Origin: Tepidimonas thermarum
GTDB lineage: Bacteria; Pseudomonadota; Gammaproteobacteria; Burkholderiales; Burkholderiaceae_C
DNA length: 58,828 nt
Direction: 5' to 3'
Assembly: GCF_007556705.1 (NCBI RefSeq)
Contig: NZ_VJOL01000009.1
Location: forward strand, 1 to 58,828
A model generated the notes under the pieces. That model was not told the origin of the DNA and searched no databases. It saw nothing but the letters and a program-made list of their open reading frames with translations. Of this stretch, positions 1-58,828 are shown piece by piece. The first letter of the stretch is position 1, and each line of letters begins with the position of its first letter. The position numbers and the translations under genes were made by a program.

Positions 1-71
1 TTTCCGCAATGCTCGCCGAACTCGACGACGAGTGGCTGACCGGCAAGGTCTATCTCAACTTCAACCTGTAA
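1..71 (+). CDS. C-terminal end of a probable IS256-family transposase (partial)
   Basis: The first 71 bases encode an open C-terminus, with residues LDDEWLTGKVY close to the end and a TAA stop at 69-71. A D/E-E-W-x-T-G-x-x-Y pattern close to the C-terminus is what I recall from IS256/Mutator transposases. The identification leans equally on the terminal-repeat-like sequence that follows. With only about 22 residues visible, another transposase family cannot be excluded. The gene enters from outside the window and reads toward legB. Confidence 0.45.
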   Translation, partial: SAMLAELDDEWLTGKVYLNFNL

Positions 72-127
72 CCCGGTTGTCATGACCACCCAACCGGAAA
101 TTTACAGAAAAGAGGTTGCACAATCCG
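1..127 (+). mobile_element. Right end of an IS256-type (Mutator) insertion sequence
   Basis: Positions 99-126 (TTTACAGAAAAG followed by GTTGCAC) resemble the terminal inverted repeat I know from IS256-family elements. This stretch lies just after the stop codon of a short coding tail that looks like an IS256 transposase end. The rest of the element is outside the window, so the left repeat and the target duplication cannot be checked. The likely outer boundary is about 17 bases before the first possible legB start. Confidence 0.5.
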
Positions 128-145
128 GCGACGATGCGCTAGGAT
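116..145 (+). promoter_or_regulatory. Possible hybrid promoter at the IS/legB junction
   Basis: TTGCAC at 116-121 sits inside the IS terminal repeat and TAGGAT at 140-145 lies outside it, with an 18-base spacer. IS256-type elements are known to create hybrid promoters this way. The matches are weak (3/6 and 4/6). If used, transcription would begin near 152, which would favour ATG 186 over ATG 144 as the legB start. This is inference only. Confidence 0.22.
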
Positions 146-1199
146 GATACGCAACGCCTCAACCCCCATTGTCCCAATCAGCCCGATGGAAATACCCCAA
201 ACCACCGCTTCGTCCGCTGCGCCACGGTGTCTTGTGACCGGGGCCGACGGCTTCATCGGTTCGCACTTGGTTGAAATGCTCGTGGCGCGCGGTTTTCGTG
301 TCCGGGCTTTGGCGCAGTACAACAGCTTCAACCACTGGGGCTGGTTAGAGGGTTTGCCCTGTCTGCCCGAGATCGACGTGCTCACCGGCGACATCCGCGA
401 TCCGCATTTTTGCCGCCGCATGGTCGAAGGGGTGGATATCGTGTTCCATCTTGCGGCGCTGATCGCCATCCCGTACTCCTACGCCGCCCCGGACAGCTAT
501 GTGGACACCAACGTGCGTGGCACGCTCAACATGTGTCAGGCTGCCCATGCCGCTGGGGTGAAGCGCTTCATCCACACCTCCACCAGCGAGGTGTACGGCA
601 CCGCGCGCTATGTGCCCATCGATGAGGCGCATCCACTGCAGCCCCAGTCGCCTTACAGTGCCTCGAAAATTGGCGCGGACGCCATTGCCATGAGTTTTTT
701 CAGCAGCTTTGGTTTGCCGGTGACGGTGGCGCGTCCATTCAATACCTACGGGCCTCGCCAGTCCGCGCGTGCGGTCATTCCCACGATCATCAGCCAGATC
801 GCCGCGGGCAGACGTCGCATCGAACTGGGCGACCTGCGGCCGACGCGGGACTTCAATTACGTCGAAGATACCTGTCGCGGCATGATTGCGCTGGCGGAGT
901 GCCCCGGCGCCGTTGGGGAGGTGGTCAACATCGGTTCGAATACCGAAATTTCCATTGGCGAGACGGTGCATCTGATCCGCGAGCTCATGGGTAGCGATAT
1001 TGAGATCGCGCAGGACGAACGCCGCTTGCGACCCAGCCAATCGGAGGTTTATCGTCTGTGGTGCGACAACCGAAAAATCGTACGGTTGACGGGCTTTACA
1101 CCCCGGGTTTCCTTGCGCGAAGGGCTGATACGGACCATTGCCTGGTTTCGTGACGAGAACAACCTGCGCCGCTATAAAGTCGAGCTCTACAATGTCTGA
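144..1199 (+). CDS. legB: NAD-dependent 4,6-dehydratase LegB (legionaminic acid pathway)
   Basis: Short-chain dehydrogenase/reductase of the extended epimerase/dehydratase type, 351 aa. The Rossmann loop GADGFIG is at residues 33-39. The serine/threonine region TSTSEVYG is near 145-152 and the catalytic YSASK at 171-175. The NSFNHWGW stretch after the second strand is characteristic of LegB, which makes the 4-keto-6-deoxy intermediate from a nucleotide-activated GlcNAc. It is the first gene of a seven-gene operon and its last 8 bases overlap legC. The start is uncertain: ATG 144 has no Shine-Dalgarno at a useful distance, and in-frame ATG 186 (residue 15) would remove an unconserved Ser/Thr/Pro-rich leader but also lacks a good ribosome site. 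The substrate (GDP- or UDP-sugar) cannot be read from sequence. Confidence 0.9.
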   Translation: MIRNASTPIVPISPMEIPQTTASSAAPRCLVTGADGFIGSHLVEMLVARGFRVRALAQYNSFNHWGWLEGLPCLPEIDVLTGDIRDPHFCRRMVEGVDIVFHLAALIAIPYSYAAPDSYVDTNVRGTLNMCQAAHAAGVKRFIHTSTSEVYGTARYVPIDEAHPLQPQSPYSASKIGADAIAMSFFSSFGLPVTVARPFNTYGPRQSARAVIPTIISQIAAGRRRIELGDLRPTRDFNYVEDTCRGMIALAECPGAVGEVVNIGSNTEISIGETVHLIRELMGSDIEIAQDERRLRPSQSEVYRLWCDNRKIVRLTGFTPRVSLREGLIRTIAWFRDENNLRRYKVELYNV

Positions 1200-2352
1200 C
1201 GTGGGCGCTTTCATCCGTTTTGTGCGGGAGCTGTACGGGCAGCGCGAAGGCGCCATTGCGCTGCATGCCCCGACGATGGGCCAACGGGAGAAGGCGTGGG
1301 TCAATCAAGCGATTGACTCCACTTTCGTGTCCAGCGTGGGCGCGTTCGTGACGGAGTTTGAGCAGCGCATCGCCGCCTTCGTGGGTGCGCGGCATGCAGT
1401 CGCCACGGTCAATGGCACGGCGGCGTTGCATGTGGCGCTGCGCGTGGCAGGCGTGCAACCGGGCGACCTCGTGCTGACCCAGGCGCTGACGTTCGTGGCC
1501 ACCTGTAACGCCATCACGTATTGCGGCGCCGAGCCGGTTTTCGTCGATGTGGAGGCCCCAACCCTGGGCATGGACCCGGAGGCGCTCGCGGCCTGGCTTG
1601 CCGACCATGCGGTGCTCGCAGCCGGTCAATGCGTCGAGCGCCAAAGCGGTCGTGTGATCCGCGCCTGTGTGCCGATGCACACCCTCGGCCATCCCGCGCG
1701 GGTCGATGCCATTGCGCAATTGTGTGGCCGCTGGGGACTGGCGTTGATCGAAGACGCTGCCGAGGCACTGGGCAGCTACCGCGCCGGTCGCCACGTCGGG
1801 ACTTTTGGGCGGCTTGGGGCTTTCAGTTTCAATGGCAATAAGGTCATCACGACCGGTGGCGGTGGCGCCGTCGTGACAGACGATGAAGCGCTGGCGCGCT
1901 GGGCACGGCATCTGACCACCACCGCCAAGCGCGTGCATCCGTGGCTGTTCGATCACGACGAGGTCGGCTACAACTACCGCATGCCCAATCTGAACGCAGC
2001 CTTCGGCATCGCGCAATGGGAGCGCTTACCCGCTTTGCTGTCCAGCAAACGTCAGGTGGCGGACGCGTACCGCCAATGGGCGGATCGGCACGGCTGGTGC
2101 TTTGTGCAAGAGCCGTCTGACACTCGCAGCAACTACTGGCTCAATGCTTTTTGTCTGCCGGATCTGCAAGCACGGGACGCGTTTTTGCAGGCAACCAACG
2201 CTGCGGGTGTCATGACACGGCCGCTGTGGACGCCCATGCATCGTTTGCCGATTTACCAACGCTGTCGTCGTGGCGACCTGCCGGTGACGGAAAAGCTTTC
2301 CGATACCGTGGTCAATGTGCCGAGCTCGGCGCTGACCCAAGGGGATGAATGA
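1192..2352 (+). CDS. legC: PLP-dependent aminotransferase LegC
   Basis: DegT/DnrJ/EryC1/StrS-family sugar aminotransferase, 386 aa. It is expected to transfer an amino group to C4 of the 4-keto sugar made by LegB. The PLP-binding lysine should be K217 in FSFNGNKVITTGGGG, and the preceding ALIEDAAEALGS holds the aspartate that contacts the pyridine nitrogen. The overall pattern, including the N-terminal ALHAP segment and the FVSSVG loop, is that of the LegC subfamily rather than PseC. ATG 1192 overlaps the legB stop by 8 bases, which indicates translational coupling. Its own stop overlaps the region of the legG start. Confidence 0.9.
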   Translation: MSDVGAFIRFVRELYGQREGAIALHAPTMGQREKAWVNQAIDSTFVSSVGAFVTEFEQRIAAFVGARHAVATVNGTAALHVALRVAGVQPGDLVLTQALTFVATCNAITYCGAEPVFVDVEAPTLGMDPEALAAWLADHAVLAAGQCVERQSGRVIRACVPMHTLGHPARVDAIAQLCGRWGLALIEDAAEALGSYRAGRHVGTFGRLGAFSFNGNKVITTGGGGAVVTDDEALARWARHLTTTAKRVHPWLFDHDEVGYNYRMPNLNAAFGIAQWERLPALLSSKRQVADAYRQWADRHGWCFVQEPSDTRSNYWLNAFCLPDLQARDAFLQATNAAGVMTRPLWTPMHRLPIYQRCRRGDLPVTEKLSDTVVNVPSSALTQGDE

Positions 2353-2353
2353 C

Positions 2354-3517
2354 ATGACCGTCCGGCGCGTTGCAGTCGTGACGGGCACCCGAGCGGACTA
2401 CGGTTTGCTCTATTGGATCATTCATGATCTTTATCAGGCCTCGGATTTTGAGCTTCAGCTCGTCGTCACCGGGATGCATTTGATGCCGCGATTTGGCCAT
2501 ACGATCGACGGTATTCGGCGTGACGGTTTTCCCATTGCTGCCACTGTGGATCTTGCGATGGTTGACGATAGTCCGCGTGTGGTCGCTCGCGCCATCGGGT
2601 TGGGCACTGCGGGTTTCGCCGACGTTTTTGCGGATCTGCACCCCGACGTCGTGCTGATTCTGGGGGATCGTTTCGAGGCGCTGGCGGCCGCCACCGCGGC
2701 ATTCGCGCAGCGGGTGCCGATTGGCCATATTCATGGCGGCGAAGTCACCGAAGGTACGCTCGACGACGGCTTTCGGCACGCCATTACCAAGTTGTCGGCC
2801 TTGCACTTTACGGCTGCCGAACCCTATCGGCGCCGCGTGATCCAGATGGGGGAGATGCCCGAGCGTGTTTTCAATGTCGGGGCGCCAGGGCTGGAGCATT
2901 TTTTCCGCACGCCGCTGCTGTCCAAGCCGGAGCTCGAGCGGGAGCTGGGCTGCCCGTTGGACGGCGTCGTCTTTCTCGTTACGTTTCATCCCGCGACGCT
3001 CGATCCTGGCAGCCCCGCACAACAGTGCCAGGAACTGCTGGCCGCGCTCGATGCTTTTCCGCAGGCGCGCATCGTCTTTACCCTGCCCAACGCGGATCCT
3101 GGCGGACAGGCGATCATTCCCCTCCTCGAGGACTACGTTCGTCGCCATCCTGGGCGTTGCCGCCTGTATGCATCGCTGGGCCAGCAGCGCTACCTCTCGT
3201 TGCTGCGCCTGGTGGCGGCCGTGGTAGGCAACTCATCCAGTGGGGTGATCGAGGCACCCAGCGCAGGCTGCGCCACGGTCAACATTGGCGACCGGCAGCG
3301 CGGCCGCTTACGCGCAGCCAGCGTGATCGACTGTGCGCCACAGAGGCGCGACATCGAAGCCGCGCTTCGGCGCGTGCTGGACCCGGTGTTTCGGGCGACG
3401 CTTGCAGCGGTGCACAATCCCTACGGCTCGGGCGATGTCGCCGCTCGCATTCTGGCGGTCTTGCGCACGGTCGATCCACCGGGGTTGTTGCGGAAGCCGT
3501 TTTTTGACCTGGGGTGA
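2354..3517 (+). CDS. legG: UDP-GlcNAc 2-epimerase (hydrolysing), LegG/NeuC type
   Basis: Hydrolysing 2-epimerase that releases the nucleotide and gives the 2-epimerised free sugar (2,4-diacetamido-2,4,6-trideoxymannose in the Leg pathway). The NeuC/LegG signature elements are present: GTRADYG at the N-terminus, GDRFEALAAA, HIHGGEVTEG and GNSSSGVIEAPS. About 387 aa, normal for the family. Two starts are possible: ATG 2345, which overlaps the legC stop by 8 bases, and in-frame ATG 2354. AAGGGG at 2339-2344 is correctly spaced only for 2354, so I chose that one. The gene lies between legC and legI, as the order of reactions predicts. Confidence 0.88.
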   Translation: MTVRRVAVVTGTRADYGLLYWIIHDLYQASDFELQLVVTGMHLMPRFGHTIDGIRRDGFPIAATVDLAMVDDSPRVVARAIGLGTAGFADVFADLHPDVVLILGDRFEALAAATAAFAQRVPIGHIHGGEVTEGTLDDGFRHAITKLSALHFTAAEPYRRRVIQMGEMPERVFNVGAPGLEHFFRTPLLSKPELERELGCPLDGVVFLVTFHPATLDPGSPAQQCQELLAALDAFPQARIVFTLPNADPGGQAIIPLLEDYVRRHPGRCRLYASLGQQRYLSLLRLVAAVVGNSSSGVIEAPSAGCATVNIGDRQRGRLRAASVIDCAPQRRDIEAALRRVLDPVFRATLAAVHNPYGSGDVAARILAVLRTVDPPGLLRKPFFDLG

Positions 3518-3523
3518 CGGAGC

Positions 3524-4621
3524 ATGCACGACGATCGTTGTCCAGCGCATGTGCAGGTGATTGCCGAGGCCGGTGTCAACCACAATGGCCAACCGGAGTT
3601 GGCCTTCCAGCTGGTTGAGGCCGCAGCACAGGCCGGGGCCGATGTCATCAAATTCCAGACCTTTCAAGCCGAGCGCCTGGTGACTGCCACGGCACCCAAA
3701 GCTGCGTACCAACAACGCACGACGCGTGGGGACGAGTCACAGCTCGACATGCTGCGACGTCTGGAGCTCCCGCGGCAACTGCACCATGCGCTCAAATCCG
3801 ACGCCGAGCGACGCGGGCTGCGCTTTTTGTCCACCGCGTTCGATGAGGAAAGTCTGCGCTTGTTGGTGGATGAGTTGGGGTTGTCGCTGCTCAAAATCCC
3901 CTCGGGCGAGCTGACCAACGCCCCCTTTCTGCTGCAGCACGCGCGCACGGCCGCGCAGCTGATCGTGTCGACGGGGATGGCCAGCCTGGGTGACATCGAA
4001 CTGGCGCTTGGTGTCATCGCGTTTGGGTGCATCGCTGGCCCGCGCGAGCGGCCGGGCGTGTCCGCCTTCCGCGCCGCATACGCCTCCCGCGAGGGACGGC
4101 TGGCCCTGGCGCAGCGCGTCACCTTGTTGCACTGCGCCAGCGCGTATCCCGCGCCACCGGAAGCGGTCAACCTGCGCGCGATGGAGGCGATGGCCTGTGC
4201 ATTCCATCTGCCCGTTGGCTACTCGGATCACACGCTGGGGATCGAGGTGGCGCTCGCCGCGGTGGCGCGCGGGGCCAGCGTGATCGAAAAGCATCTCACC
4301 ATGGATCGACGGCTGCCGGGGCCGGATCATGCAGCCTCGCTCGAGCCCGACGCGTTTCGGGCGATGACACAGGGCATTCGCCTAGTGACCCTGGCGCTTG
4401 GGGACGGCATCAAGCGGCCGCAGCCACAGGAACTCGATACGGCGGCGGTGGCGCGCAAGAGTTTGGTGGCCAAAGCGCCCATTCAGCGTGGCGAACCCTT
4501 TTCTGCACAAAACGTGGCCATCATGCGGCCGGGGACGGGCATGTCACCGGTTCGGTACTGGGAGTTGCTGGATCGGGTTGCGTCCCGGGACTACGCTGCG
4601 GGTGAACTGTTGGATGAGTGA
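3524..4621 (+). CDS. legI: N,N'-diacetyllegionaminate synthase LegI (NeuB family)
   Basis: Condenses the 6-deoxy-mannosamine derivative with phosphoenolpyruvate to form the nonulosonic acid. 365 aa. The N-terminal TIM-barrel motifs of NeuB are visible: [38 protein letters not shown] and the metal/substrate segment EKHLTMDR with PGPDH. The last 60 residues form the SAF (antifreeze-like) domain typical of sialic acid synthases, starting around [10 protein letters not shown]. It starts six bases after legG and ends overlapping legH (ATGAGTGA). Pseudaminic or N-acetylneuraminic acid synthase activity is the alternative, but the neighbouring legB/legC pair points to legionaminic acid. Confidence 0.9.
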
Positions 4622-5261
4622 ACGCATCGTCATCGTTGGCGCGGGGGGGCACGCCCGTGTGGTCCTGGACGTGCTGCGCCTGTTGGGCTGGGACGTCGCC
4701 GGGGTGCTAACCCCCGACCCACCAACGGGCTGCGTATGGGAGGGGGTGTCCGTGCTTGGCGATGACGCCTGGTTGGGCGAGCCGGGCGCAACGGGCTATG
4801 CGTACGCGATCGGCATCGGCGCGGTCCCAGGCAAGATGATGGCGCGGCGTGCGATGCACATGCGGCTTAGGCAACTCGGCGTTTGCATGCCCGCATTGAT
4901 GCATCCCGCGGCGGTCGTGGCACGAACGGCCGCGGTGGCGTCAGCGGCGCAGATCATGGCTGGTGCCGTGGTACAGCCGGGTGTTCGCATTGGGGTCAAC
5001 GCGTTGGTCAACACGGGTGCCAGGATCGACCATGATTGCACCATCGGTGCCCATGCCCATGTGGCCACGGCGGCCGTGCTGTGTGGGTCGGTTTTCGTGG
5101 GGGAGGGGGCTTTCATCGGCGCGGGTGCGGTCGTGCTGCCGGGTGTGCGCGTGGGGGAGGGGGCGGAAGTCGCCGCAGGCGCCACCGTCACACGCGACAT
5201 CCCTCCGTGGCATCGGTATATTCCGGGGCGTCCCCTCAGAATGCTGGAGGTGCAGGCGTGA
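4614..5261 (+). CDS. legH: Sugar N-acetyltransferase, LegH / NeuD / PglD type
   Basis: 215 aa. The N-terminus [15 protein letters not shown] is the small Rossmann-like domain of the NeuD/PglD group. It is followed from about residue 95 by a left-handed beta-helix of hexapeptide repeats and the C-terminal segment typical of acetyl-CoA-dependent acyltransferases (ending in an IPGRPLRML-like stretch). In the Leg pathway this enzyme would acetylate the C4 amine introduced by LegC. ATG 4614 overlaps the legI stop by 8 bases. O-acetylation of the finished sugar (true NeuD activity) is the alternative role. Confidence 0.85.
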
Positions 5262-6319
5262 TCACGGACTGGCAAGGGCTTTTGCTGCGACCGGACGACT
5301 CCATCCGGCGCGCGATCGAGGTCATCGACCGTGGCGCCAAGCGCATCGCGCTGGTGGTCGATGACAGCGGCCGTCTGCTTGGCACCGTCACGGATGGCGA
5401 CATCAGACGAGGTCTGTTGCGCCACTTGGGCCTGGACGCCGCGGTCGTCGAGGTGATGAACCCGCAGCCGCGCGTCCTGCCGCAACATTACCGGCGCGAA
5501 GATGCGCTGCGTCTGCTTGGCAGCGCACAGGTGTTGCAGGTGCCCATTGTGGACGAGGCCGGTGCGCTGGTGGGTCTGGAGACCCTGACCGATCTGCTCA
5601 AGCGCCCGCGACTGGAGAATCCTGTGTTCCTCATGGCCGGCGGCTTGGGCACGCGGCTGCGTCCTTTGACGGACCACTGCCCCAAGCCCATGCTTCCCGT
5701 AGGCGGCAAGCCGATGCTGGAACACATCCTGCAGGACCTGATCGATTACGGCTTCTATCGCTTCTACATCTCGGTGCACTACCTGCGCGAACAGGTCATC
5801 CAGCACTTCCAGGATGGCAGCCGCTGGGGGGTTTCGATCCAATACGTGCACGAAGATCAGCCACTGGGCACCGCCGGTGCGCTGGGCCTGTTGCCCAAGG
5901 ACGCCGTGCAGCGTCCGGTCATCGTGGTCAACGGCGATATCATGACGCGCGTCAACTACGAAGCTTTGTTGCAAGACCACGACCGCCACACGCCCGCCGC
6001 GACCGTGTGCACACGCCAATACGACTTTCAAGTGCCCTACGGGGTCATCGAGCACGACGAGCAGCGCATCACCAACATCGTCGAAAAACCGGTGCACCAC
6101 TTTTTCGTCAGCGCCGGCATCTATGTGCTGGCACCGCAAGTGGTGCATCACATGACGCCGCAGACCCGCATCGACATGCCCGATTTGCTCAAGCGGCAAA
6201 TCGATGCGGGGCGCGAGGTGCGCATGTTCCCCGTGCACGAGTATTGGCTCGATATTGGGCGCATGAGTGATTTCGAGCTGGCCCAGCGTGACGTCCGCCA
6301 GGTGATCGACCGTGGTTGA
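5258..6319 (+). CDS. ptmE: Nucleotidyltransferase with N-terminal CBS pair, PtmE type
   Basis: 353 aa in two parts. Residues 1 to about 120 hold two CBS motifs ([12 protein letters not shown] closes the first; [20 protein letters not shown] the second). From about 125 a sugar-phosphate nucleotidyltransferase follows, with the signature [19 protein letters not shown] and the metal-binding VNGDIM. In Campylobacter PtmE is the GlcN-1-phosphate guanylyltransferase that starts legionaminate synthesis with a GDP-sugar. By analogy this gene should supply the activated substrate of LegB. The start is GTG 5258, with GGAGG at 5246-5250, and it overlaps the legH stop as GTGA. The CBS pair suggests control by an adenine nucleotide; this is inference. 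Confidence 0.85.
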
Positions 6320-7019
6320 CGGCAAGGGGCGGGTGGTCGCACTCATACCGGCGCGCGGCGGCAGCAAAGGCGTGCCGGGCAAAAACCTGCGGGACTTGGG
6401 CGGCAAACCCCTGGTGGCGTGGACGATCGAGGCCGCTCGCCAAGCCGAGTGCATTGACGAGGTGGTGGTGTCCTCGGACGATAACGCCATCCTGAAGGTG
6501 GCCCGTCAGTGGGGTGCGGCGGTGCCGTTTGTGCGGCCCGCGGCATTGGCACGTGACGATACGCCGGGCATCGACGTGGTGCTGCACGCGTTGGAGCAGC
6601 TGCCCCACGCGCACTGGGTGGTGCTGCTGCAGCCCACATCGCCCTTGCGGACAGCGCAGGACATCGAAGCGGCGGTGGCCCGCTGTTGGGAGGCGCGTGC
6701 GCCGGCCTGTGTCAGCGTCAGCGAGGTCGATACCCCGCCCGGGTGGATGTTTCGGCTCTCCGACGATGGACGGCTGCGCGCCATCCTGCCGGAACGCGAG
6801 CGCCCGCTGCGGCGCCAGGACGCGCCGACGCTGTATGCACTCAACGGAGCGGTGTACGTCGCACGCGCCGATTGGCTGCGCCACGCGCGCACCTTTTTGA
6901 CCGACGAGACGGTTGCGTACCGGATGCCGCCGGAGCGATCCATCGACATCGACACGCCGCTGGACCTGATGATTGCGGCGTGCCTGATACGCGAGCGGCA
7001 ACGCGGCGGCGGCGTTTGA
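6312..7019 (+). CDS. legF: CMP-legionaminic acid synthetase (LegF / NeuA family)
   Basis: Cytidylyltransferase that activates the finished nonulosonic acid with CTP, 235 aa. The N-terminal IPARGGSKGVPGKNL loop binds CTP; LLQPTSPLR and the C-terminal RSIDIDTPLDL metal-binding stretch are diagnostic for the CMP-sialate synthetase family. It starts with GTG 6312, overlapping the ptmE stop by 8 bases, and is the last gene of the operon. It is convergent with the flagellin gene that ends at 7044. Specificity for legionaminate rather than N-acetylneuraminate or pseudaminate is inferred from the operon. Confidence 0.9.
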   Translation: MVDGKGRVVALIPARGGSKGVPGKNLRDLGGKPLVAWTIEAARQAECIDEVVVSSDDNAILKVARQWGAAVPFVRPAALARDDTPGIDVVLHALEQLPHAHWVVLLQPTSPLRTAQDIEAAVARCWEARAPACVSVSEVDTPPGWMFRLSDDGRLRAILPERERPLRRQDAPTLYALNGAVYVARADWLRHARTFLTDETVAYRMPPERSIDIDTPLDLMIAACLIRERQRGGGV

Positions 7020-7029
7020 AAGCGCCGCC
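7008..7029. terminator. GC-rich hairpin between convergent legF and flagellin genes
   Basis: GGCGGCG at 7008-7014 pairs with CGCCGCC at 7023-7029 around an 8-base loop, spanning the legF stop codon. No clear U-tract follows on either strand, so intrinsic termination is possible but not proven. The position between two convergent genes fits a shared, two-way terminator. Confidence 0.35.
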
Positions 7030-7043
7030 TGCGTTGTGCCGCC

Positions 7044-7886
7044 TCACCCTTGCAGCAGCCGCAACACGTTCTGCGGCAGCTGGTTGGCCTGGGCGATCAT
7101 GGCGGTGCCGGCCTGCTGCAGGATCTGCGTGCGGCTGAGGTTGGCGGTCTCGGCCGCGAAGTCGGCGTCCATGATGCGGCCGCGGGCGGCCTGCTGCTTC
7201 TCGATGCCCACGCGCAAGTTGGTCATGATGTTTTCGAAGCGGCTCATGTAGGCCCCCATCTCCGCGCGGCGCGCCACGATGCCCTGGATGGCCGTATCCA
7301 GGGTTCCCAGGATAGACGCAATATTAGACGGTATAGCGCTCGCGGAGATGGAGAAGCCACTAGCCATCGCAGAACCAACGCCAGAAAGTCCAGCCAGCGA
7401 GTTCAGTGTAAAGCTGATCGTCTGCCCCCCTTGCGCGCCGATTTGAAACACAAAGCTACCCGCCTGGGAGCCCAATATCTGTCGGCCGTTGAAGTTCGTT
7501 TGTTCGCCAATGCGCCGGAGTTCCTGCGAGAGCTGACGAAACTCCTGGTTGATGTTGATGCGCTCTGCGCCACCGTTGGTGCCGTTGCCGGCGCGCAGGG
7601 CCAGATCGCGCATGCGCTGCAGCACGTCGGTGACCGTGGACAGGGCGCCGTCGATGACCTCCACCATGGAGAGCGCATCGGCCGTGTTTTGCAGCGCGAC
7701 GGTCATGCCGCGTGCCTGGCTGTTCATGCGCTCGGCAATGCCCAAGCCCGCTGCGTCGTCTTTGGCGGTGTTGACCCGCAGCCCCGACGACAGGCGTGCC
7801 ATCGTGGTCTGCAGCGACTGCATGTTGTTGATGGTGTTGCGCTGGGCATTCAGCGACATCACGTTGGTGTTGATGGTCAGGGCCAT
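7044..7886 (-). CDS. fliC: Flagellin, copy 1
   Basis: Flagellar filament subunit, 280 aa. The conserved N-terminal D0/D1 half starts with INTN followed by SLNAQRN, LSSGLRVNTAKDDAAGL and AERMNSQARG. The conserved C-terminal half has MSRFENIMTNLRVGIEKQ, RIMDADFAAETANLSR and a NQLPQNVL ending. The central segment (about residues 140-200) is very short, so the protein lacks D2/D3 outer domains. That segment is rich in Ser, for example SAMASGFSISASAI. Export would be by the flagellar type III system; there is no signal peptide. The ATG at 7886 is preceded by an AGGAGCG ribosome site. The gene ends 24 bases from legF and follows fliD after a terminator, so it needs its own promoter. Only a -10-like TCCGATCA (complement of 7967-7974) without a matching -35 was seen. 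Confidence 0.95.
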   Translation of the reverse strand: MALTINTNVMSLNAQRNTINNMQSLQTTMARLSSGLRVNTAKDDAAGLGIAERMNSQARGMTVALQNTADALSMVEVIDGALSTVTDVLQRMRDLALRAGNGTNGGAERININQEFRQLSQELRRIGEQTNFNGRQILGSQAGSFVFQIGAQGGQTISFTLNSLAGLSGVGSAMASGFSISASAIPSNIASILGTLDTAIQGIVARRAEMGAYMSRFENIMTNLRVGIEKQQAARGRIMDADFAAETANLSRTQILQQAGTAMIAQANQLPQNVLRLLQG

Positions 7887-7980
7887 GGTGCGCTCCTAGC
7901 GGTGGTTCCGGGGAATCAGCGGCCTGGCGTGCGGTTGGGGCTCGTCCAGCGCCTCCATGGCCGTAATGATCGGAGCGCCT

Positions 7981-8010
7981 GAAAAAAACAAAGCCCCGAT
8001 AAACGGGGCT
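7981..8010 (-). terminator. Intrinsic terminator of fliD
   Basis: On the minus strand AGCCCCG (8010-8004) pairs with CGGGGCT (7998-7992) around a 5-base loop. A T-rich run, TTGTTTTTTTC, follows at 7991-7981. This is a textbook Rho-independent terminator 25 bases after the fliD stop. Confidence 0.85.
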
Positions 8011-8035
8011 GGCTCATGGCTGTTCGTGCGACCGT

Positions 8036-9445
8036 TCAGCTCTTACGTGTGTTCCAGCTCGCCAGCTGCTGGTTGATGAAGTTGCTCAGGCCGCTGTAGC
8101 CGGCCATTTTGGTGTCCAGCATGGTGTATTGGGCGCGCAAGGCGGCCTCGGTGCGCTGCACGCGCTCGTTGATGCGGTCGATCTCGGCGTTCTTGCGCTT
8201 GATCGTCTCTTGCAGACCACGCTCACGGCTGCTGGCGGCCCCACTTGCGGCCAACGCATCCTGCGCAAAGCTCTTGAGCCGTTGCGCGATGCCGCTGCCA
8301 CCCAGCAGCCCGGCCAACCCGTTGGGGTTGTTCAATGCGGTGGCGAGCTGGCTGCTGTCCAGGGTGAGCAGACCCTCGCGGTCAAAGCGGATGCCCGCCT
8401 CGTTGAGCGTGGCGGGGGTATTGCCGCTGACGGTGTCCCCTGCGATGCGGCGCAGCATGGTCAAAATGCCGATGGCCGCCGAGTCCCCGCGCAGGGGGCC
8501 GTTGCCCCCGCCGGTGGGGTCGCTGCGTGTCAGGTCCTTGATCGTGCGGCTTAGCTCGTTGAAAGCGTCACGAAATGCCTCCACCGCCTTTTGCATGCCC
8601 TCGCGGTCATCTTCCACGGTCAAGGTCACAGGCTGGGCGGTTACAGCTTTGGCGGTGAAGGTCACGCCCGCCAGCGTGTCAGAAAAGGTGTTGCTTGCCG
8701 ACGAAACGGCGATGCCTTCCACGGTGATCTGGGCGTCGGTGGCGGGCTGCACCAAGGTCTGACCGTCTGCGAAACCGCCGGCATCGTAGTAGGCCAAACG
8801 TCCCAGCCCGGTGCTGGTGTCGGTGATCAGGGTATCGGTGGCGTCGAAGGCGACCAATTCGAAGCCGTTGGCTTGCCCCGTGTCGGCGCCGCGCACCACC
8901 AGCTGTTCGGTGCTGCCGCTGCGCACCACTGCGGCGCGCACACCCGCGTTGGCGCTGTTGATCTTGCTGGCGATCGTCGCTAGCGTGTCGGTGGCCGATA
9001 CGCTGATGCTGACCGGGGATCCCGACCCCGCAACAAACCCCGTTGGCCCCCACTGTCCCAGTCGGATTTCGAGTCGGCCCGCTTGGCCCACTGTCTCGCC
9101 CGTGTTGAACGCTTGCGTGCGTGTGCTTTGCGCCTGCGCCAGCGCCAAGACTTCCACCTGGTACTGCCCCGTGACCGCGCCGGTTTGCGCGGTCACAGCA
9201 ACACTCTCGGGGGCGCTGGAGCGCGCGACCTGTGCCTGCCAGGTGGCGCTGGCGGCCAGTTTGGCCGCGGCGTCCTGCAGTTTGGCCAGCCCGCCCTTGA
9301 TCTGCCCCCACGCCGATACCGACGACTGAAGCGACCCGATTTGCGACTGGATGTTGGCAATCGGCTTGCGTTCCAGCGCGACCAGCTGGGAGACGATGCT
9401 GTTGACATCAAGGCCGCTGCCGACCCCGGGGGAGGAAATGGCCAT
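8036..9445 (-). CDS. fliD: Flagellar filament cap protein FliD (hook-associated protein 2)
   Basis: Filament cap, 469 aa, exported by the flagellar type III system to the filament tip where it helps flagellin fold and assemble. The N-terminus GVGSGLDVNSIVSQLVALE is the family signature. The C-terminal coiled coil (about residues 415-455, with the KRKNAEIDRINERVQRTEAALR heptads) and the final M-x-x-x-S-x-L-x-x-FINQQL segment are conserved. It lies between two flagellin genes on the same strand. The ATG at 9445 has AGGAGC six bases upstream. A terminator follows directly, so it is transcribed separately from flagellin copy 1. The chaperone genes fliS and fliT, common neighbours, are not in the window. 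Confidence 0.95.
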   Translation of the reverse strand: MAISSPGVGSGLDVNSIVSQLVALERKPIANIQSQIGSLQSSVSAWGQIKGGLAKLQDAAAKLAASATWQAQVARSSAPESVAVTAQTGAVTGQYQVEVLALAQAQSTRTQAFNTGETVGQAGRLEIRLGQWGPTGFVAGSGSPVSISVSATDTLATIASKINSANAGVRAAVVRSGSTEQLVVRGADTGQANGFELVAFDATDTLITDTSTGLGRLAYYDAGGFADGQTLVQPATDAQITVEGIAVSSASNTFSDTLAGVTFTAKAVTAQPVTLTVEDDREGMQKAVEAFRDAFNELSRTIKDLTRSDPTGGGNGPLRGDSAAIGILTMLRRIAGDTVSGNTPATLNEAGIRFDREGLLTLDSSQLATALNNPNGLAGLLGGSGIAQRLKSFAQDALAASGAASSRERGLQETIKRKNAEIDRINERVQRTEAALRAQYTMLDTKMAGYSGLSNFINQQLASWNTRKS

Positions 9446-9475
9446 GGCGTGCTCCTATATGGCAGTGATCCCCTT

Positions 9476-9502
9476 TTTATACCGGGGACCGACCGCTTGC
9501 AA
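9476..9502 (-). promoter_or_regulatory. Possible sigma-70-like promoter of fliD
   Basis: On the minus strand TTGCAA (9502-9497) and TATAAA (9481-9476) are separated by 15 bases. TATAAA lies 30 bases upstream of the fliD start. The short spacer and a 4/6 match at -35 keep this tentative. No convincing sigma-28 site was found here. Confidence 0.35.
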
Positions 9503-9544
9503 GGGGGCGATGAACGGGGTGCGGGCCATCCTTTACAGCGGACC

Positions 9545-9572
9545 GAGGCCGACCGTTGGGACGGCCGGCCTC
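9545..9572 (-). terminator. Long hairpin after flagellin copy 2
   Basis: GAGGCCG at 9545-9551 pairs with CGGCCTC at 9566-9572. The stem continues inward (CCGT/ACGG) after one mismatch, with a TGGG loop. It lies 22 bases past the flagellin stop and would separate it from fliD. There is no T-run on the minus strand, so it may act as a transcript-end stabiliser or a weak terminator. Confidence 0.4.
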
Positions 9573-9593
9573 AGGCGCGCGGTGTGGCGGGTG

Positions 9594-10430
9594 TTACCGC
9601 AACAGTGCCAGCACGTTTTGTGGCAGCTGGTTGGCCTGGGCGATCATGGCGGTGCCGGCCTGCTGCAGGATCTGCGTGCGGCTGAGGTTGGCGGTCTCGG
9701 CCGCGAAGTCGGCATCCATGATGCGGCCGCGGGCGGTGGTCTGTTTTTCGATGCCCACGCGCAGGTTGGTCATGATGTTTTCGAAGCGGCTCATGTAAGC
9801 CCCCAACTCAGCGCGGCGGCCGACGATCGATTGGATAGCAGTGTCGAGTGCGCCCAAAATGGCGCTGATGCTGGCGGCGGAGGCAGTGCTTGAGATCGAC
9901 AAGTTATTCACGATAGAGTTCACACCAGAGGCAGTGCCCAGACTGGCAAACGTGATTGACAAAGTTTGTCCGCCCTGCGCGCCGATTTGGAATACGTACG
10001 AATTGGCACTCGCGCCGAGGATCGCCCGACCGTTGAAATTGGTTTGGTCGCGAATCCGTCCCAACTCAGAGGCGAGCTGACGAAACTCCCGGTTGATGTT
10101 GACACGTTCTTTCGTACCGTTGGTGCCGTTGCCCGCGCGCAGCGCTAAGTCGCGCATGCGCTGCAGCACGTCGGTGACCGTGGACAGGGCGCCGTCGACG
10201 ACCTCCACCATGGACAGCGCATCGGCCGTGTTTTGCAGCGCGACGGTCATGCCGCGCGCTTGGCTGTTCATGCGTTCGGCAATGCCCAAGCCCGCCGCGT
10301 CGTCTTTGGCCGTGTTGATGCGCAGCCCCGACGACAGGCGTGCCATCGTGGTCTGCAGCGACTGCATGTTGTTGACGGTGTTGCGCTGCGCGTTCAAAGA
10401 AATCGGATTGGTATTGATGGACAGGCTCAT
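9594..10430 (-). CDS. fliC: Flagellin, copy 2
   Basis: Second filament subunit, 278 aa, nearly identical to copy 1 over the first ~110 and the last ~75 residues. The two differ in the middle (about residues 112-200). The central part is again short and Ser-rich (SIVNNLSISSTASAASIS) and its DNA is visibly richer in A/T than the ends. The conserved D0/D1 blocks are the same as in copy 1 and the protein ends NQLPQNVLALLR. The ATG at 10430 has an AGGAGCG site. A sigma-28-like promoter lies about 95 bases upstream. It is transcribed toward fliD, with a hairpin in between. Confidence 0.95.
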   Translation of the reverse strand: MSLSINTNPISLNAQRNTVNNMQSLQTTMARLSSGLRINTAKDDAAGLGIAERMNSQARGMTVALQNTADALSMVEVVDGALSTVTDVLQRMRDLALRAGNGTNGTKERVNINREFRQLASELGRIRDQTNFNGRAILGASANSYVFQIGAQGGQTLSITFASLGTASGVNSIVNNLSISSTASAASISAILGALDTAIQSIVGRRAELGAYMSRFENIMTNLRVGIEKQTTARGRIMDADFAAETANLSRTQILQQAGTAMIAQANQLPQNVLALLR

Positions 10431-10523
10431 GACGGTCGCTCCTGTGTGAAAAAGCCCGGGTAGTTCCGCGCAGCCGGCCCCGTGCCGACCGCTGTTGAAC
10501 CGTGTGCTATCCGGTTGCCTGCT

Positions 10524-10550
10524 ATATCGGGCGCGGTGGCGCGAACTTGA
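10524..10550 (-). promoter_or_regulatory. Sigma-28 (FliA) type promoter for flagellin copy 2
   Basis: On the minus strand TCAA (10550-10547), a 15-base spacer and CCCGATAT (10531-10524) match the FliA consensus TAAA-N15-GCCGATAA at 3/4 and 6/8 positions with the exact spacing. It would give an untranslated leader of roughly 85 bases before the flagellin ATG. Confidence 0.6.
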
Positions 10551-10626
10551 GGGTCACCGCCCGTTTTTTTGCGCGATGGCCCACTGGCCCCAGGGCGGCG
10601 CGGTGGTCCCTACAATCACCCCACCG

Positions 10627-11906
10627 ATGAACGGCGCCACCCAATCCCCCGTCCCCCTGCCCACCGAGCAGTTGCGCGTGGGCATGACGCTGCCGTTTAC
10701 GCTGCTCGACGCGGCGGGGCGCACGTTGCTGGCCAAGGGCCAGCGCATCGAGGACGAGCAGCAGCTGCGCCTGCTCAAGGAACGGCGGCAGGTGTTCGTG
10801 CCCTTTGAGGAGTCGGAGCTGGCCGTCAAGGTGATGATGACAGGCTTGCTGGAGCTGGACCGCCGCGGCGCAGCGATCAAGGACTTGGACCGCTACGTCC
10901 GGCTGGATGGCGACACCGCGCCGGAGGCCGAGCCGCTGCGGGGCACGGTGCCGGAGCAGTGCGCCGAGGTGGCAGCGCGCCTGCGCCGGTTGTTGGCGGC
11001 GATCGAGCAGGGTGCGCTTGCGCCGTCCGACGCCCCCGCGCGCTGGCAGCGCCTGTGGTGGGATATCGAACAGTTGGTGGCCCACGATGCGTTGGCGGAT
11101 ACCACGGTGCTGGTGCTGACCTACCGGGTCTGCATCAGCCCGGCCGACTACAGCGTGCTGCACGCGCTGCAATGCGCGGTGTTGGCCCGTTTGCTGGCGC
11201 CGGTGCTGCGGTTGGGCGATGCCGAGGCGCGCGCCCTGGTGTTGGCCACGGCGAGCATGAACGTGGCCATGCTGCGGCTGCAGGACGCGCTGGCCCAGCA
11301 GACGGCGCCGCCGTCGCCCGCGCAGCGCGCGCAGATCGACGCGCACGCCGCCGAGGGCGTCAAGCTGCTGCGCGCAGCGGGCATCGACGATCCGCTGTGG
11401 CTGGAGGCGGTGCGGCTGCACCACGCGCCGTTACCACCGGGTGTTGCGTTGGCGCAACGTTCGCCGGCCCAGCGGTTGGCGCATGTGATGCAGGTGCTGG
11501 ACCGCTACACCGCGTCGATGAGCCCGCGCGCGAGCCGACCCGGGCGCACCGCCAAGGATGCGGCGCGCACCGCGATTTTGTTTCGCACCGGGGGCACGCA
11601 GGACGAGGTGGGGCTGGCCCTGGTGCAGCGCCTGGGGATGTACCCGCCGGGGACCTTTGTGCGCCTCAAAGGGGGGAGCTGGCCCTGGTGCTGCGCCGTG
11701 GCGCCCGTGCCGCGACGCCGGTGGCGGCCGTGGTGGTCAACCGCGCGGGCGAGCCGCTGGGCAGCCCCAAGCTGGTCAACACCGCGCGCCCGGATTACGA
11801 GGTGAGCGATCCGGTGCCGGGGTCGTCGGTGCGCGCGCGCATCGATTTGGAGGAGATGGCCAAGCTGCTGGCGTTTTCGCGCACGCCCGCAGCGGGCATG
11901 CCCTAG
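10627..11906 (+). pseudogene. HD-GYP-like protein with a single-base frameshift near its end
   Basis: From ATG 10627 the frame encodes an N-terminal domain common in HD-GYP proteins (LRVGMTLPFTLLDAAGRTLL) and an HD-type helical domain (residues ~170-300). The catalytic residues are largely replaced: where HDIGK is expected there is ASMNVAM, and the GYP region is LHHAPLPPG, as in a degenerate subfamily I know from Comamonadaceae. At the six-G run 11671-11676 the frame breaks. One added G restores a conserved ending (GELALVLRRGARAATPVAAVVVNRAGEPLG) that runs to TAG 11906 and gives 426 aa. Without it the protein ends at 11805 with an unrelated tail. This is either a sequencing error, a real mutation or slippage. 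TACAAT at 10611-10616 could be a -10 element. Confidence 0.75.
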
Positions 11907-11926
11907 AGGGGCCGGCGGGAGCGGGC

Positions 11927-12049
11927 ATGGCGCCGCGCGAGCACACGGCATACGTTTGGCTGCCGTGGCGCGAGGCGGCGGATCGCTGCTTTTCGCCGTC
12001 CAACGCCGAGGCCATTCTGTGGCTGCCGCGGTTGGCGGTCAGGGAATGA
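11927..12049 (+). pseudogene. nudB: C-terminal remnant of a NUDIX hydrolase, probably nudB
   Basis: A 40-codon tail remains (EHTAYVWLPWREAADRCF followed by SPSNAEAILWLP). This is the conserved end of the dihydroneopterin triphosphate diphosphatase NudB; the EH...W and CFSPSNAEAI pattern is distinctive. The whole protein should be about 150 aa with a NUDIX box, and no NUDIX box or earlier part is found upstream, where the HD-GYP-like gene ends 20 bases before. It is therefore a 5'-deleted remnant. It stands four genes upstream of folE, the preceding step of folate synthesis. An ATG at 11927 happens to open the fragment but no ribosome site of note is present. Confidence 0.65.
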
Positions 12050-12081
12050 CGCCCGTATCGTGCAGCCGCAGCCTAGGAGGA

Positions 12082-12702
12082 CTACCACGTGCGCGGCTCG
12101 AAGCCGGGCTGGTTTCTCAGCACCACGTCGTCATCGGCTTGCACCAGCACGTACAGGCCTTGCTTGTCGGCGTAGCGCACCACCTCATCGGGCGCCCCCA
12201 TGGCCGCGACCGCACCGTGAAGCTGCTTGTCGGCGTACTCGGGGAAGGCTGCCTTGAGGCGCCCCAGGCGATCCAGGTGCTCATCGACATCGTCGGTGGT
12301 CAGGCGGCTTTTGCATTCCACGGCAATGGCGTGGTCGCCGTTGATCACCAACAGGTCGATCTCCATCGTCGTTTGGCCCGCGTCGTTGCGCGCGCGGACG
12401 TTGGGCATCACCCGGTGCACGGGGATGCCCCGTTCTTGAAAAAGGCGCACCACGGCAGGCTCGACCATGTCCTGCACAAATTGCCCCAAGCGGTTGCCCA
12501 GGCGCCCCAACTGACGTTCGAGCGCGCGGATCCGGCGGTCCGTCTCTTTGCCCGATTCGCGCAAGTCGCGGATAAGGCGGTCGGTCTCCTGCATGCGGCG
12601 ATCGGTTTCCTGCATGCGACGGTCGGTTTCCTTGCCCTGTTCGGCAAGGCCCAAGATCATCGCTTTGAGATCGTCCCATGAGATGTCGGCAGCGGTGGTC
12701 AT
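12082..12702 (-). CDS. DUF3782-like protein with repeated coiled coil and nuclease-fold C-terminus
   Basis: 206 aa. Residues ~20-75 are a predicted coiled coil built on ETDRRMQ-type heptads, three of them nearly perfect. The C-terminal part has EIDLLVINGDHAIAVECKS, a D-x(n)-E-x-K arrangement of the PD-(D/E)XK nuclease superfamily. Proteins of this build (DUF3782 and relatives) are frequent in cyanobacteria and thermophiles and have no established function. The gene sits on the opposite strand between the nudB remnant and the endonuclease gene, which suggests it was inserted there. There is no signal peptide or membrane segment. Whether it cuts nucleic acid is unknown. Confidence 0.75.
   Translation of the reverse strand: MTTAADISWDDLKAMILGLAEQGKETDRRMQETDRRMQETDRLIRDLRESGKETDRRIRALERQLGRLGNRLGQFVQDMVEPAVVRLFQERGIPVHRVMPNVRARNDAGQTTMEIDLLVINGDHAIAVECKSRLTTDDVDEHLDRLGRLKAAFPEYADKQLHGAVAAMGAPDEVVRYADKQGLYVLVQADDDVVLRNQPGFEPRTW
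12580..12645. repeat. About three copies of a 21-bp tandem repeat inside the DUF3782-like gene
   Basis: The unit CGGTCGGTTTCCTGCATGCG (plus one base) recurs at 21-bp spacing, with small differences, in roughly 12580-12645. Each unit encodes one heptad of the coiled coil, so gain or loss of units would change the coil length without breaking the frame. Confidence 0.65.
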
Positions 12703-12866
12703 GGTGTGGCGCTTGCGTCGCGGAGGCGAAGACTGCTGTTGGATTCTATCGTCGCCACCCGAGTTCAGGTGTGCACAAGCCCAGACGCCGCCTGTCGTGG
12801 CCGCTGCCCAAGCGGTAGCCAGTCAACCGCCTCCGCTCGGGGGCGAATTGCTGGCATCATCCGCGC

Positions 12867-13655
12867 ATGACGACGCTGCGCGTGGCCACCTACAACATCC
12901 ACAAGGGGGTGCAGGGGGTGGGGCCGCTCAAGCGGCTGGAAATCCACAACCTGGGCCGCGCGGTGGCGGCGTTGCAAGCCGATGTGGTGTGCCTGCAGGA
13001 GGTGCGGGCCTACCACCGGCGGCTGCAGCACCGCTTTGGCCACTGGCCGGCGGGCGATCAGGCGCAGTTTTTGGCCCCGCCGGGTTACCACGCCGTGTAC
13101 CGCACCAACGCCGTCACCCGGCACGGGGAACACGGCAACGCGGTGCTCAGCCGCTTTGCGGTGCTGGCGCACGGGCACCAGGATGTGTCCGATCACCGCT
13201 TCGAGCAGCGCGGCTTGCTCCATGTGGCGCTGGCAGTGCCCGGCGGGGGCACGGACCTCGGGGTCGCGGGGGCGGCCCGGCCGTTGGCTGCGCCCGCGTC
13301 CGCGCAGACGGTGCACGTGATCGTGGTGCACCTGGGCCTGATCCACGCCAGCCGCCAGCGGCAGGTGCAGGCGCTGGGGCGGTTCATGGCGGCCCATGTG
13401 GCGCCGGATGCGCCGTTGATCGTGGCAGGGGACTTCAACGACTGGGGTGAGCGCCTGCACGACGCGCTGGCGGCGCTGGGCTTGCGCAGCGCGGCGCAGC
13501 GCGTGCCCACCTTTCCGTCGCGCTGGCCGCTGCTGCCGCTGGACCGCATTTACGCGCGCGGGCTGACGGTGCGGTCGCTGGCCACGCCCCATGGCGGCGG
13601 CTGGGGGCGTTGGTCGGACCACCTGCCCCTGATCGCGGAGCTGGAGCTGCCATGA
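12867..13655 (+). CDS. Endonuclease/exonuclease/phosphatase family protein
   Basis: 262 aa, metal-dependent DNase I-like fold. The motifs in order are ATYNIHKG, VVCLQEV, HLGLIHASR, GDFNDW and SDHLPL, covering the catalytic Asn, Glu, Asp and His residues. The substrate is not predictable: members act on DNA, RNA or phospholipids. Coupling to a cardiolipin synthase gene (the stop overlaps the next start as ATGA) is common in this order and may hint at a membrane-lipid role. The start ATG 12867 is fixed by the conserved N-terminal strand. Confidence 0.88.
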   Translation: MTTLRVATYNIHKGVQGVGPLKRLEIHNLGRAVAALQADVVCLQEVRAYHRRLQHRFGHWPAGDQAQFLAPPGYHAVYRTNAVTRHGEHGNAVLSRFAVLAHGHQDVSDHRFEQRGLLHVALAVPGGGTDLGVAGAARPLAAPASAQTVHVIVVHLGLIHASRQRQVQALGRFMAAHVAPDAPLIVAGDFNDWGERLHDALAALGLRSAAQRVPTFPSRWPLLPLDRIYARGLTVRSLATPHGGGWGRWSDHLPLIAELELP

Positions 13656-14893
13656 GCGCCGGGTTGCGGCCAGGCCACCGCCTGCGCCTGCTCGAAGGCG
13701 CGCGGGCGCTGTTTCCCGCCATGGTGCAGGCCATGGACCGCGCGCGCCACCTGGTGCATGTGGAGACGTACATCTTTTACTTTGCCCACGACGCCCTGGC
13801 CGTGGCCGAGGCCATGGAGCGCGCCGCGCGGCGCGGCGTGACGGTGCGGCTGGTGGTCGACGCCATCGGCACGCCGCAGGTGCCGCTGGCGTGGCAGCAG
13901 CGCTTTGCGGCCGCGGGCGTGCAATGGCGCACCTACGCGCCCCTGGGCCGGCTCGGGCTGCTCATCCCCAGCCGCTGGCGGCGCCTGCACCGCAAGCTGT
14001 GCGTGGTCGATGGCATGGTGGGCTTTTGCGGCGGCATCAACCTGATCGACGATTGCGACGACGTGGTGCTGGGCCGCCTGGCAGCGCCACGCCTGGACTA
14101 CGCGGTGGAGGTCAGCGGCCCACTGGTGGGCGACATGTTGGCGACGATGGAGCGCCTGTGGTGGCGGCTGGTGGCGGTGCGGCAGGCGCGCGCGCGGCAC
14201 TTTCGCGCGGCCTGGCAGGCCTGGCGCAGCGCGCTCGACAGTGGCGAGTTGCAAGCCTGGTGGGGTGGATGGCTGGCGCAGCGCGATGCCGATGCTGCCA
14301 ATGCGCCGTCCGTGCACGGGGCAGCGGCCGCCGTGTTGTGGCGCGACAACGTGCGCCACCGGCACGACATCGAGCAGGCGTACCTGCAGGCGATTGCCCG
14401 CGCGCGGCGCGAGGTCGTCATTGCCAATGCCTATTTCATTCCAGGCCGGCGTCTGCGCCGTGCGCTGGCGCAGGCCGTAGCGCGCGGGGTGCGCGTGCGC
14501 CTGCTGGTGCAGGGCAAGTACGAGCGCTTTTTGCAATACCACGCGCCGCGCCCGGTGCACGCATGGCTGTTGCGCGCGGGGGTGGAAATCCACGAGTACG
14601 CCCCCAGCGCGCTGCACGCCAAGGTGGCGGTGGTGGACGAGCACTGGGCCACCGTGGGGTCCACCAACCTCGACCCCATCAGCCTGCTGTTGGCGCGCGA
14701 AGCCAACGTGGTGACCACCGATGCCCGCTTTGCCCGCCACCTGCGCGCGCGGCTGGACCACCTGATGCGCACCGCGGGCGTGGCGCTGGACCACGCGGCC
14801 TTGCAACGCCGCCCCTGGCACGAGCGCCTGCGCGACTGGGTGGCCTTTGCGGTGATGCGCGCCGTGCTGTTTTTGACCGGGCACCGCTACTGA
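13652..14893 (+). CDS. clsB: Cardiolipin synthase ClsB (phospholipase D family)
   Basis: 413 aa with two HKD motifs, LHRKLCVVDG in the first half and LHAKVAVVDEHWATVGSTNLDP in the second, the latter with the GSxNxD element. Family members join two phosphatidyl units to make cardiolipin at the inner membrane. The ClsB type lacks N-terminal membrane helices, as here. ATG 13652 overlaps the stop of the preceding gene by 4 bases. The protein is Arg/Ala-rich but otherwise of normal length. Confidence 0.88.
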   Translation: MSAGLRPGHRLRLLEGARALFPAMVQAMDRARHLVHVETYIFYFAHDALAVAEAMERAARRGVTVRLVVDAIGTPQVPLAWQQRFAAAGVQWRTYAPLGRLGLLIPSRWRRLHRKLCVVDGMVGFCGGINLIDDCDDVVLGRLAAPRLDYAVEVSGPLVGDMLATMERLWWRLVAVRQARARHFRAAWQAWRSALDSGELQAWWGGWLAQRDADAANAPSVHGAAAAVLWRDNVRHRHDIEQAYLQAIARARREVVIANAYFIPGRRLRRALAQAVARGVRVRLLVQGKYERFLQYHAPRPVHAWLLRAGVEIHEYAPSALHAKVAVVDEHWATVGSTNLDPISLLLAREANVVTTDARFARHLRARLDHLMRTAGVALDHAALQRRPWHERLRDWVAFAVMRAVLFLTGHRY

Positions 14894-14928
14894 TGGTGGG
14901 GTTGCATGGTCGGTGTTAGGATGGCGCC

Positions 14929-15654
14929 ATGCTCATGAAAGCCCCCGAGACCATGACCGACGATACCCGTCCCGACGAGGGCGTGCCGGTTTCCGTGCGC
15001 ATCCGCGAGCGGATCCAGGCCGCGCGCAAGCGCTTCCACGCCAACGACAACATCGCCGACTTCATCCAGCCCGGGGAGCTCGAGCAGCTGCTCGACGAGG
15101 TGACCGAAAAAATGCAGGCCGTGCTCGATGCCATGGTCATCGACACCCGCAACGACCACAACACCGAGGACACCGCCCGCCGCGTGGCCAAGATGTACCT
15201 CAAGGAGGTGTTCGCGGGCCGCTACGTGCAGGCGCCCACGATCACCGAATTCCCCAACGCCGAGCACCTCAACGAGCTCATGATCGTGGGGCCCATCACG
15301 GTGCGCAGTGCCTGCAGCCACCACTTCTGCCCGGTCATCGGCAAGGTGTGGATCGGCATCATGCCCAACGAGCACACCAACGTGATTGGGCTGAGCAAGT
15401 ACGCGCGGCTGGCCGAGTGGGTGATGGGGCGGCCGCAAATCCAGGAAGAGGCCGTGGTCCAGCTGGCCGACCTGATCCAGGAAAAAACCCAGCCCGACGG
15501 GCTGGCCATCGTGATGGAGGCCACGCACTACTGCATGGCCTGGCGCGGCGTCAAGGACATGGACAGCCGCATGATCAACTCGGTGATGCGCGGGGTGTTT
15601 TTGAAGGATGCCAACCTGCGCCGCGAATTTTTGTCGTTGATCCCGCGGGGTTGA
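14929..15654 (+). CDS. folE: GTP cyclohydrolase I FolE
   Basis: Converts GTP to 7,8-dihydroneopterin triphosphate, the first step of folate (tetrahydrobiopterin-type) synthesis. 241 aa. The zinc/active-site motif SACSHHFCPVIGKVW and the later THYCMAWRGV supply the Cys and His ligands, and DNIADFI and EDTARRVAKMY are typical. The N-terminal ~35 residues are variable. Two ATGs (14929 and 14935) are possible starts. The stop is 4 bases before the BLUF gene, so the two are probably one transcript. Confidence 0.95.
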   Translation: MLMKAPETMTDDTRPDEGVPVSVRIRERIQAARKRFHANDNIADFIQPGELEQLLDEVTEKMQAVLDAMVIDTRNDHNTEDTARRVAKMYLKEVFAGRYVQAPTITEFPNAEHLNELMIVGPITVRSACSHHFCPVIGKVWIGIMPNEHTNVIGLSKYARLAEWVMGRPQIQEEAVVQLADLIQEKTQPDGLAIVMEATHYCMAWRGVKDMDSRMINSVMRGVFLKDANLRREFLSLIPRG

Positions 15655-15658
15655 GGCC

Positions 15659-16084
15659 ATGCTGGTGCGACTGCTCTATGTCAGCCGGGCGGTGGACCCG
15701 GACACGTCGGCGGCGATCGAGTCGATCCTGGCCTCGGCGCGGCGTCATAACCTGCACAACGGCATCACCGGCATTCTGTGCTACGGCGGCGGCATCTTTT
15801 TGCAGGCCATCGAAGGCGGGCGCGGCGCCGTCAACCGTCTGTACAAGCAGATCATCGAGGACCCGCGCCACAAGGACATCGAGCTGCTGCTCTACGAAGA
15901 GATCACCGAGCGGCGCTTTGGCGGCTGGACCATGGGCCAGGTCAACCTGACCAAGCTCAACACCTCGATCGTGCTCAAATACTCCGAGCGGCCCGAGTTC
16001 GACCCCTACGCCGTCTCGGGCCAGGTGTCGCTGGCGCTGCTGGAAGAACTGATGGCCACGGCCAGCATCATCGGCCGCATCTGA
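15659..16084 (+). CDS. BLUF-domain blue-light sensor
   Basis: Flavin-binding photoreceptor, 141 aa: one BLUF domain plus a short C-terminal helix. The photocycle residues align with AppA: Tyr7 (AppA Y21), Asn31 (N45), Gln49 in FLQAIEG (Q63), Trp89 and Met91 near the end of the domain. The spacings Tyr-Asn 24 and Tyr-Gln 42 match exactly. No output domain is attached, so signalling would be through a protein partner. It begins 4 bases after folE; folE-BLUF coupling may be chance or may put light sensing next to pterin supply. Confidence 0.92.
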   Translation: MLVRLLYVSRAVDPDTSAAIESILASARRHNLHNGITGILCYGGGIFLQAIEGGRGAVNRLYKQIIEDPRHKDIELLLYEEITERRFGGWTMGQVNLTKLNTSIVLKYSERPEFDPYAVSGQVSLALLEELMATASIIGRI

Positions 16085-16091
16085 GGCGCGC

Positions 16092-17060
16092 GTGGCGGTC
16101 ACGCCGTCGGGGTCTGCGGCGCTGCGCCCACGGTTGCTGGGGTGCGACTTCACCAGCGCGCCGTCGCGGCGCAAGCCGATCGTGCAGGCGCTGGGCCGTC
16201 TGGTGGGCGACCCGGGGCGTGGCCAGCAGGTGGTGCTGGACGGGTGGGTGCGGTTTGCGTCGCTGACGGCGTGGGCCGATGCCCTGGCCGAGCCGGGCCC
16301 CTGGGTGGGCGGTTTTGATCTGCCCTTCGGGCTGCCGCGGCCGCTGGTGCAGGCGCTGGGCTGGCCGACCGACTGGCGCGCCTGCCTGGCCCACTACGCC
16401 GCTCTGGACCGCACGCAGATCCGCGACACCTTTGCCGCCTACTGCGCGGCCCGGCCGGCCGGGGCCAAATTTGCCCACCGGGCCACCGACGGCCCCGCCG
16501 GCGCCAGCCCCAGCATGAAGTGGGTCAACCCGCCGGTGGCCTTCATGCTGCACGCGGGGGTGCCGCGCCTGCTGGATGCGGGGGTGGCCTTGCCCGGCCT
16601 GTACCAGCCGCCGGGCGGTGGTGACCGGGTCGCGCTGGAAGCCTACCCGGGCCTGCTGGCGCGCAGCGTGCTGGGCCGGCGCCCCTACAAGAGTGACGCA
16701 CGTGCTAAGCAGACGCCCGAGCGCCTGATCGCCCGCAAGGATCTGCTGCACGCCCTGGAGAGCGGCACAGCGCCGCTGTTGGCCGCCGCCGGGCTGCGGC
16801 TGCGCGTCAGCCATGCGCAGCACGATGCGTTGGTGGCCGATGCCAGCGGCGACACCCTGGATGCCGTGCTGTGCCTGCTGCAGGCCGTCTGGGGGCTGCA
16901 GCAGCACGAAGCCGGTCACCCGCTCTGGGGGCTGCCGGCGTTCGATCCGCTGGAAGGGTGGATCGTGACCGCGGGCGAACCGGCCGCCGCCGTCACGCCA
17001 GGGGGTGGCGCGCGCCGCACACCGGGCAGTCGGGGTGGCGGGCCAGTTCCACCTCGGTAA
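16092..17060 (+). CDS. DUF429 domain-containing protein
   Basis: 322 aa. It begins LLGCDFTSAPSRRKPI and has GGFDLPFGLP, MKWVNPPVAF, LEAYPG and SGDTLDAVLCLLQA, the spaced acidic pattern of the DUF429 family, whose fold resembles RNase H/predicted nucleases. Function unknown. The likely start is GTG 16092, 8 bases after the BLUF stop. The last 68 bases overlap the convergent moeB gene, and the C-terminal ~25 residues (Gly/Pro/Arg-rich) are antisense to its 3' end and probably not conserved. Confidence 0.8.
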   Translation: MAVTPSGSAALRPRLLGCDFTSAPSRRKPIVQALGRLVGDPGRGQQVVLDGWVRFASLTAWADALAEPGPWVGGFDLPFGLPRPLVQALGWPTDWRACLAHYAALDRTQIRDTFAAYCAARPAGAKFAHRATDGPAGASPSMKWVNPPVAFMLHAGVPRLLDAGVALPGLYQPPGGGDRVALEAYPGLLARSVLGRRPYKSDARAKQTPERLIARKDLLHALESGTAPLLAAAGLRLRVSHAQHDALVADASGDTLDAVLCLLQAVWGLQQHEAGHPLWGLPAFDPLEGWIVTAGEPAAAVTPGGGARRTPGSRGGGPVPPR

Positions 17061-17754
17061 ACGCCAGGCCGCGCCCATCGAGCATGAGCAGCCGCCCCAC
17101 CAGGCGCGAGCCCAGCCCGACCAAGAGCTTGAGCGCCTCGGCCGCCTGCATCGTGCCGATCATGCCCACCAGGGGTGCGAACACGCCCATGGTTGCGCAG
17201 CGCGTCTCCTCCAGCCCCTCGGTTTCCGGGAACAAACAGGCGTAGCAGGGCGAGTGCGCCCCACGCGGGTCGTACACCGACAGCTGGCCGTCAAAGCGGA
17301 TGGCCGCCCCGGACACGAGCGGCACGCGGTGCCGCACGCTGGCGCGGTTGATCAGGTGGCGGGTGCGGAAATTGTCGGTGCAGTCCAGCACAACGTTGGC
17401 GCCCGGCAGCACGGCGTCCAACAGCGCGTCATCGGCACGTTGCACAAGGGCGTCGACGCGCACCTCCGGGTTGATGGCGTGCATGGCCACCTGGGCCGAC
17501 GCCGCTTTGGGCAGGCCCACGCGCGCCAGGTTGTGGGCGATTTGGCGCTGCAGGTTGGTCGCGTCCACCGCGTCGTGGTCGATCAGCGTGATGCGACCCA
17601 CCCCGGCGCTGGCCAGGTACAGCGCCACCGGCGAGCCCAGACCGCCGGCCCCCACGACCACCGCGTGGGCGGCGAGCAGCCGCTCCTGCCCCTCGATGCC
17701 GATCTCATCCAGCAGGATGTGGCGCGAGTAGCGCAGCAGCTGCTCGTCGGTCAT
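16993..17754 (-). CDS. moeB: MoeB/ThiF-type adenylyltransferase
   Basis: E1-like enzyme, 253 aa, that adenylates the C-terminal glycine of a small sulphur carrier such as MoaD or ThiS. The nucleotide loop VGAGGLGSPVALYLASAG, the NLQRQI arginine/asparagine segment, the D-x-x-DNFRTR motif and two zinc Cys pairs (CYAC and CPVC) are all present. No rhodanese domain is fused. It lies 18 bases after the ctpA stop on the same strand, a conserved pairing with ctpA and gpmA in this order. The 3' end overlaps the DUF429 gene. Whether it serves molybdopterin or thiamine synthesis cannot be told; mog at 54266 shows that molybdopterin is used. Confidence 0.88.
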   Translation of the reverse strand: MTDEQLLRYSRHILLDEIGIEGQERLLAAHAVVVGAGGLGSPVALYLASAGVGRITLIDHDAVDATNLQRQIAHNLARVGLPKAASAQVAMHAINPEVRVDALVQRADDALLDAVLPGANVVLDCTDNFRTRHLINRASVRHRVPLVSGAAIRFDGQLSVYDPRGAHSPCYACLFPETEGLEETRCATMGVFAPLVGMIGTMQAAEALKLLVGLGSRLVGRLLMLDGRGLAFTEVELARHPDCPVCGARHPLA

Positions 17755-17772
17755 GGGCCGCCCTGGGTGATG

Positions 17773-19236
17773 TCAGTTGTCGGTTTTGGTGGGGCGCTCA
17801 GCCGCCGTCTTGCTCGCCGCCACCGGCAGCCCTTTGAGGCGGTTGAGCGCCTGCTGCAGCTGGAAGTCCTTGTCGGAGCCAAACTCCGGCAACAACCGCG
17901 CGCCGGGGTTTTTGCGCTGTTCTTCCTCCAGGCGCTGGCGGGCCTGTTCGCGTTCGCGCTCGCGCTGGCGCTCGGCCTCGCGCTCGGCGTCGGTGAGCGC
18001 GCGCTCCTGTCCGTTGCTCAGGTGCTTTTCCAGATCGGCCTCGCGCGTGCGCAGGGCCGCAAACAGGTTGCCTTCGGGCGTTTCATCCACCCACACGTCG
18101 GGCACGATGCCCTTGGCCTGGATCGAGCGCCCGCTGGGGGTGTAGTAGCGCGCCGTGGTGAGCTTGAGCGCCGTGTCCGGCCCAAGTGGGCGCACCGTCT
18201 GCACCGACCCCTTGCCGAAGGTCTGGCTGCCCATGATGGTGGCCCGCTTGTGGTCCTGCAAGGCGCCGGCGACGATTTCGCTGGCCGACGCCGACCCCTC
18301 ATTGACCAGCACCACCAGCGGGATGCGCTTGAGCAGCCCCTGGGTTTGCACGGTCAGACGGCTGATCGGGTCGGTGCTGGCGCGGCGCAGGTAGTCGCGC
18401 GGGTTGGCGCGGTAGGTGGCTTTGCTTTCTTCGAGCTGGCCATTGGTGGTGACCACGACGGCGTCTTCGGGCAGAAAGGCCGCCGACAGGCCCACCGCCG
18501 CATCCAGCAGGCCGCCCGGATCGTTGCGCAGGTCAAGCACCATGCCCTTGAGCGCCGGCTCGGCGCGCACGATTTCCTCGACCTTGCGCGCAAAGTCCTC
18601 CAGCGTGCGCTCCTGGAACTGCGACACCCGCACCCAAGCGTAGCCGGGCTCGACCACCTTGGCGCGCACGCTCACGGTCTTGATTTCCTGGCGCGTGATG
18701 GTCACCGGGAACGTGCGGTTTTCGTCGCGGCGGAAGATGGTCAGCGTCACCTTGGTGTTGGGCTCGCCGCGCATGCGCTTGACCGCGTCGTTGATGGTCA
18801 GGCCCTTGACCGGTGTGTCGTCGATCTTGGTGATGAGGTCGCCGGCCTTGAGGCCGGCACGAAAGGCGGGCGAATCCTCGATCGGGGAGACGACCTTGAC
18901 CAGGCCATCTTCCATCGTGATTTCGATACCGACACCCACGAAGCGCCCCGCGGTGCCTTCGCGGAATTCCTTGAAACTCTTCTTGTCGAAATACTGCGAA
19001 TGCGGGTCCAGCGAGGACACCATGCCGGCGATGGCGTCGGTGATGAGCTTTTTCTCGTCAACCGGCTCGACGTAGTCGGTCTTGATCATGCCAAAGACCG
19101 CCGCGAGCTGTTGCAGCTCTTCCAGCGGCAGCGGCGCCAGGCTGGCGCGCGCCGTGGCCTGCAGCTGCACTGTCGTCAACGCGCCGGCCAGCGCACCCAG
19201 CGCGATCCAGCCAGCGATTTTGAGTTTGTGCCCCAT
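17773..19236 (-). CDS. ctpA: S41-family carboxy-terminal processing peptidase CtpA/Prc
   Basis: Periplasmic serine protease, 487 aa. N-terminal signal or anchor (MGHKLKIAGWIALGALAGALTT), then the peptidase N-part, a PDZ domain (GVGIEITMEDGLVKVVSPIEDSPA region, about residues 95-170), and the S41 catalytic core. The nucleophile Ser is in NEGSASASEIVAGAL and the Lys in TFGKGSVQT. The C-terminal tail from about 400 is a charged Glu/Arg-rich helix. I take ATG 19236, which has AGGGA upstream, over the in-frame GTG at 19266, which lacks a ribosome site. It forms an operon with gpmA upstream and moeB downstream. Confidence 0.93.
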   Translation of the reverse strand: MGHKLKIAGWIALGALAGALTTVQLQATARASLAPLPLEELQQLAAVFGMIKTDYVEPVDEKKLITDAIAGMVSSLDPHSQYFDKKSFKEFREGTAGRFVGVGIEITMEDGLVKVVSPIEDSPAFRAGLKAGDLITKIDDTPVKGLTINDAVKRMRGEPNTKVTLTIFRRDENRTFPVTITRQEIKTVSVRAKVVEPGYAWVRVSQFQERTLEDFARKVEEIVRAEPALKGMVLDLRNDPGGLLDAAVGLSAAFLPEDAVVVTTNGQLEESKATYRANPRDYLRRASTDPISRLTVQTQGLLKRIPLVVLVNEGSASASEIVAGALQDHKRATIMGSQTFGKGSVQTVRPLGPDTALKLTTARYYTPSGRSIQAKGIVPDVWVDETPEGNLFAALRTREADLEKHLSNGQERALTDAEREAERQREREREQARQRLEEEQRKNPGARLLPEFGSDKDFQLQQALNRLKGLPVAASKTAAERPTKTDN

Positions 19237-19332
19237 GGCAATCCCTGTTGTCACCCGTGCTTTCACTATACACCTTGGACGGGTGGCACGGTCGCGCGGT
19301 TCCGCATACCCGGTGGGGGCGATGGCCGTGCC

Positions 19333-20076
19333 TCACGCCTTGCCTTGGCGGGCGACGGCCGCCGCGGCCGCTTCCGCCGCCGCGGCGTCGCCCAGGTAAT
19401 AGCGGCGCAGCGGACGCAGCTCGTCGTCGAACTCGTACACCAGCGGGATGCCGTTGGGGATGTTGAGGTTGACGATGTTGGCATCCGAAATGCCGTCCAG
19501 ATGCTTGATGAGCGCGCGAATCGAGTTGCCGTGGGCGGAGATCAGCACCCGCTGGCCGCGGCGCATGGCCGGCACGATGGTGTCGTTCCAGCACGGCACC
19601 ACCCGCGCCACGGTGTCCTTGAGGCACTCGGTCAGCGGAATCTGCTCTGGCGCCAGCGCGGCGTAGCGCCGGTCGTGGCGCTGGCCGCGCGGGTCGTCCG
19701 GATCGAGCGCCGGCGGCGGGGTGTCGTAGCTGCGGCGCCAGATCAGCACCTGTTGCTCGCCGTACTGTTTGGCCATGTCGGCTTTGTTGAGGCCCTGCAG
19801 CGCGCCGTAGTGGCGCTCGTTGAGCCGCCAGTCCTTGATCACCGGCAGCCAAATGCGGTCCATCTCATCGAGCACGTACCACAGGGTGTGGATGGCGCGC
19901 TTGAGCACGCTGGTGAAGCAGATGTCGAAGTCCCAACCCTCGGCCTTGAGCAGACGGCCCGCCGACATGGCCTGCGACACCCCGGTCGGGGTCAGGTCGA
20001 CGTCGGTCCAACCGGTGAAGCGGTTTTCCAGGTTCCAGGTCGATTCGCCGTGGCGGATCAAAACGAGCTTGTGCAT
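19333..20076 (-). CDS. gpmA: 2,3-bisphosphoglycerate-dependent phosphoglycerate mutase
   Basis: Glycolytic/gluconeogenic interconversion of 3- and 2-phosphoglycerate in the cytosol. 247 aa. The phosphohistidine motif is [10 protein letters not shown] at the N-terminus, the second catalytic His is in [15 protein letters not shown], and [10 protein letters not shown] is typical of the dPGM family. The C-terminal tail is Ala-rich. Its ATG at 20076 faces the divergent rhodanese gene across 107 bases, and ctpA follows on the same strand. Confidence 0.96.
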
Positions 20077-20183
20077 GGTGGCAGGGGTATGGGGTGATAC
20101 GGGGCAGACAAACGCCGCGCATTCTAGAATATCGGGCTTTCGGGGCCGGGCCCCCGAGCCAACACCGACAAGAGAGCAAGGCA

Positions 20184-20594
20184 GTGGATTTCATCGTTCA
20201 AAACTGGATGCTGGTGGCCGTGGCCGTCGGCTCGGGCCTGATGTTGCTGTGGCCCGCGCTGGGCGGGGCGGCCGGCAGTGCGGGCGTGACGCCGACCGAG
20301 GCGGTGCAACTCATCAACCGTGAGAAAGCGGCCGTGATCGACGTCTGCTCGCCGCAGGAGTTTGCCGCCGGGCACGTCACGGGGGCGCGCAACATCCCGC
20401 TGGAGGCGCTGGCGCAGCAGCTGCCGCAGGCGGTCAAGAACAAGGCCACGCCGCTGGTGCTGGTGTGCGCCTCGGGCGTGCGCTCGCGCCGTGCAGTGGC
20501 CATTGCCAAACAACTGGGCTACGAAAAAGCCGTCTCGCTCGCGGGCGGCATGGCCGCGTGGCGCAACGCCAATTTGCCCGTGCAAAAAGGCTGA
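20184..20594 (+). CDS. Rhodanese-like domain protein with N-terminal membrane anchor
   Basis: 136 aa. One predicted membrane helix near the N-terminus ([19 protein letters not shown]) is followed by a single rhodanese domain with the active-site loop [11 protein letters not shown]; the Cys is present. It may handle sulphane sulphur at the membrane; the substrate is unknown. The start GTG 20184 lies after AAGG and is preferred because the upstream codons are unconserved. TAGAAT at 20125-20130 is a plausible -10. It precedes grxC by 15 bases, and rhodanese-grxC-secB-gpsA is a conserved order in Burkholderiales. Confidence 0.85.
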
Positions 20595-20609
20595 ACAGAG
20601 GAGCGCCGC

Positions 20610-20876
20610 ATGGCCCATGTCACCATCTACAGCAGCGACTACTGCCCGTACTGCCACCGCGCCAAGGCGTTGCTGCGCGCGCGCGGCGTGACCGAGTGGG
20701 AAGAGATCAACGTCGATGGCCGCCCCGAGGTGCGCCAGGCCATGGCGCAGCGTGCTGGCCGCACCAGCGTGCCGCAGATCTTCATCGACGGCCGGCACAT
20801 CGGCGGGTGTGACGACTTGCACGCGCTGGACGCGCGCGGCGGTCTGGTGCCCCTGCTCAACGGCACGCCGGGCTGA
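20610..20876 (+). CDS. grxC: Glutaredoxin 3
   Basis: Glutathione-dependent dithiol oxidoreductase, 88 aa, with the active site CPYC at residues 12-15, the cis-Pro segment TSVPQIFI and the glutathione-binding GGCDDL. Starts at ATG 20610 after a GAGGAG site. It lies between the rhodanese gene and secB. Confidence 0.95.
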   Translation: MAHVTIYSSDYCPYCHRAKALLRARGVTEWEEINVDGRPEVRQAMAQRAGRTSVPQIFIDGRHIGGCDDLHALDARGGLVPLLNGTPG

Positions 20877-20967
20877 TGCCGCGATGCCGGGCCGTCATCC
20901 GGCGCTGTCATAATCGGCGCACCTGTCGGGTTGGGGTGCGCTTGCCATGCCAGCCCGATGCCCACCT

Positions 20968-20990
20968 GGGCTGCGGAGTGACCGCAGCCC
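20968..20990 (+). terminator. Strong hairpin between grxC and secB
   Basis: GGGCTGCGG (20968-20976) and CCGCAGCCC (20982-20990) form a perfect 9-bp stem with an AGTGA loop, ending 19 bases before the secB ATG. No U-tract follows (GTCTCTACCG), so it may be a weak terminator of grxC or a 5' structure of the secB message rather than a classical terminator. Confidence 0.4.
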
Positions 20991-21009
20991 GTCTCTACCG
21001 TTTGCCACC

Positions 21010-21468
21010 ATGTCCGACTCCCAAGCCCCCGTGTTTCAAATACAGCGCGTGTACCTGAAAGAAGCATCGCTGGAGCAGCCCAATTCGCCCGCCATCTTTC
21101 TCGAACAACAGCAGCCCAGCGTGGATGTCCAGCTCGGCGTCGAAGCGCAAGCGCTGGCCGAAGGGGTGTTCGAGGTGGCGGTGTCGGCCACTGTGCACAC
21201 CAAAATCGGTGAGCGCACCGTGTTCCTGGTCGAATGCAAGCAGGCGGGCATCTTTGAAATCCGCAACCTGCCGCAGGAGCAACTGGGCCCGATCATGGGC
21301 ATCGCCTGCCCGCAAATCGTCTACCCGTATCTGCGCGGCAACGTGGCCGATTTGATCAACCGCGCGGGCTTCCCGCCGGTGCACCTGGCGGAGATCAACT
21401 TCCAGGCCATGTACGAGCAGCAACAGGCCCAGCAGCAGGGCGACGGGGCCGGCACCGCCACGGCCTGA
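21010..21468 (+). CDS. secB: Protein-export chaperone SecB
   Basis: Cytosolic tetrameric chaperone that holds precursor proteins unfolded and passes them to SecA. 152 aa. The segments [43 protein letters not shown] and [16 protein letters not shown] are the conserved SecB blocks. The C-terminal tail is Gln-rich. ATG 21010 starts at the family's usual N-terminus. A stable hairpin lies just upstream. Confidence 0.97.
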
Positions 21469-21517
21469 GGCGCGCCGGCCCGCGCCCACCCGCGTGATGG
21501 CGAGGCGGAGTCGCTCC

Positions 21518-22540
21518 ATGCACGTCACGGTCATCGGCGCTGGCGCCTGGGGCACCGCGTTGGCCATGGCGGCCGCTGCCGCGCACACGGTGCGCTTGTG
21601 GGCGCGCGATGCCGACCAGGCCGCAGCCCTGCGCCGCGAGCGCGTCAACGCGCGCTACCTGCCGGGCGTGGTGCTGCCGCCCTCGCTGGTGTGTGATGGC
21701 GGCGACCCGGCGGCACTCGCCCCGGCGCTGGCCGACACCGACCTGGTCGTCATCGCCACGCCCATGGCGGGGCTGCGCGAATGGCTGGCGTGGCTGGCCG
21801 ATGCCCTGCCGGCGGCCGGGCGCGCCCAGGTGCCGGTGTGCTGGTTGTGCAAAGGCTTCGAACGGCCGCGCGAGCCGGGCGCCGACGGGCTGCTCGGGCA
21901 CGAGCTGGCGGCACGCGTGGCGCCGGGCTTGGCGGTCGGGGCGCTCAGCGGCCCCAGCTTTGCGCAGGAGGTGGCTGCGGGCCTGCCCACGGCGCTGGTG
22001 GCGGCCAGTGCGGCCGCGCCGGTGCGCGAGGCCCTGGTGGCGGCTTTCCACGGCCCCAGGCTGCGCGTGTACGCCAACGATGACCTCGTTGGGGTGGAGG
22101 TGGGCGGCGCGGTCAAGAATGTCATGGCCATCGCCACCGGGCTGTGCGACGGGCTGCGCCTGGGGCACAACGCGCGCGCGGCGCTCATCACGCGCGGGCT
22201 GGCCGAGATCACGCGCCTGGGGCTGGCGCTGGGCGCACGCGCCGAAACCTTCATGGGCCTGTCGGGCTTGGGCGATTTGGTGCTGACCGCCACCGGAGAC
22301 CTCAGCCGCAACCGCCAGGTGGGCCTGTTGCTGGCCCAGGGCATGACGCTGGCGCAAGCGGTGGCGTCGCTCGGCCACGTGGCCGAAGGCGTGTACAGCG
22401 CCCGCACGGTGGCGCAGCGGGCGCGGGCCCTGGGCGTGCGCATGCCGATCACGGACGCGGTGGTGGCGCTGCTCGACAGCGCGCTGCAGCCGCGCGAGGC
22501 GGTCGCGCGGCTCATGGGCCGCGATCCCGTGGCCGAGTGA
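21518..22540 (+). CDS. gpsA: Glycerol-3-phosphate dehydrogenase [NAD(P)+]
   Basis: Makes sn-glycerol 3-phosphate from dihydroxyacetone phosphate for phospholipid synthesis. 340 aa. The dinucleotide loop [12 protein letters not shown] is at the N-terminus, the catalytic Lys is in [13 protein letters not shown], and [20 protein letters not shown] is the substrate-binding part. ATG 21518 (MHVTVIG) fits the family; an upstream in-frame ATG at 21494 would add eight unconserved residues. The gene is convergent with panC, 17 bases apart. Confidence 0.95.
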
Positions 22541-22557
22541 GCGTGGCGCGGCCGCGG

Positions 22558-23421
<864 letters not shown>

Positions 23422-24297
23422 TTACCAGGCGTGTTGACGATCGTCGGGGAAGCTGCCGTCTTTGACCGCGGCCACGTAGGCCGCCATGGCGTCGCGGACG
23501 CTGGCGGCCCCTTCCATGAAATTGCGCACGAAGCGCGGGGTCTTGCCCAGGTGGATGCCCAGCATGTCGTGCATGACCAGCACCTGGCCCGCCGTGCCGC
23601 GGCCCGATCCGATGCCGATGGTGTGGCAGCGCGGCAGCTGTTGCGTGATGTCGGCCGCCAGGGCGGCGGGCACCATCTCCAGCACCAGCATCGACGCGCC
23701 CGCGTCTTGCAGCGCCAGCGCATCGCGCCGCAGTTGCTGCGCCTCGGCGTCGTTGCGGCCTTGCACCCGGTAGCCGCCAATGGCGTGCACGGTCTGGGGC
23801 GTGAGGCCCAGGTGGGCGCAGACCGGGACGCCGCGCTCGACCAGAAAGCGCACCGTCTCCACCGTCCAGCCCCCGCCTTCGAGCTTGACCATGTGCGCCC
23901 CGGCCTGCAGCAGGGCAGCGGCGCTGCGCATGGCCTGTTCGCGCGACTCTTGGTAGCTGCCAAACGGCAGGTCGCCGATGATCCACACCGTGCCCTGGAC
24001 GCGGCGCACGCCGCGCACCACGCTTTCGGTGTGGTAGCACATTTGCTCCAGCGTCACGCCCACCGTGCTCGGGCGCCCCTGGCAGACCATGCCCAGCGAA
24101 TCGCCCACCAGCAGGCAGTCCACGCCGGCGTGGTCGGCGACGGCGGCGAACGTGGCGTCGTAGGCCGTGAGCATGGCGATTTTTTCGCCGCGCGCGCGCA
24201 TTTCGTTCAGGCGCGGCAGGCTGATGGGCTTGCGCGGCGGCAGCGGTGCAGCGGCCGGCAGCGTGCCGTAAGGGGTGCGGGTCGAGGTCTCGGTCAT
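23422..24297 (-). CDS. panB: 3-methyl-2-oxobutanoate hydroxymethyltransferase
   Basis: Transfers a one-carbon unit from methylene-tetrahydrofolate to alpha-ketoisovalerate, giving ketopantoate. 291 aa with a TIM-barrel fold. The metal-binding Asp/substrate motif VGDSLGMV is present, with [22 protein letters not shown] and IGIGSG. The first ~25 residues are a variable Thr/Pro-rich leader. First gene of panB-panC. Confidence 0.96.
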
Positions 24298-24419
24298 GGC
24301 ATCCGCAGGGCGATCGAAGGCAATTAGTCTAGTCGATGCCGGTGCACGGGCCAGCAGCGCGCACCGGGGCGGCCGGATGCCGCTATGCTTGGGGGCTGTT
24401 GTCTGTTGTTCACGCTGCG

Positions 24420-25316
24420 ATGCACCCCAGTCCCCGACCCAACCCGCTGTCCCTGCAACCGCCGCTGCCCGACATCGACGCCCAGGCGGCGGCCGATGTG
24501 GCGCGCGCGCTGGCGGAGGATGTTGGCGCCGGCGACCTCACGGCGGCGTTGGTGGACGCCGAGCTGCGCATGCGCGCGCGCGTCACCGCGCGCGAAGCGG
24601 CCGTGGTGTGCGGCCAGCCTTGGGTGCGCGCCGCTGTCCAGGCGCTCGACCCCGAGGCCCAATGGCGCTGGCAGGTGCCTGACGGGCAGCGCGTCGAGCC
24701 TGGCGGGGTGGTGTTCGAGGTGCAGGCGCGCGCGCGCGCGCTGCTGTCGGCCGAGCGCACCGCGCTCAATTTTTTGCAGACCCTCTCGGCGGTGGCCACG
24801 CAGACCGCGCGCTACGTGGACGCGGTGGCTGGCACGCGCGCGCGCATCTGCGATACGCGCAAGACGCTGCCCGGGCTGCGCGTGGCGCAAAAGTATGCGG
24901 TGCGCGTGGGCGGCGGGCTCAACCACCGCATGGGGCTGCACGATGCGGTGTTGATCAAAGAAAACCACATCGCCGCCGCCGGCGGGGTGCGTGCGGCGCT
25001 GCAGCGGGTGCAGGCGATGGCGCCACAGGCGCTGTTCGTGCAGATCGAGGTGGAAACGCTGGCGCAGCTGCGCGAGGCGCTGGATGCCGGGGCGCGCCTG
25101 ATCCTGCTCGACAATATGGACCTGGCCATGCTGCGCGAGGCGGTGCGCCTCAACGACGCCCACCCGGGCGGCGGCGCGGTGCTCGAGATTTCCGGCGGCG
25201 TCAACCTGCAAACCGTGCGGGCGCTGGCCGAGACCGGCGTGGACCGCATCTCCGTCGGGGCGCTGACCAAGGACGTCAAAGCCATCGACCTGTCCATGCG
25301 GCTGCAACCTTTGTGA
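24420..25316 (+). CDS. nadC: Nicotinate-nucleotide pyrophosphorylase (carboxylating)
   Basis: Joins quinolinate and PRPP with decarboxylation to nicotinate mononucleotide in de novo NAD synthesis. 298 aa. [58 protein letters not shown] and [12 protein letters not shown] are diagnostic. ATG 24420 is preferred over longer in-frame starts, since the extra residues are not conserved. TATGCT at 24384-24389 is a possible -10. The next gene nadA acts in the same pathway; nadB (L-aspartate oxidase) is not in the window. Confidence 0.95.
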
Positions 25317-25368
25317 CCGAACGGGCGCCTGCCTGCTGCCGCGGGGCGGGCGCCGGAGGCAATCCACC

Positions 25369-26466
25369 ATGGCATCCATCATCGAAGTCGACGTCGAACA
25401 GCCCGCCTGCACCACGCGCCACGCGTGGGCGCGCGTGCCCGAGGAGCCGTCACCCGCGGAGCGCGAGGCGCTCAAGGCCCGCATCCGCACCCTGTTGCGC
25501 CAGCGCGGCGCGGTCATGGTGTCGCACTACTACGTGCACCCGGACCTGCAGGACCTGGCCGAAGAGACCGGCGGCATCGTCAGCGACTCGCTGGAGATGG
25601 CGCGCTTTGGCCGCGACCATCCCGCGCAGACCCTGATCGTCTCGGGCGTGCGCTTCATGGGCGAGACGGCCAAGATCCTGTCGCCCGAAAAGACCGTGCT
25701 GATGCCGGATCTGGACGCCACCTGCTCCCTCGATCTCGGGTGTCCCGAAGGGGATTTCGCGGCCTTTCGTGCCCAGCACCCCGACCGCACCGTGGTCGTC
25801 TACGCCAACACCAGCGCCGCGGTCAAGGCACAGGCGGACTGGCTGGTGACGTCGAGTTGCGCGCTTGACATCGTGCGCGCGCTGCGCGATCGGGGCCACA
25901 AAATCCTGTGGGCGCCGGACAAACACCTGGGCGCCTACATCCAGCGCGAGACCGGGGCCGACATGGTGCTGTGGCGCGGCTCGTGCGTGGTGCACGACGA
26001 GTTCAAGGCCTTCGAGCTGGAGCAGCTGCGCCGCGACCACCCGGGTGCCAAGGTGCTGGTGCACCCCGAGAGCCCGGCCGAGGTCATCGCCCAGGCCGAT
26101 GTGGTGGGCTCCACGTCGCAAATCCTCAAAGCCGCGGCCGAGCTCGACGCCGAGGTGTTCATCGTCGCCACCGACAACGGCATGATGCACAAGCTGCGCA
26201 CGCTCAACCCCGGCAAACGCTTCATCGAGGCGCCCACGGCGGGCAACAGCGCCACCTGCAAAAGCTGCGCCCACTGCCCCTGGATGGCGATGAACAGCCT
26301 GCGCGGCGTGCTGGAAGTGCTGGAGACGGGCCTCAACGAAATCCATGTCGATCCGGCCCTCATTCCGCGTGCGCGGGTGCCGATCGACCGCATGTTGGCG
26401 TTTACCGCCGCGCTCAAGCGCGGCGAGCCGCCGGGTGCCTTGGTGCCGGGCATCGGCGCGGCGTGA
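25369..26466 (+). CDS. nadA: Quinolinate synthase NadA
   Basis: [4Fe-4S] enzyme that condenses iminoaspartate with dihydroxyacetone phosphate. 365 aa. The cluster ligands are in [12 protein letters not shown], the SSCALD region and CKSCAHCPW near the C-terminus. The [17 protein letters not shown] substrate segment and [10 protein letters not shown] are conserved. It lies 52 bases after nadC on the same strand, a pathway pair. Confidence 0.96.
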
Positions 26467-26596
26467 GCCGCGTGGCGCACGCCCCTTGCCCGACGTTCGG
26501 CTTACCCACGCGGCTGGCCGGGGTATTGGGGTTGCACGGTGGCATGTCCGGTGCGGTGGCCACAATCGTGGCTCGACCATGTTGGAGGGGTGTGCG

Positions 26597-27247
26597 ATGG
26601 CTGCCTGGACACGGTGGGGGATGGCGCTGGCGGCGCTGCTGCTGGCATCGGGTGCGGGCGGGCGTGCGCTGACCTTGGATGACGTCGCCCGCGAGGGCGA
26701 GCTGCGCCTGCTGGCCGAGCGGCCCGATCCGCAGGGCTACGGGTACACGGCGCGCGTGCACATCGACGAGTCCAGCTTGCGCGACGGCGTCGTGCGCATG
26801 CAGACGTGCCATCTGCGGCTCGACCCCAACCCGCGCGTGGTCGTGCTGTTCAACCGCGAGCGCGTGCAGTCGATCGACATCGTGCGCGCCGAAGGCGTGG
26901 AGCGCGCCTGGGTGGAGGGCAACCGTGTGGAGCTGGCCCAGGTGCAGCGCGGCGCCACGGTGTGCATCGACCTGCGCTCGCGCGCGCTCGATGCCGTGGC
27001 GCCCGGGCGCTGGCGGCTGCACGCCGGCCCGCTGATGCGGCGCTACCTGGATGGGTTTTTGCCGATGGATGCTGAACTTGCCGTGAGCTGGCCCGCGGGG
27101 CTGCTCGCCGTGACGGCGGTGGAGCCGGCGCCCCAGCCCGGCGTGCGCTTGGTCACCCACGACGACGGCGCCCAGCTGCACATCACCTTTGCCGGGCGCC
27201 TGTCGGCGCGCTGGGAGTTGCAGCGCGCAGGCGGCGGGCAGCCCTGA
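26597..27247 (+). CDS. Predicted exported protein of unknown function
   Basis: 216 aa. The N-terminus is a clear signal peptide (Arg, then a hydrophobic ALAALLLASGAGG stretch with a probable cleavage near residue 22). The mature part looks all-beta, with no motif I recognise. GGAGG at 26584-26588 selects ATG 26597 over ATG 26579. It follows nadA by 130 bases. The only clue to its role is periplasmic location. Confidence 0.7.
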   Translation: MAAWTRWGMALAALLLASGAGGRALTLDDVAREGELRLLAERPDPQGYGYTARVHIDESSLRDGVVRMQTCHLRLDPNPRVVVLFNRERVQSIDIVRAEGVERAWVEGNRVELAQVQRGATVCIDLRSRALDAVAPGRWRLHAGPLMRRYLDGFLPMDAELAVSWPAGLLAVTAVEPAPQPGVRLVTHDDGAQLHITFAGRLSARWELQRAGGGQP

Positions 27248-27380
27248 GGCTGCAATTTCATATCGCGGAACGAATCCCCATCATTCTGAAAGAGGTTGGG
27301 CGAGCCCCGGGCGCTGTTTTTTGTATGGCGAAATCGCGTTTCCGCAATGTGAAGCGGTGTCGCTAACCTATTGAAAAATC

Positions 27381-27444
27381 AAGACTCAAAAAAGTCTTCT
27401 ATAAGACACAAGACTGGTGTTGTGTCTTATAGAAGACTTATACT
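27381..27444 (+). promoter_or_regulatory. Palindromic operator and promoter of aceA
   Basis: Positions 27392-27411 and 27420-27439 are perfect inverted repeats of 20 bases with an 8-base spacer. Each arm contains a smaller near-palindrome GTCTT-N4-AAGAC (27394-27407 and 27424-27437), so two equivalent binding sites lie back to back 30 bases apart. Two further AAGAC units occur at 27381 and 27410. TATACT at 27439-27444 is a good -10, so transcription would start near 27451, downstream of the repeat. The repeat therefore acts as DNA, not as an RNA hairpin. No good -35 is visible, which suggests activator dependence or repression by overlap. The regulator is not in the window. Confidence 0.65.
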
Positions 27445-27516
27445 GGTGGCAACGACGCGGGCTGCAACGGCTGTCGGCTCGCAGCGGATTCTTCACCTAC
27501 CCACAGGAGTGTTGTC

Positions 27517-28836
27517 ATGACGCAAAACCTCACCCGTGAGCAGCAAATCGCTGCCCTGGAAAAAGATTGGGCCGAAAACCCGCGCTGGAAGGGCATCAAG
27601 CGCGGCTACAGCGCCGCCGACGTGGTGCGCCTGCGCGGCTCGGTGCACATCGAGCACACGCTGGCCAAGCGCGGCGCCGAAAAGCTCTGGCGTCTGATCA
27701 ACGGCGAGGCCAAGAAGGGCTACGTCAACGCCTTTGGCGCCATCACCGCCGGCCAGGCCATGCAGCAGGCCAAGGCGGGCCTGGAAGCGGTGTACCTGTC
27801 GGGCTGGCAGGTGGCCGCCGACGGCAACACCTCCGAGACCATGTACCCGGACCAGTCGCTCTACGCCTACGACTCGGTGCCGACCATGGTGCGTCGCATC
27901 AACAACACCTTCAAGCGCGCCGACGAGATTCAGTGGTCGCGCGGCATCGGCCCCGGTGACGCTGGCTACATCGACTACTTCCTGCCCATCGTGGCCGATG
28001 CGGAAGCCGGCTTTGGCGGCGTGCTCAACGCCTTCGAGCTGATGAAGAACATGATCGCCGCCGGTGCGGCTGGCGTGCACTTCGAAGACCAGCTCGCCGC
28101 GGTCAAGAAATGCGGCCACATGGGCGGCAAGGTGCTCGTGCCGACGCAAGAGGCGATCGAAAAGCTCATCGCCGCGCGCTTTGCGGCCGACGTCATGGGC
28201 GTGCCCACCATCGTGCTGGCGCGCACCGACGCCGAGGCGGCCAACCTGCTGACCAGCGACCATGACGCCAACGACCGTCCGTTCCTGACCGGCGAGCGCA
28301 CGCAAGAGGGCTTCTTCCGCGTCAAGAACGGCCTGGAGCAGGCCATCAGCCGTGGTGTGGCCTACGCGCCCTACGCCGATCTGGTTTGGTGCGAAACCGG
28401 CACGCCGGACCTGGGCTTTGCGCGTGAGTTCGCCCAGGCCATCCACGAGAAGTACCCGGGCAAGCTGCTGTCGTACAACTGCTCGCCCTCGTTCAACTGG
28501 AAGAAGAACCTGGACGACAAGACGATCGCCGAATTCCAGGACAAGCTCGCCGAGCTGGGCTACAAGTACCAGTTCATCACGCTGGCGGGCATCCACATCA
28601 ACTGGTACAACACCTTCATGTTCGCCTACAACTACGCGCGCGGTCAGGGCATGAAGCACTATGTCGAGATGGTGCAAGAGCCCGAGTTCAAGGCGCGCGA
28701 GCTGGGCTACACCTTCGTGTCGCACCAGCAGGAAGTGGGCGCTGGCTACTTCGACGACGTCACCACCGTCATCCAGGGTGGTTCCTCCAGCGTCAAGGCG
28801 CTGGCGGGCTCGACCGAAGAAGAGCAGTTCCACTGA
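27517..28836 (+). CDS. aceA: Isocitrate lyase
   Basis: Glyoxylate-bypass enzyme that splits isocitrate to succinate and glyoxylate. 439 aa. The catalytic loop [10 protein letters not shown] is at residues 197-206 with Cys199, and the early WQVAADGN and the later [12 protein letters not shown] active-site segments are typical. AGGAG lies a few bases before ATG 27517. It is a single-gene unit bounded by a palindromic operator and a strong terminator. No malate synthase gene is nearby. Confidence 0.97.
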
Positions 28837-28871
28837 TCCCGTGCCGCCCCTGGGCGGCCCGAGGAGACGAC

Positions 28872-28904
28872 GGCCCGGCAGGCGCAGGCGTGCCGGGCCT
28901 TTTT
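28872..28904 (+). terminator. Intrinsic terminator of aceA
   Basis: GGCCCGGCA (28872-28880) pairs with TGCCGGGCC (28891-28899) around a 10-base loop, followed by TTTTTC. It lies 36 bases after the aceA stop. Confidence 0.9.
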
Positions 28905-28994
28905 CGTGGGGCGCTGCCGGGCGCTTGGGGGCGGTGCCGCAGGCGCGCGCCCAGGGTGGGGCGGGCAGCTGGCGCTGCGCGGGGAAGGGGGCCG

Positions 28995-29573
28995 TCAGAC
29001 GATGCGGCAGGCTTCGTCGAACGCCAGGCGCGGGCTGCGCGGGAACAGGCCCGCCGGGTCGCCGTAGCCCAGGTTGCACAGAAAGTTGGTGCGCACCGTG
29101 GTGCCGGCCCAGAACACCGCATCGACGGCGGCAGCGTCAAAGCCGCTCATCGGCCCGCAATCCAGCCCCAGCGCGCGCGCAGCCATGATGAAGTAGCCCC
29201 CCTGCAAGCTGGCGTTGCGCAATGCCGTGGCCTGGATGACCTCGGGCTGGCCTTCGAACCAGGTGCGCGCCTGCGGGTTGTGCGGGAAGAGCTGCGGCAG
29301 CTTTTCGTAGAAGGCCAGGTCCATGCCGATGATCGCCGTCACGGGCGCCGCGGCGGTCTTGGCGCGGTTGCCCTCGCTCAGGCAGGGCAGCAGCCTCGCC
29401 TTGGCCTCGGGCGACGTGACGAAGACGATGCGCGCCGGGCTGCAATTGGCCGAGGTGGGTCCCCACTTCATCCAATCGTACAGGCGGTGCAGCAGCGCAT
29501 CGGGCACGGGCCGATCCTGCCAGGCGTTGTGGGTGCGCGCGTTGTCAAACAATTGCTCGGTGGTGATTTGCAT
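28995..29573 (-). CDS. Nitroreductase-family protein, RutE-like (malonic semialdehyde reductase type)
   Basis: 192 aa, FMN-dependent nitroreductase fold. [29 protein letters not shown] at the N-terminus and the [13 protein letters not shown] segment resemble RutE/HadB-like reductases. E. coli RutE reduces malonic semialdehyde in pyrimidine breakdown, but no other rut gene is near, so the physiological substrate is open. ATG 29573 is chosen because the upstream in-frame codons are unconserved. The gene is convergent with aceA and divergent from thrS. Confidence 0.82.
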
Positions 29574-29709
29574 GGCGTCACAAAGATCATCGCAAAGCCG
29601 CCATTGTGCAGTGGGGCGGCGCCACCGTGCGATGACCCCGGTGCCGGCATGGGGGTGCGCCGTTCTGTGCGAAAATGCGGCGACCGTACTGATATCCCGT
29701 GCAGGTGCC

Positions 29710-29823
29710 ATGGTGATGACACCGCGAACGTTTCCGGAGGTTGACCCGGCCGCGTGAGGCCGGCGGCAGTGCGCGCCTGCTCGACATCCCAGCCGCGCGG
29801 CCTCGAGCCGCGCGTTTGTTTTC
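29710..29823 (+). promoter_or_regulatory. Leader of thrS with attenuator-like hairpin
   Basis: CGCGCGGC (29794-29801) and GCCGCGCG (29807-29814) form an 8-bp stem with a CTCGA loop followed by TTTGTTTTC, a Rho-independent terminator just 14 bases before the thrS ATG. A 15-codon reading frame (ATG 29710 to TGA 29757) precedes it and contains two Thr codons. Transcription of the thrS operon may thus be controlled by attenuation. Neither the leader peptide nor an antiterminator is proven. Confidence 0.5.
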
Positions 29824-29836
29824 AGGACCCAGACCC

Positions 29837-31765
29837 ATGATCCAGATCACGCTTCCCGACGGTTCGCAGCGCAGCTTCGATGCGCCGGTCACCGTGGCCG
29901 AGATCGCGGCCGCCATCGGCGCCGGGCTGGCCAAGGCCGCCGTCGCCGGCAAGGTGCAAGCCGATGGCGATGCCGAGCCGCGGCTGGTCGATACCGCCTA
30001 CCGGGTCGAGCGCGACGCGCGCGTGTGGATCGTCACGCCCAAGGACCCGGAGGGGCTCGAGATCATCCGCCACTCCACCGCCCACTTGCTGGCCTACGCC
30101 GTCAAGGAGCTGTATCCGGAGGCGCAGGTCACCATCGGCCCGGTCATCGACAACGGGTTTTACTACGACTTTGCCTACAAGCGCCCCTTCACGCCGGAGG
30201 ATCTGGTCGCAATCGAAAAAAAGATGGCCGAGCTTGCGGCCAAGGACGAGCCGGTGGTGCGGCGCGTGCTGCCGCGCGACGAGGCGGTGGCCTACTTCAA
30301 GGGCCTGGGCGAGCACTACAAGGCGGAAATCATCGGCAGCATCCCCGAAGGTGAGGAGGTCAGCCTGTACCGCGAGGGACGCTTCGAGGACCTCTGCCGT
30401 GGGCCGCACGTGCCCTCGACGGGCAAGCTCAAGCACTTCAAGCTCATGAAGGTGGCGGGCGCCTACTGGCGCGGTGACCACCGCAACGAGCAGTTGCAGC
30501 GCATCTACGGCACGGCCTGGGCGACCAAGGAAGAGCTGCAGCAATACCTGCACATGCTGGAGGAGGCCGAACGGCGCGACCACCGCAAGCTCGGCCGCGA
30601 GCTCGACCTGTTCCACCTCGACGAGCACGCCCCGGGCCTGGTGTTTTGGCACCCCAAGGGCTGGACGCTGTGGCAGCAAATCGAACAGTACATGCGCCAG
30701 GTCTACCGCAGCAACGGCTACCTGGAAGTCAAAGGGCCACAAATCCTGGACAAGGCGCTGTGGGAAAAAACGGGCCACTGGGACAAATACCGGGAAAACA
30801 TGTTCATCACCGAGTCGGAAAAGCGCGACTATGCGCTCAAGCCGATGAACTGTCCCGGCCACATCCTCATCTTCAAGCAGGGGGTCAAAAGCTACCGCGA
30901 CCTGCCGCTGCGCTACGGTGAGTTTGGGCAGTGCCACCGCAACGAGCCCTCGGGTGGCCTGCACGGCATCATGCGCGTGCGCGGGTTTACCCAGGACGAC
31001 GGCCACATCTTCTGCACCGAAGAGCAAATCCTGGCCGAGTGCGGCGCGTTTACCAAACAACTCAAAAAGGTGTACGCGGACTTTGGCTTTACCGACATCC
31101 TCTACAAGGTTTCGACGCGCCCGCCGGCGCGCATCGGCTCGGACGAGCTGTGGGACAAGGCCGAGGCGGCGTTGATGCAAAGCCTGCGCGACGCGGGTTG
31201 CGACTTCGTCATCTCCGAGGGGGACGGCGCCTTCTACGGGCCCAAGATCGAGTACACGCTCAAGGATGCGCTGGGCCGCGAGTGGCAATGCGGCACGATC
31301 CAGGTGGATTTCAACCTGGCCGAGCGGCTGGATGCCGAGTACGTGGCCGAAGACGGCAGCCGCCGCCGCCCGGTGATCCTGCACCGCGCCATCGTTGGTA
31401 GTTTGGAGCGCTTCATCGGCATCCTGATCGAGCAGCACGCCGGGGCGCTGCCGGTGTGGCTGTCGCCGGTGCAGGTGGCGGTGCTCAACATCACCGATGC
31501 GCAGGCCGACTACTGTGGCGAAATTGCCAACACGTTGCGCGCGCAGGGGTTTCGGGTCGCGCTCGACCTTGGCAAAGAAAAGATCACCTATAAAATTCGG
31601 CAGCAAGCGATGCAGAAAGTGCCCTACATCCTGGTCGTGGGCGACAAGGAAAAGGCCTCCGCCATGGTGGCCGTGCGCGCGCGCGGCAACCAGGATTTGG
31701 GAGTCATGCCGTTGGCCACTTTCGTGCAGCGCCTTCGTTCGGACGTCGAGTCCAAGCAAGTTTGA
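29837..31765 (+). CDS. thrS: Threonyl-tRNA synthetase
   Basis: Class II synthetase, 642 aa. N-terminal TGS domain (1-60), editing domain with [16 protein letters not shown] (about 75-220), catalytic core with zinc ligands in [11 protein letters not shown] and the C-terminal [21 protein letters not shown], motif 2 in [19 protein letters not shown], and the anticodon-binding domain from about 535. ATG 29837 gives the standard N-terminus MIQITLPDG. First gene of the translation operon continuing into infC. Confidence 0.97.
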
Positions 31766-31780
31766 CAGAGGATACCCACC

Positions 31781-32383
31781 ATCGCTACCGCCCGTCCCAG
31801 TTCATTTCGTGACCGCCGCCAGCGCGAGGAGCGCCAGCACCGGCTCAACCGTGAGATCACCGCGCCCGAGGTGCGCCTGACCGGCCCTGACGGCCAGCAA
31901 ATCGGCATCGTGCCCATCCAGGAGGCGCTGCGCATGGCCGGTGAGCTCGACGTCGATCTGGTCGAGATCGCCCCGATGGCCACGCCGCCGGTGTGTCGCT
32001 TGATCGATTACGGTAAGTTCAAGTACGCCGAGCAAAAAAAGGCGGCCGAAGCCAAGGCCAAGCAAAAAGTCATCGAGGTCAAGGAAGTCAAGTTCCGTCC
32101 CGGCACCGATGAGGGCGACTACCAGGTCAAGATGCGCAACATTCGCCGCTTCCTGGAAGACGGCGACAAGTGCAAGGTGACGTTGCGCTTCCGCGGGCGG
32201 GAGATCACGCACCAGGAGCTGGGCTTGGCGCTGTTGGAGCGCATCCGCACCGAGTTGGGCGACAGCATCGTGGTCGAGCAATTCCCCAAGCTCGAAGGGC
32301 GGCAGATGATCATGATGATCGCGCCCTCGCGCAAGAAGGGGGCGGGCGCCAGCAAGGCCGAGGCTGCCGCGCCGACCGCCTGA
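31781..32383 (+). CDS. infC: Translation initiation factor IF-3 with an ATC start codon
   Basis: Binds the 30S subunit and checks the start codon. From ATC 31781 the frame encodes 200 aa beginning [25 protein letters not shown], the complete family N-terminus. GAGGA at 31768-31772 is 8 bases upstream. No ATG, GTG or TTG is available before GTG 31871, which would delete 30 conserved residues. Escherichia coli infC uses ATT and regulates itself through that rare codon; the ATC here implies the same control. The two-domain structure is intact (linker rich in Lys/Ala around [15 protein letters not shown]). It follows thrS by 15 bases. Confidence 0.92.
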
Positions 32384-32437
32384 AGCCCCCCGCGGCTTGC
32401 CGGGCCCTGTGCAGGGCGAGCCGAGTGGTGCGCAGGT

Positions 32438-32446
32438 TGCTATAAT
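32438..32446 (+). promoter_or_regulatory. Extended -10 promoter before rpmI
   Basis: TGC-TATAAT (32438-32446) is a perfect -10 with the extended TGn element. It would give a structured leader of about 135 bases before rpmI. No clear -35 is needed for such promoters and none is evident. It allows rpmI-rplT and downstream genes to be expressed apart from thrS-infC. Confidence 0.65.
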
Positions 32447-32590
32447 GAGAGGCTTTTCCGGTCGCGTGGGTCGCGGGGCCGGGAAACGGTTGGCCTGGGT
32501 TGGCTGACCGCATAAGTGGCTCGGGGCCGACAAGCCCCCGGTGCAGACGCCGGGGCGCCTCGCGAGCACAACCGATAAGGAAGTTCCATC

Positions 32591-32794
32591 ATGCCCAAGA
32601 TGAAGACCAAGAGCAGCGCGAAAAAGCGGTTTCGCGTTCGTCCCGGTGGTACCGTCAAGCGCGGTCAGGCCTACAAGCGCCACATCCTGACCAAAAAGAC
32701 GACCAAGAACAAGCGCCAGCTGCGCGGTGCGGTCAACGTCCACGAGACGAATATGGGCCACATCGCTCAGATGATGCCGTTTGCCGGCCTGTGA
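32591..32794 (+). CDS. rpmI: Ribosomal protein L35
   Basis: 67 aa, strongly basic large-subunit protein. [16 protein letters not shown] at the N-terminus and [18 protein letters not shown] are the family signature. The start follows an AAGGAAG site. It lies between infC and rplT as is usual in bacteria. Confidence 0.97.
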
Positions 32795-32832
32795 TGGGCG
32801 GCGCCACCCCGTAACGAACCAGGAGTCCAACC

Positions 32833-33201
32833 ATGCCTCGCGTCAAACGTGGTGTCACCGCGCGTGCCCGCCACAAGAAAGTGCTCGCCCTGGCCAAGGG
32901 TTTCCGCGGCCGCCGCAAGAATGTCTTTCGCGTTGCCAAGCAGGCGGTGATGAAGGCTGGGCAATACGCCTACCGTGACCGTCGTGCCCGCAAGCGCGTC
33001 TTCCGCCAGCTCTGGATCGCCCGCATCAACGCCGGTGTGCGCGAACTGGGCCTGACCTACAGCCAGTTTGCCAACGGGCTGCGCAAGGCGGCGATCGAGA
33101 TCGACCGCAAGGTGCTGGCCGATCTGGCCGTCAACGACAAGGCAGCGTTCGGCGCCATTGTCGAGCGCGTCAAGGCCCAGCTGCAAGGCGCGGCCGCCTG
33201 A
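32833..33201 (+). CDS. rplT: Ribosomal protein L20
   Basis: 122 aa, assembly protein of the large subunit. [30 protein letters not shown] is the standard long basic N-terminal helix, and [20 protein letters not shown] belongs to the globular C-terminal half. In E. coli L20 represses rpmI-rplT translation; the long leader before rpmI would allow this here. Confidence 0.97.
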
Positions 33202-33207
33202 CGTCGC

Positions 33208-33276
33208 GGGCCGCCGCCGGCGGCCCACCGTCTCCTCACGGGCCAGTCGCCTTTGCGCGCTGGCCCGTTCGTTTTT
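33208..33276 (+). terminator. Double hairpin with U-tract between rplT and pheS (attenuator-like)
   Basis: The first hairpin is GGGCCGCC/GGCGGCCC (33208-33226). The second is CGGGCCAG (33239-33246) with CTGGCCCG (33260-33267) followed by TTCGTTTTTT. The second is a clear Rho-independent terminator yet lies 34 bases ahead of pheS within the operon. The middle arms (GGCCC at 33222, GGGCC at 33240) could also pair with each other, which would disrupt the terminator. No Phe-rich leader peptide with a start codon and ribosome site was found. Confidence 0.6.
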
Positions 33277-33309
33277 TGGGGTGGCGCGCGCCCCACAACG
33301 GATGATCGC

Positions 33310-34386
33310 ATGAACGACCTCGAATCTCTGGTGCAGTCGGCGCGTGAGCAGTTCGCGCAGGCGGACACGCCCCACGATCTGGAAAATGCCAAGGCCCGCT
33401 TTTTGGGCAAGAGCGGCGCGATCACCGAGCGCATGAAGGGCTTGGCCGCGCTGCCGCCCGATGAGCGCAAGGCGGCCGGTGCGGCGATCAACCAGGCCAA
33501 GCAAGCGATCGAGGCGGCGTTGCAGGCGCGTCGCGCCGCGCTGGCCGACGCCGAGTTGCAACGCCAGTTGCAGGCCGAGGCGCTGGATGTGACGCTGCCC
33601 GGGCGGCAGCGCGGCGTCGGCGGCTTGCATCCGGTGAGCCTGACGCTGGAGCGCATTGAAGCCATTTTTGCCTCCATGGGCTTCGAGGTCGCCGACGGTC
33701 CCGAGATCGAGACCGATTGGTTCAACTTCACGGCGCTCAACACCCCGGCCGATCACCCGGCGCGCTCGATGCACGACACCTTCTACGTCGAAGGGGGAAC
33801 GCCCGAGGCGCCGTTGCTGCTGCGCACCCACACCAGCCCGATGCAGATTCGCCACGCCGTGCAGCACGTCAAGCGCGCCCGTGCCGCTGCGGGCGTGGAC
33901 GGCGACGGTTTGTTTGCCGGTGACATGCCGGAAATTCGCGTCATTGCACCGGGGCGCACGTACCGGGTGGACAGCGACGCCACGCACTCGCCGATGTTTC
34001 ACCAGTGCGAGGGGCTGTGGATCGGGCGCAACGTGAGCTTCAAGGACCTCAAGGTCGTGTTCACGGCGTTTTGCCGCACGTTCTTCGAGCGGGACGACCT
34101 CCAGCTGCGCTTTCGGCCGAGTTTCTTCCCGTTCACCGAGCCCAGCGCCGAGATCGACATTCAATTTCCCAGCGGTCCGCTGGCCGGGCGCTGGCTGGAG
34201 GTGGCGGGTTCGGGGCAGGTGCACCCCAACGTCGTGCGCAACATGGGGCTCGATCCCGAGCACTACATGGGCTTTGCCTTTGGCATGGGGCCGGACCGGC
34301 TGACCATGCTGCGTTACGGCGTCAACGACCTGCGCCTGTTCTTCGATGGCGATCTGCGCTTTTTGTCGCAGTTCCGTTGCGGTTGA
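33310..34386 (+). CDS. pheS: Phenylalanyl-tRNA synthetase alpha subunit
   Basis: Catalytic subunit, 358 aa. N-terminal coiled coil (about 1-90), then the class II core with [46 protein letters not shown], motif 2 around [17 protein letters not shown], and [16 protein letters not shown] with the terminal [16 protein letters not shown]. The ATG at 33310 gives the usual MNDLESLV start. It is followed by pheT after 15 bases. Confidence 0.97.
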
Positions 34387-34401
34387 GAGAAAGAGCCCCC
34401 G

Positions 34402-36819
34402 ATGCAATTCCCCGAATCCTGGCTGCGAACCTTTTGCAACCCGCCGCTGGACAGCGCGCAACTGGCCGACGTGCTCACCATGGCCGGCCTGGAAGTGGAG
34501 GCGCTGGAGCCGGTGGCGCCGCCGTTTACCCGCGTGGTGGTGGGCGCAATCCTGAGCGCCGAGCCGCATCCCAACGCCGACCGGCTGCGCGTGTGCCGCG
34601 TGGATGTCGGGCAGGGCGAGCCGCTGCAAATCGTCTGTGGCGCGCCCAATGCGCGTGCCGGCATCCGCGTGCCGTGCGCGCTGGTGGGGGCGGTGCTGCC
34701 ACCGGGCGACGACGGACGGCCGTTCGACATCCGCGTGGGCAAGCTGCGCGGGGTGGAAAGCCACGGCATGCTGTGCTCGGCGCGCGAGTTGCGCCTGTCC
34801 GACGACCATGGCGGTTTGCTGGAGCTGGCGGCCGACGCCCCCGTCGGCCGGGATGTGCGCGAGGTGCTGGCGCTGGACGACCGCATCTTCACGCTCAAGC
34901 TCACGCCCAACCTGGCGCACTGCTTGAGCGTCTATGGCGTGGCGCGTGAGGTGGCCGCCCTGACCGGCGCGCCGCTGACGGCCCCCGTGTTCCCCACGGT
35001 GGCTGCACGGCACGGGGACGTGCTGCCGGTGCGCGTCGAGGCCCCCGATTTGTGCGGGCGCTTCACCGGCCGCATCATCCGCGGCATCGACCCCCGTGCG
35101 CGCACGCCCGACTGGATGGTGCAGCGGCTGGCGCGCTGTGGCCAGCGCAGCATCTCGGCGCTGGTCGATATCTCCAACTACGTGATGTTCGAGCTGGGGC
35201 GGCCGTCGCACATCTTCGATCTCGACAAGATCCACGGTGGCCTGCAGGTGCGCTGGGGCCGCGCGGGTGAGACGCTCAAGCTGCTCAACGGCCAGACCGT
35301 CGCGCTGGACGAGACCGTGGGCGTGATCGCCGACGCGCACGGCGTGGAGTCGCTCGCCGGCATCATGGGCGGGGATGCGACCGCCGTGTCGGACGATACC
35401 CGCAACGTCTACGTCGAGGCGGCGTTTTGGTGGCCGCGGGCGATCGCGGGCCGCGCGCGGCGCTTCAACTTCAGCACCGACGCTGGGCATCGCTTCGAGC
35501 GCGGTGTGGACCCGAGCACGACGCGCGAGCACATCGAGCGCATCACGCAGCTCATCCTCGACATTTGCGGCGGCGAGGCGGGCCCGATCGACGACCACGT
35601 GGTCAACGTGCCGCAGCCGCAGCCGGTGACGCTGCGCGTGGCGCGCGCTGCCCAGGTCATTGGCATGCCGCTGACCCAGGCCCAGTGCGCCGAGCCGCTG
35701 CGCCGCCTGGGGCTGGCGGTTGCCGAAGGGGCGGGCACCCTGACGGTGACACCGCCGCCGTACCGGTTCGACCTGCAGATCGAGGAGGATCTGATCGAGG
35801 AGGTGGCGCGCGTGATCGGCTACGACCGCCTGCCCGAGACGCCGCCCCTGGCCCCGGTGGTGCCGCGCGTGCGCCCGGAATCCCAGCGCTCCACCCACGC
35901 CGTGCGGCGCCAGCTGGCCGCGCTGGGCTACCAGGAAACGATCAACTTCAGCTTTGTCGAAGAACGCTGGGAGCGTGACTACGCGGGCAACACGGCGCCC
36001 ATTCGCCTGCTCAACCCGATCGCCAGCCATCTGAGCGTGATGCGCTCCAGCCTGATCGGCAGTTTGCTGGCCGCCCTCAAATACAACACCGACCGCAAGG
36101 TGCCGCGTGCCCGGTTGTTCGAGATCGGACGGGTGTTCCGCCGCGATGCGTCGGTGCCGGACAGCGACGCGACGGTCGCTGGCATCGACCAGCCGCGCCG
36201 CGTGGCCGGCCTGGCGTGGGGCGACGCTGCCCCGCTGCAGTGGGGCGAAGCGGCGCGGCCGGTGGATTTCTACGACGTCAAAGGCGATGTGGAGGCCCTG
36301 CTGGCGCCGCGCCGTGCCGTGTTCGAACCGGCCCAGCACCCGGCCCTGCATCCGGGGCGATGCGCCCGTGTGCTGCTCGACGGCCGCGCCATCGGGGTGG
36401 TGGGTGAGCTGCACCCGCGCTGGCGCCAGCTCGAAGGGTGGACGCAGGCGCCGGTGCTGTTCGAGCTCGACCTGGATGCGGTGTTGGTGCGCCCCGTGGC
36501 GCAGGCGGTGCCCGTGGGGCGGCACCAGCCGGTGCAGCGTGACATCGCCGTCGTCGTGCGCGAATCGGTGACCCACGACGCGCTGATGGCCGCCATCGAC
36601 GCCGTGCAACAGCCGTGGCTGCGCGAGGCGGTGCTGTTTGACGTCTACCGCCCCAAAGCCGGTGGCGTGGGGGGGCTGGCGCCGGGCGAGAAGAGCCTGG
36701 CCGTGCGCCTGACGCTGGAGCGTCACGACGCCAACCTCACCGACCAGGAGATCGACGCCGTGGTGCAGACGGTGTTGGCATCGCTGCAACAGCGCGTCGG
36801 TGCCCGGCTGCGCGGTTGA
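34402..36819 (+). CDS. pheT: Phenylalanyl-tRNA synthetase beta subunit
   Basis: 805 aa, normal length. Domains in order: tRNA-binding EMAP-like domain (about 40-150), B3/B4 editing domain (about 210-385, with SALVDISNYVMFELGRP), B5 (about 400-475), the class II-like core and the C-terminal ferredoxin-fold anticodon-binding domain (FDVYRPKAGGVGGLAPGEKSLAVRLTL). Forms an alpha2-beta2 enzyme with PheS. ihfA follows 46 bases later. Confidence 0.97.
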   Translation: MQFPESWLRTFCNPPLDSAQLADVLTMAGLEVEALEPVAPPFTRVVVGAILSAEPHPNADRLRVCRVDVGQGEPLQIVCGAPNARAGIRVPCALVGAVLPPGDDGRPFDIRVGKLRGVESHGMLCSARELRLSDDHGGLLELAADAPVGRDVREVLALDDRIFTLKLTPNLAHCLSVYGVAREVAALTGAPLTAPVFPTVAARHGDVLPVRVEAPDLCGRFTGRIIRGIDPRARTPDWMVQRLARCGQRSISALVDISNYVMFELGRPSHIFDLDKIHGGLQVRWGRAGETLKLLNGQTVALDETVGVIADAHGVESLAGIMGGDATAVSDDTRNVYVEAAFWWPRAIAGRARRFNFSTDAGHRFERGVDPSTTREHIERITQLILDICGGEAGPIDDHVVNVPQPQPVTLRVARAAQVIGMPLTQAQCAEPLRRLGLAVAEGAGTLTVTPPPYRFDLQIEEDLIEEVARVIGYDRLPETPPLAPVVPRVRPESQRSTHAVRRQLAALGYQETINFSFVEERWERDYAGNTAPIRLLNPIASHLSVMRSSLIGSLLAALKYNTDRKVPRARLFEIGRVFRRDASVPDSDATVAGIDQPRRVAGLAWGDAAPLQWGEAARPVDFYDVKGDVEALLAPRRAVFEPAQHPALHPGRCARVLLDGRAIGVVGELHPRWRQLEGWTQAPVLFELDLDAVLVRPVAQAVPVGRHQPVQRDIAVVVRESVTHDALMAAIDAVQQPWLREAVLFDVYRPKAGGVGGLAPGEKSLAVRLTLERHDANLTDQEIDAVVQTVLASLQQRVGARLRG

Positions 36820-36865
36820 GGCGCGGGATGGTGCGCGGTGGCACCGTCCTGCTACGATTGCCACC

Positions 36866-37225
36866 ATGGCCACGCGCAACCCCCGTACGGAACCCGAAGA
36901 CGCCGATGGCGGCGCGACCCTGACCAAAGCCGAGCTCGCCGAGCGCTTGTTCGAGCGCATCGGCTTCAACAAACGCGAGTCGAAGGACATCGTCGACACC
37001 TTCTTCACGCTCATTGCGCAACGCCTGATCGCCGGTGAAGAGGTGCGCATTGCCGGCTTTGGGCAGTTTCAGGTGCGCGCCAAGCCCCCGCGCCCGGGGC
37101 GCAACCCGCGCACGGGCGAGCTGGTGCCCATCGAGGCGCGACGCGTGGTGACCTTCCACGCGTCGCCCAAGCTCAAGGCAGCGCTGCAGAGCGGCGCTTC
37201 GAACCCCACCGACGCGGATCGATGA
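36866..37225 (+). CDS. ihfA: Integration host factor alpha subunit
   Basis: DNA-bending protein, 119 aa. The HU/IHF core starts at TLTKAELAERLFERIGFNKRESKDIVDTFF and the arm IAGFGQFQVRAKPPRPGRNPRTGE ends in the intercalating-Pro region. There is an acidic N-terminal extension of about 17 residues (RTEPEDADGG). The ATG 36866 follows TACGAT, a possible own -10. The last 53 bases overlap the convergent EamA gene. In most Burkholderiales a MerR gene and tRNA-Pro follow directly; here they are at 57433-57996 on the other strand. Confidence 0.95.
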   Translation: MATRNPRTEPEDADGGATLTKAELAERLFERIGFNKRESKDIVDTFFTLIAQRLIAGEEVRIAGFGQFQVRAKPPRPGRNPRTGELVPIEARRVVTFHASPKLKAALQSGASNPTDADR

Positions 37226-38075
37226 CGCCGGTGGCCAACGCCACCCCGGCCAAGACGACGCTGCCGCCGCCCACCATCCACGGCGTGATGGCCTCATCCA
37301 ACAGCAGCGCGCCGTAGCCGATGGCGAAGACCGGGATCAAAAAGGTCACGGTCAGCGTGCGCGCGGGGCCAGCGGCTTCGATGAGGCGGAAGTACAGCAG
37401 GTACGCGAGTGCGGTGCACAGCACGCCCGCGGCCATCACGGCCAGCCAAGCATGCACGCCCGCAGGCTGCGCTGGCCACGTCCACAGGGTGGGCACGAGC
37501 AACCCCAGGGTCGCGCCAAACTGGCTGCCCGCCGCCGTCGCCATGGGGGGGATGCCCATCAGGTACTTTTTGGTGTAGCTGGCCGCCAGCGCGTAGCACA
37601 CCGCCGCCGCCAGGCAGGCCAACACCGCCCAGCCCGTGCCCCCCGGGGTGAAGCGCGCCTGCTTCCACGACAGCAGCGAGACCCCGACGAACCCCAGCAC
37701 CAGCCCAAGCGCGCGCCAGCGCGCCGGGCGTTCCCCCAGCCACAGCCAGGCCACCAGCGCGCCAAACAGCGGCACCGTGGCGTTGAGGATGGCCGTCAGC
37801 CCGGTGCTGATCGACAGCAGCGCGTAGGCAAACAGCCCAAACGGAATGCCGGAATTGATCAGCCCCACGAACAAAATGCGCCGCGCATGGGCGCGCAAGG
37901 CCTGCCAGTGACCACTGAGCACCACCACCGGCAGCAGCACCGCGCCGGCAATGGCCACGCGCAGACCCGCGGTGGCCACCGGCCCGAAGGCGCGCGCCGC
38001 TTCGCGCATGAACAGAAACGACGAGCCCCACAGGGCGGCGAGCAGCAAAAATTCGGCAACGAGTTTGGGTGGCAT
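37173..38075 (-). CDS. EamA (DMT) family transporter
   Basis: Inner-membrane protein of 300 aa with about ten predicted membrane helices in two EamA repeats. The first begins AEFLLLAALWGSSFLFMREAARAFGP and ends with LWLGERP. The second runs from GWAVLACLAAAVCYALAASYTKKYL to GYGALLLDEAITPWMVGGG. Substrates of such exporters (amino acids, metabolites) cannot be predicted. The last ~15 residues (DPRRWGSKRRSAALP) are encoded antisense to ihfA and look like read-through past a rearrangement point rather than a conserved tail. Confidence 0.88.
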   Translation of the reverse strand: MPPKLVAEFLLLAALWGSSFLFMREAARAFGPVATAGLRVAIAGAVLLPVVVLSGHWQALRAHARRILFVGLINSGIPFGLFAYALLSISTGLTAILNATVPLFGALVAWLWLGERPARWRALGLVLGFVGVSLLSWKQARFTPGGTGWAVLACLAAAVCYALAASYTKKYLMGIPPMATAAGSQFGATLGLLVPTLWTWPAQPAGVHAWLAVMAAGVLCTALAYLLYFRLIEAAGPARTLTVTFLIPVFAIGYGALLLDEAITPWMVGGGSVVLAGVALATGVIDPRRWGSKRRSAALP

Positions 38076-38156
38076 GACGGCACACGGGTAAAGCCGGACA
38101 TCATAAGCCCGCCTACAATCGGCGCACTGTCACGCACGACTCGTCCTGTGAATCCC

Positions 38157-39563
38157 ATGGTTGATTCCCCCGCGCGCCTGCGCCCGCCGCCCGCCCACGC
38201 GTTCAAGGCCTACGACATCCGCGGCACCGTCCCCGACACCATCGATCCCGGCTTTGCCCATGCGCTGGGTCGCGCCTTTGGCGCGCGTGCGCGCGCGTTG
38301 GGCGAACCCACCGTCGCCGTCGGCCGTGACGGTCGCCTCAGCAGCCCGGCGCTGGCCCAGGCGCTCATCGAGGGGCTGGCCGACAGCGGGGTGGACGTGC
38401 TCGACCTCGGCATGGTCACCACGCCGATGCTGTACTTTGCCGCAGCCACCCACTGTCGCAGTGGCATCCAGGTCACGGGCAGCCACAACCCGAAGCACCA
38501 CAATGGCTTCAAGATGGTGCTGGCGGGTCGCGCCATCTACGGCGACGACATCCAGGCCTTGCGCGCCGCCATGGCCGCCGATGCCGCGCCCGCAACCACG
38601 CGCGGCCGCGTGCGACGCCTGGACATCCTGCCCGAATACATGGCCCGCATCACCGGGGATGTGCGGCTGGCGCGCCCGCTCAAGCTCGTCATCGACTGCG
38701 GCAACGGCGTCACCGGGGCGTCGGCGCCCGCGCTGTTTCGCGCCCTCGGGTGCGAGGTCACGGTGCTCTACGGCGAGGTGGACGGCGAGTTCCCTCACCA
38801 CCATCCCGACCCGTCCAAGCCGGAAAACCTGCGCGACCTGATGGCGGCGCTGCAGCGCACCGGTGCCGACCTCGGTTTTGCCTTCGACGGCGATGGCGAC
38901 CGCCTAGGTGTGGTCACGCCCAGTGGCCAGAACATCTTTCCCGACCGCCAAATGATGCTGTTTGCCGCCGACGTGCTCGCGCGCGTGCCGGGCGGCACCA
39001 TCGTGTACGACGTCAAATGCAGCCAGCGCCTGGCACCGGCCATCCGCGCCGCGGGTGGTGTGCCGCTGATGCACCGCACCGGACACTCGCTGATCAAGGC
39101 CAAAATGCGCGAGGTCGGCGCGCCGCTGGGTGGCGAAATGAGCGGGCACATCTTCTTTCAGGAGCGCTGGTACGGCTTTGACGACGGCAGCTACGCCGGC
39201 GCGCGCCTGCTGGAGATCCTGAGCCGCTATGACAACCCCGGCGCGGTGCTGGATGGGCTGCCGACCAGCCACGCCACGCCCGAACTCAACGTTGCATGCG
39301 CCGAGGGCGAACCGCACCGCCTGGTGGCCGAGCTGCAACGGCAGGCACGCTTCGATCCCCCGGCTGACGTCAGCACGGTCGACGGTCTGCGCGTGGATTG
39401 GCCGGACGGCTTCGGGCTGATACGCGCCTCCAACACCACGCCGGTGCTGGTGCTGCGGTTCGAAGGCCAGACGCCCGAGGCGCTGGCACGCATCGAAGCC
39501 CAAATGCTGGGCTGGCTGCGCCGCGTCAAGCCGGATGCGGTGGTGGGCGACGCCGCCCATTGA
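38157..39563 (+). CDS. Phosphomannomutase/phosphoglucomutase (AlgC type)
   Basis: Alpha-D-phosphohexomutase, 468 aa. FKAYDIRGTVPD at the N-terminus, the phosphoserine loop TGSHNPKHHNGFK, the metal loop FAFDGDGDRLGVV, sugar-binding GGEMSGHIFF and the C-terminal phosphate-binding RASNTTPVLVLRFEG are all in place. It would supply mannose-1-phosphate or glucose-1-phosphate for the surface polysaccharide genes that follow. TACAAT at 38114-38119 is a likely -10. The ATG 38157 is the first start at the conserved N-terminus; longer frames upstream run through the EamA gene. Confidence 0.93.
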   Translation: MVDSPARLRPPPAHAFKAYDIRGTVPDTIDPGFAHALGRAFGARARALGEPTVAVGRDGRLSSPALAQALIEGLADSGVDVLDLGMVTTPMLYFAAATHCRSGIQVTGSHNPKHHNGFKMVLAGRAIYGDDIQALRAAMAADAAPATTRGRVRRLDILPEYMARITGDVRLARPLKLVIDCGNGVTGASAPALFRALGCEVTVLYGEVDGEFPHHHPDPSKPENLRDLMAALQRTGADLGFAFDGDGDRLGVVTPSGQNIFPDRQMMLFAADVLARVPGGTIVYDVKCSQRLAPAIRAAGGVPLMHRTGHSLIKAKMREVGAPLGGEMSGHIFFQERWYGFDDGSYAGARLLEILSRYDNPGAVLDGLPTSHATPELNVACAEGEPHRLVAELQRQARFDPPADVSTVDGLRVDWPDGFGLIRASNTTPVLVLRFEGQTPEALARIEAQMLGWLRRVKPDAVVGDAAH

Positions 39564-39594
39564 CCGGCGCGTATTGCGCACTCGGGACTGTGTC

Positions 39595-40680
39595 GTGACC
39601 GCCGCTGCCATCGCCCCCGACCCCGACCCGGAAGTGATCGTCTTCAACCTGAAGCGGCGCTACACCGGTGTGTCGGCCACCGTCAACGCCTTGGTCCCGA
39701 TCCAGGCGCGCCAGTGGCGGCTGGCCTACTGCGGCACCTCGCTGCCGCATGGCATGCCGGGCATGACGCTGCGGCAGGTCATCGCGCTGTCGCGCCGCCC
39801 GCCAGCGGGGCGGCCGTTTCGCATCTGGCACGTGCGGCGCGACCATGAGATGGCCGCGGGCCTGTGGGCGCGCGACGTGCTGCGGCTGCCGATTCGGCTC
39901 GTTTTTACGTCGGCGGCGCAACACCGGCATGGCTGGTTTCCGCGCTGGTTGATCAGCCGCATGGACGCGGTGATCGCCACCACCCCGAAAGCGGCCAGCT
40001 TCGTGCCCAACACCACGGCGGTGGTGCCGCATGGCATTGACCTGACGCGCTTTGTGCCACCGCCGGACAAGCTGATGGCGTGGCGCGACAGCGGTTTGCC
40101 GGGGCGCTACGGCATAGGTGTGTTCGGACGCGTGCGGCCCGACAAGGGCACGGACGTCTTTGTCGAGGCGATGATCGCCGCGCTGCCGCATCTGCCGGAG
40201 GTGACCGCCGTGATCGCCGGCCGGGCCATGCCGCAGCACGAGGCCTACCAACGCGAGCTGCAAGCGCGCATCGATGCCGCCGGACTGCACGAGCGGATCC
40301 GTTTTCTGGGCGAGGTGCCGGCGGCCGAGGTGCACCGCTGGTACCAGCGCTGCCTGGTCTGCGTCGCGTGCCCGCGCTACGAGCCCTTTGGCCTGACGCC
40401 GTTCGAGGCCGCGGCCGCAGGCTGTGCGCTGGTGTGTTCACGCACGGGCGCGTTTGAGGCGCTGGTGCAGCCTGGCGTCAACGGGGAGCTGGTCGACACC
40501 GGGGACGCCGCGGGGCTGGCCCAGGCCGTCCGCCGCGTGCTGACCGACCCGTTGGCGGCGCAACGCATGGGCCAAGCGGCCCGTGCGCGCGTGGCAGAGC
40601 ATTTTTCGCTGGAGCGCGAGGCGGCAGGAATTGGGGCAGTCTACGAGCGCTTGTGGGCGGCGTCCCCGTCTGGCACATGA
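39595..40680 (+). CDS. Family 4 glycosyltransferase, LpsB-like (lipopolysaccharide core)
   Basis: 361 aa, GT-B fold. The N-terminal VIVFNLKRRYTGVSATVNALVPIQ is like LpsB-type core mannosyltransferases. The C-terminal nucleotide-sugar half has GVFGRVRPDKGTDVF and the EPFGLTPFEAAAAGCALV E-x7-E motif. The likely acceptor is the lipopolysaccharide core, since waaA is close by. The start is uncertain: GTG 39595 fits related proteins, while ATG 39535 would overlap the preceding gene by 29 bases. The 3' end overlaps the next gene, on the other strand, by 40 bases. Confidence 0.83.
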   Translation: MTAAAIAPDPDPEVIVFNLKRRYTGVSATVNALVPIQARQWRLAYCGTSLPHGMPGMTLRQVIALSRRPPAGRPFRIWHVRRDHEMAAGLWARDVLRLPIRLVFTSAAQHRHGWFPRWLISRMDAVIATTPKAASFVPNTTAVVPHGIDLTRFVPPPDKLMAWRDSGLPGRYGIGVFGRVRPDKGTDVFVEAMIAALPHLPEVTAVIAGRAMPQHEAYQRELQARIDAAGLHERIRFLGEVPAAEVHRWYQRCLVCVACPRYEPFGLTPFEAAAAGCALVCSRTGAFEALVQPGVNGELVDTGDAAGLAQAVRRVLTDPLAAQRMGQAARARVAEHFSLEREAAGIGAVYERLWAASPSGT

Positions 40681-41501
40681 GACGCATCACCGGCACCGTC
40701 ATGCCAATGGTCGGCCACCCACGCGGCGGGGCGGTTGTAATGGCGCAAATGGCGCAACAACCCCGCTTCGCGCTCGCCGCGCAAACCGGCCCGGATGTGG
40801 GCCAGCGGGGGCAATGCGGGTGCCGCCGCGTGCCAGCGCCCGGCGATGGCATCGGGCGGGTTGAGGGGACCGGGGAAGATCACCACACGGGCCTGGCGCG
40901 GCAAACGCGGGGCAAGCCAGTAGTTCAGCGGAAAAGGGGGGATGCAGTGCATTTTGAAATGGGCCACCCACCCCCGGGGCCAGAACCGCACACCGCCCGG
41001 GGCGTGGCGGGTGACAAAGCGCTGCTCGAACCGGTAGCGATCGGCAATGCCTTGTGGATCCTGCAAAAAACGCTCGCGCAAAGGGGCGAGCTTGCCCACC
41101 GGGTAGCGAAAGATCGAGGTTTGGCCCAAGCGCTCAAACGGCGTGTTCGGATTGCGTGCCAGAATGACGTCATTCGGATCGCCATACGTAAAAAACGCGT
41201 CCATCGAGCCGACCACGACGACGTCCAGGTCCAAAAACAGCACGGGGCCGCGCAGCCCCGGCAACTCGCGGTGCCACAGCCGCGACTTGCCCCAAATGCC
41301 GTAGGTGTTGCGCGGCAGTTCGCAGCCCAGCTCGGGCAGGGGCAGACACGTCACCTCGGGCCGGATGTGCCCGGGGTCATCGGTCAGGCAGTAGAAGCGA
41401 AACGGTGGCGTCGTGTGGCGGGCCACCATGGCGTAGAGCCGATTGACGTATTCGGGTCCATACTTGGTGCCCCAGCGGATGGTCAAAAATTGTTTGTCCA
41501 T
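40641..41501 (-). CDS. Putative glycosyltransferase (GT-A/GT8-like)
   Basis: 286 aa. It begins MDKQFLTIRWGTKYGPEYVNRLYAMV and has the Asp-rich FLDLDVVVVGSMD, which resembles the DxD metal/nucleotide-sugar site of retaining GT-A enzymes, and then HCIPPFPLNYWLAP. No signal peptide. The only gene of the polysaccharide group on the minus strand. ATG 41501 is chosen because upstream codons are unconserved. The sugar and acceptor are unknown. Confidence 0.75.
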   Translation of the reverse strand: MDKQFLTIRWGTKYGPEYVNRLYAMVARHTTPPFRFYCLTDDPGHIRPEVTCLPLPELGCELPRNTYGIWGKSRLWHRELPGLRGPVLFLDLDVVVVGSMDAFFTYGDPNDVILARNPNTPFERLGQTSIFRYPVGKLAPLRERFLQDPQGIADRYRFEQRFVTRHAPGGVRFWPRGWVAHFKMHCIPPFPLNYWLAPRLPRQARVVIFPGPLNPPDAIAGRWHAAAPALPPLAHIRAGLRGEREAGLLRHLRHYNRPAAWVADHWHDGAGDASHVPDGDAAHKRS

Positions 41502-41589
41502 GGGATGATCGAAACGGGCTCCGGCAACGACCCGAGCCGGGAGTGTACCCATGTCGCGCGGCGATGCCGTGGTGTGTGAGGGCGCCAGC

Positions 41590-42699
41590 ATGAACGGGCA
41601 TGGGCAGCAACCGTTGCGTGTGCTCATGGTGGTGCACAGCCGTCAACTGGGCGGGGCGGAACGCCACGCCCTGGCGTTGTTGCTGGCGCTGCGCCGGCGC
41701 GGTTGCGACGTGTCCCTGGCGGCCCCCGCGCAAGGGTGGCTGGCGCAGGCAGCTGGCGCAGCGGGTATCCGCTGCCACGCCGTTGGCCTGCATGGCAAAT
41801 TCGATGCGTTGTCGGCGTGGCGCCTGTCGCGCCTCATGCGCGCGCAGCGGCCTGATGTGGTGCATGCGCACCTGACGCGCTCGACCCACTACGCAGACTG
41901 GGGCCGACGGTGGTCGGGGCTGGCTTGTGTCCTGGTGGCCACGGCCCATGCCACCCACGCGCAGCGGCATTTTGAGCGCGCCGATCGGGTGATCGCGGTG
42001 TCGGCAGCGGTCGCGGGCGCGCTGCGGGCACGCGGCCTGGGGCCCGAGCGCATCGACACCGTGTTGCATGGCATGGCCGATCCTGGGGAGGGACCGGATG
42101 GTGCTGCCGCACCCACGGCACCGGGCGCCGCGGTGCGGCTGGGCATGCTGGCACGCTTCATCCCGGACAAGGGGCATGACACCGCCCTGCGCGTGCTGGC
42201 CGAGGTCCGCGCACGCACCGCGACCCCTGTTCAACTGCACCTGGCGGGTGATGCGCAAACACCCTGGGGGCAGCAGATGAAGCAACTGGCGCACCGGCTG
42301 GGGGTGGAGGATGCGCTGGTTTGGCACGGTCAGACCGACCGGCCCATGGAATTTCTGCGTTCCCTGGACGTGGTGCTGGTGCCGTCACGGCGTGAAGCGC
42401 TGGGACTGACGGCGGTGGAGGCGCTCGCGGTCGGGCGTCCGGTGTTGGCCTCGAATCTGGGGGGCTTGCCGGAAGTGGTGACCGATGGCGAGGTGGGCCG
42501 CCTGTTGCCGGTGGATGATGTGTCAGCCTGGGCGCAGGCCTTGTTGTCGTTGATCGACGACCCGCAGCGCCGTTTGGCTTGGGGGAGGGCGGCGCGCACG
42601 CGATTCAAGCGCCAGTTCGACCTCGAGCGCATGGTCGAACAAACCCTGGCGGTGTACCGCCGCGCGCAACGTGCCCGGGGCGTCGACGGGAGGACATAA
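41590..42699 (+). CDS. Family 4 glycosyltransferase
   Basis: 369 aa, GT-B fold. N-terminal MVVHSRQLGGAERHALALLLAL with the GGAE acceptor loop; C-terminal LARFIPDKGHD and SRREALGLTAVEALAVGRPVLASNLGGLPE (E-x7-E motif). Probably adds a sugar to the core or O-chain. ATG 41590 has GAGGG upstream; in-frame 41551 is an alternative. It is followed after 3 bases by the deacetylase gene, so these two and waaA form an operon. Confidence 0.85.
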   Translation: MNGHGQQPLRVLMVVHSRQLGGAERHALALLLALRRRGCDVSLAAPAQGWLAQAAGAAGIRCHAVGLHGKFDALSAWRLSRLMRAQRPDVVHAHLTRSTHYADWGRRWSGLACVLVATAHATHAQRHFERADRVIAVSAAVAGALRARGLGPERIDTVLHGMADPGEGPDGAAAPTAPGAAVRLGMLARFIPDKGHDTALRVLAEVRARTATPVQLHLAGDAQTPWGQQMKQLAHRLGVEDALVWHGQTDRPMEFLRSLDVVLVPSRREALGLTAVEALAVGRPVLASNLGGLPEVVTDGEVGRLLPVDDVSAWAQALLSLIDDPQRRLAWGRAARTRFKRQFDLERMVEQTLAVYRRAQRARGVDGRT

Positions 42700-42702
42700 G
42701 GC

Positions 42703-43485
42703 ATGACGATGGCCAAAACGCGGGCGGCGCATGGCTTTGACATTCTGATGTACCACCAGGTGGGGGAGTTCGAACCGATGCGCGAGCACCGCGCGACCTA
42801 CTGCCACGTGGCGCGCTTTCGGGCGCAAATGGCCTGGTTGGCGCGTTGGGGCTATCGGGTGTGTTCGCTGGCCGATGCCTGCGCCCGCTGGAGCACGGGC
42901 CAGCTCGACCGCCGCACCGTGGTATTGACGTTCGACGACGGCTACGAAAATTTCTACCAGTACGCTTGGCCGATCTTGCAGCAACACGGTTGGACGGCCA
43001 CGGTCTATCTGATTGCCGGCTCGATTGGCGCAACGGCGCACTGGCTGGCACAAGCGGGCCACCCGGCGGCGCGCCTCATGGACTGGCCGCGCATTCGCGC
43101 GCTGCAGCGTGAAGGGGTGCATTTCGGTTCCCATGCGTGGCACCACCAACGCCTGGCCGGCCGCCCATGGGAGGCGCAGTGGCAGGAGTTGCGCGACAGT
43201 CGTCACGCCCTCGAGGATGGGTTGGGGGTGTCGGTACACGATGTTTGCTATCCCTACGGCAGCTACGACGCGACCACGCTCGCCGTGGCAGCGGAGACGG
43301 GTTATACGCGAGGGGTGACCTGCGTGCGGGCGCGCGTTGCGCCGGGGTGGGACCCGTTGGCACTGCCGCGCAAGGCGGTCTCGTACGGTGACAGCGCCCT
43401 GGGCATGGGGTGGAAGCTGGCCTTCAAAAATACCCCCAAGCACGAGGTGGTGATGCGGCCGGGATTTGGCGTGGAGGTGGCGTGA
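42703..43485 (+). CDS. Polysaccharide deacetylase family protein (NodB homology)
   Basis: 260 aa carbohydrate esterase 4 domain. ILMYHQV, then the metal/catalytic VVLTFDDGYENFYQYAWPIL (TFDDG), the H-x3-5-H pair in GSHAWHHQRL, and CYPYGSYD. No signal peptide is evident, so it may act on a lipid-linked or nucleotide-linked sugar inside the cell. It overlaps waaA as GTGA. Confidence 0.88.
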   Translation: MTMAKTRAAHGFDILMYHQVGEFEPMREHRATYCHVARFRAQMAWLARWGYRVCSLADACARWSTGQLDRRTVVLTFDDGYENFYQYAWPILQQHGWTATVYLIAGSIGATAHWLAQAGHPAARLMDWPRIRALQREGVHFGSHAWHHQRLAGRPWEAQWQELRDSRHALEDGLGVSVHDVCYPYGSYDATTLAVAAETGYTRGVTCVRARVAPGWDPLALPRKAVSYGDSALGMGWKLAFKNTPKHEVVMRPGFGVEVA

Positions 43486-44849
43486 CACATCCGGTATCAT
43501 CGGCGCCGCCCTGGCCCTACCGGCTGCTGAGTGCGCTGCTGGTGCCGCTGGTGTTGGGCCGGGTGCTGTGGCGTGCGCGACGCGAACCGGCGTACGGCCA
43601 ACGGTGGTGGCAGCGACTGGGGTATTACGGGCTAGACGTCCCGCCCCTGCAGGATGCCGTTTGGATCCACGCCGTCTCGCTGGGCGAGATGCGCGCGGCT
43701 GCGATCTTGCTGCAGGCCCTGCGCGCCCGGTGGCCGCAGGTGCGGGTGGTGCTCACCCACAGCACGGCCACCGGCTGGGAGGAGGGGCAGCGTTGGTGCC
43801 GCGAGGGCGACGTGCAGGTCTGGTTGCCTTGGGATTCGGCAGGCGCATGCCAGCGTTTTGTGCGCCGTTTTCGACCCCGTGTCGGGCTGCTGGTGGAAAC
43901 CGAGGTGTGGCCCAACCTGGTCCATGCTGCGCATGCCGCCGGGGTACCGCTGTGGCTGATCAACGCGCGTCTGAGCGAGCGCAGTCAGGCGCGCGCGCAG
44001 CGCTGGCCGGCGCTGGCCCGCCAGGCCTACGGCGGGCTGCATGCGGTGTGGGCGCAGACCGCTGCAGACGCCGCGCGGCTGCAACGGTTGGGCGCATCGG
44101 TGACCGGCGTCATGGGTAACCTCAAGTTCGACCTCGACCCCAGCGCGTCTTTGCTGGCGCGGGGGCGGGCCTGGCGCGCCCGGCTTGCCGATGACCGCCC
44201 GATCGCGGTGTTGGCCAGCAGTCGCGACGGGGAAGAGGAACTTTGGCTGCGTACCGTGACCGCCCAGGGGGCGGCCGCTGCGGTGCGGTGGCTCATCGTG
44301 CCCCGCCACCCGCAGCGCTTCGACGCTGTGGCGCGCATGTTGCAAGCGGCCGGCTGCACGGTGGCGCGGCGCAGCCACTGGCCTGCCACCGGTGACGCGC
44401 AGTCGTGGGCAGCGGTGCGGGCGGCGGATGTCTGGCTGGGCGATACGTTGGGCGAAATGCCCGCCTACTACGCGCTGGCCGACTGGGCGTTGATGGGCGG
44501 CAGCTTCTTGCCTTACGGCGGCCAAAACCTGATCGAGGCGATTGCCTGTGGCTGCCCGGTGATTCTGGGGCCGCACACCTTCAATTTTCAGGAGGCCACG
44601 CGGGCGGCTGTCGAGGCACAAGTCGCCGTCCAGGTCGACGGCATGGCCGCAGCGGTGCGCGAGGCACTGCGATGGCGGGACGACCCTGCCTGGCCCAGGG
44701 ATGCCCGCGCCCGGGCGCCGGCCTGGCTGGCGCAGCACCGCGGCGCTGCCCAGCGGTTGGTGCAGGCGCTGGAACCTTGGTTGTCCAGGCCGCCCCACGC
44801 CGCGGGCGGATCGTCAGGCGCCGTCAGCGCGCCTGCAACAGCGCGTTGA
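43482..44849 (+). CDS. waaA: 3-deoxy-D-manno-octulosonic acid transferase WaaA (KdtA)
   Basis: Adds Kdo from CMP-Kdo to lipid A at the inner membrane. 455 aa. N-terminal membrane-anchor segment with YRLLSALLVPLVLGRVLWRAR, the ExWPNL motif (VETEVWPNLV), LINARLSERS, GNLKFD and the C-terminal GGSFLPYGGQNLIEAIACGCPVILGPHTFNF donor-binding part. GTG 43482 overlaps the previous stop; GGAGG is just upstream. The 3' end overlaps tolC by 26 bases, tail to tail. Confidence 0.95.
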   Translation: MTHPVSSAPPWPYRLLSALLVPLVLGRVLWRARREPAYGQRWWQRLGYYGLDVPPLQDAVWIHAVSLGEMRAAAILLQALRARWPQVRVVLTHSTATGWEEGQRWCREGDVQVWLPWDSAGACQRFVRRFRPRVGLLVETEVWPNLVHAAHAAGVPLWLINARLSERSQARAQRWPALARQAYGGLHAVWAQTAADAARLQRLGASVTGVMGNLKFDLDPSASLLARGRAWRARLADDRPIAVLASSRDGEEELWLRTVTAQGAAAAVRWLIVPRHPQRFDAVARMLQAAGCTVARRSHWPATGDAQSWAAVRAADVWLGDTLGEMPAYYALADWALMGGSFLPYGGQNLIEAIACGCPVILGPHTFNFQEATRAAVEAQVAVQVDGMAAAVREALRWRDDPAWPRDARARAPAWLAQHRGAAQRLVQALEPWLSRPPHAAGGSSGAVSAPATAR

Positions 44850-46182
44850 TCGCCTGCACATCCTCGGGCTTGAGCACGCCGGCCGCCTGGCGCAGACGCA
44901 GGTTGCCGACCAGGACGTCGTAGCGTGCTTTGGCCAGTTGGGCCTTGGTCTGGTAGAGCTGGCTTTGGGCGTTGAGCACGTCGATGTTGATGCGCACGCC
45001 CACTTGGTAGCCGAGCTGGTTGGCTTCCAGCGCGCTTTGGCTGGAGGCTTCGGCGGCTTCGAGCGCGCGCACCTGGCCCAGGCCCGATTGCACGCCGAAG
45101 AACGCCGCGCGCGTGGCTTGGCTGACGGCGCGCAAAGCGCCTTCGACATCGTTGCGGGCCTTGTCCTCCAGGGCGACGGTTTCCTTGACGCGGTTGTCCA
45201 GCGCACCCCCGGTGTAGAGCGGCAGGTTGAACTGCACGCCGATGCTGGCGGTGTGGTTGCGCACGTAGCCGGGCACCGTGGCAACAGAGGAGGGCGCGCG
45301 GGCAAACTGATACTGCGCGACCGCGTCCAGGGTTGGCCCCTTGGCCGCTTCGGCCTTGCGCACTTCCAGCCGGGCGATGTCCAGTGCGGCTTGGGCCGCG
45401 CGCACGCTGGGGTGTTCGGCCACGGCGCGCTGCACCCAGGCCGACACGTCCGCAGGCGCCAGCGCCGGCAAGCTCACCGGGGTGGGCAGGCGCCAAGGCT
45501 GGGTGCCGCTCTTGCCCACCAGTTGGTCGAGCGCCAGCTTTTTGACGCGCAGGTCGTTTTCGGCGGCGATTTCCTGCGCCACGACGAGGTCAAAGCGCGC
45601 TTGCGCCTCGCGCGTGTCGGTGATCGTGGCCGTGCCCACTTCGAAGTTGCGCTGCGCCGCCGCCAGCTGCTCGCTGACCGCCGCTTTTTGCGCCCGTACG
45701 AAGGTCAGCGTGTCCTCCGCACCCAGCACGTCGAAGTAGGCTTGGGACAGCCGCACGATCAGGTCCTGCTCGGCGGCTTGCAACTGCGCCTCAGCGGCCT
45801 GCAGCGAGCGTTCGGCCTGCTCCACCTCCAGCCGGTTGCCCGGTCGGTACAGGGGGTGGCTGGCGGCGAGCTTGGCGGTCTGGTTGTTGAAGGTGTCGTC
45901 CAGCGCCGCCATCGAGCTGTCGCGCCGGTTGACGAACGCCTCGGCCGACAGGCCGACCGTGGGCAGCACCCGTGCGCGGGCCTGCTCGGCCTTGGCCCGG
46001 TTGGCCTCGTACTGGGCTTTGGCGGCCAGGTAGGTGGCATCGTAGGCCTGGGCCGCTTCCAACAGGGCCTGCAGGCTTTGCGCATGGGCGAGCGAGCCGG
46101 TCCCGGCCAGCACAGCGGCGGCAACGTGCCACAGGCGGGCCGGCAAACGGGCGGCGAGGCGGCGACGGGCGATGTTCGGCAT
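44824..46182 (-). CDS. tolC: TolC family outer-membrane efflux channel
   Basis: 452 aa. Signal peptide (ARLWHVAAAVLAGTGSLAHA), then two OEP repeats of long coiled-coil helices and beta strands, for example QSLQALLEAAQAYDATYLAAKAQYEANRAKAEQAR and GVQFNLPLYTGGALDNRV. Trimeric channel used by type I secretion and RND pumps. ATG 46182 is set by the signal peptide. Upstream on the same strand lie the rhodanese and pcm genes, a conserved neighbourhood. Confidence 0.93.
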   Translation of the reverse strand: MPNIARRRLAARLPARLWHVAAAVLAGTGSLAHAQSLQALLEAAQAYDATYLAAKAQYEANRAKAEQARARVLPTVGLSAEAFVNRRDSSMAALDDTFNNQTAKLAASHPLYRPGNRLEVEQAERSLQAAEAQLQAAEQDLIVRLSQAYFDVLGAEDTLTFVRAQKAAVSEQLAAAQRNFEVGTATITDTREAQARFDLVVAQEIAAENDLRVKKLALDQLVGKSGTQPWRLPTPVSLPALAPADVSAWVQRAVAEHPSVRAAQAALDIARLEVRKAEAAKGPTLDAVAQYQFARAPSSVATVPGYVRNHTASIGVQFNLPLYTGGALDNRVKETVALEDKARNDVEGALRAVSQATRAAFFGVQSGLGQVRALEAAEASSQSALEANQLGYQVGVRINIDVLNAQSQLYQTKAQLAKARYDVLVGNLRLRQAAGVLKPEDVQAINALLQAR

Positions 46183-46252
46183 GGCGTTCGTTCCCTGATG
46201 GTGTAATACAGGTGGGAGTATACGGGGAATCGCCCGCCCGTGCAGGCGGTGT

Positions 46253-46603
46253 TCAGTACTGGGGAATGGTCGGGTCCACTTCCGCGGCCCAGGCGTGGAT
46301 GCCACCGGCGATGTTGACCACATCGTCGTAGCCCTGCCGGTGCAGGAAATACGCCACTTGCGCGCTGCGGCCCCCGTGGTGGCACAGGCAGGCGATGGGC
46401 CGGTCTTTGGGCAACTCGGCCAAGCGCGCCGGGATGCTGGCCATGGGCATGTGCCGCAGCTCAAAGCCGTCGGGGCGCACGCTGGCGGTTTGCACCTCCC
46501 ACGGCTCGCGCACATCGAGCACGATGGGCTGGGCGTCGGGCGTTTGCACGCGGCACTGGCGCAACCAGTCGGTCAGCTGCGCGGGGCGGATGTGGGGCAC
46601 CAT
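46253..46603 (-). CDS. Rhodanese-like domain protein
   Basis: 116 aa single rhodanese domain, cytosolic. VLDVREPWEV and the active loop CLCHHGGRSAQVA with the catalytic Cys are present. It lies 11 bases after the pcm-like gene. The sulphur acceptor is unknown. Confidence 0.9.
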   Translation of the reverse strand: MVPHIRPAQLTDWLRQCRVQTPDAQPIVLDVREPWEVQTASVRPDGFELRHMPMASIPARLAELPKDRPIACLCHHGGRSAQVAYFLHRQGYDDVVNIAGGIHAWAAEVDPTIPQY

Positions 46604-46614
46604 GGGCGGCAGGC

Positions 46615-47307
46615 TCAGAAGCGGAAGCGGCTGGGTTCGGGGAAGTTGCGCAGGCGCGGGATCACGATGTCCCAGGGCTGCTCGCTGTGGTAGCTGGCCT
46701 CGCCGCTGCGTTCGACCATCGTGGCGCGCATGATCGGCTCTTCACCCACGACGGCGAACAGCCGACCGCCCACGCGCAGCAGCTCGAGCAGATCGGTGGG
46801 CACTTCGGCCACCGAGCCGCTCAAAACGATGACGTCGTACGGCGCTTCGCTGACGCAGGGGGCAAAGCGGCCGGCTGCGGCATCGGCCGTTTTGACCTGC
46901 ACGTTGGTGATGCCGGCGCGGGCCAAGTTGGCGCGTGCGGTGTCGGCCAGCGTGGGGTTGATTTCGATGGTGAGCACCTGGCGCGCCAGCCGGCCCATGA
47001 GGGCGGCCATGTAGCCGGAGCCGGTGCCGATTTCGAGCACGTTGTCGGTGGGCTTGAGTGCCAAGTCCTGCAGCGTGCGGGCTTCGACCTTGGGCGCGAG
47101 CATGCACTCGCCCTCGACCGCAGGGTGCGACAGGGGGATTTCCAGGTCCGACAGCGCCAGCGCCTGGTAGGCGGGGGGCACGAAGGTTTCCCGCTTGACT
47201 TCGGCCAGCAGCGCCAGGACCGTGGCGTCGAGCACCTCCCAGGGGCGGATCTGTTGCTCGATCATGTTGAAGCGGGCTTTTTCGAAGTCGAACGCGGTCG
47301 CGCTCAT
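46615..47307 (-). CDS. pcm: Protein-L-isoaspartate O-methyltransferase family protein
   Basis: 230 aa, SAM-dependent. MIEQQIRPWEVLD at the N-terminus is typical of this clade, the SAM motif I is VLEIGTGSGYMAALM, and VGGRLFAVVG closes the fold. Classical enzymes repair isoaspartyl residues. The usual Thr/Ser in the substrate pocket is not obvious, so the true activity in this betaproteobacterial subgroup is less certain. First gene of pcm-rhodanese-tolC. Confidence 0.85.
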   Translation of the reverse strand: MSATAFDFEKARFNMIEQQIRPWEVLDATVLALLAEVKRETFVPPAYQALALSDLEIPLSHPAVEGECMLAPKVEARTLQDLALKPTDNVLEIGTGSGYMAALMGRLARQVLTIEINPTLADTARANLARAGITNVQVKTADAAAGRFAPCVSEAPYDVIVLSGSVAEVPTDLLELLRVGGRLFAVVGEEPIMRATMVERSGEASYHSEQPWDIVIPRLRNFPEPSRFRF

Positions 47308-47368
47308 GCCGTACTCCTATGGGTATGTTGGGCGGGCAATGCCATGCATTTTACCGAAGGCCACCGAT

Positions 47369-50050
47369 TCAGGCGCCGCGCTCGAGCGCGGCGCGCAGTC
47401 GGTACAGGGCCTCCAGCGCATCGCGCGGGCTCAGCGCGTCCGGATCCAGCTCGGCCAGCTGCTGCAGCACGGGGTGTTCGTCGGGCGGGCTGGGCAGCGG
47501 CTCGGGCGCCGGGGCAAAGAGGTCGATTTGCTGCTGCGCGCGCGCGCTTTGCGCCTCCAGCTGCGCCAGCGCATGGCGCGCCTGCTGCACCACCGCCGTC
47601 GGCACGCCCGCCAGCCGCGCGACCTGCACGCCGTAGCTGCGGCTCGCGGGCCCGGGTTCGATTTGGTGCAAAAACACGATCTCACGTCCCTTGCCCTCTA
47701 CCGCGCTGACGTGTACGTTGACCGCGCCCGGATGGCGGGCGGGGAACTCGGTCAGTTCAAAGTAGTGCGTCGCAAACAGCGTGAAGGCGCGTACTTTGTC
47801 GTGCAGGTAGGAGGCTATCGCGCCGGCCAGCGCCAACCCGTCGAAGGTGGAGGTGCCGCGGCCGATTTCGTCCATCAGCACCAGGCTGTGCTCGGTGGCG
47901 CCGTGCAGGATCTGCGCCGCCTCGGTCATCTCCAGCATGAAGGTGGACTGCGCGTTGGCCAGGTCGTCGGCAGCGCCGATGCGGGTGTGGATGGCGTCGA
48001 TCGGCCCCAGGCGGCAGCTCTGCGCCGGCACGTAGCTGCCGATGCTGGCCAGCAACACGATCAGGGCCACTTGCCGCATGTAGGTGGATTTGCCACCCAT
48101 GTTGGGGCCGGTGATGATTTGCAGCCGCGTGCGCGCGTCCAGCACCGTGTCGTTGGGGATGAAAGGGCCGGCGCCGGTTTCGCGCAGGCGTGCTTCCACC
48201 ACCGGGTGGCGGCCTTGGCGAATTTCGATGCGTGGCTCGGGCACGAAGGTTGGCGCCTGCCACTCCAGGGTCAGCGAGCGTTCGGCCAGCGCCGCCAGCA
48301 CGTCCAGCGTGGCCAGCGCGCGTGCCAGGGTGCCCAGCGCGGGCACGTAGGGCTGCAGCTCGTCGAGCAGGCGTTCGTAGAGCCATTTTTCGCGCGCCAG
48401 CGCGCGCTCCTGGGCCGACAGGGCTTTGTCCTCGAAGGCCTTGAGCTCGGGCGTGATGAAGCGCTCGGCGTTTTTGAGCGTTTGGCGGCGCCGGTAGTCG
48501 TCGGGCACCTTGTCGAGCTGGCCCTGCGTGACCTCGATGTAGAAACCGTGCACCTTGTTGTACTGCACGCGCAGGTTGGCGATGCCGGTGCGGGCGCGCT
48601 CGCGTGCTTCCAGGTCGAGCAAAAAGGCGTCGGCGTTGGCCTGGATGGCGCGCAGTTCGTCCAGTTCGGCGTCATAGCCGGGGGCGATGACGCCACCGTC
48701 GCGGATCAGGGCCGCCGGCTCGGGCAGCAGGGCGCGTTGCAGCAGGTGCGCCACCGCCAGGGGCGGGCGCAGGTCCGTGGCGACGCGCGCCAGCAGCGCG
48801 CTGGCGTGGGCAGCGGTCAGGGCCGCCAACGCTTGGGCCAGATGGTCGGCGCGTTGCAGGGTTTGCGCCAGCCCCACCAACTCGCGCGGGCGTGCTTGGC
48901 GCAGCGCGATGCGCGCCGCCAGGCGTTCGACGTCGCTCAGGCCGCGCAGGCCGCGGCGCAGGTCGTCAGGGCCGTGGGTGCGCAGCACGCCGATGGCATC
49001 GAGCCGTTCGCGCGCCACGGTGCGCTCGCGCGGCGGCTCCAGCAGCCAGCGCCGCAGCAGGCGACTGCCCATACCCGTGGCACAGGTATCGAGCAGCGAC
49101 AACAGGGTGGGCGCGGGCTCTCCACGCAGGGTTTGGGTGAGTTCCAGGTTGCGGCGCGTGGTCGCCGGCAGCTCGATCCATTCCTGCGGGCGCACCACGC
49201 GCAGGGCGCGCACATGCCCCAGCTGCCGCCCTTGCGTGTGCTCGGCATAGTCCAGCAGGGCCGAGGCGGCGGCATGGGCCTCGGCCAAGTCTTGCGCGCC
49301 CCAGCCGGCCAGGGTGGCGGCCTGCAACTGTTCGCACAGCTTGCGCTGGCCCAGCGCCGCATCGAACACCCAGGCCGGTCGCACCGTCAGGGCCGGGCGC
49401 ACGCTCGTGGCCACCGCGTCGAGCCAGGCGCGCAGCTCGGCCTCGGCCGCCGGGGCCAGGTCACCGCCGTGCAGCACCTCGTGCGGCGCCAGCCGCTGCA
49501 GCCAGCCGCGCAACGCCGCCCAGTCGCACTCGGCCAGGTGCACCGTGCCTTCGGTGACGGCCAGCCAGGCCAGACCGCAGCGCCGCCGCGCGCCCAGGTG
49601 CACCGCGAGCAGCAGCGCGTCCGTTTTGTCGGCCAGCAGTTCGCTCTCGGTCAGCGTGCCTGGGGTCACCACGCGCACCACCTGCCGCTCCACCGGCCCT
49701 TTGGCGCTGGAGACGTCGCCCACCTGCTCGCAAATCGCCACCGATTCGCCCAGGCGGATCAGGCGCGCGAGATACGTCTCCACCGAATGGACCGGGACAC
49801 CGGCCATCACCACCGGCGCACCGGCCGACTGGCCGCGCGTGGTCAGCGTGATGTCGAGCAGCCGCGCCGCCCGGTGGGCGTCGTCGTAGAACAGCTCGTA
49901 AAAATCCCCCATGCGGTAAAACACCAGCGTGTGGGGGTAGTCGGCCTTGATGCGCAGCCACTGCTGCATCATCGGCGTGTGGGCCTCCAGCGGCGCGGGG
50001 GGCGCGCCGCCGGGGGCGGGAGCGTCCGCTGCTAGGGTCGTGGTCGCCAT
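47369..50050 (-). CDS. mutS: DNA mismatch repair protein MutS
   Basis: 893 aa. N-terminal mismatch-recognition domain with [14 protein letters not shown] (the Phe-x-Glu wedge), connector, clamp/lever helices, and the C-terminal ABC-type ATPase: Walker [14 protein letters not shown], Walker [17 protein letters not shown], then [10 protein letters not shown]. The C-terminal dimerisation tail is present. ATG 50050 is chosen; longer in-frame starts overlap suhB. It starts 16 bases after suhB, so the two are probably co-transcribed. Confidence 0.97.
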
Positions 50051-50066
50051 TGTCCGCCGGGACCAC

Positions 50067-51008
50067 TCACCACGGGGCGTCGGTGCTGCCAGCGGCGTCT
50101 GCGCCGGGGGTGTCGTCCGCCGCGCGCGCATCGGCGGCGGGGGCGCGCGGCGCGTCTGTCCCCATCTGAGCATCCAGCGCCATCTTGTCACGCACCGGGG
50201 CGAACTTGCTGTACTTGCTCAGCACGCCCACCAACTGGCCGTAGATGCGCGGGTTGGCTGCCAAGCATTCCTTTTGTTCCAGGAAGTCGGCCTCGCCGGT
50301 GAAATTGCCCACCAGCCCGCCGGCCTCGGTCACCAGCAGCGCGCCAGCCGCCACGTCCCAGGGGCTCAGGCCCATTTCAAAGAAGCCGTCGCTAAAGCCT
50401 GCCGCCACATAAGCCAGATCCAGCGCGGCAGAGCCCGGCCGGCGCAGGCCGGCGACGCGCGGCATCACCTCGCCAAACATGCGCAGGTAGGTCTGAAACG
50501 CGTCGCCCGGGCGGAAGGGAAAGCCCGTGCTCAACAGGCAGTCGCGCAATTGCACGCGCCGCGCCACGCGGATGCGGCGGTCGTTGAGGTAGGCCCCCCG
50601 CCCCTTGCTGGCGGTAAAGAGGTCGTTGCGGGTGGGATCGTAAATGACGGCTTGCTCCAGACGCCCATCCACCATCAGCGCGATGCTGACGCAGTACACC
50701 GGAAAGCCGTGGATGAAATTGGTGGTGCCGTCCAGTGGATCGATGATCCAGGTGAAGGCGCGGCCTTTGCCCTTGCCCTCCCGGCGGCCGGATTCCTCTG
50801 CCCAGATGCCGTGCTCGGGGTAGGCACCGAGCAGCGTGTCGATGATGGCGGCTTCGGCCGCGTGGTCGACCTCGGTGACGAAATCGTTGGTCTGCTTGGC
50901 GCCGACACGCAGGGTGTCGAGGTCGAGCGAGGCCCGGTTGATGAGGGCGCCAGCGGCGCGCGCGGCCTTGATGGCCACGTTGAGCATGGGGTGGAGGTGG
51001 GAGGACAT
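50067..51008 (-). CDS. suhB: Inositol monophosphatase family protein SuhB
   Basis: 313 aa. Metal-binding motifs [19 protein letters not shown] and the late [15 protein letters not shown] are intact. E. coli SuhB also acts as a transcription antitermination factor on ribosomal RNA genes. The C-terminus carries an unusual Ala/Asp/Pro-rich tail of about 35 residues ([15 protein letters not shown]). ATG 51008 is used; ATG at residue 8 is an alternative. Divergent from trmJ. Confidence 0.92.
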
Positions 51009-51077
51009 GAATTGTGGGCAAGAGCGACGGGAGCTGCGCGATGGCAGCGACAATAGCGGGATTCTACCGGTGCCCCC

Positions 51078-51863
51078 GTGTTTCGCCAAACCGTGAGCCA
51101 GGACCTTCCGACCCGTTTCGTCCTCATCGAACCCAGCCACGCAGGCAACGTGGGGGCGGCGGCGCGCGCGCTCAAGGTCATGGGCTTTGACGACCTGGTG
51201 CTGGTGCGCCCGCGCTGGCCGGACGTGCTGCAGCGCCCCGAGGCCATCGAGCGCGCCAGCGGCGCCACCGACGTGCTTGCACGCGCGCGCCTGGTCGAGA
51301 CCCTGGACGCGGCGCTGGAGGGTATGACCCACCTGTGCGCCACCGCCATGACGCCACGCGATTTTGGCCCCCCGGTGGCGGCCCCGCGCGACCACCTGGC
51401 GGCGCTGGCGCCGCGCATGCGTGCGGCGTCGACGGGTGGCGTGGCGTTTTTGTTTGGGCCCGAGCGCTACGGCATGGCCAACGAGGATGTGTACCGCTGC
51501 CACGTGTGTCTGCGCATCCCGACCGCACCGGACTATGGGTCGCTCAACCTGGCAGCGGCGGTGCAGCTGATCGCCTACGAGTGGCGGCTGGCCCTGGGCG
51601 GCATTGGGGCCATGCCGGCGCGGGCGCGCGCGCGCGGCCCCATGGCCGAACCGCCAGCAGATGCCCCCGCGGTTTCGGCCATGCTGGCGCACTGGGAGGA
51701 GGCGTTGGTGGCCGTGGGCTTTTTGGATCCGGCCGCGCCCAAAAAACTGATGCCGCGGTTGCGGCGCCTGCTCCAGCGCGCCGCGCCCACCGTGCCCGAA
51801 GTCCACATCCTGCGCGGGGTGGCGCGGGCCATGATCGACGCCGCGCGCGGCGTCAGGCGCTAG
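51078..51863 (+). CDS. trmJ: tRNA (cytidine/uridine-2'-O)-methyltransferase TrmJ
   Basis: SPOUT-class methyltransferase that modifies position 32 of several tRNAs. 261 aa. [42 protein letters not shown] and [22 protein letters not shown] form the knot and SAM site. The start is GTG 51078; a second in-frame GTG at 51093 is equally possible. It is followed by cysE after 29 bases. Confidence 0.92.
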
Positions 51864-51892
51864 ACTCAGGTTTTGCTCCTTTGCCCTCGACC

Positions 51893-52663
51893 ATGTTCCG
51901 ACGCCTCAAAGCCGATATCGACGCCATCCTCGAGCGGGATCCGGCCGCGCGCTCGCGCTGGGAGGTCGTGACGTGCTACCCGGGCTTGCACGCCATCGTG
52001 CTGCACCGCCTGGCGCATGCGTGCTGGCGCGCGGGCTGGAAATGGCTGGGGCGCTGGATTTCCCACTGGAACCGCTGGCTCACCGGCATCGAAATCCACC
52101 CCGGTGCGCGCATCGGCGAGCGCGTCTTCATCGACCACGGCATGGGGGTGGTGATCGGCGAAACCGCCGAGGTGGGCGACGGCTGCACCATCTACCACGG
52201 CGTGACGCTGGGTGGCACGTCGCTCTACAAGGGCGCCAAACGCCACCCCACGCTGGGGCGCAACGTGATCGTCGGCGCCGGCGCCAAGGTGCTGGGGGGC
52301 TTTACCGTGGGCGACGGGGCCAAGATTGGCAGCAACGCCGTGGTGACCAAGCCGGTGCCGGCCGGTGCGACGGCCGTGGGCAACCCGGCGCGCATCATCG
52401 TTGCCGATGCCGACGAAAAGCGCGAGGCCGCCGCGGCGAAAATGGGGTTTTCGGCGTACGGCGTGACGCAAAACGACGACCCGCTGAGCCAGGCGCTGCG
52501 CGGCCTGATCGACAACGCCGCCGCGCACGAGCACCAGATCGCGCTGTTGTGGCAGGCGATCGAAAAGCTCGTCTGCGCGCAGCGCGGCGACTGCGTGCCG
52601 GCCGAGGCGGCCAAGACGGAGCATTTCGAAGCCGAGCGGCTCAATCAACTGCTGGGCAAGTGA
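51893..52663 (+). CDS. cysE: Serine O-acetyltransferase CysE
   Basis: First committed step of cysteine synthesis. 256 aa. N-terminal helical part ([21 protein letters not shown]) then a left-handed beta-helix with [31 protein letters not shown] and [14 protein letters not shown]. Longer than the minimal type, with a C-terminal helical tail. The last 23 bases overlap the end of the convergent GGDEF gene. Confidence 0.94.
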
Positions 52664-54256
52664 CGCCGGCGCTGCTGGTCCAACGCACGCAGTCGCGCCC
52701 GGCTGCTTTGGCCGCGTAGAGGGCGGCGTCGGCCTGCGCCAGCACGCTGGCGGCGGTTGCGCTGGGGTCGGTGCTGGTGACGCCGCCCACGCTGATCGTC
52801 ACGGGCACCACCAGGCCGTCCGGGGTTTGCAGCGGCGTGCGGGCGACCGCTTCGCGCAATTTCCAGGCCACTTTCTGTGCCGCGTCGGCCCCCGTGTCGG
52901 GCAGCAGCACGACGAATTCCTCGCCCCCCATGCGGCCAAAGTGGTCCGTGGCGCGCAGGTGCTGCTGCACCGTGCGCACGACATGCTGCAGCACGGCGTC
53001 GCCGGTGGCGTGTCCGTGGGTGTCGTTGACCTGTTTGAAGTGGTCCAGATCGAGCGAGAGCACCGTCAGCGGCCGGCCCTGGCGGCGCATGCGCCGCAAC
53101 TCGTCGTCCAGCAATTCCAGCAGCCGCCGGCGGTTGGCGATGCCGGTCAAGGCATCGGTGATGACCAAGCGCTGCAACTCGCGGTTGATGGCTGTCAGCG
53201 CGACGCGATGCTGCCGGGCCTGCCACAGCGCGGTTGCGAGCAACACCAGCGCCGTCAACACCGCGACGGCCAAGCCCGACCCGAGGCCGAACAGCAAGCG
53301 CCGTTGGCGCTCCACATCGTCGATCCAACTGGCTGGCTGCAGCACGTGCACGTGCAGCAGGCCGTCGAAGACGTCGCTGCGTGCCTCCAGCACCGGCGTG
53401 CCCTCGCCCGCGCGTGCCAGCCACCACAGGCCGGGCAGCGGGCCTGGCTGCCACGGCCACAGCTGCGGTGGCCGGTCGCCGTAGAGCGGCCAGTCGACGT
53501 CGGCGGGCGGCGGCCAGCTGGTTTGTGCACCAGCCGCTGAAACCGCCACCGCGGCTCGCGGCTGAGCACCACCACCCCGTGCGCATCGCTGACGATGGCG
53601 CCGGCGGCCGCGGTGGGCAGCAGGCTTTCGTCGAGGATGATCGACACCCCCACATACCCCACGAAGTGGCCATCCACCTGCACCGGCTCGGCAAACACCA
53701 CGCTGCGCCGTCCCGTCGTCTCGCCGACCATGAACAGGTGCGCCGACCGCCCTTCGCGCGTGGCCACATGCAGCGGCCCATCACGGTATCGATTGCCCAC
53801 AAAGGAGGGAATGCCCGGTGGCTCGCCTGCGGCCACCACCGTCCCCTCGCGGTCGGCCACGGCGATCAGGCCAAGGCCCAGCTCACGCACGACGATGTCC
53901 AAGCGCGCATCCAGCCGCTGCTGCCGTTCGACCACGCCGGCGGCCATGGGGTTGCGTGCCCGTTCGTCGAGCAGCGCGCGCACGTCGCCGCCCTGTGAAA
54001 AACTGACCGCGACCCCCTGGGCCAGCGCCAGGCGTTGCGTCAACACGGTGGCGGTGGCCGACGCCAGCATCTGCGCGCGGGCGCGTTCCGTGTCGAGTTC
54101 ACGCGTCCATTGGTTGTCGGCCCACCAGCGGCTGGCCGCGTGGACGCCCCACAGGGCCACCGCAATCAGCGCCACCGTCACCGCCACGCCAGCCGCCCAA
54201 ACGCGCCAGAGCGGCTGCGCGGGTGCTGCGAGGTTGGGGACGGGTGAGGGGTCCAC
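52641..54256 (-). pseudogene. Sensory diguanylate cyclase (GGDEF) with a single-base frameshift
   Basis: Two overlapping frames together encode a normal protein of about 538 aa. The N-terminal part (from ATG 54256) has a membrane helix (VWAAGVAVTVALIAVALWG), a periplasmic Cache-like sensor domain and the segment ending VVLSREPRWRFQRLVHK. The C-terminal part continues SWPPPADVDWPLYG, a second helix (AVAVLTALVLLATALW) and the GGDEF domain: GGEEF active site and an intact RATD inhibitory site five residues before it. One A added in the AAA run (complement of 53522-53524) would fuse them. As sequenced the enzyme is split into a sensor fragment and a GGDEF fragment that lacks a proper start. It may be a sequencing error. 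Confidence 0.8.
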
Positions 54257-54265
54257 GGCAGGGGT

Positions 54266-54865
54266 TCAGGTGGCGCGGGGCGGCCGCACGGCCGACTTCG
54301 GCCGGAAGGCGGCGCACACGGCGGGGTCGGTTTCCAGGTAGGGGCCGCCGATGAGGTCGATGCAGTAGGGGACAGCGGCGAAGATGCCGTGCACGACCGG
54401 TTGGCCATCGGCGTCGCGCAAACCCTCCAGCGTCTCGGCGATCGACTTGGGCTGGCCGGGCAGGTTGATGATCAGGCTGCGCCCGCGTATCACAGCCACC
54501 TGCCGCGACAAGATGGCCGTGGGCACGAAGCGCAGGCTGATTTGGCGCATCTGCTCGCCAAAGCCCGGCATTTCTTTGTCGGCAATGGCCAGTGTCGCCT
54601 CCGGCGTGACGTCGCGCGGCGCCGGCCCGGTGCCGCCCGTGGTCAGGATCAGGCTGCAGCCGTGTTGGTCGGCCAATTCGACCAGCGTGGCGCTGATGCG
54701 CTCGCGCTCGTCGGGGATCAGGCGCTCGACGAAGGTGATCGGATTTTTCAGTGCCCGGCCCAGCCAATCGCGCAGCGCCGGCAGGCCCTTGTCCTCGTAG
54801 ACGCCGCTGCTGGCGCGGTCGCTGATCGAGACGATGCCAATGGTGACGGGGTCGAAAGCGTTCAT
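54266..54865 (-). CDS. mog: Molybdopterin adenylyltransferase
   Basis: Activates molybdopterin with ATP before molybdenum insertion. 199 aa. GIVSISDRASSGVYEDKG at the N-terminus, LTTGGTGPAPRDVTPEAT, and GRSLIINLPGQPKSIAETL are the Mog/MoaB signature. It lies 2 bases after darP on the same strand and 9 bases before the GGDEF gene start. Confidence 0.94.
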   Translation of the reverse strand: MNAFDPVTIGIVSISDRASSGVYEDKGLPALRDWLGRALKNPITFVERLIPDERERISATLVELADQHGCSLILTTGGTGPAPRDVTPEATLAIADKEMPGFGEQMRQISLRFVPTAILSRQVAVIRGRSLIINLPGQPKSIAETLEGLRDADGQPVVHGIFAAVPYCIDLIGGPYLETDPAVCAAFRPKSAVRPPRAT

Positions 54866-54867
54866 GG

Positions 54868-55506
54868 TCAGGGTTGTGCAGTGGGCGCGTCGGCGGAACG
54901 GGCGTCCAGCGCCGCGCGTATGTGCTGAAACAGTTCGCGGTAGGCCCGGCCTTGGCGTTGGGCCTGGCCGGGTGCCGGCGCGGCGCGGGTCTGCGCGTCT
55001 TTGCGCGCCTGGCGGATCAGGGCGCGCAGGCGCTGCCAGTCGCCGCCGGGCTCGACCTCGCGCCACGCCTCCAGGGCCGTGTCGTCGGCGAGCAGCCGCT
55101 CGCGCCAGCGTTCGGCCTCGTGCAGACGCTGCGTTTCGGCGGCACTGCCCTGGTGCTGCTCGGCCACGGCCGCCTCGATGGCGCTGACCTGCGCCTCGTC
55201 CAACTGGCGCATGAGCTTGCCCACGTACTGCAGCTGGCGGCGCTTGCCCTCGAAGTCGTCGATGCGCTTGGCCTCGGCGACGGCGTCGAGCAGCGACTCC
55301 GGCAGGGCCAGCCGCTGCAACAGCGACGCCTTGAGGCTGAGCAGCTGCTCGCCCACCGCCTGCAGGTGGGCGCTGCGTTTTTTCAGGTCGGTCTTGCTTT
55401 GCTCGGCGTCCCACTTGGCGGTACGCTTGAGCTCGGCGTCTTCCTCGCTGCCGTAGGCAACGAAGTGACCCTTGACGAAATACCCTTTGGGCGGCTTGCG
55501 TGGCAT
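54868..55506 (-). CDS. darP: DarP/YjgA ribosome-associated protein (DUF615)
   Basis: 212 aa, all-helical. KSDRT-like basic segments, KRIDDFEGKRRQLQYVGKLMRQLD and a Gln/Arg-rich end are typical of the DUF615 family, which E. coli work links to late 50S assembly. ATG 55506 (MPRKPPKGYF) is chosen over upstream in-frame starts that run into the intergenic region. Divergent from pmbA with 22 bases between. Confidence 0.9.
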   Translation of the reverse strand: MPRKPPKGYFVKGHFVAYGSEEDAELKRTAKWDAEQSKTDLKKRSAHLQAVGEQLLSLKASLLQRLALPESLLDAVAEAKRIDDFEGKRRQLQYVGKLMRQLDEAQVSAIEAAVAEQHQGSAAETQRLHEAERWRERLLADDTALEAWREVEPGGDWQRLRALIRQARKDAQTRAAPAPGQAQRQGRAYRELFQHIRAALDARSADAPTAQP

Positions 55507-55528
55507 GCCCGCTATCATAGCCAGCCAC

Positions 55529-56944
55529 ATGAAAGCCACCCATTCCCAGGCCCCTCGGGCCGCAGCCGGTGCGCAGACCGGCTTTCAATTCTCGCAAGAG
55601 CAATTCCAGGCGCTGGCCGACCTGGCGCTGCAACACGCCCGGGCGCTGGGCGTGGCCGATGCCGCGGTCGAAGTCTCCGAGGGCAGCGGCCTGAGCGTTT
55701 CGGTGCGTTGCGGCGCGCTCGAAAACGTCGAGCGCAACCGCGACAAGTCGCTGGGCATCACCGTCTACCTGGGGCAGCGGCGCGGCAACGCTTCGACATC
55801 GGACTTTTCCGCCGAGGCCATCCGCCGCACGGTGCAGGCGGCCTACGACATCGCTCGCTACACCGCCGAGGACCCGGCCGCCGGCCTGCCCGACGAGATC
55901 GACATCGCCAACGACTACCCCGATCTGGCGCTGTTTCACCCCTGGCCGATCACGGCCGAGCAGGCGGTGGAGCTGGCGTTGCGCTGCGAGGCGGCGGCGT
56001 TTGCCGTCAGCCCGCGCATCACCAACAGCGAGGGGGCGGCCGTCTCGGCGCAGCAGTCGCATTTCTGGGCCGAGCACATGCGTGGTGGCGAGCGTGGCCG
56101 GCAGGGCATTTTCGCGGGGGGCTACGCCAGCTCGCGCCACAGCCTGTCGGTCTCGCCGATTGCCGGCAAGGGCGATGGCATGCAGCGCGACTACTGGTAC
56201 AGCTCGATGCGCAACCCGGCCGAGCTGGCCAGCCCCGAGGCGGTGGGCCGCTACGCCGCCGAGCGGGCGCTGGCGCGTCTGAAGCCGCGCAAGATTGCCA
56301 CCACCGAGTGCCCGGTGCTGTTCGAAGCGCCGCTGGCAGCGGGGCTGCTGGGCGCCTTCGTGCAGGCGGTCAGCGGCGGGGCGCTCTACCGGCGCACCAC
56401 CTTTTTGCCCGACAGCCTGGGGCGGCAGATTTTCCCGGCGCACATCGACATCCAGGAGGATCCGCACCTGCTGGGCGGCAAGGGCAGTGCGCCGTTTGAC
56501 GACGAAGGCGTGCGCACGCTGGCACGCCCCGTGGTCAGCGCCGGGTGCGTCAAGGGCTATTTTCTGAGCACGTATTCGGCGCGCAAGCTGGGCATGCGCA
56601 CCACCGGTAACGCCGGCGGATCGCACAACCTGTTGATGACCAGCCGCCTGACCGAACCGGGCGACGACCTGCCGGCGATGCTGCGCAAACTGGGCCGCGG
56701 TCTGTTCGTCACCGAGCTGATGGGGCAGGGGGTCAACCCCGTGACCGGCGACTATTCGCGTGGCGCATCCGGTTTTTGGGTCGAGGACGGCGTGATCGCC
56801 TACCCCGTGGCGGAGATCACCATCGCCGGCAACCTCAAGGACATGTTCCGCGGCATCGTGGCCATTGGCGCGGACGTCTACAACCTGGGCGCGAAGAACG
56901 TCGGCTCGGTGTTGATCGAGCGCATGACGGTGGCCGGAAGCTGA
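55529..56944 (+). CDS. pmbA: PmbA/TldE subunit of the TldD/E protease
   Basis: 471 aa. Partner of metalloprotease TldD in processing small peptides; PmbA itself lacks the HExxH metal motif, as here. VSEGSGLSVSVRCGALENVERNRDKSLGI, SSMRNPAEL and the C-terminal GASGFWVEDGVIAYPVAEITIAGNLKDMFRGIVAIG are conserved. ATG 55529 is the first at the family's N-terminus. The partner tldD is not in the window. Confidence 0.94.
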   Translation: MKATHSQAPRAAAGAQTGFQFSQEQFQALADLALQHARALGVADAAVEVSEGSGLSVSVRCGALENVERNRDKSLGITVYLGQRRGNASTSDFSAEAIRRTVQAAYDIARYTAEDPAAGLPDEIDIANDYPDLALFHPWPITAEQAVELALRCEAAAFAVSPRITNSEGAAVSAQQSHFWAEHMRGGERGRQGIFAGGYASSRHSLSVSPIAGKGDGMQRDYWYSSMRNPAELASPEAVGRYAAERALARLKPRKIATTECPVLFEAPLAAGLLGAFVQAVSGGALYRRTTFLPDSLGRQIFPAHIDIQEDPHLLGGKGSAPFDDEGVRTLARPVVSAGCVKGYFLSTYSARKLGMRTTGNAGGSHNLLMTSRLTEPGDDLPAMLRKLGRGLFVTELMGQGVNPVTGDYSRGASGFWVEDGVIAYPVAEITIAGNLKDMFRGIVAIGADVYNLGAKNVGSVLIERMTVAGS

Positions 56945-56985
56945 TCCGCCGTAACGGGCTTGGCTGCGCCGGCTACCATCGCACC

Positions 56986-57354
56986 ATGGCGCGTTACCAC
57001 TTCACCTGCGAGGCCCAGCCGCAATACCTGCCGCAGCACTCTTCGCCTGCGGACGGCATCTACCGCTTTGCCTACACCATCACCATCTGCAACGTGGGGG
57101 AGGTGGCCGCGCAGCTCATCGCCCGCCATTGGGAGATCGAGGACGCCAACGGCGACACCCAGGTCGTGGACGGGCTGGGCGTGGTCGGGCAGCAACCCCT
57201 GTTGCACCCGGGTGAGTCGTTTCGCTACACCAGTTCGGCCGAATTGCGCACCCCCATGGGCATCATGACCGGCCACTATTTTTGCGTGGCGGTCGATGGC
57301 ACCCGTTTTGAGGCAGCGATTGCGCCCTTTGTGCTGCGCGCCGATCGCCGGTGA
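56986..57354 (+). CDS. apaG: ApaG (DUF525) protein
   Basis: 122 aa, fibronectin III-like beta sandwich. YRFAYTITICNVGEVAAQLIARHWEIEDANG, VVDGLGVVGQQPLLHPGESFRYTS and MGIMTGHYFC are diagnostic. Biochemical role unsettled; linked to magnesium/cobalt effects in E. coli. It follows pmbA by 41 bases and has a TACCAT -10-like sequence just before its start. Confidence 0.94.
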   Translation: MARYHFTCEAQPQYLPQHSSPADGIYRFAYTITICNVGEVAAQLIARHWEIEDANGDTQVVDGLGVVGQQPLLHPGESFRYTSSAELRTPMGIMTGHYFCVAVDGTRFEAAIAPFVLRADRR

Positions 57355-57390
57355 TGCGCCTGGCGCCAGGTGGTGGTGCCCGACCCAAGA

Positions 57391-57426
57391 AAAAACGGCT
57401 TGCACCCGGGCGGGCACAAGCCGTTT
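57391..57426 (-). terminator. Intrinsic terminator of the merR/tRNA-Pro transcript
   Basis: AAACGGCTTG (57393-57402) and CAAGCCGTTT (57417-57426) form a 10-bp stem around a GC-rich loop. On the minus strand the stem is followed by a T-rich run (TTTTTTCTT including the last stem bases). It lies 7 bases after the tRNA CCA end and can also stop apaG transcripts from the other side. Confidence 0.8.
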
Positions 57427-57432
57427 GGTGTG

Positions 57433-57509
57433 TGGTCGGCGTGGCGGGATTCGAACTCGCGACCCCTTGCACCCCATGCAAGTGCGCTACCAGGCTGCGC
57501 TACACGCCG
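57433..57509 (-). tRNA. proL: tRNA-Pro (anticodon GGG)
   Basis: The minus strand folds into a full cloverleaf: acceptor CGGCGTG/CACGCCG, D-arm GCGCAGCCTGGTAGCGC, anticodon stem CTTGC/GCAAG with loop ATGGGGT (anticodon GGG), T-arm GCGAGTTCGAATCTCGC, discriminator A and encoded CCA. It closely resembles E. coli proL. It lies 10 bases after the merR stop and is probably cut from that transcript. Confidence 0.96.
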
Positions 57510-57519
57510 AGAACCGAAA

Positions 57520-57996
57520 TTATAAGCGGTTTTCGGTGCCGATGGCGGCCGGGGCCGCCGAGTCGGTATCGAGCAGCGCACGAATGGCGCGCAGCTCGGC
57601 CAGCAGGGCGCGGCGCTGGTCGGCATCGGGCGCAGCACCCACAAGCGAGGCCGCGGCGTCGACGCTGGCGGCGAGTGCGGGCGGCGGGGCATCATCGGCC
57701 AGCGCAGGGCCCGTCTTGCGCGCGCGTTCCTGCTGGGCCAGCTCGGCCAGCCGGTTGCGCGCCCCGTGGATGGTAAAGCCCTGGTCGTACAGCAGCTCGC
57801 GGATGCGCCGGATCATCAGCACTTCATGGTGCTGGTAGTAGCGCCGGTTGCCACGGCGCTTCATGGGCCGCAGTTGGGTGAATTCCTGCTCCCAGTAGCG
57901 CAGCACGTGGGGTTTGACGCCGCACAGCTCGCTGACCTCGCCGATGGTGAAGTAGCGCTTGGGTGGAATGGGGGGCAGGGCGTCTTGGCTGGACAT
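57520..57996 (-). CDS. MerR-family transcriptional regulator
   Basis: 158 aa. The N-terminal winged helix (KRYFTIGEVSELCGVKPHVLRYWEQEF with RPMKRRGNRRYYQ) is a MerR DNA-binding domain, closest to the MlrA-like group. The rest is a helical, Ala-rich tail with no metal-binding Cys. In other Burkholderiales this gene follows ihfA and precedes tRNA-Pro; here the merR-tRNA pair is intact but far from ihfA and inverted. Targets unknown. Confidence 0.92.
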   Translation of the reverse strand: MSSQDALPPIPPKRYFTIGEVSELCGVKPHVLRYWEQEFTQLRPMKRRGNRRYYQHHEVLMIRRIRELLYDQGFTIHGARNRLAELAQQERARKTGPALADDAPPPALAASVDAAASLVGAAPDADQRRALLAELRAIRALLDTDSAAPAAIGTENRL

Positions 57997-58038
57997 GGTG
58001 GCGGAACGTCGAAACCCGCAAATTTACCGCAACGCGCC

Positions 58039-58740
58039 TCAGAGGCCCATGATTTCCGGGCCGCCTTTGGCCAACGCGCGCTGGTACGCCGGCCGGGCGC
58101 GGTAGCGCTCGCGGTAGGCCGCCACGGCGGGAAAGCGCGCCGCCGCCTGCGTCCCCCCCAGGGCCAGGGCGGCTTCGACCGCAAAGCTCATCTGGAAGTC
58201 CGCCAGGGCCAGCCGCTGTCCGGTCAGCCACGGCCGCTCGCGCAGCGTGTGCTCCAGCAGCCCGAGTGCCGCGTCGATGTTGGGCTCGACGAAGCGTTGC
58301 AGCACCTGTTGGCTGATCGCACGCGCGATCGGACGCGCAAAAAACGGCATGCGCTGCTTGGGGATGTTGACGAACACCAGTTTCATCACCACCCAGTTCA
58401 TCAGCGAGCCCTCCGCAAAGTGCATCCAGAACCGGTTGTCGCGCTGCGCGGCGCTGCCCGCGGGGGGCACCAGGTCGCGCAGTTCGCCCTGCGGCGCTGG
58501 CGCGAAGGTTGCGGCCAGGTATTCCAGGATCGCGCCCGACTCGGCCACCGTGACGTCACCGTGGGTGATGACCGGGGCCTTGCCCAACGGATGGACGGCC
58601 TTGAGTTCGGGTGGCGCCAGCCGCGTGCGCGCATCCCGGCGGTACAGGCGCAGCTCGTAGGGCACGCCCAGCTCTTCGAGCAGCCACAGCACGCGGTGCG
58701 AGCGGGAATGTTCCAGGTGGTGGACGACGAGGGCGGTCAA
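58039..58740 (-). CDS. Glutathione S-transferase family protein
   Basis: 233 aa. Thioredoxin-like N-terminal domain (LVVHHLEHSRSHRVLWLLEELGVPYEL with HPLGKAPVI and ESGAILEYLA) and all-helical C-terminal domain with DFQMSF. It resembles the group with Ser/His at the N-terminal active site. Substrate unknown. The stop is 42 bases upstream of the merR start. Confidence 0.9.
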   Translation of the reverse strand: MTALVVHHLEHSRSHRVLWLLEELGVPYELRLYRRDARTRLAPPELKAVHPLGKAPVITHGDVTVAESGAILEYLAATFAPAPQGELRDLVPPAGSAAQRDNRFWMHFAEGSLMNWVVMKLVFVNIPKQRMPFFARPIARAISQQVLQRFVEPNIDAALGLLEHTLRERPWLTGQRLALADFQMSFAVEAALALGGTQAAARFPAVAAYRERYRARPAYQRALAKGGPEIMGL

Positions 58741-58758
58741 GGCAATGGCTCCGGTGGG

Positions 58759-58828
58759 TCAGCGCGACCGTATCAGGGCATCGAGCCGCTGGGCGTCGGC
58801 GCAGAACAGGCGTATGCCCTCGGCCAGC
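58759..58828 (-). CDS. C-terminal end of a transaldolase-like protein (partial)
   Basis: The last 70 bases encode, on the minus strand, LAEGIRLFCADAQRLDALIRSR and a stop. The pattern LAEGIR-F-x-D-x-x-x-L-x-x-LI matches the C-terminal helix of transaldolases (pentose phosphate pathway). Only about 22 residues are visible, so the call is tentative. Confidence 0.4.
   Translation of the reverse strand, partial: LAEGIRLFCADAQRLDALIRSR

Follow-up and report, generated by a model that had tools for sequence, protein, structure and literature searches.

A legionaminic acid operon beside two flagellin genes in Tepidimonas thermarum, and a TPR-bearing Maf-type transferase as its probable partner

We analysed a stretch of 58,828 nucleotides from Tepidimonas thermarum (contig NZ_VJOL01000009.1), hereafter the window. 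Its plus strand carries, at 186–7019, a complete legionaminic acid (Leg) operon, legB-legC-legG-legI-legH-ptmE-legF; all seven genes are present and intact in the order given by an earlier note on this DNA. The first, legB (186–1199, within an ORF open from 144), encodes an NAD-dependent 4,6-dehydratase (TIGR04180, 509.2 bits, cut-off 475), and legC (1192–2352) a PLP aminotransferase (TIGR04181, 520.8 bits, cut-off 420). They are followed by legG, a hydrolysing 2-epimerase (2345–3517; TIGR03568, 452.2 bits, cut-off 235.9), legI, the legionaminic acid synthase (3524–4621; TIGR03569, 453.1 bits, cut-off 399.65), and legH, a NeuD/PglD-type acetyltransferase (4614–5261; TIGR03570, 190.9 bits, cut-off 160.8). 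The last two genes have GTG starts: ptmE (5258–6319) encodes a CBS pair joined to a nucleotidyltransferase (PF00571, PF00483) and legF (6312–7019) a CMP-legionaminate synthetase (PF02348). Stop and start codons overlap by 8 bases at legB/legC, legC/legG, legI/legH and ptmE/legF and by 4 at legH/ptmE, and a 6-base gap separates legG from legI. The tight coupling described in the earlier note for five of the six junctions is therefore real, but extends to all six, which lie between −8 and +6 bases.

The same note had placed the legB start at 144. We favour ATG186 as the probable start, because ATG144 overlaps a promoter-like TAGGAT element (140–145, plus strand), which reads TAGNAT in four of five relatives and TACGAT in the fifth, and because the context of ATG186, CGATG(G/A)A at 184–190, is matched in four of the five (both read by eye). 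Across the genus, ptmE is 85–88% identical (86% with a locus, L135, from a metagenome-assembled genome), mostly above its operon neighbours, and LegH is the most variable product of the operon at 57–68%. The operon contains neither ptmA nor ptmF. A glmU homologue, which the earlier note did not find in the window, is likewise absent from the operon, and a housekeeping GlmU is encoded elsewhere in the genome (contig C39, 574.6 bits).

LegB and LegC both score above the curated NCBIfam cut-offs for Leg-type enzymes. LegG, LegI and LegH pass those of NeuC-, NeuB- and NeuD-type models, whose names make no distinction between Leg and neuraminate enzymes, and LegF, at 167.4 bits, falls below the PseF cut-off of 205.7. 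In a tree of 43 rows the window LegI lies in the Leg clade (support 98/98), with linked pseudaminic acid (Pse) synthases apart at 99/95. Together with LegI of the genus and of L135 it forms a clade (100/98), whose sister (97/89) consists of two LegI sequences found elsewhere in the order; the placement of L135 inside the genus clade is the weak point of this tree (86/7). Eight of its rows are called pseI by best match only (among them L104, L106, L109, L121, L122, L147 and L151), and some of these rows have very long branches. The LegF tree (32 rows), which like the Maf tree came from a quick search and has many long branches, groups the window protein with legF of Leg loci, with a PseF clade apart at 99. 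Thus, on the question raised in the earlier note of whether LegI and LegF might belong with pseudaminate enzymes, both trees place them apart. We reject the pseudaminate pathway on these grounds: LegB and LegC exceed Leg cut-offs, LegF is under the PseF cut-off, and LegI and LegF lie outside the Pse clades.

By PDB scores only, LegI matches SpsE (176.9 bits) ahead of NeuB (146.2 bits) and Pse synthase (142 bits), and the best match of LegF is a CMP-NeuAc synthetase, with none of 13 matches named LegF. A Leg pathway has been attributed to the sps genes of Bacillus subtilis (PMC7439481). The rows of the LegI and LegF trees include no true neuraminate synthase; a Neu5Ac route nevertheless appears unlikely, because LegB and LegC are both present. 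The product could also be a stereoisomer or derivative of Leg5Ac7Ac, such as 4-epi- or 8-epi-Leg or an N-acyl variant, as sequence families do not fix stereochemistry and LegH is the enzyme that varies most. We consider this unlikely, though less so than the other alternatives weighed below, given the Leg-type scores of LegB and LegC and the abutment of the seven genes, which leaves no space from legB to legF for a further epimerase gene. The sugar is presumably Leg itself, and the genome encodes a single nonulosonic acid (NulO) synthase.

Convergent with the operon, on the minus strand, lie a first flagellin gene (7044–7886, 280 aa; PF00669, PF00700), fliD for the filament cap (8036–9445; PF02465, PF07195) and a second flagellin gene (9594–10430, 278 aa; PF00669, PF00700). 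Only 24 bases separate the ends of legF and flagellin 1, so that the direct abutment seen in the earlier note is borne out. The two flagellins flanking fliD are 82% identical, and alignment shows that flagellin 1 is without an insert of D2/D3 size. Complete flagellins measure 272–285 aa in the Leg-positive genomes of the genus (one copy, cut by a contig end, is left out of this range) and about 485–503 aa in Leg-negative ones. Ser/Thr is enriched in the centre of the Leg-positive flagellins (0.25–0.30 vs 0.12–0.14). We rejected this as evidence for glycosylation, because the long flagellins of Leg-negative genomes show it too (0.22–0.25 vs 0.14–0.16).

The earlier note had found no Maf-type transferase in the window and proposed a search of the whole genome. 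The absence is true of the window but is very probably an effect of the assembly: the genome (2.70 Mb, 129 contigs) encodes one PF01973 protein, on contig C63, its frame starting about 80 bases from the contig end, and the notion that the genome lacks a Maf can be dismissed. Window bases 1–125 are not native upstream DNA. They are the right end, on the plus strand, of a multi-copy insertion-type element, with the tail of an ORF that stops at 69–71. Window 1–120 has 31 matches in the genome, and all eight copies fetched lie at contig ends; the last 141 bases of C63 have 32 matches, and all eight loci fetched are flanked on one side only. Beyond window base 125 the copies diverge. The element ends read AGTTGTGTATC... 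and ...GTTGCACAATC, and from these repeats the C63 end and window 1–125 read as the two ends of one repeated insertion-type element that broke the assembly. Many of the assembly's 129 contig breaks are due to this element.

Each of the five other Leg-positive Tepidimonas genomes has maf and legB next to each other and divergently oriented, with a distance of 37 to about 120 bases between the coding matches. After maf, fliS follows in three of the five and fliF and fliG in two; in two loci (L024, L025) the contig stops 1.6 and 0.8 kb past maf, and no fliS match was found up to that point. On C63, Pfam matches beyond maf identify FliS, FliF, FliG, FliH, a flagellar-type ATPase and FliJ. Although maf and legB are on different contigs in this assembly, the window and C63 very probably lie next to each other in this strain, judging from the repeat ends at both, the divergent maf-legB pair of the relatives and the same fliS-fliF-fliG series on C63. 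The element would then split the maf-legB intergenic region. Read by eye, it is not bordered by a perfect target-site duplication (six of nine bases are alike).

It may disturb expression of maf or leg. The boundary of the element lies upstream of legB, 14 bases from the TAGGAT box and 60 from the start codon, and the ends of the element recur 31 and 32 times in the genome, as might be expected if the module were silent or decaying in this strain. We regard such decay as rather improbable, since all seven leg genes and maf retain full open frames and the TAGGAT box is intact. By eye, the element end supplies TTGCAC (116–121) at an 18-base spacing from the native TAGGAT, and the insertion may even have built a hybrid legB promoter from the two. 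We presume, then, that the operon is expressed.

The protein encoded on C63 has a PF01973 core (121.4 bits, cut-off 34.6) and a C-terminal TPR domain. The Maf N-terminal domain PF20157, which was found in the Maf of locus L125, gave no match at E 0.1 in this protein or in the Maf of locus L027. From its domains, the transferase is not a canonical Maf, and its architecture is like that of the published Maf-1 type, in which the C-terminal TPR is reported to set flagellin acceptor and site specificity (Unay, Kint and Viollier 2024, cited in PMC13317340). The likeness, a C-terminal TPR in both, is one of published description. Among 18 TPR-Maf loci in a class-wide sample, eight adjoin Leg genes, three adjoin Pse genes and seven have neither within the stretch, and on these counts we rejected the idea that TPR-Maf is dedicated to Leg. 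Two copies are possibly broken: in L152 the TPR-Maf match is split over two frames, and L155 has two in-frame TGA codons in the C-terminal part.

LegB exceeds its cut-off in 6 of 11 genomes of the genus, and Maf is found in the same six, one in each. The five Leg-negative genomes include two that are only 73% and 88% complete. At the same locus, two Leg-negatives carry a conserved ORF, a long flagellin gene, fliD, a second long flagellin gene, fliS and fliF, and no leg or maf match lies among these genes; of the others, one (G001) has flagellin matches that stop at contig ends and two gave weak matches only. The maf-leg-flagellin locus is conserved in all five other Leg-positive genomes, and in T. 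thermarum it would run across the contig break.

Tepidimonas falls within Burkholderiales in the NCBI taxonomy. Among 399 sampled genomes of the order, 27 have LegB (E up to 1e-120) and 13 have PF01973, six of these over the cut-off; both occur together only in T. thermarum, and in none of the 398 others. Seven other PF01973 stretches were fetched from the order, and two of the three tested with Pse queries carry Pse genes. The earlier note had called the arrangement unusual in Burkholderiales, which holds in this sample; within the genus, however, about half of the genomes have it, and comparable Leg-Maf arrangements recur outside the order. A metagenome-assembled genome titled Hydrogenophaga sp. 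(L130, DYIC01000007.1) has a Tepidimonas-type locus, and its title may be a misnomer.

The remaining LegB loci of the order bear on a different reading, in which the CMP-Leg is destined for a surface polysaccharide (LPS O-antigen or capsule) and the operon is next to the flagellin genes by chance. All 26 of these stretches (5–20 kb) are without a maf, flagellin, fliD or fliS match at 1e-8, and the window itself has two GT4-type glycosyltransferase genes, at 39535–40677 and 41551–42696, albeit far from the leg operon. A purely polysaccharide role is nonetheless very improbable, because the six of 11 genomes with LegB are also the six with Maf, because the two genes lie side by side next to flagellins in all five of these other than T. 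thermarum, and because Leg-Maf linkage recurs outside the order.

L135, from a gammaproteobacterial metagenome-assembled genome, has leg genes 61–86% identical to those of the window but a FliD only 32% identical, below the 36–42% shown by FliD of Leg-negative Tepidimonas. Together with the position of LegI as sister to two LegI of the order, this speaks against acquisition of the whole cassette, flagellins included, from another proteobacterium; maf and leg seem, from these comparisons, to have moved independently of flagellin and fliD.

At TPR-Maf loci outside the genus, every recognised flagellin frame is of 227–292 aa. Short-type flagellin, defined by a best match to the window flagellin at E up to 1e-49, occurs in 17 of 20 TPR-Maf genomes vs 39 of 172 other flagellin-bearing genomes (Fisher p 6e-8, ignoring relatedness); this rule overlooks flagellins of very small size, in the background genomes as well. 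In the three remaining TPR-Maf genomes the flagellins are shorter still (227–234 aa), as seen beside the TPR-Maf genes of L143, L146 and L153, and many short flagellins were found in genomes without TPR-Maf. One might suppose that TPR-Maf and short flagellins lacking D2/D3 form one co-evolving unit, with a NulO coat replacing the outer domains, and that gain or loss of the leg-maf block is what switches the locus, within Tepidimonas, between glycosylated short and bare long flagellins; we consider this possible but offer it only tentatively. No title tying short flagellins to NulO glycosylation was among the literature matches listed.

Several known systems resemble the one proposed here. Campylobacter jejuni and C. 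coli are reported to convert GDP-GlcNAc to CMP-Leg by the same route from LegB onwards and to carry Leg on flagellin, with a Maf-type transferase, Maf4, implicated (PMC9298399). The seven Tepidimonas genes differ in forming one operon beside the flagellins, without ptmA or ptmF in it, and Maf4, described as having N-terminal, central and C-terminal domains (PMC9298399), is here set against the T. thermarum protein by description only. In Plesiomonas shigelloides mass spectrometry is reported to have detected a Leg derivative on both flagella, and biosynthesis mutants to have no flagella (PMC4481668). The Leg genes of its island likewise lie between flagellar regions but are described as including GlmU-like, PtmA and PtmF genes, unlike the window operon, and its maf-5, beside the lateral flagellin, as being without classical Maf domains (PMC4481668). 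Caulobacter FlmG also joins a TPR to a transferase that places a NulO on flagellin; in the published account, unlike in our Maf, the TPR is N-terminal, the catalytic domain GT-B-like and the sugar pseudaminic acid (PMC7591256). NulO genes are likewise reported to vary within a flagellar hypervariable region between related Clostridium strains and species (PMC13317340), in another phylum and with other flanking genes. Tepidimonas genomes are treated in PMC7386788. We found no paper joining Tepidimonas with legionaminic acid, nor one joining legionaminic acid, flagellin and Burkholderiales, and among the listed matches for Tepidimonas and flagell* none is titled on flagellin glycosylation.

We consider it highly likely, from gene content and linkage, that the operon makes CMP-Leg and that the TPR-Maf O-glycosylates both flagellins. 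This is the best explanation because there is one synthase, one Maf, a housekeeping GlmU and a conserved locus. The modification of the flagellins that the earlier note had implied is strongly supported at the genomic level by the single synthase, the single Maf, the co-occurrence of LegB and Maf in 6 of 11 genomes and the conservation of the locus in five others. The window would then hold one half of a flagellin-glycosylation module. PtmE and the housekeeping GlmU, presumably with GlmS and GlmM, would provide a nucleotide-GlcNAc, probably GDP-GlcNAc by analogy with Campylobacter, which LegB, LegC and LegH would convert to a 2,4-diacetamido-trideoxy sugar. Once LegG had freed and epimerised this sugar, its condensation with phosphoenolpyruvate by LegI would yield legionaminic acid, which LegF would activate to CMP-Leg. 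The TPR-Maf, whose gene is divergent from legB and lies here on the far side of the mobile element, would bind new flagellin through its TPR domain and put Leg on Ser/Thr of a short central segment before export, a step on which motility may depend.

Systems of this kind are known, but were not expected in this genus, and here a contig break at a repeated element could hide a pathway's key gene. If our reading is correct, a genus of Burkholderiales joins the lineages with Leg-bearing flagella, and offers a minimal setting of one sugar route, one transferase and two similar flagellins. Its species, naturally plus or minus at the same locus, could be used to explore the purpose of flagellin glycosylation and a possible replacement of the outer domains by the sugar.
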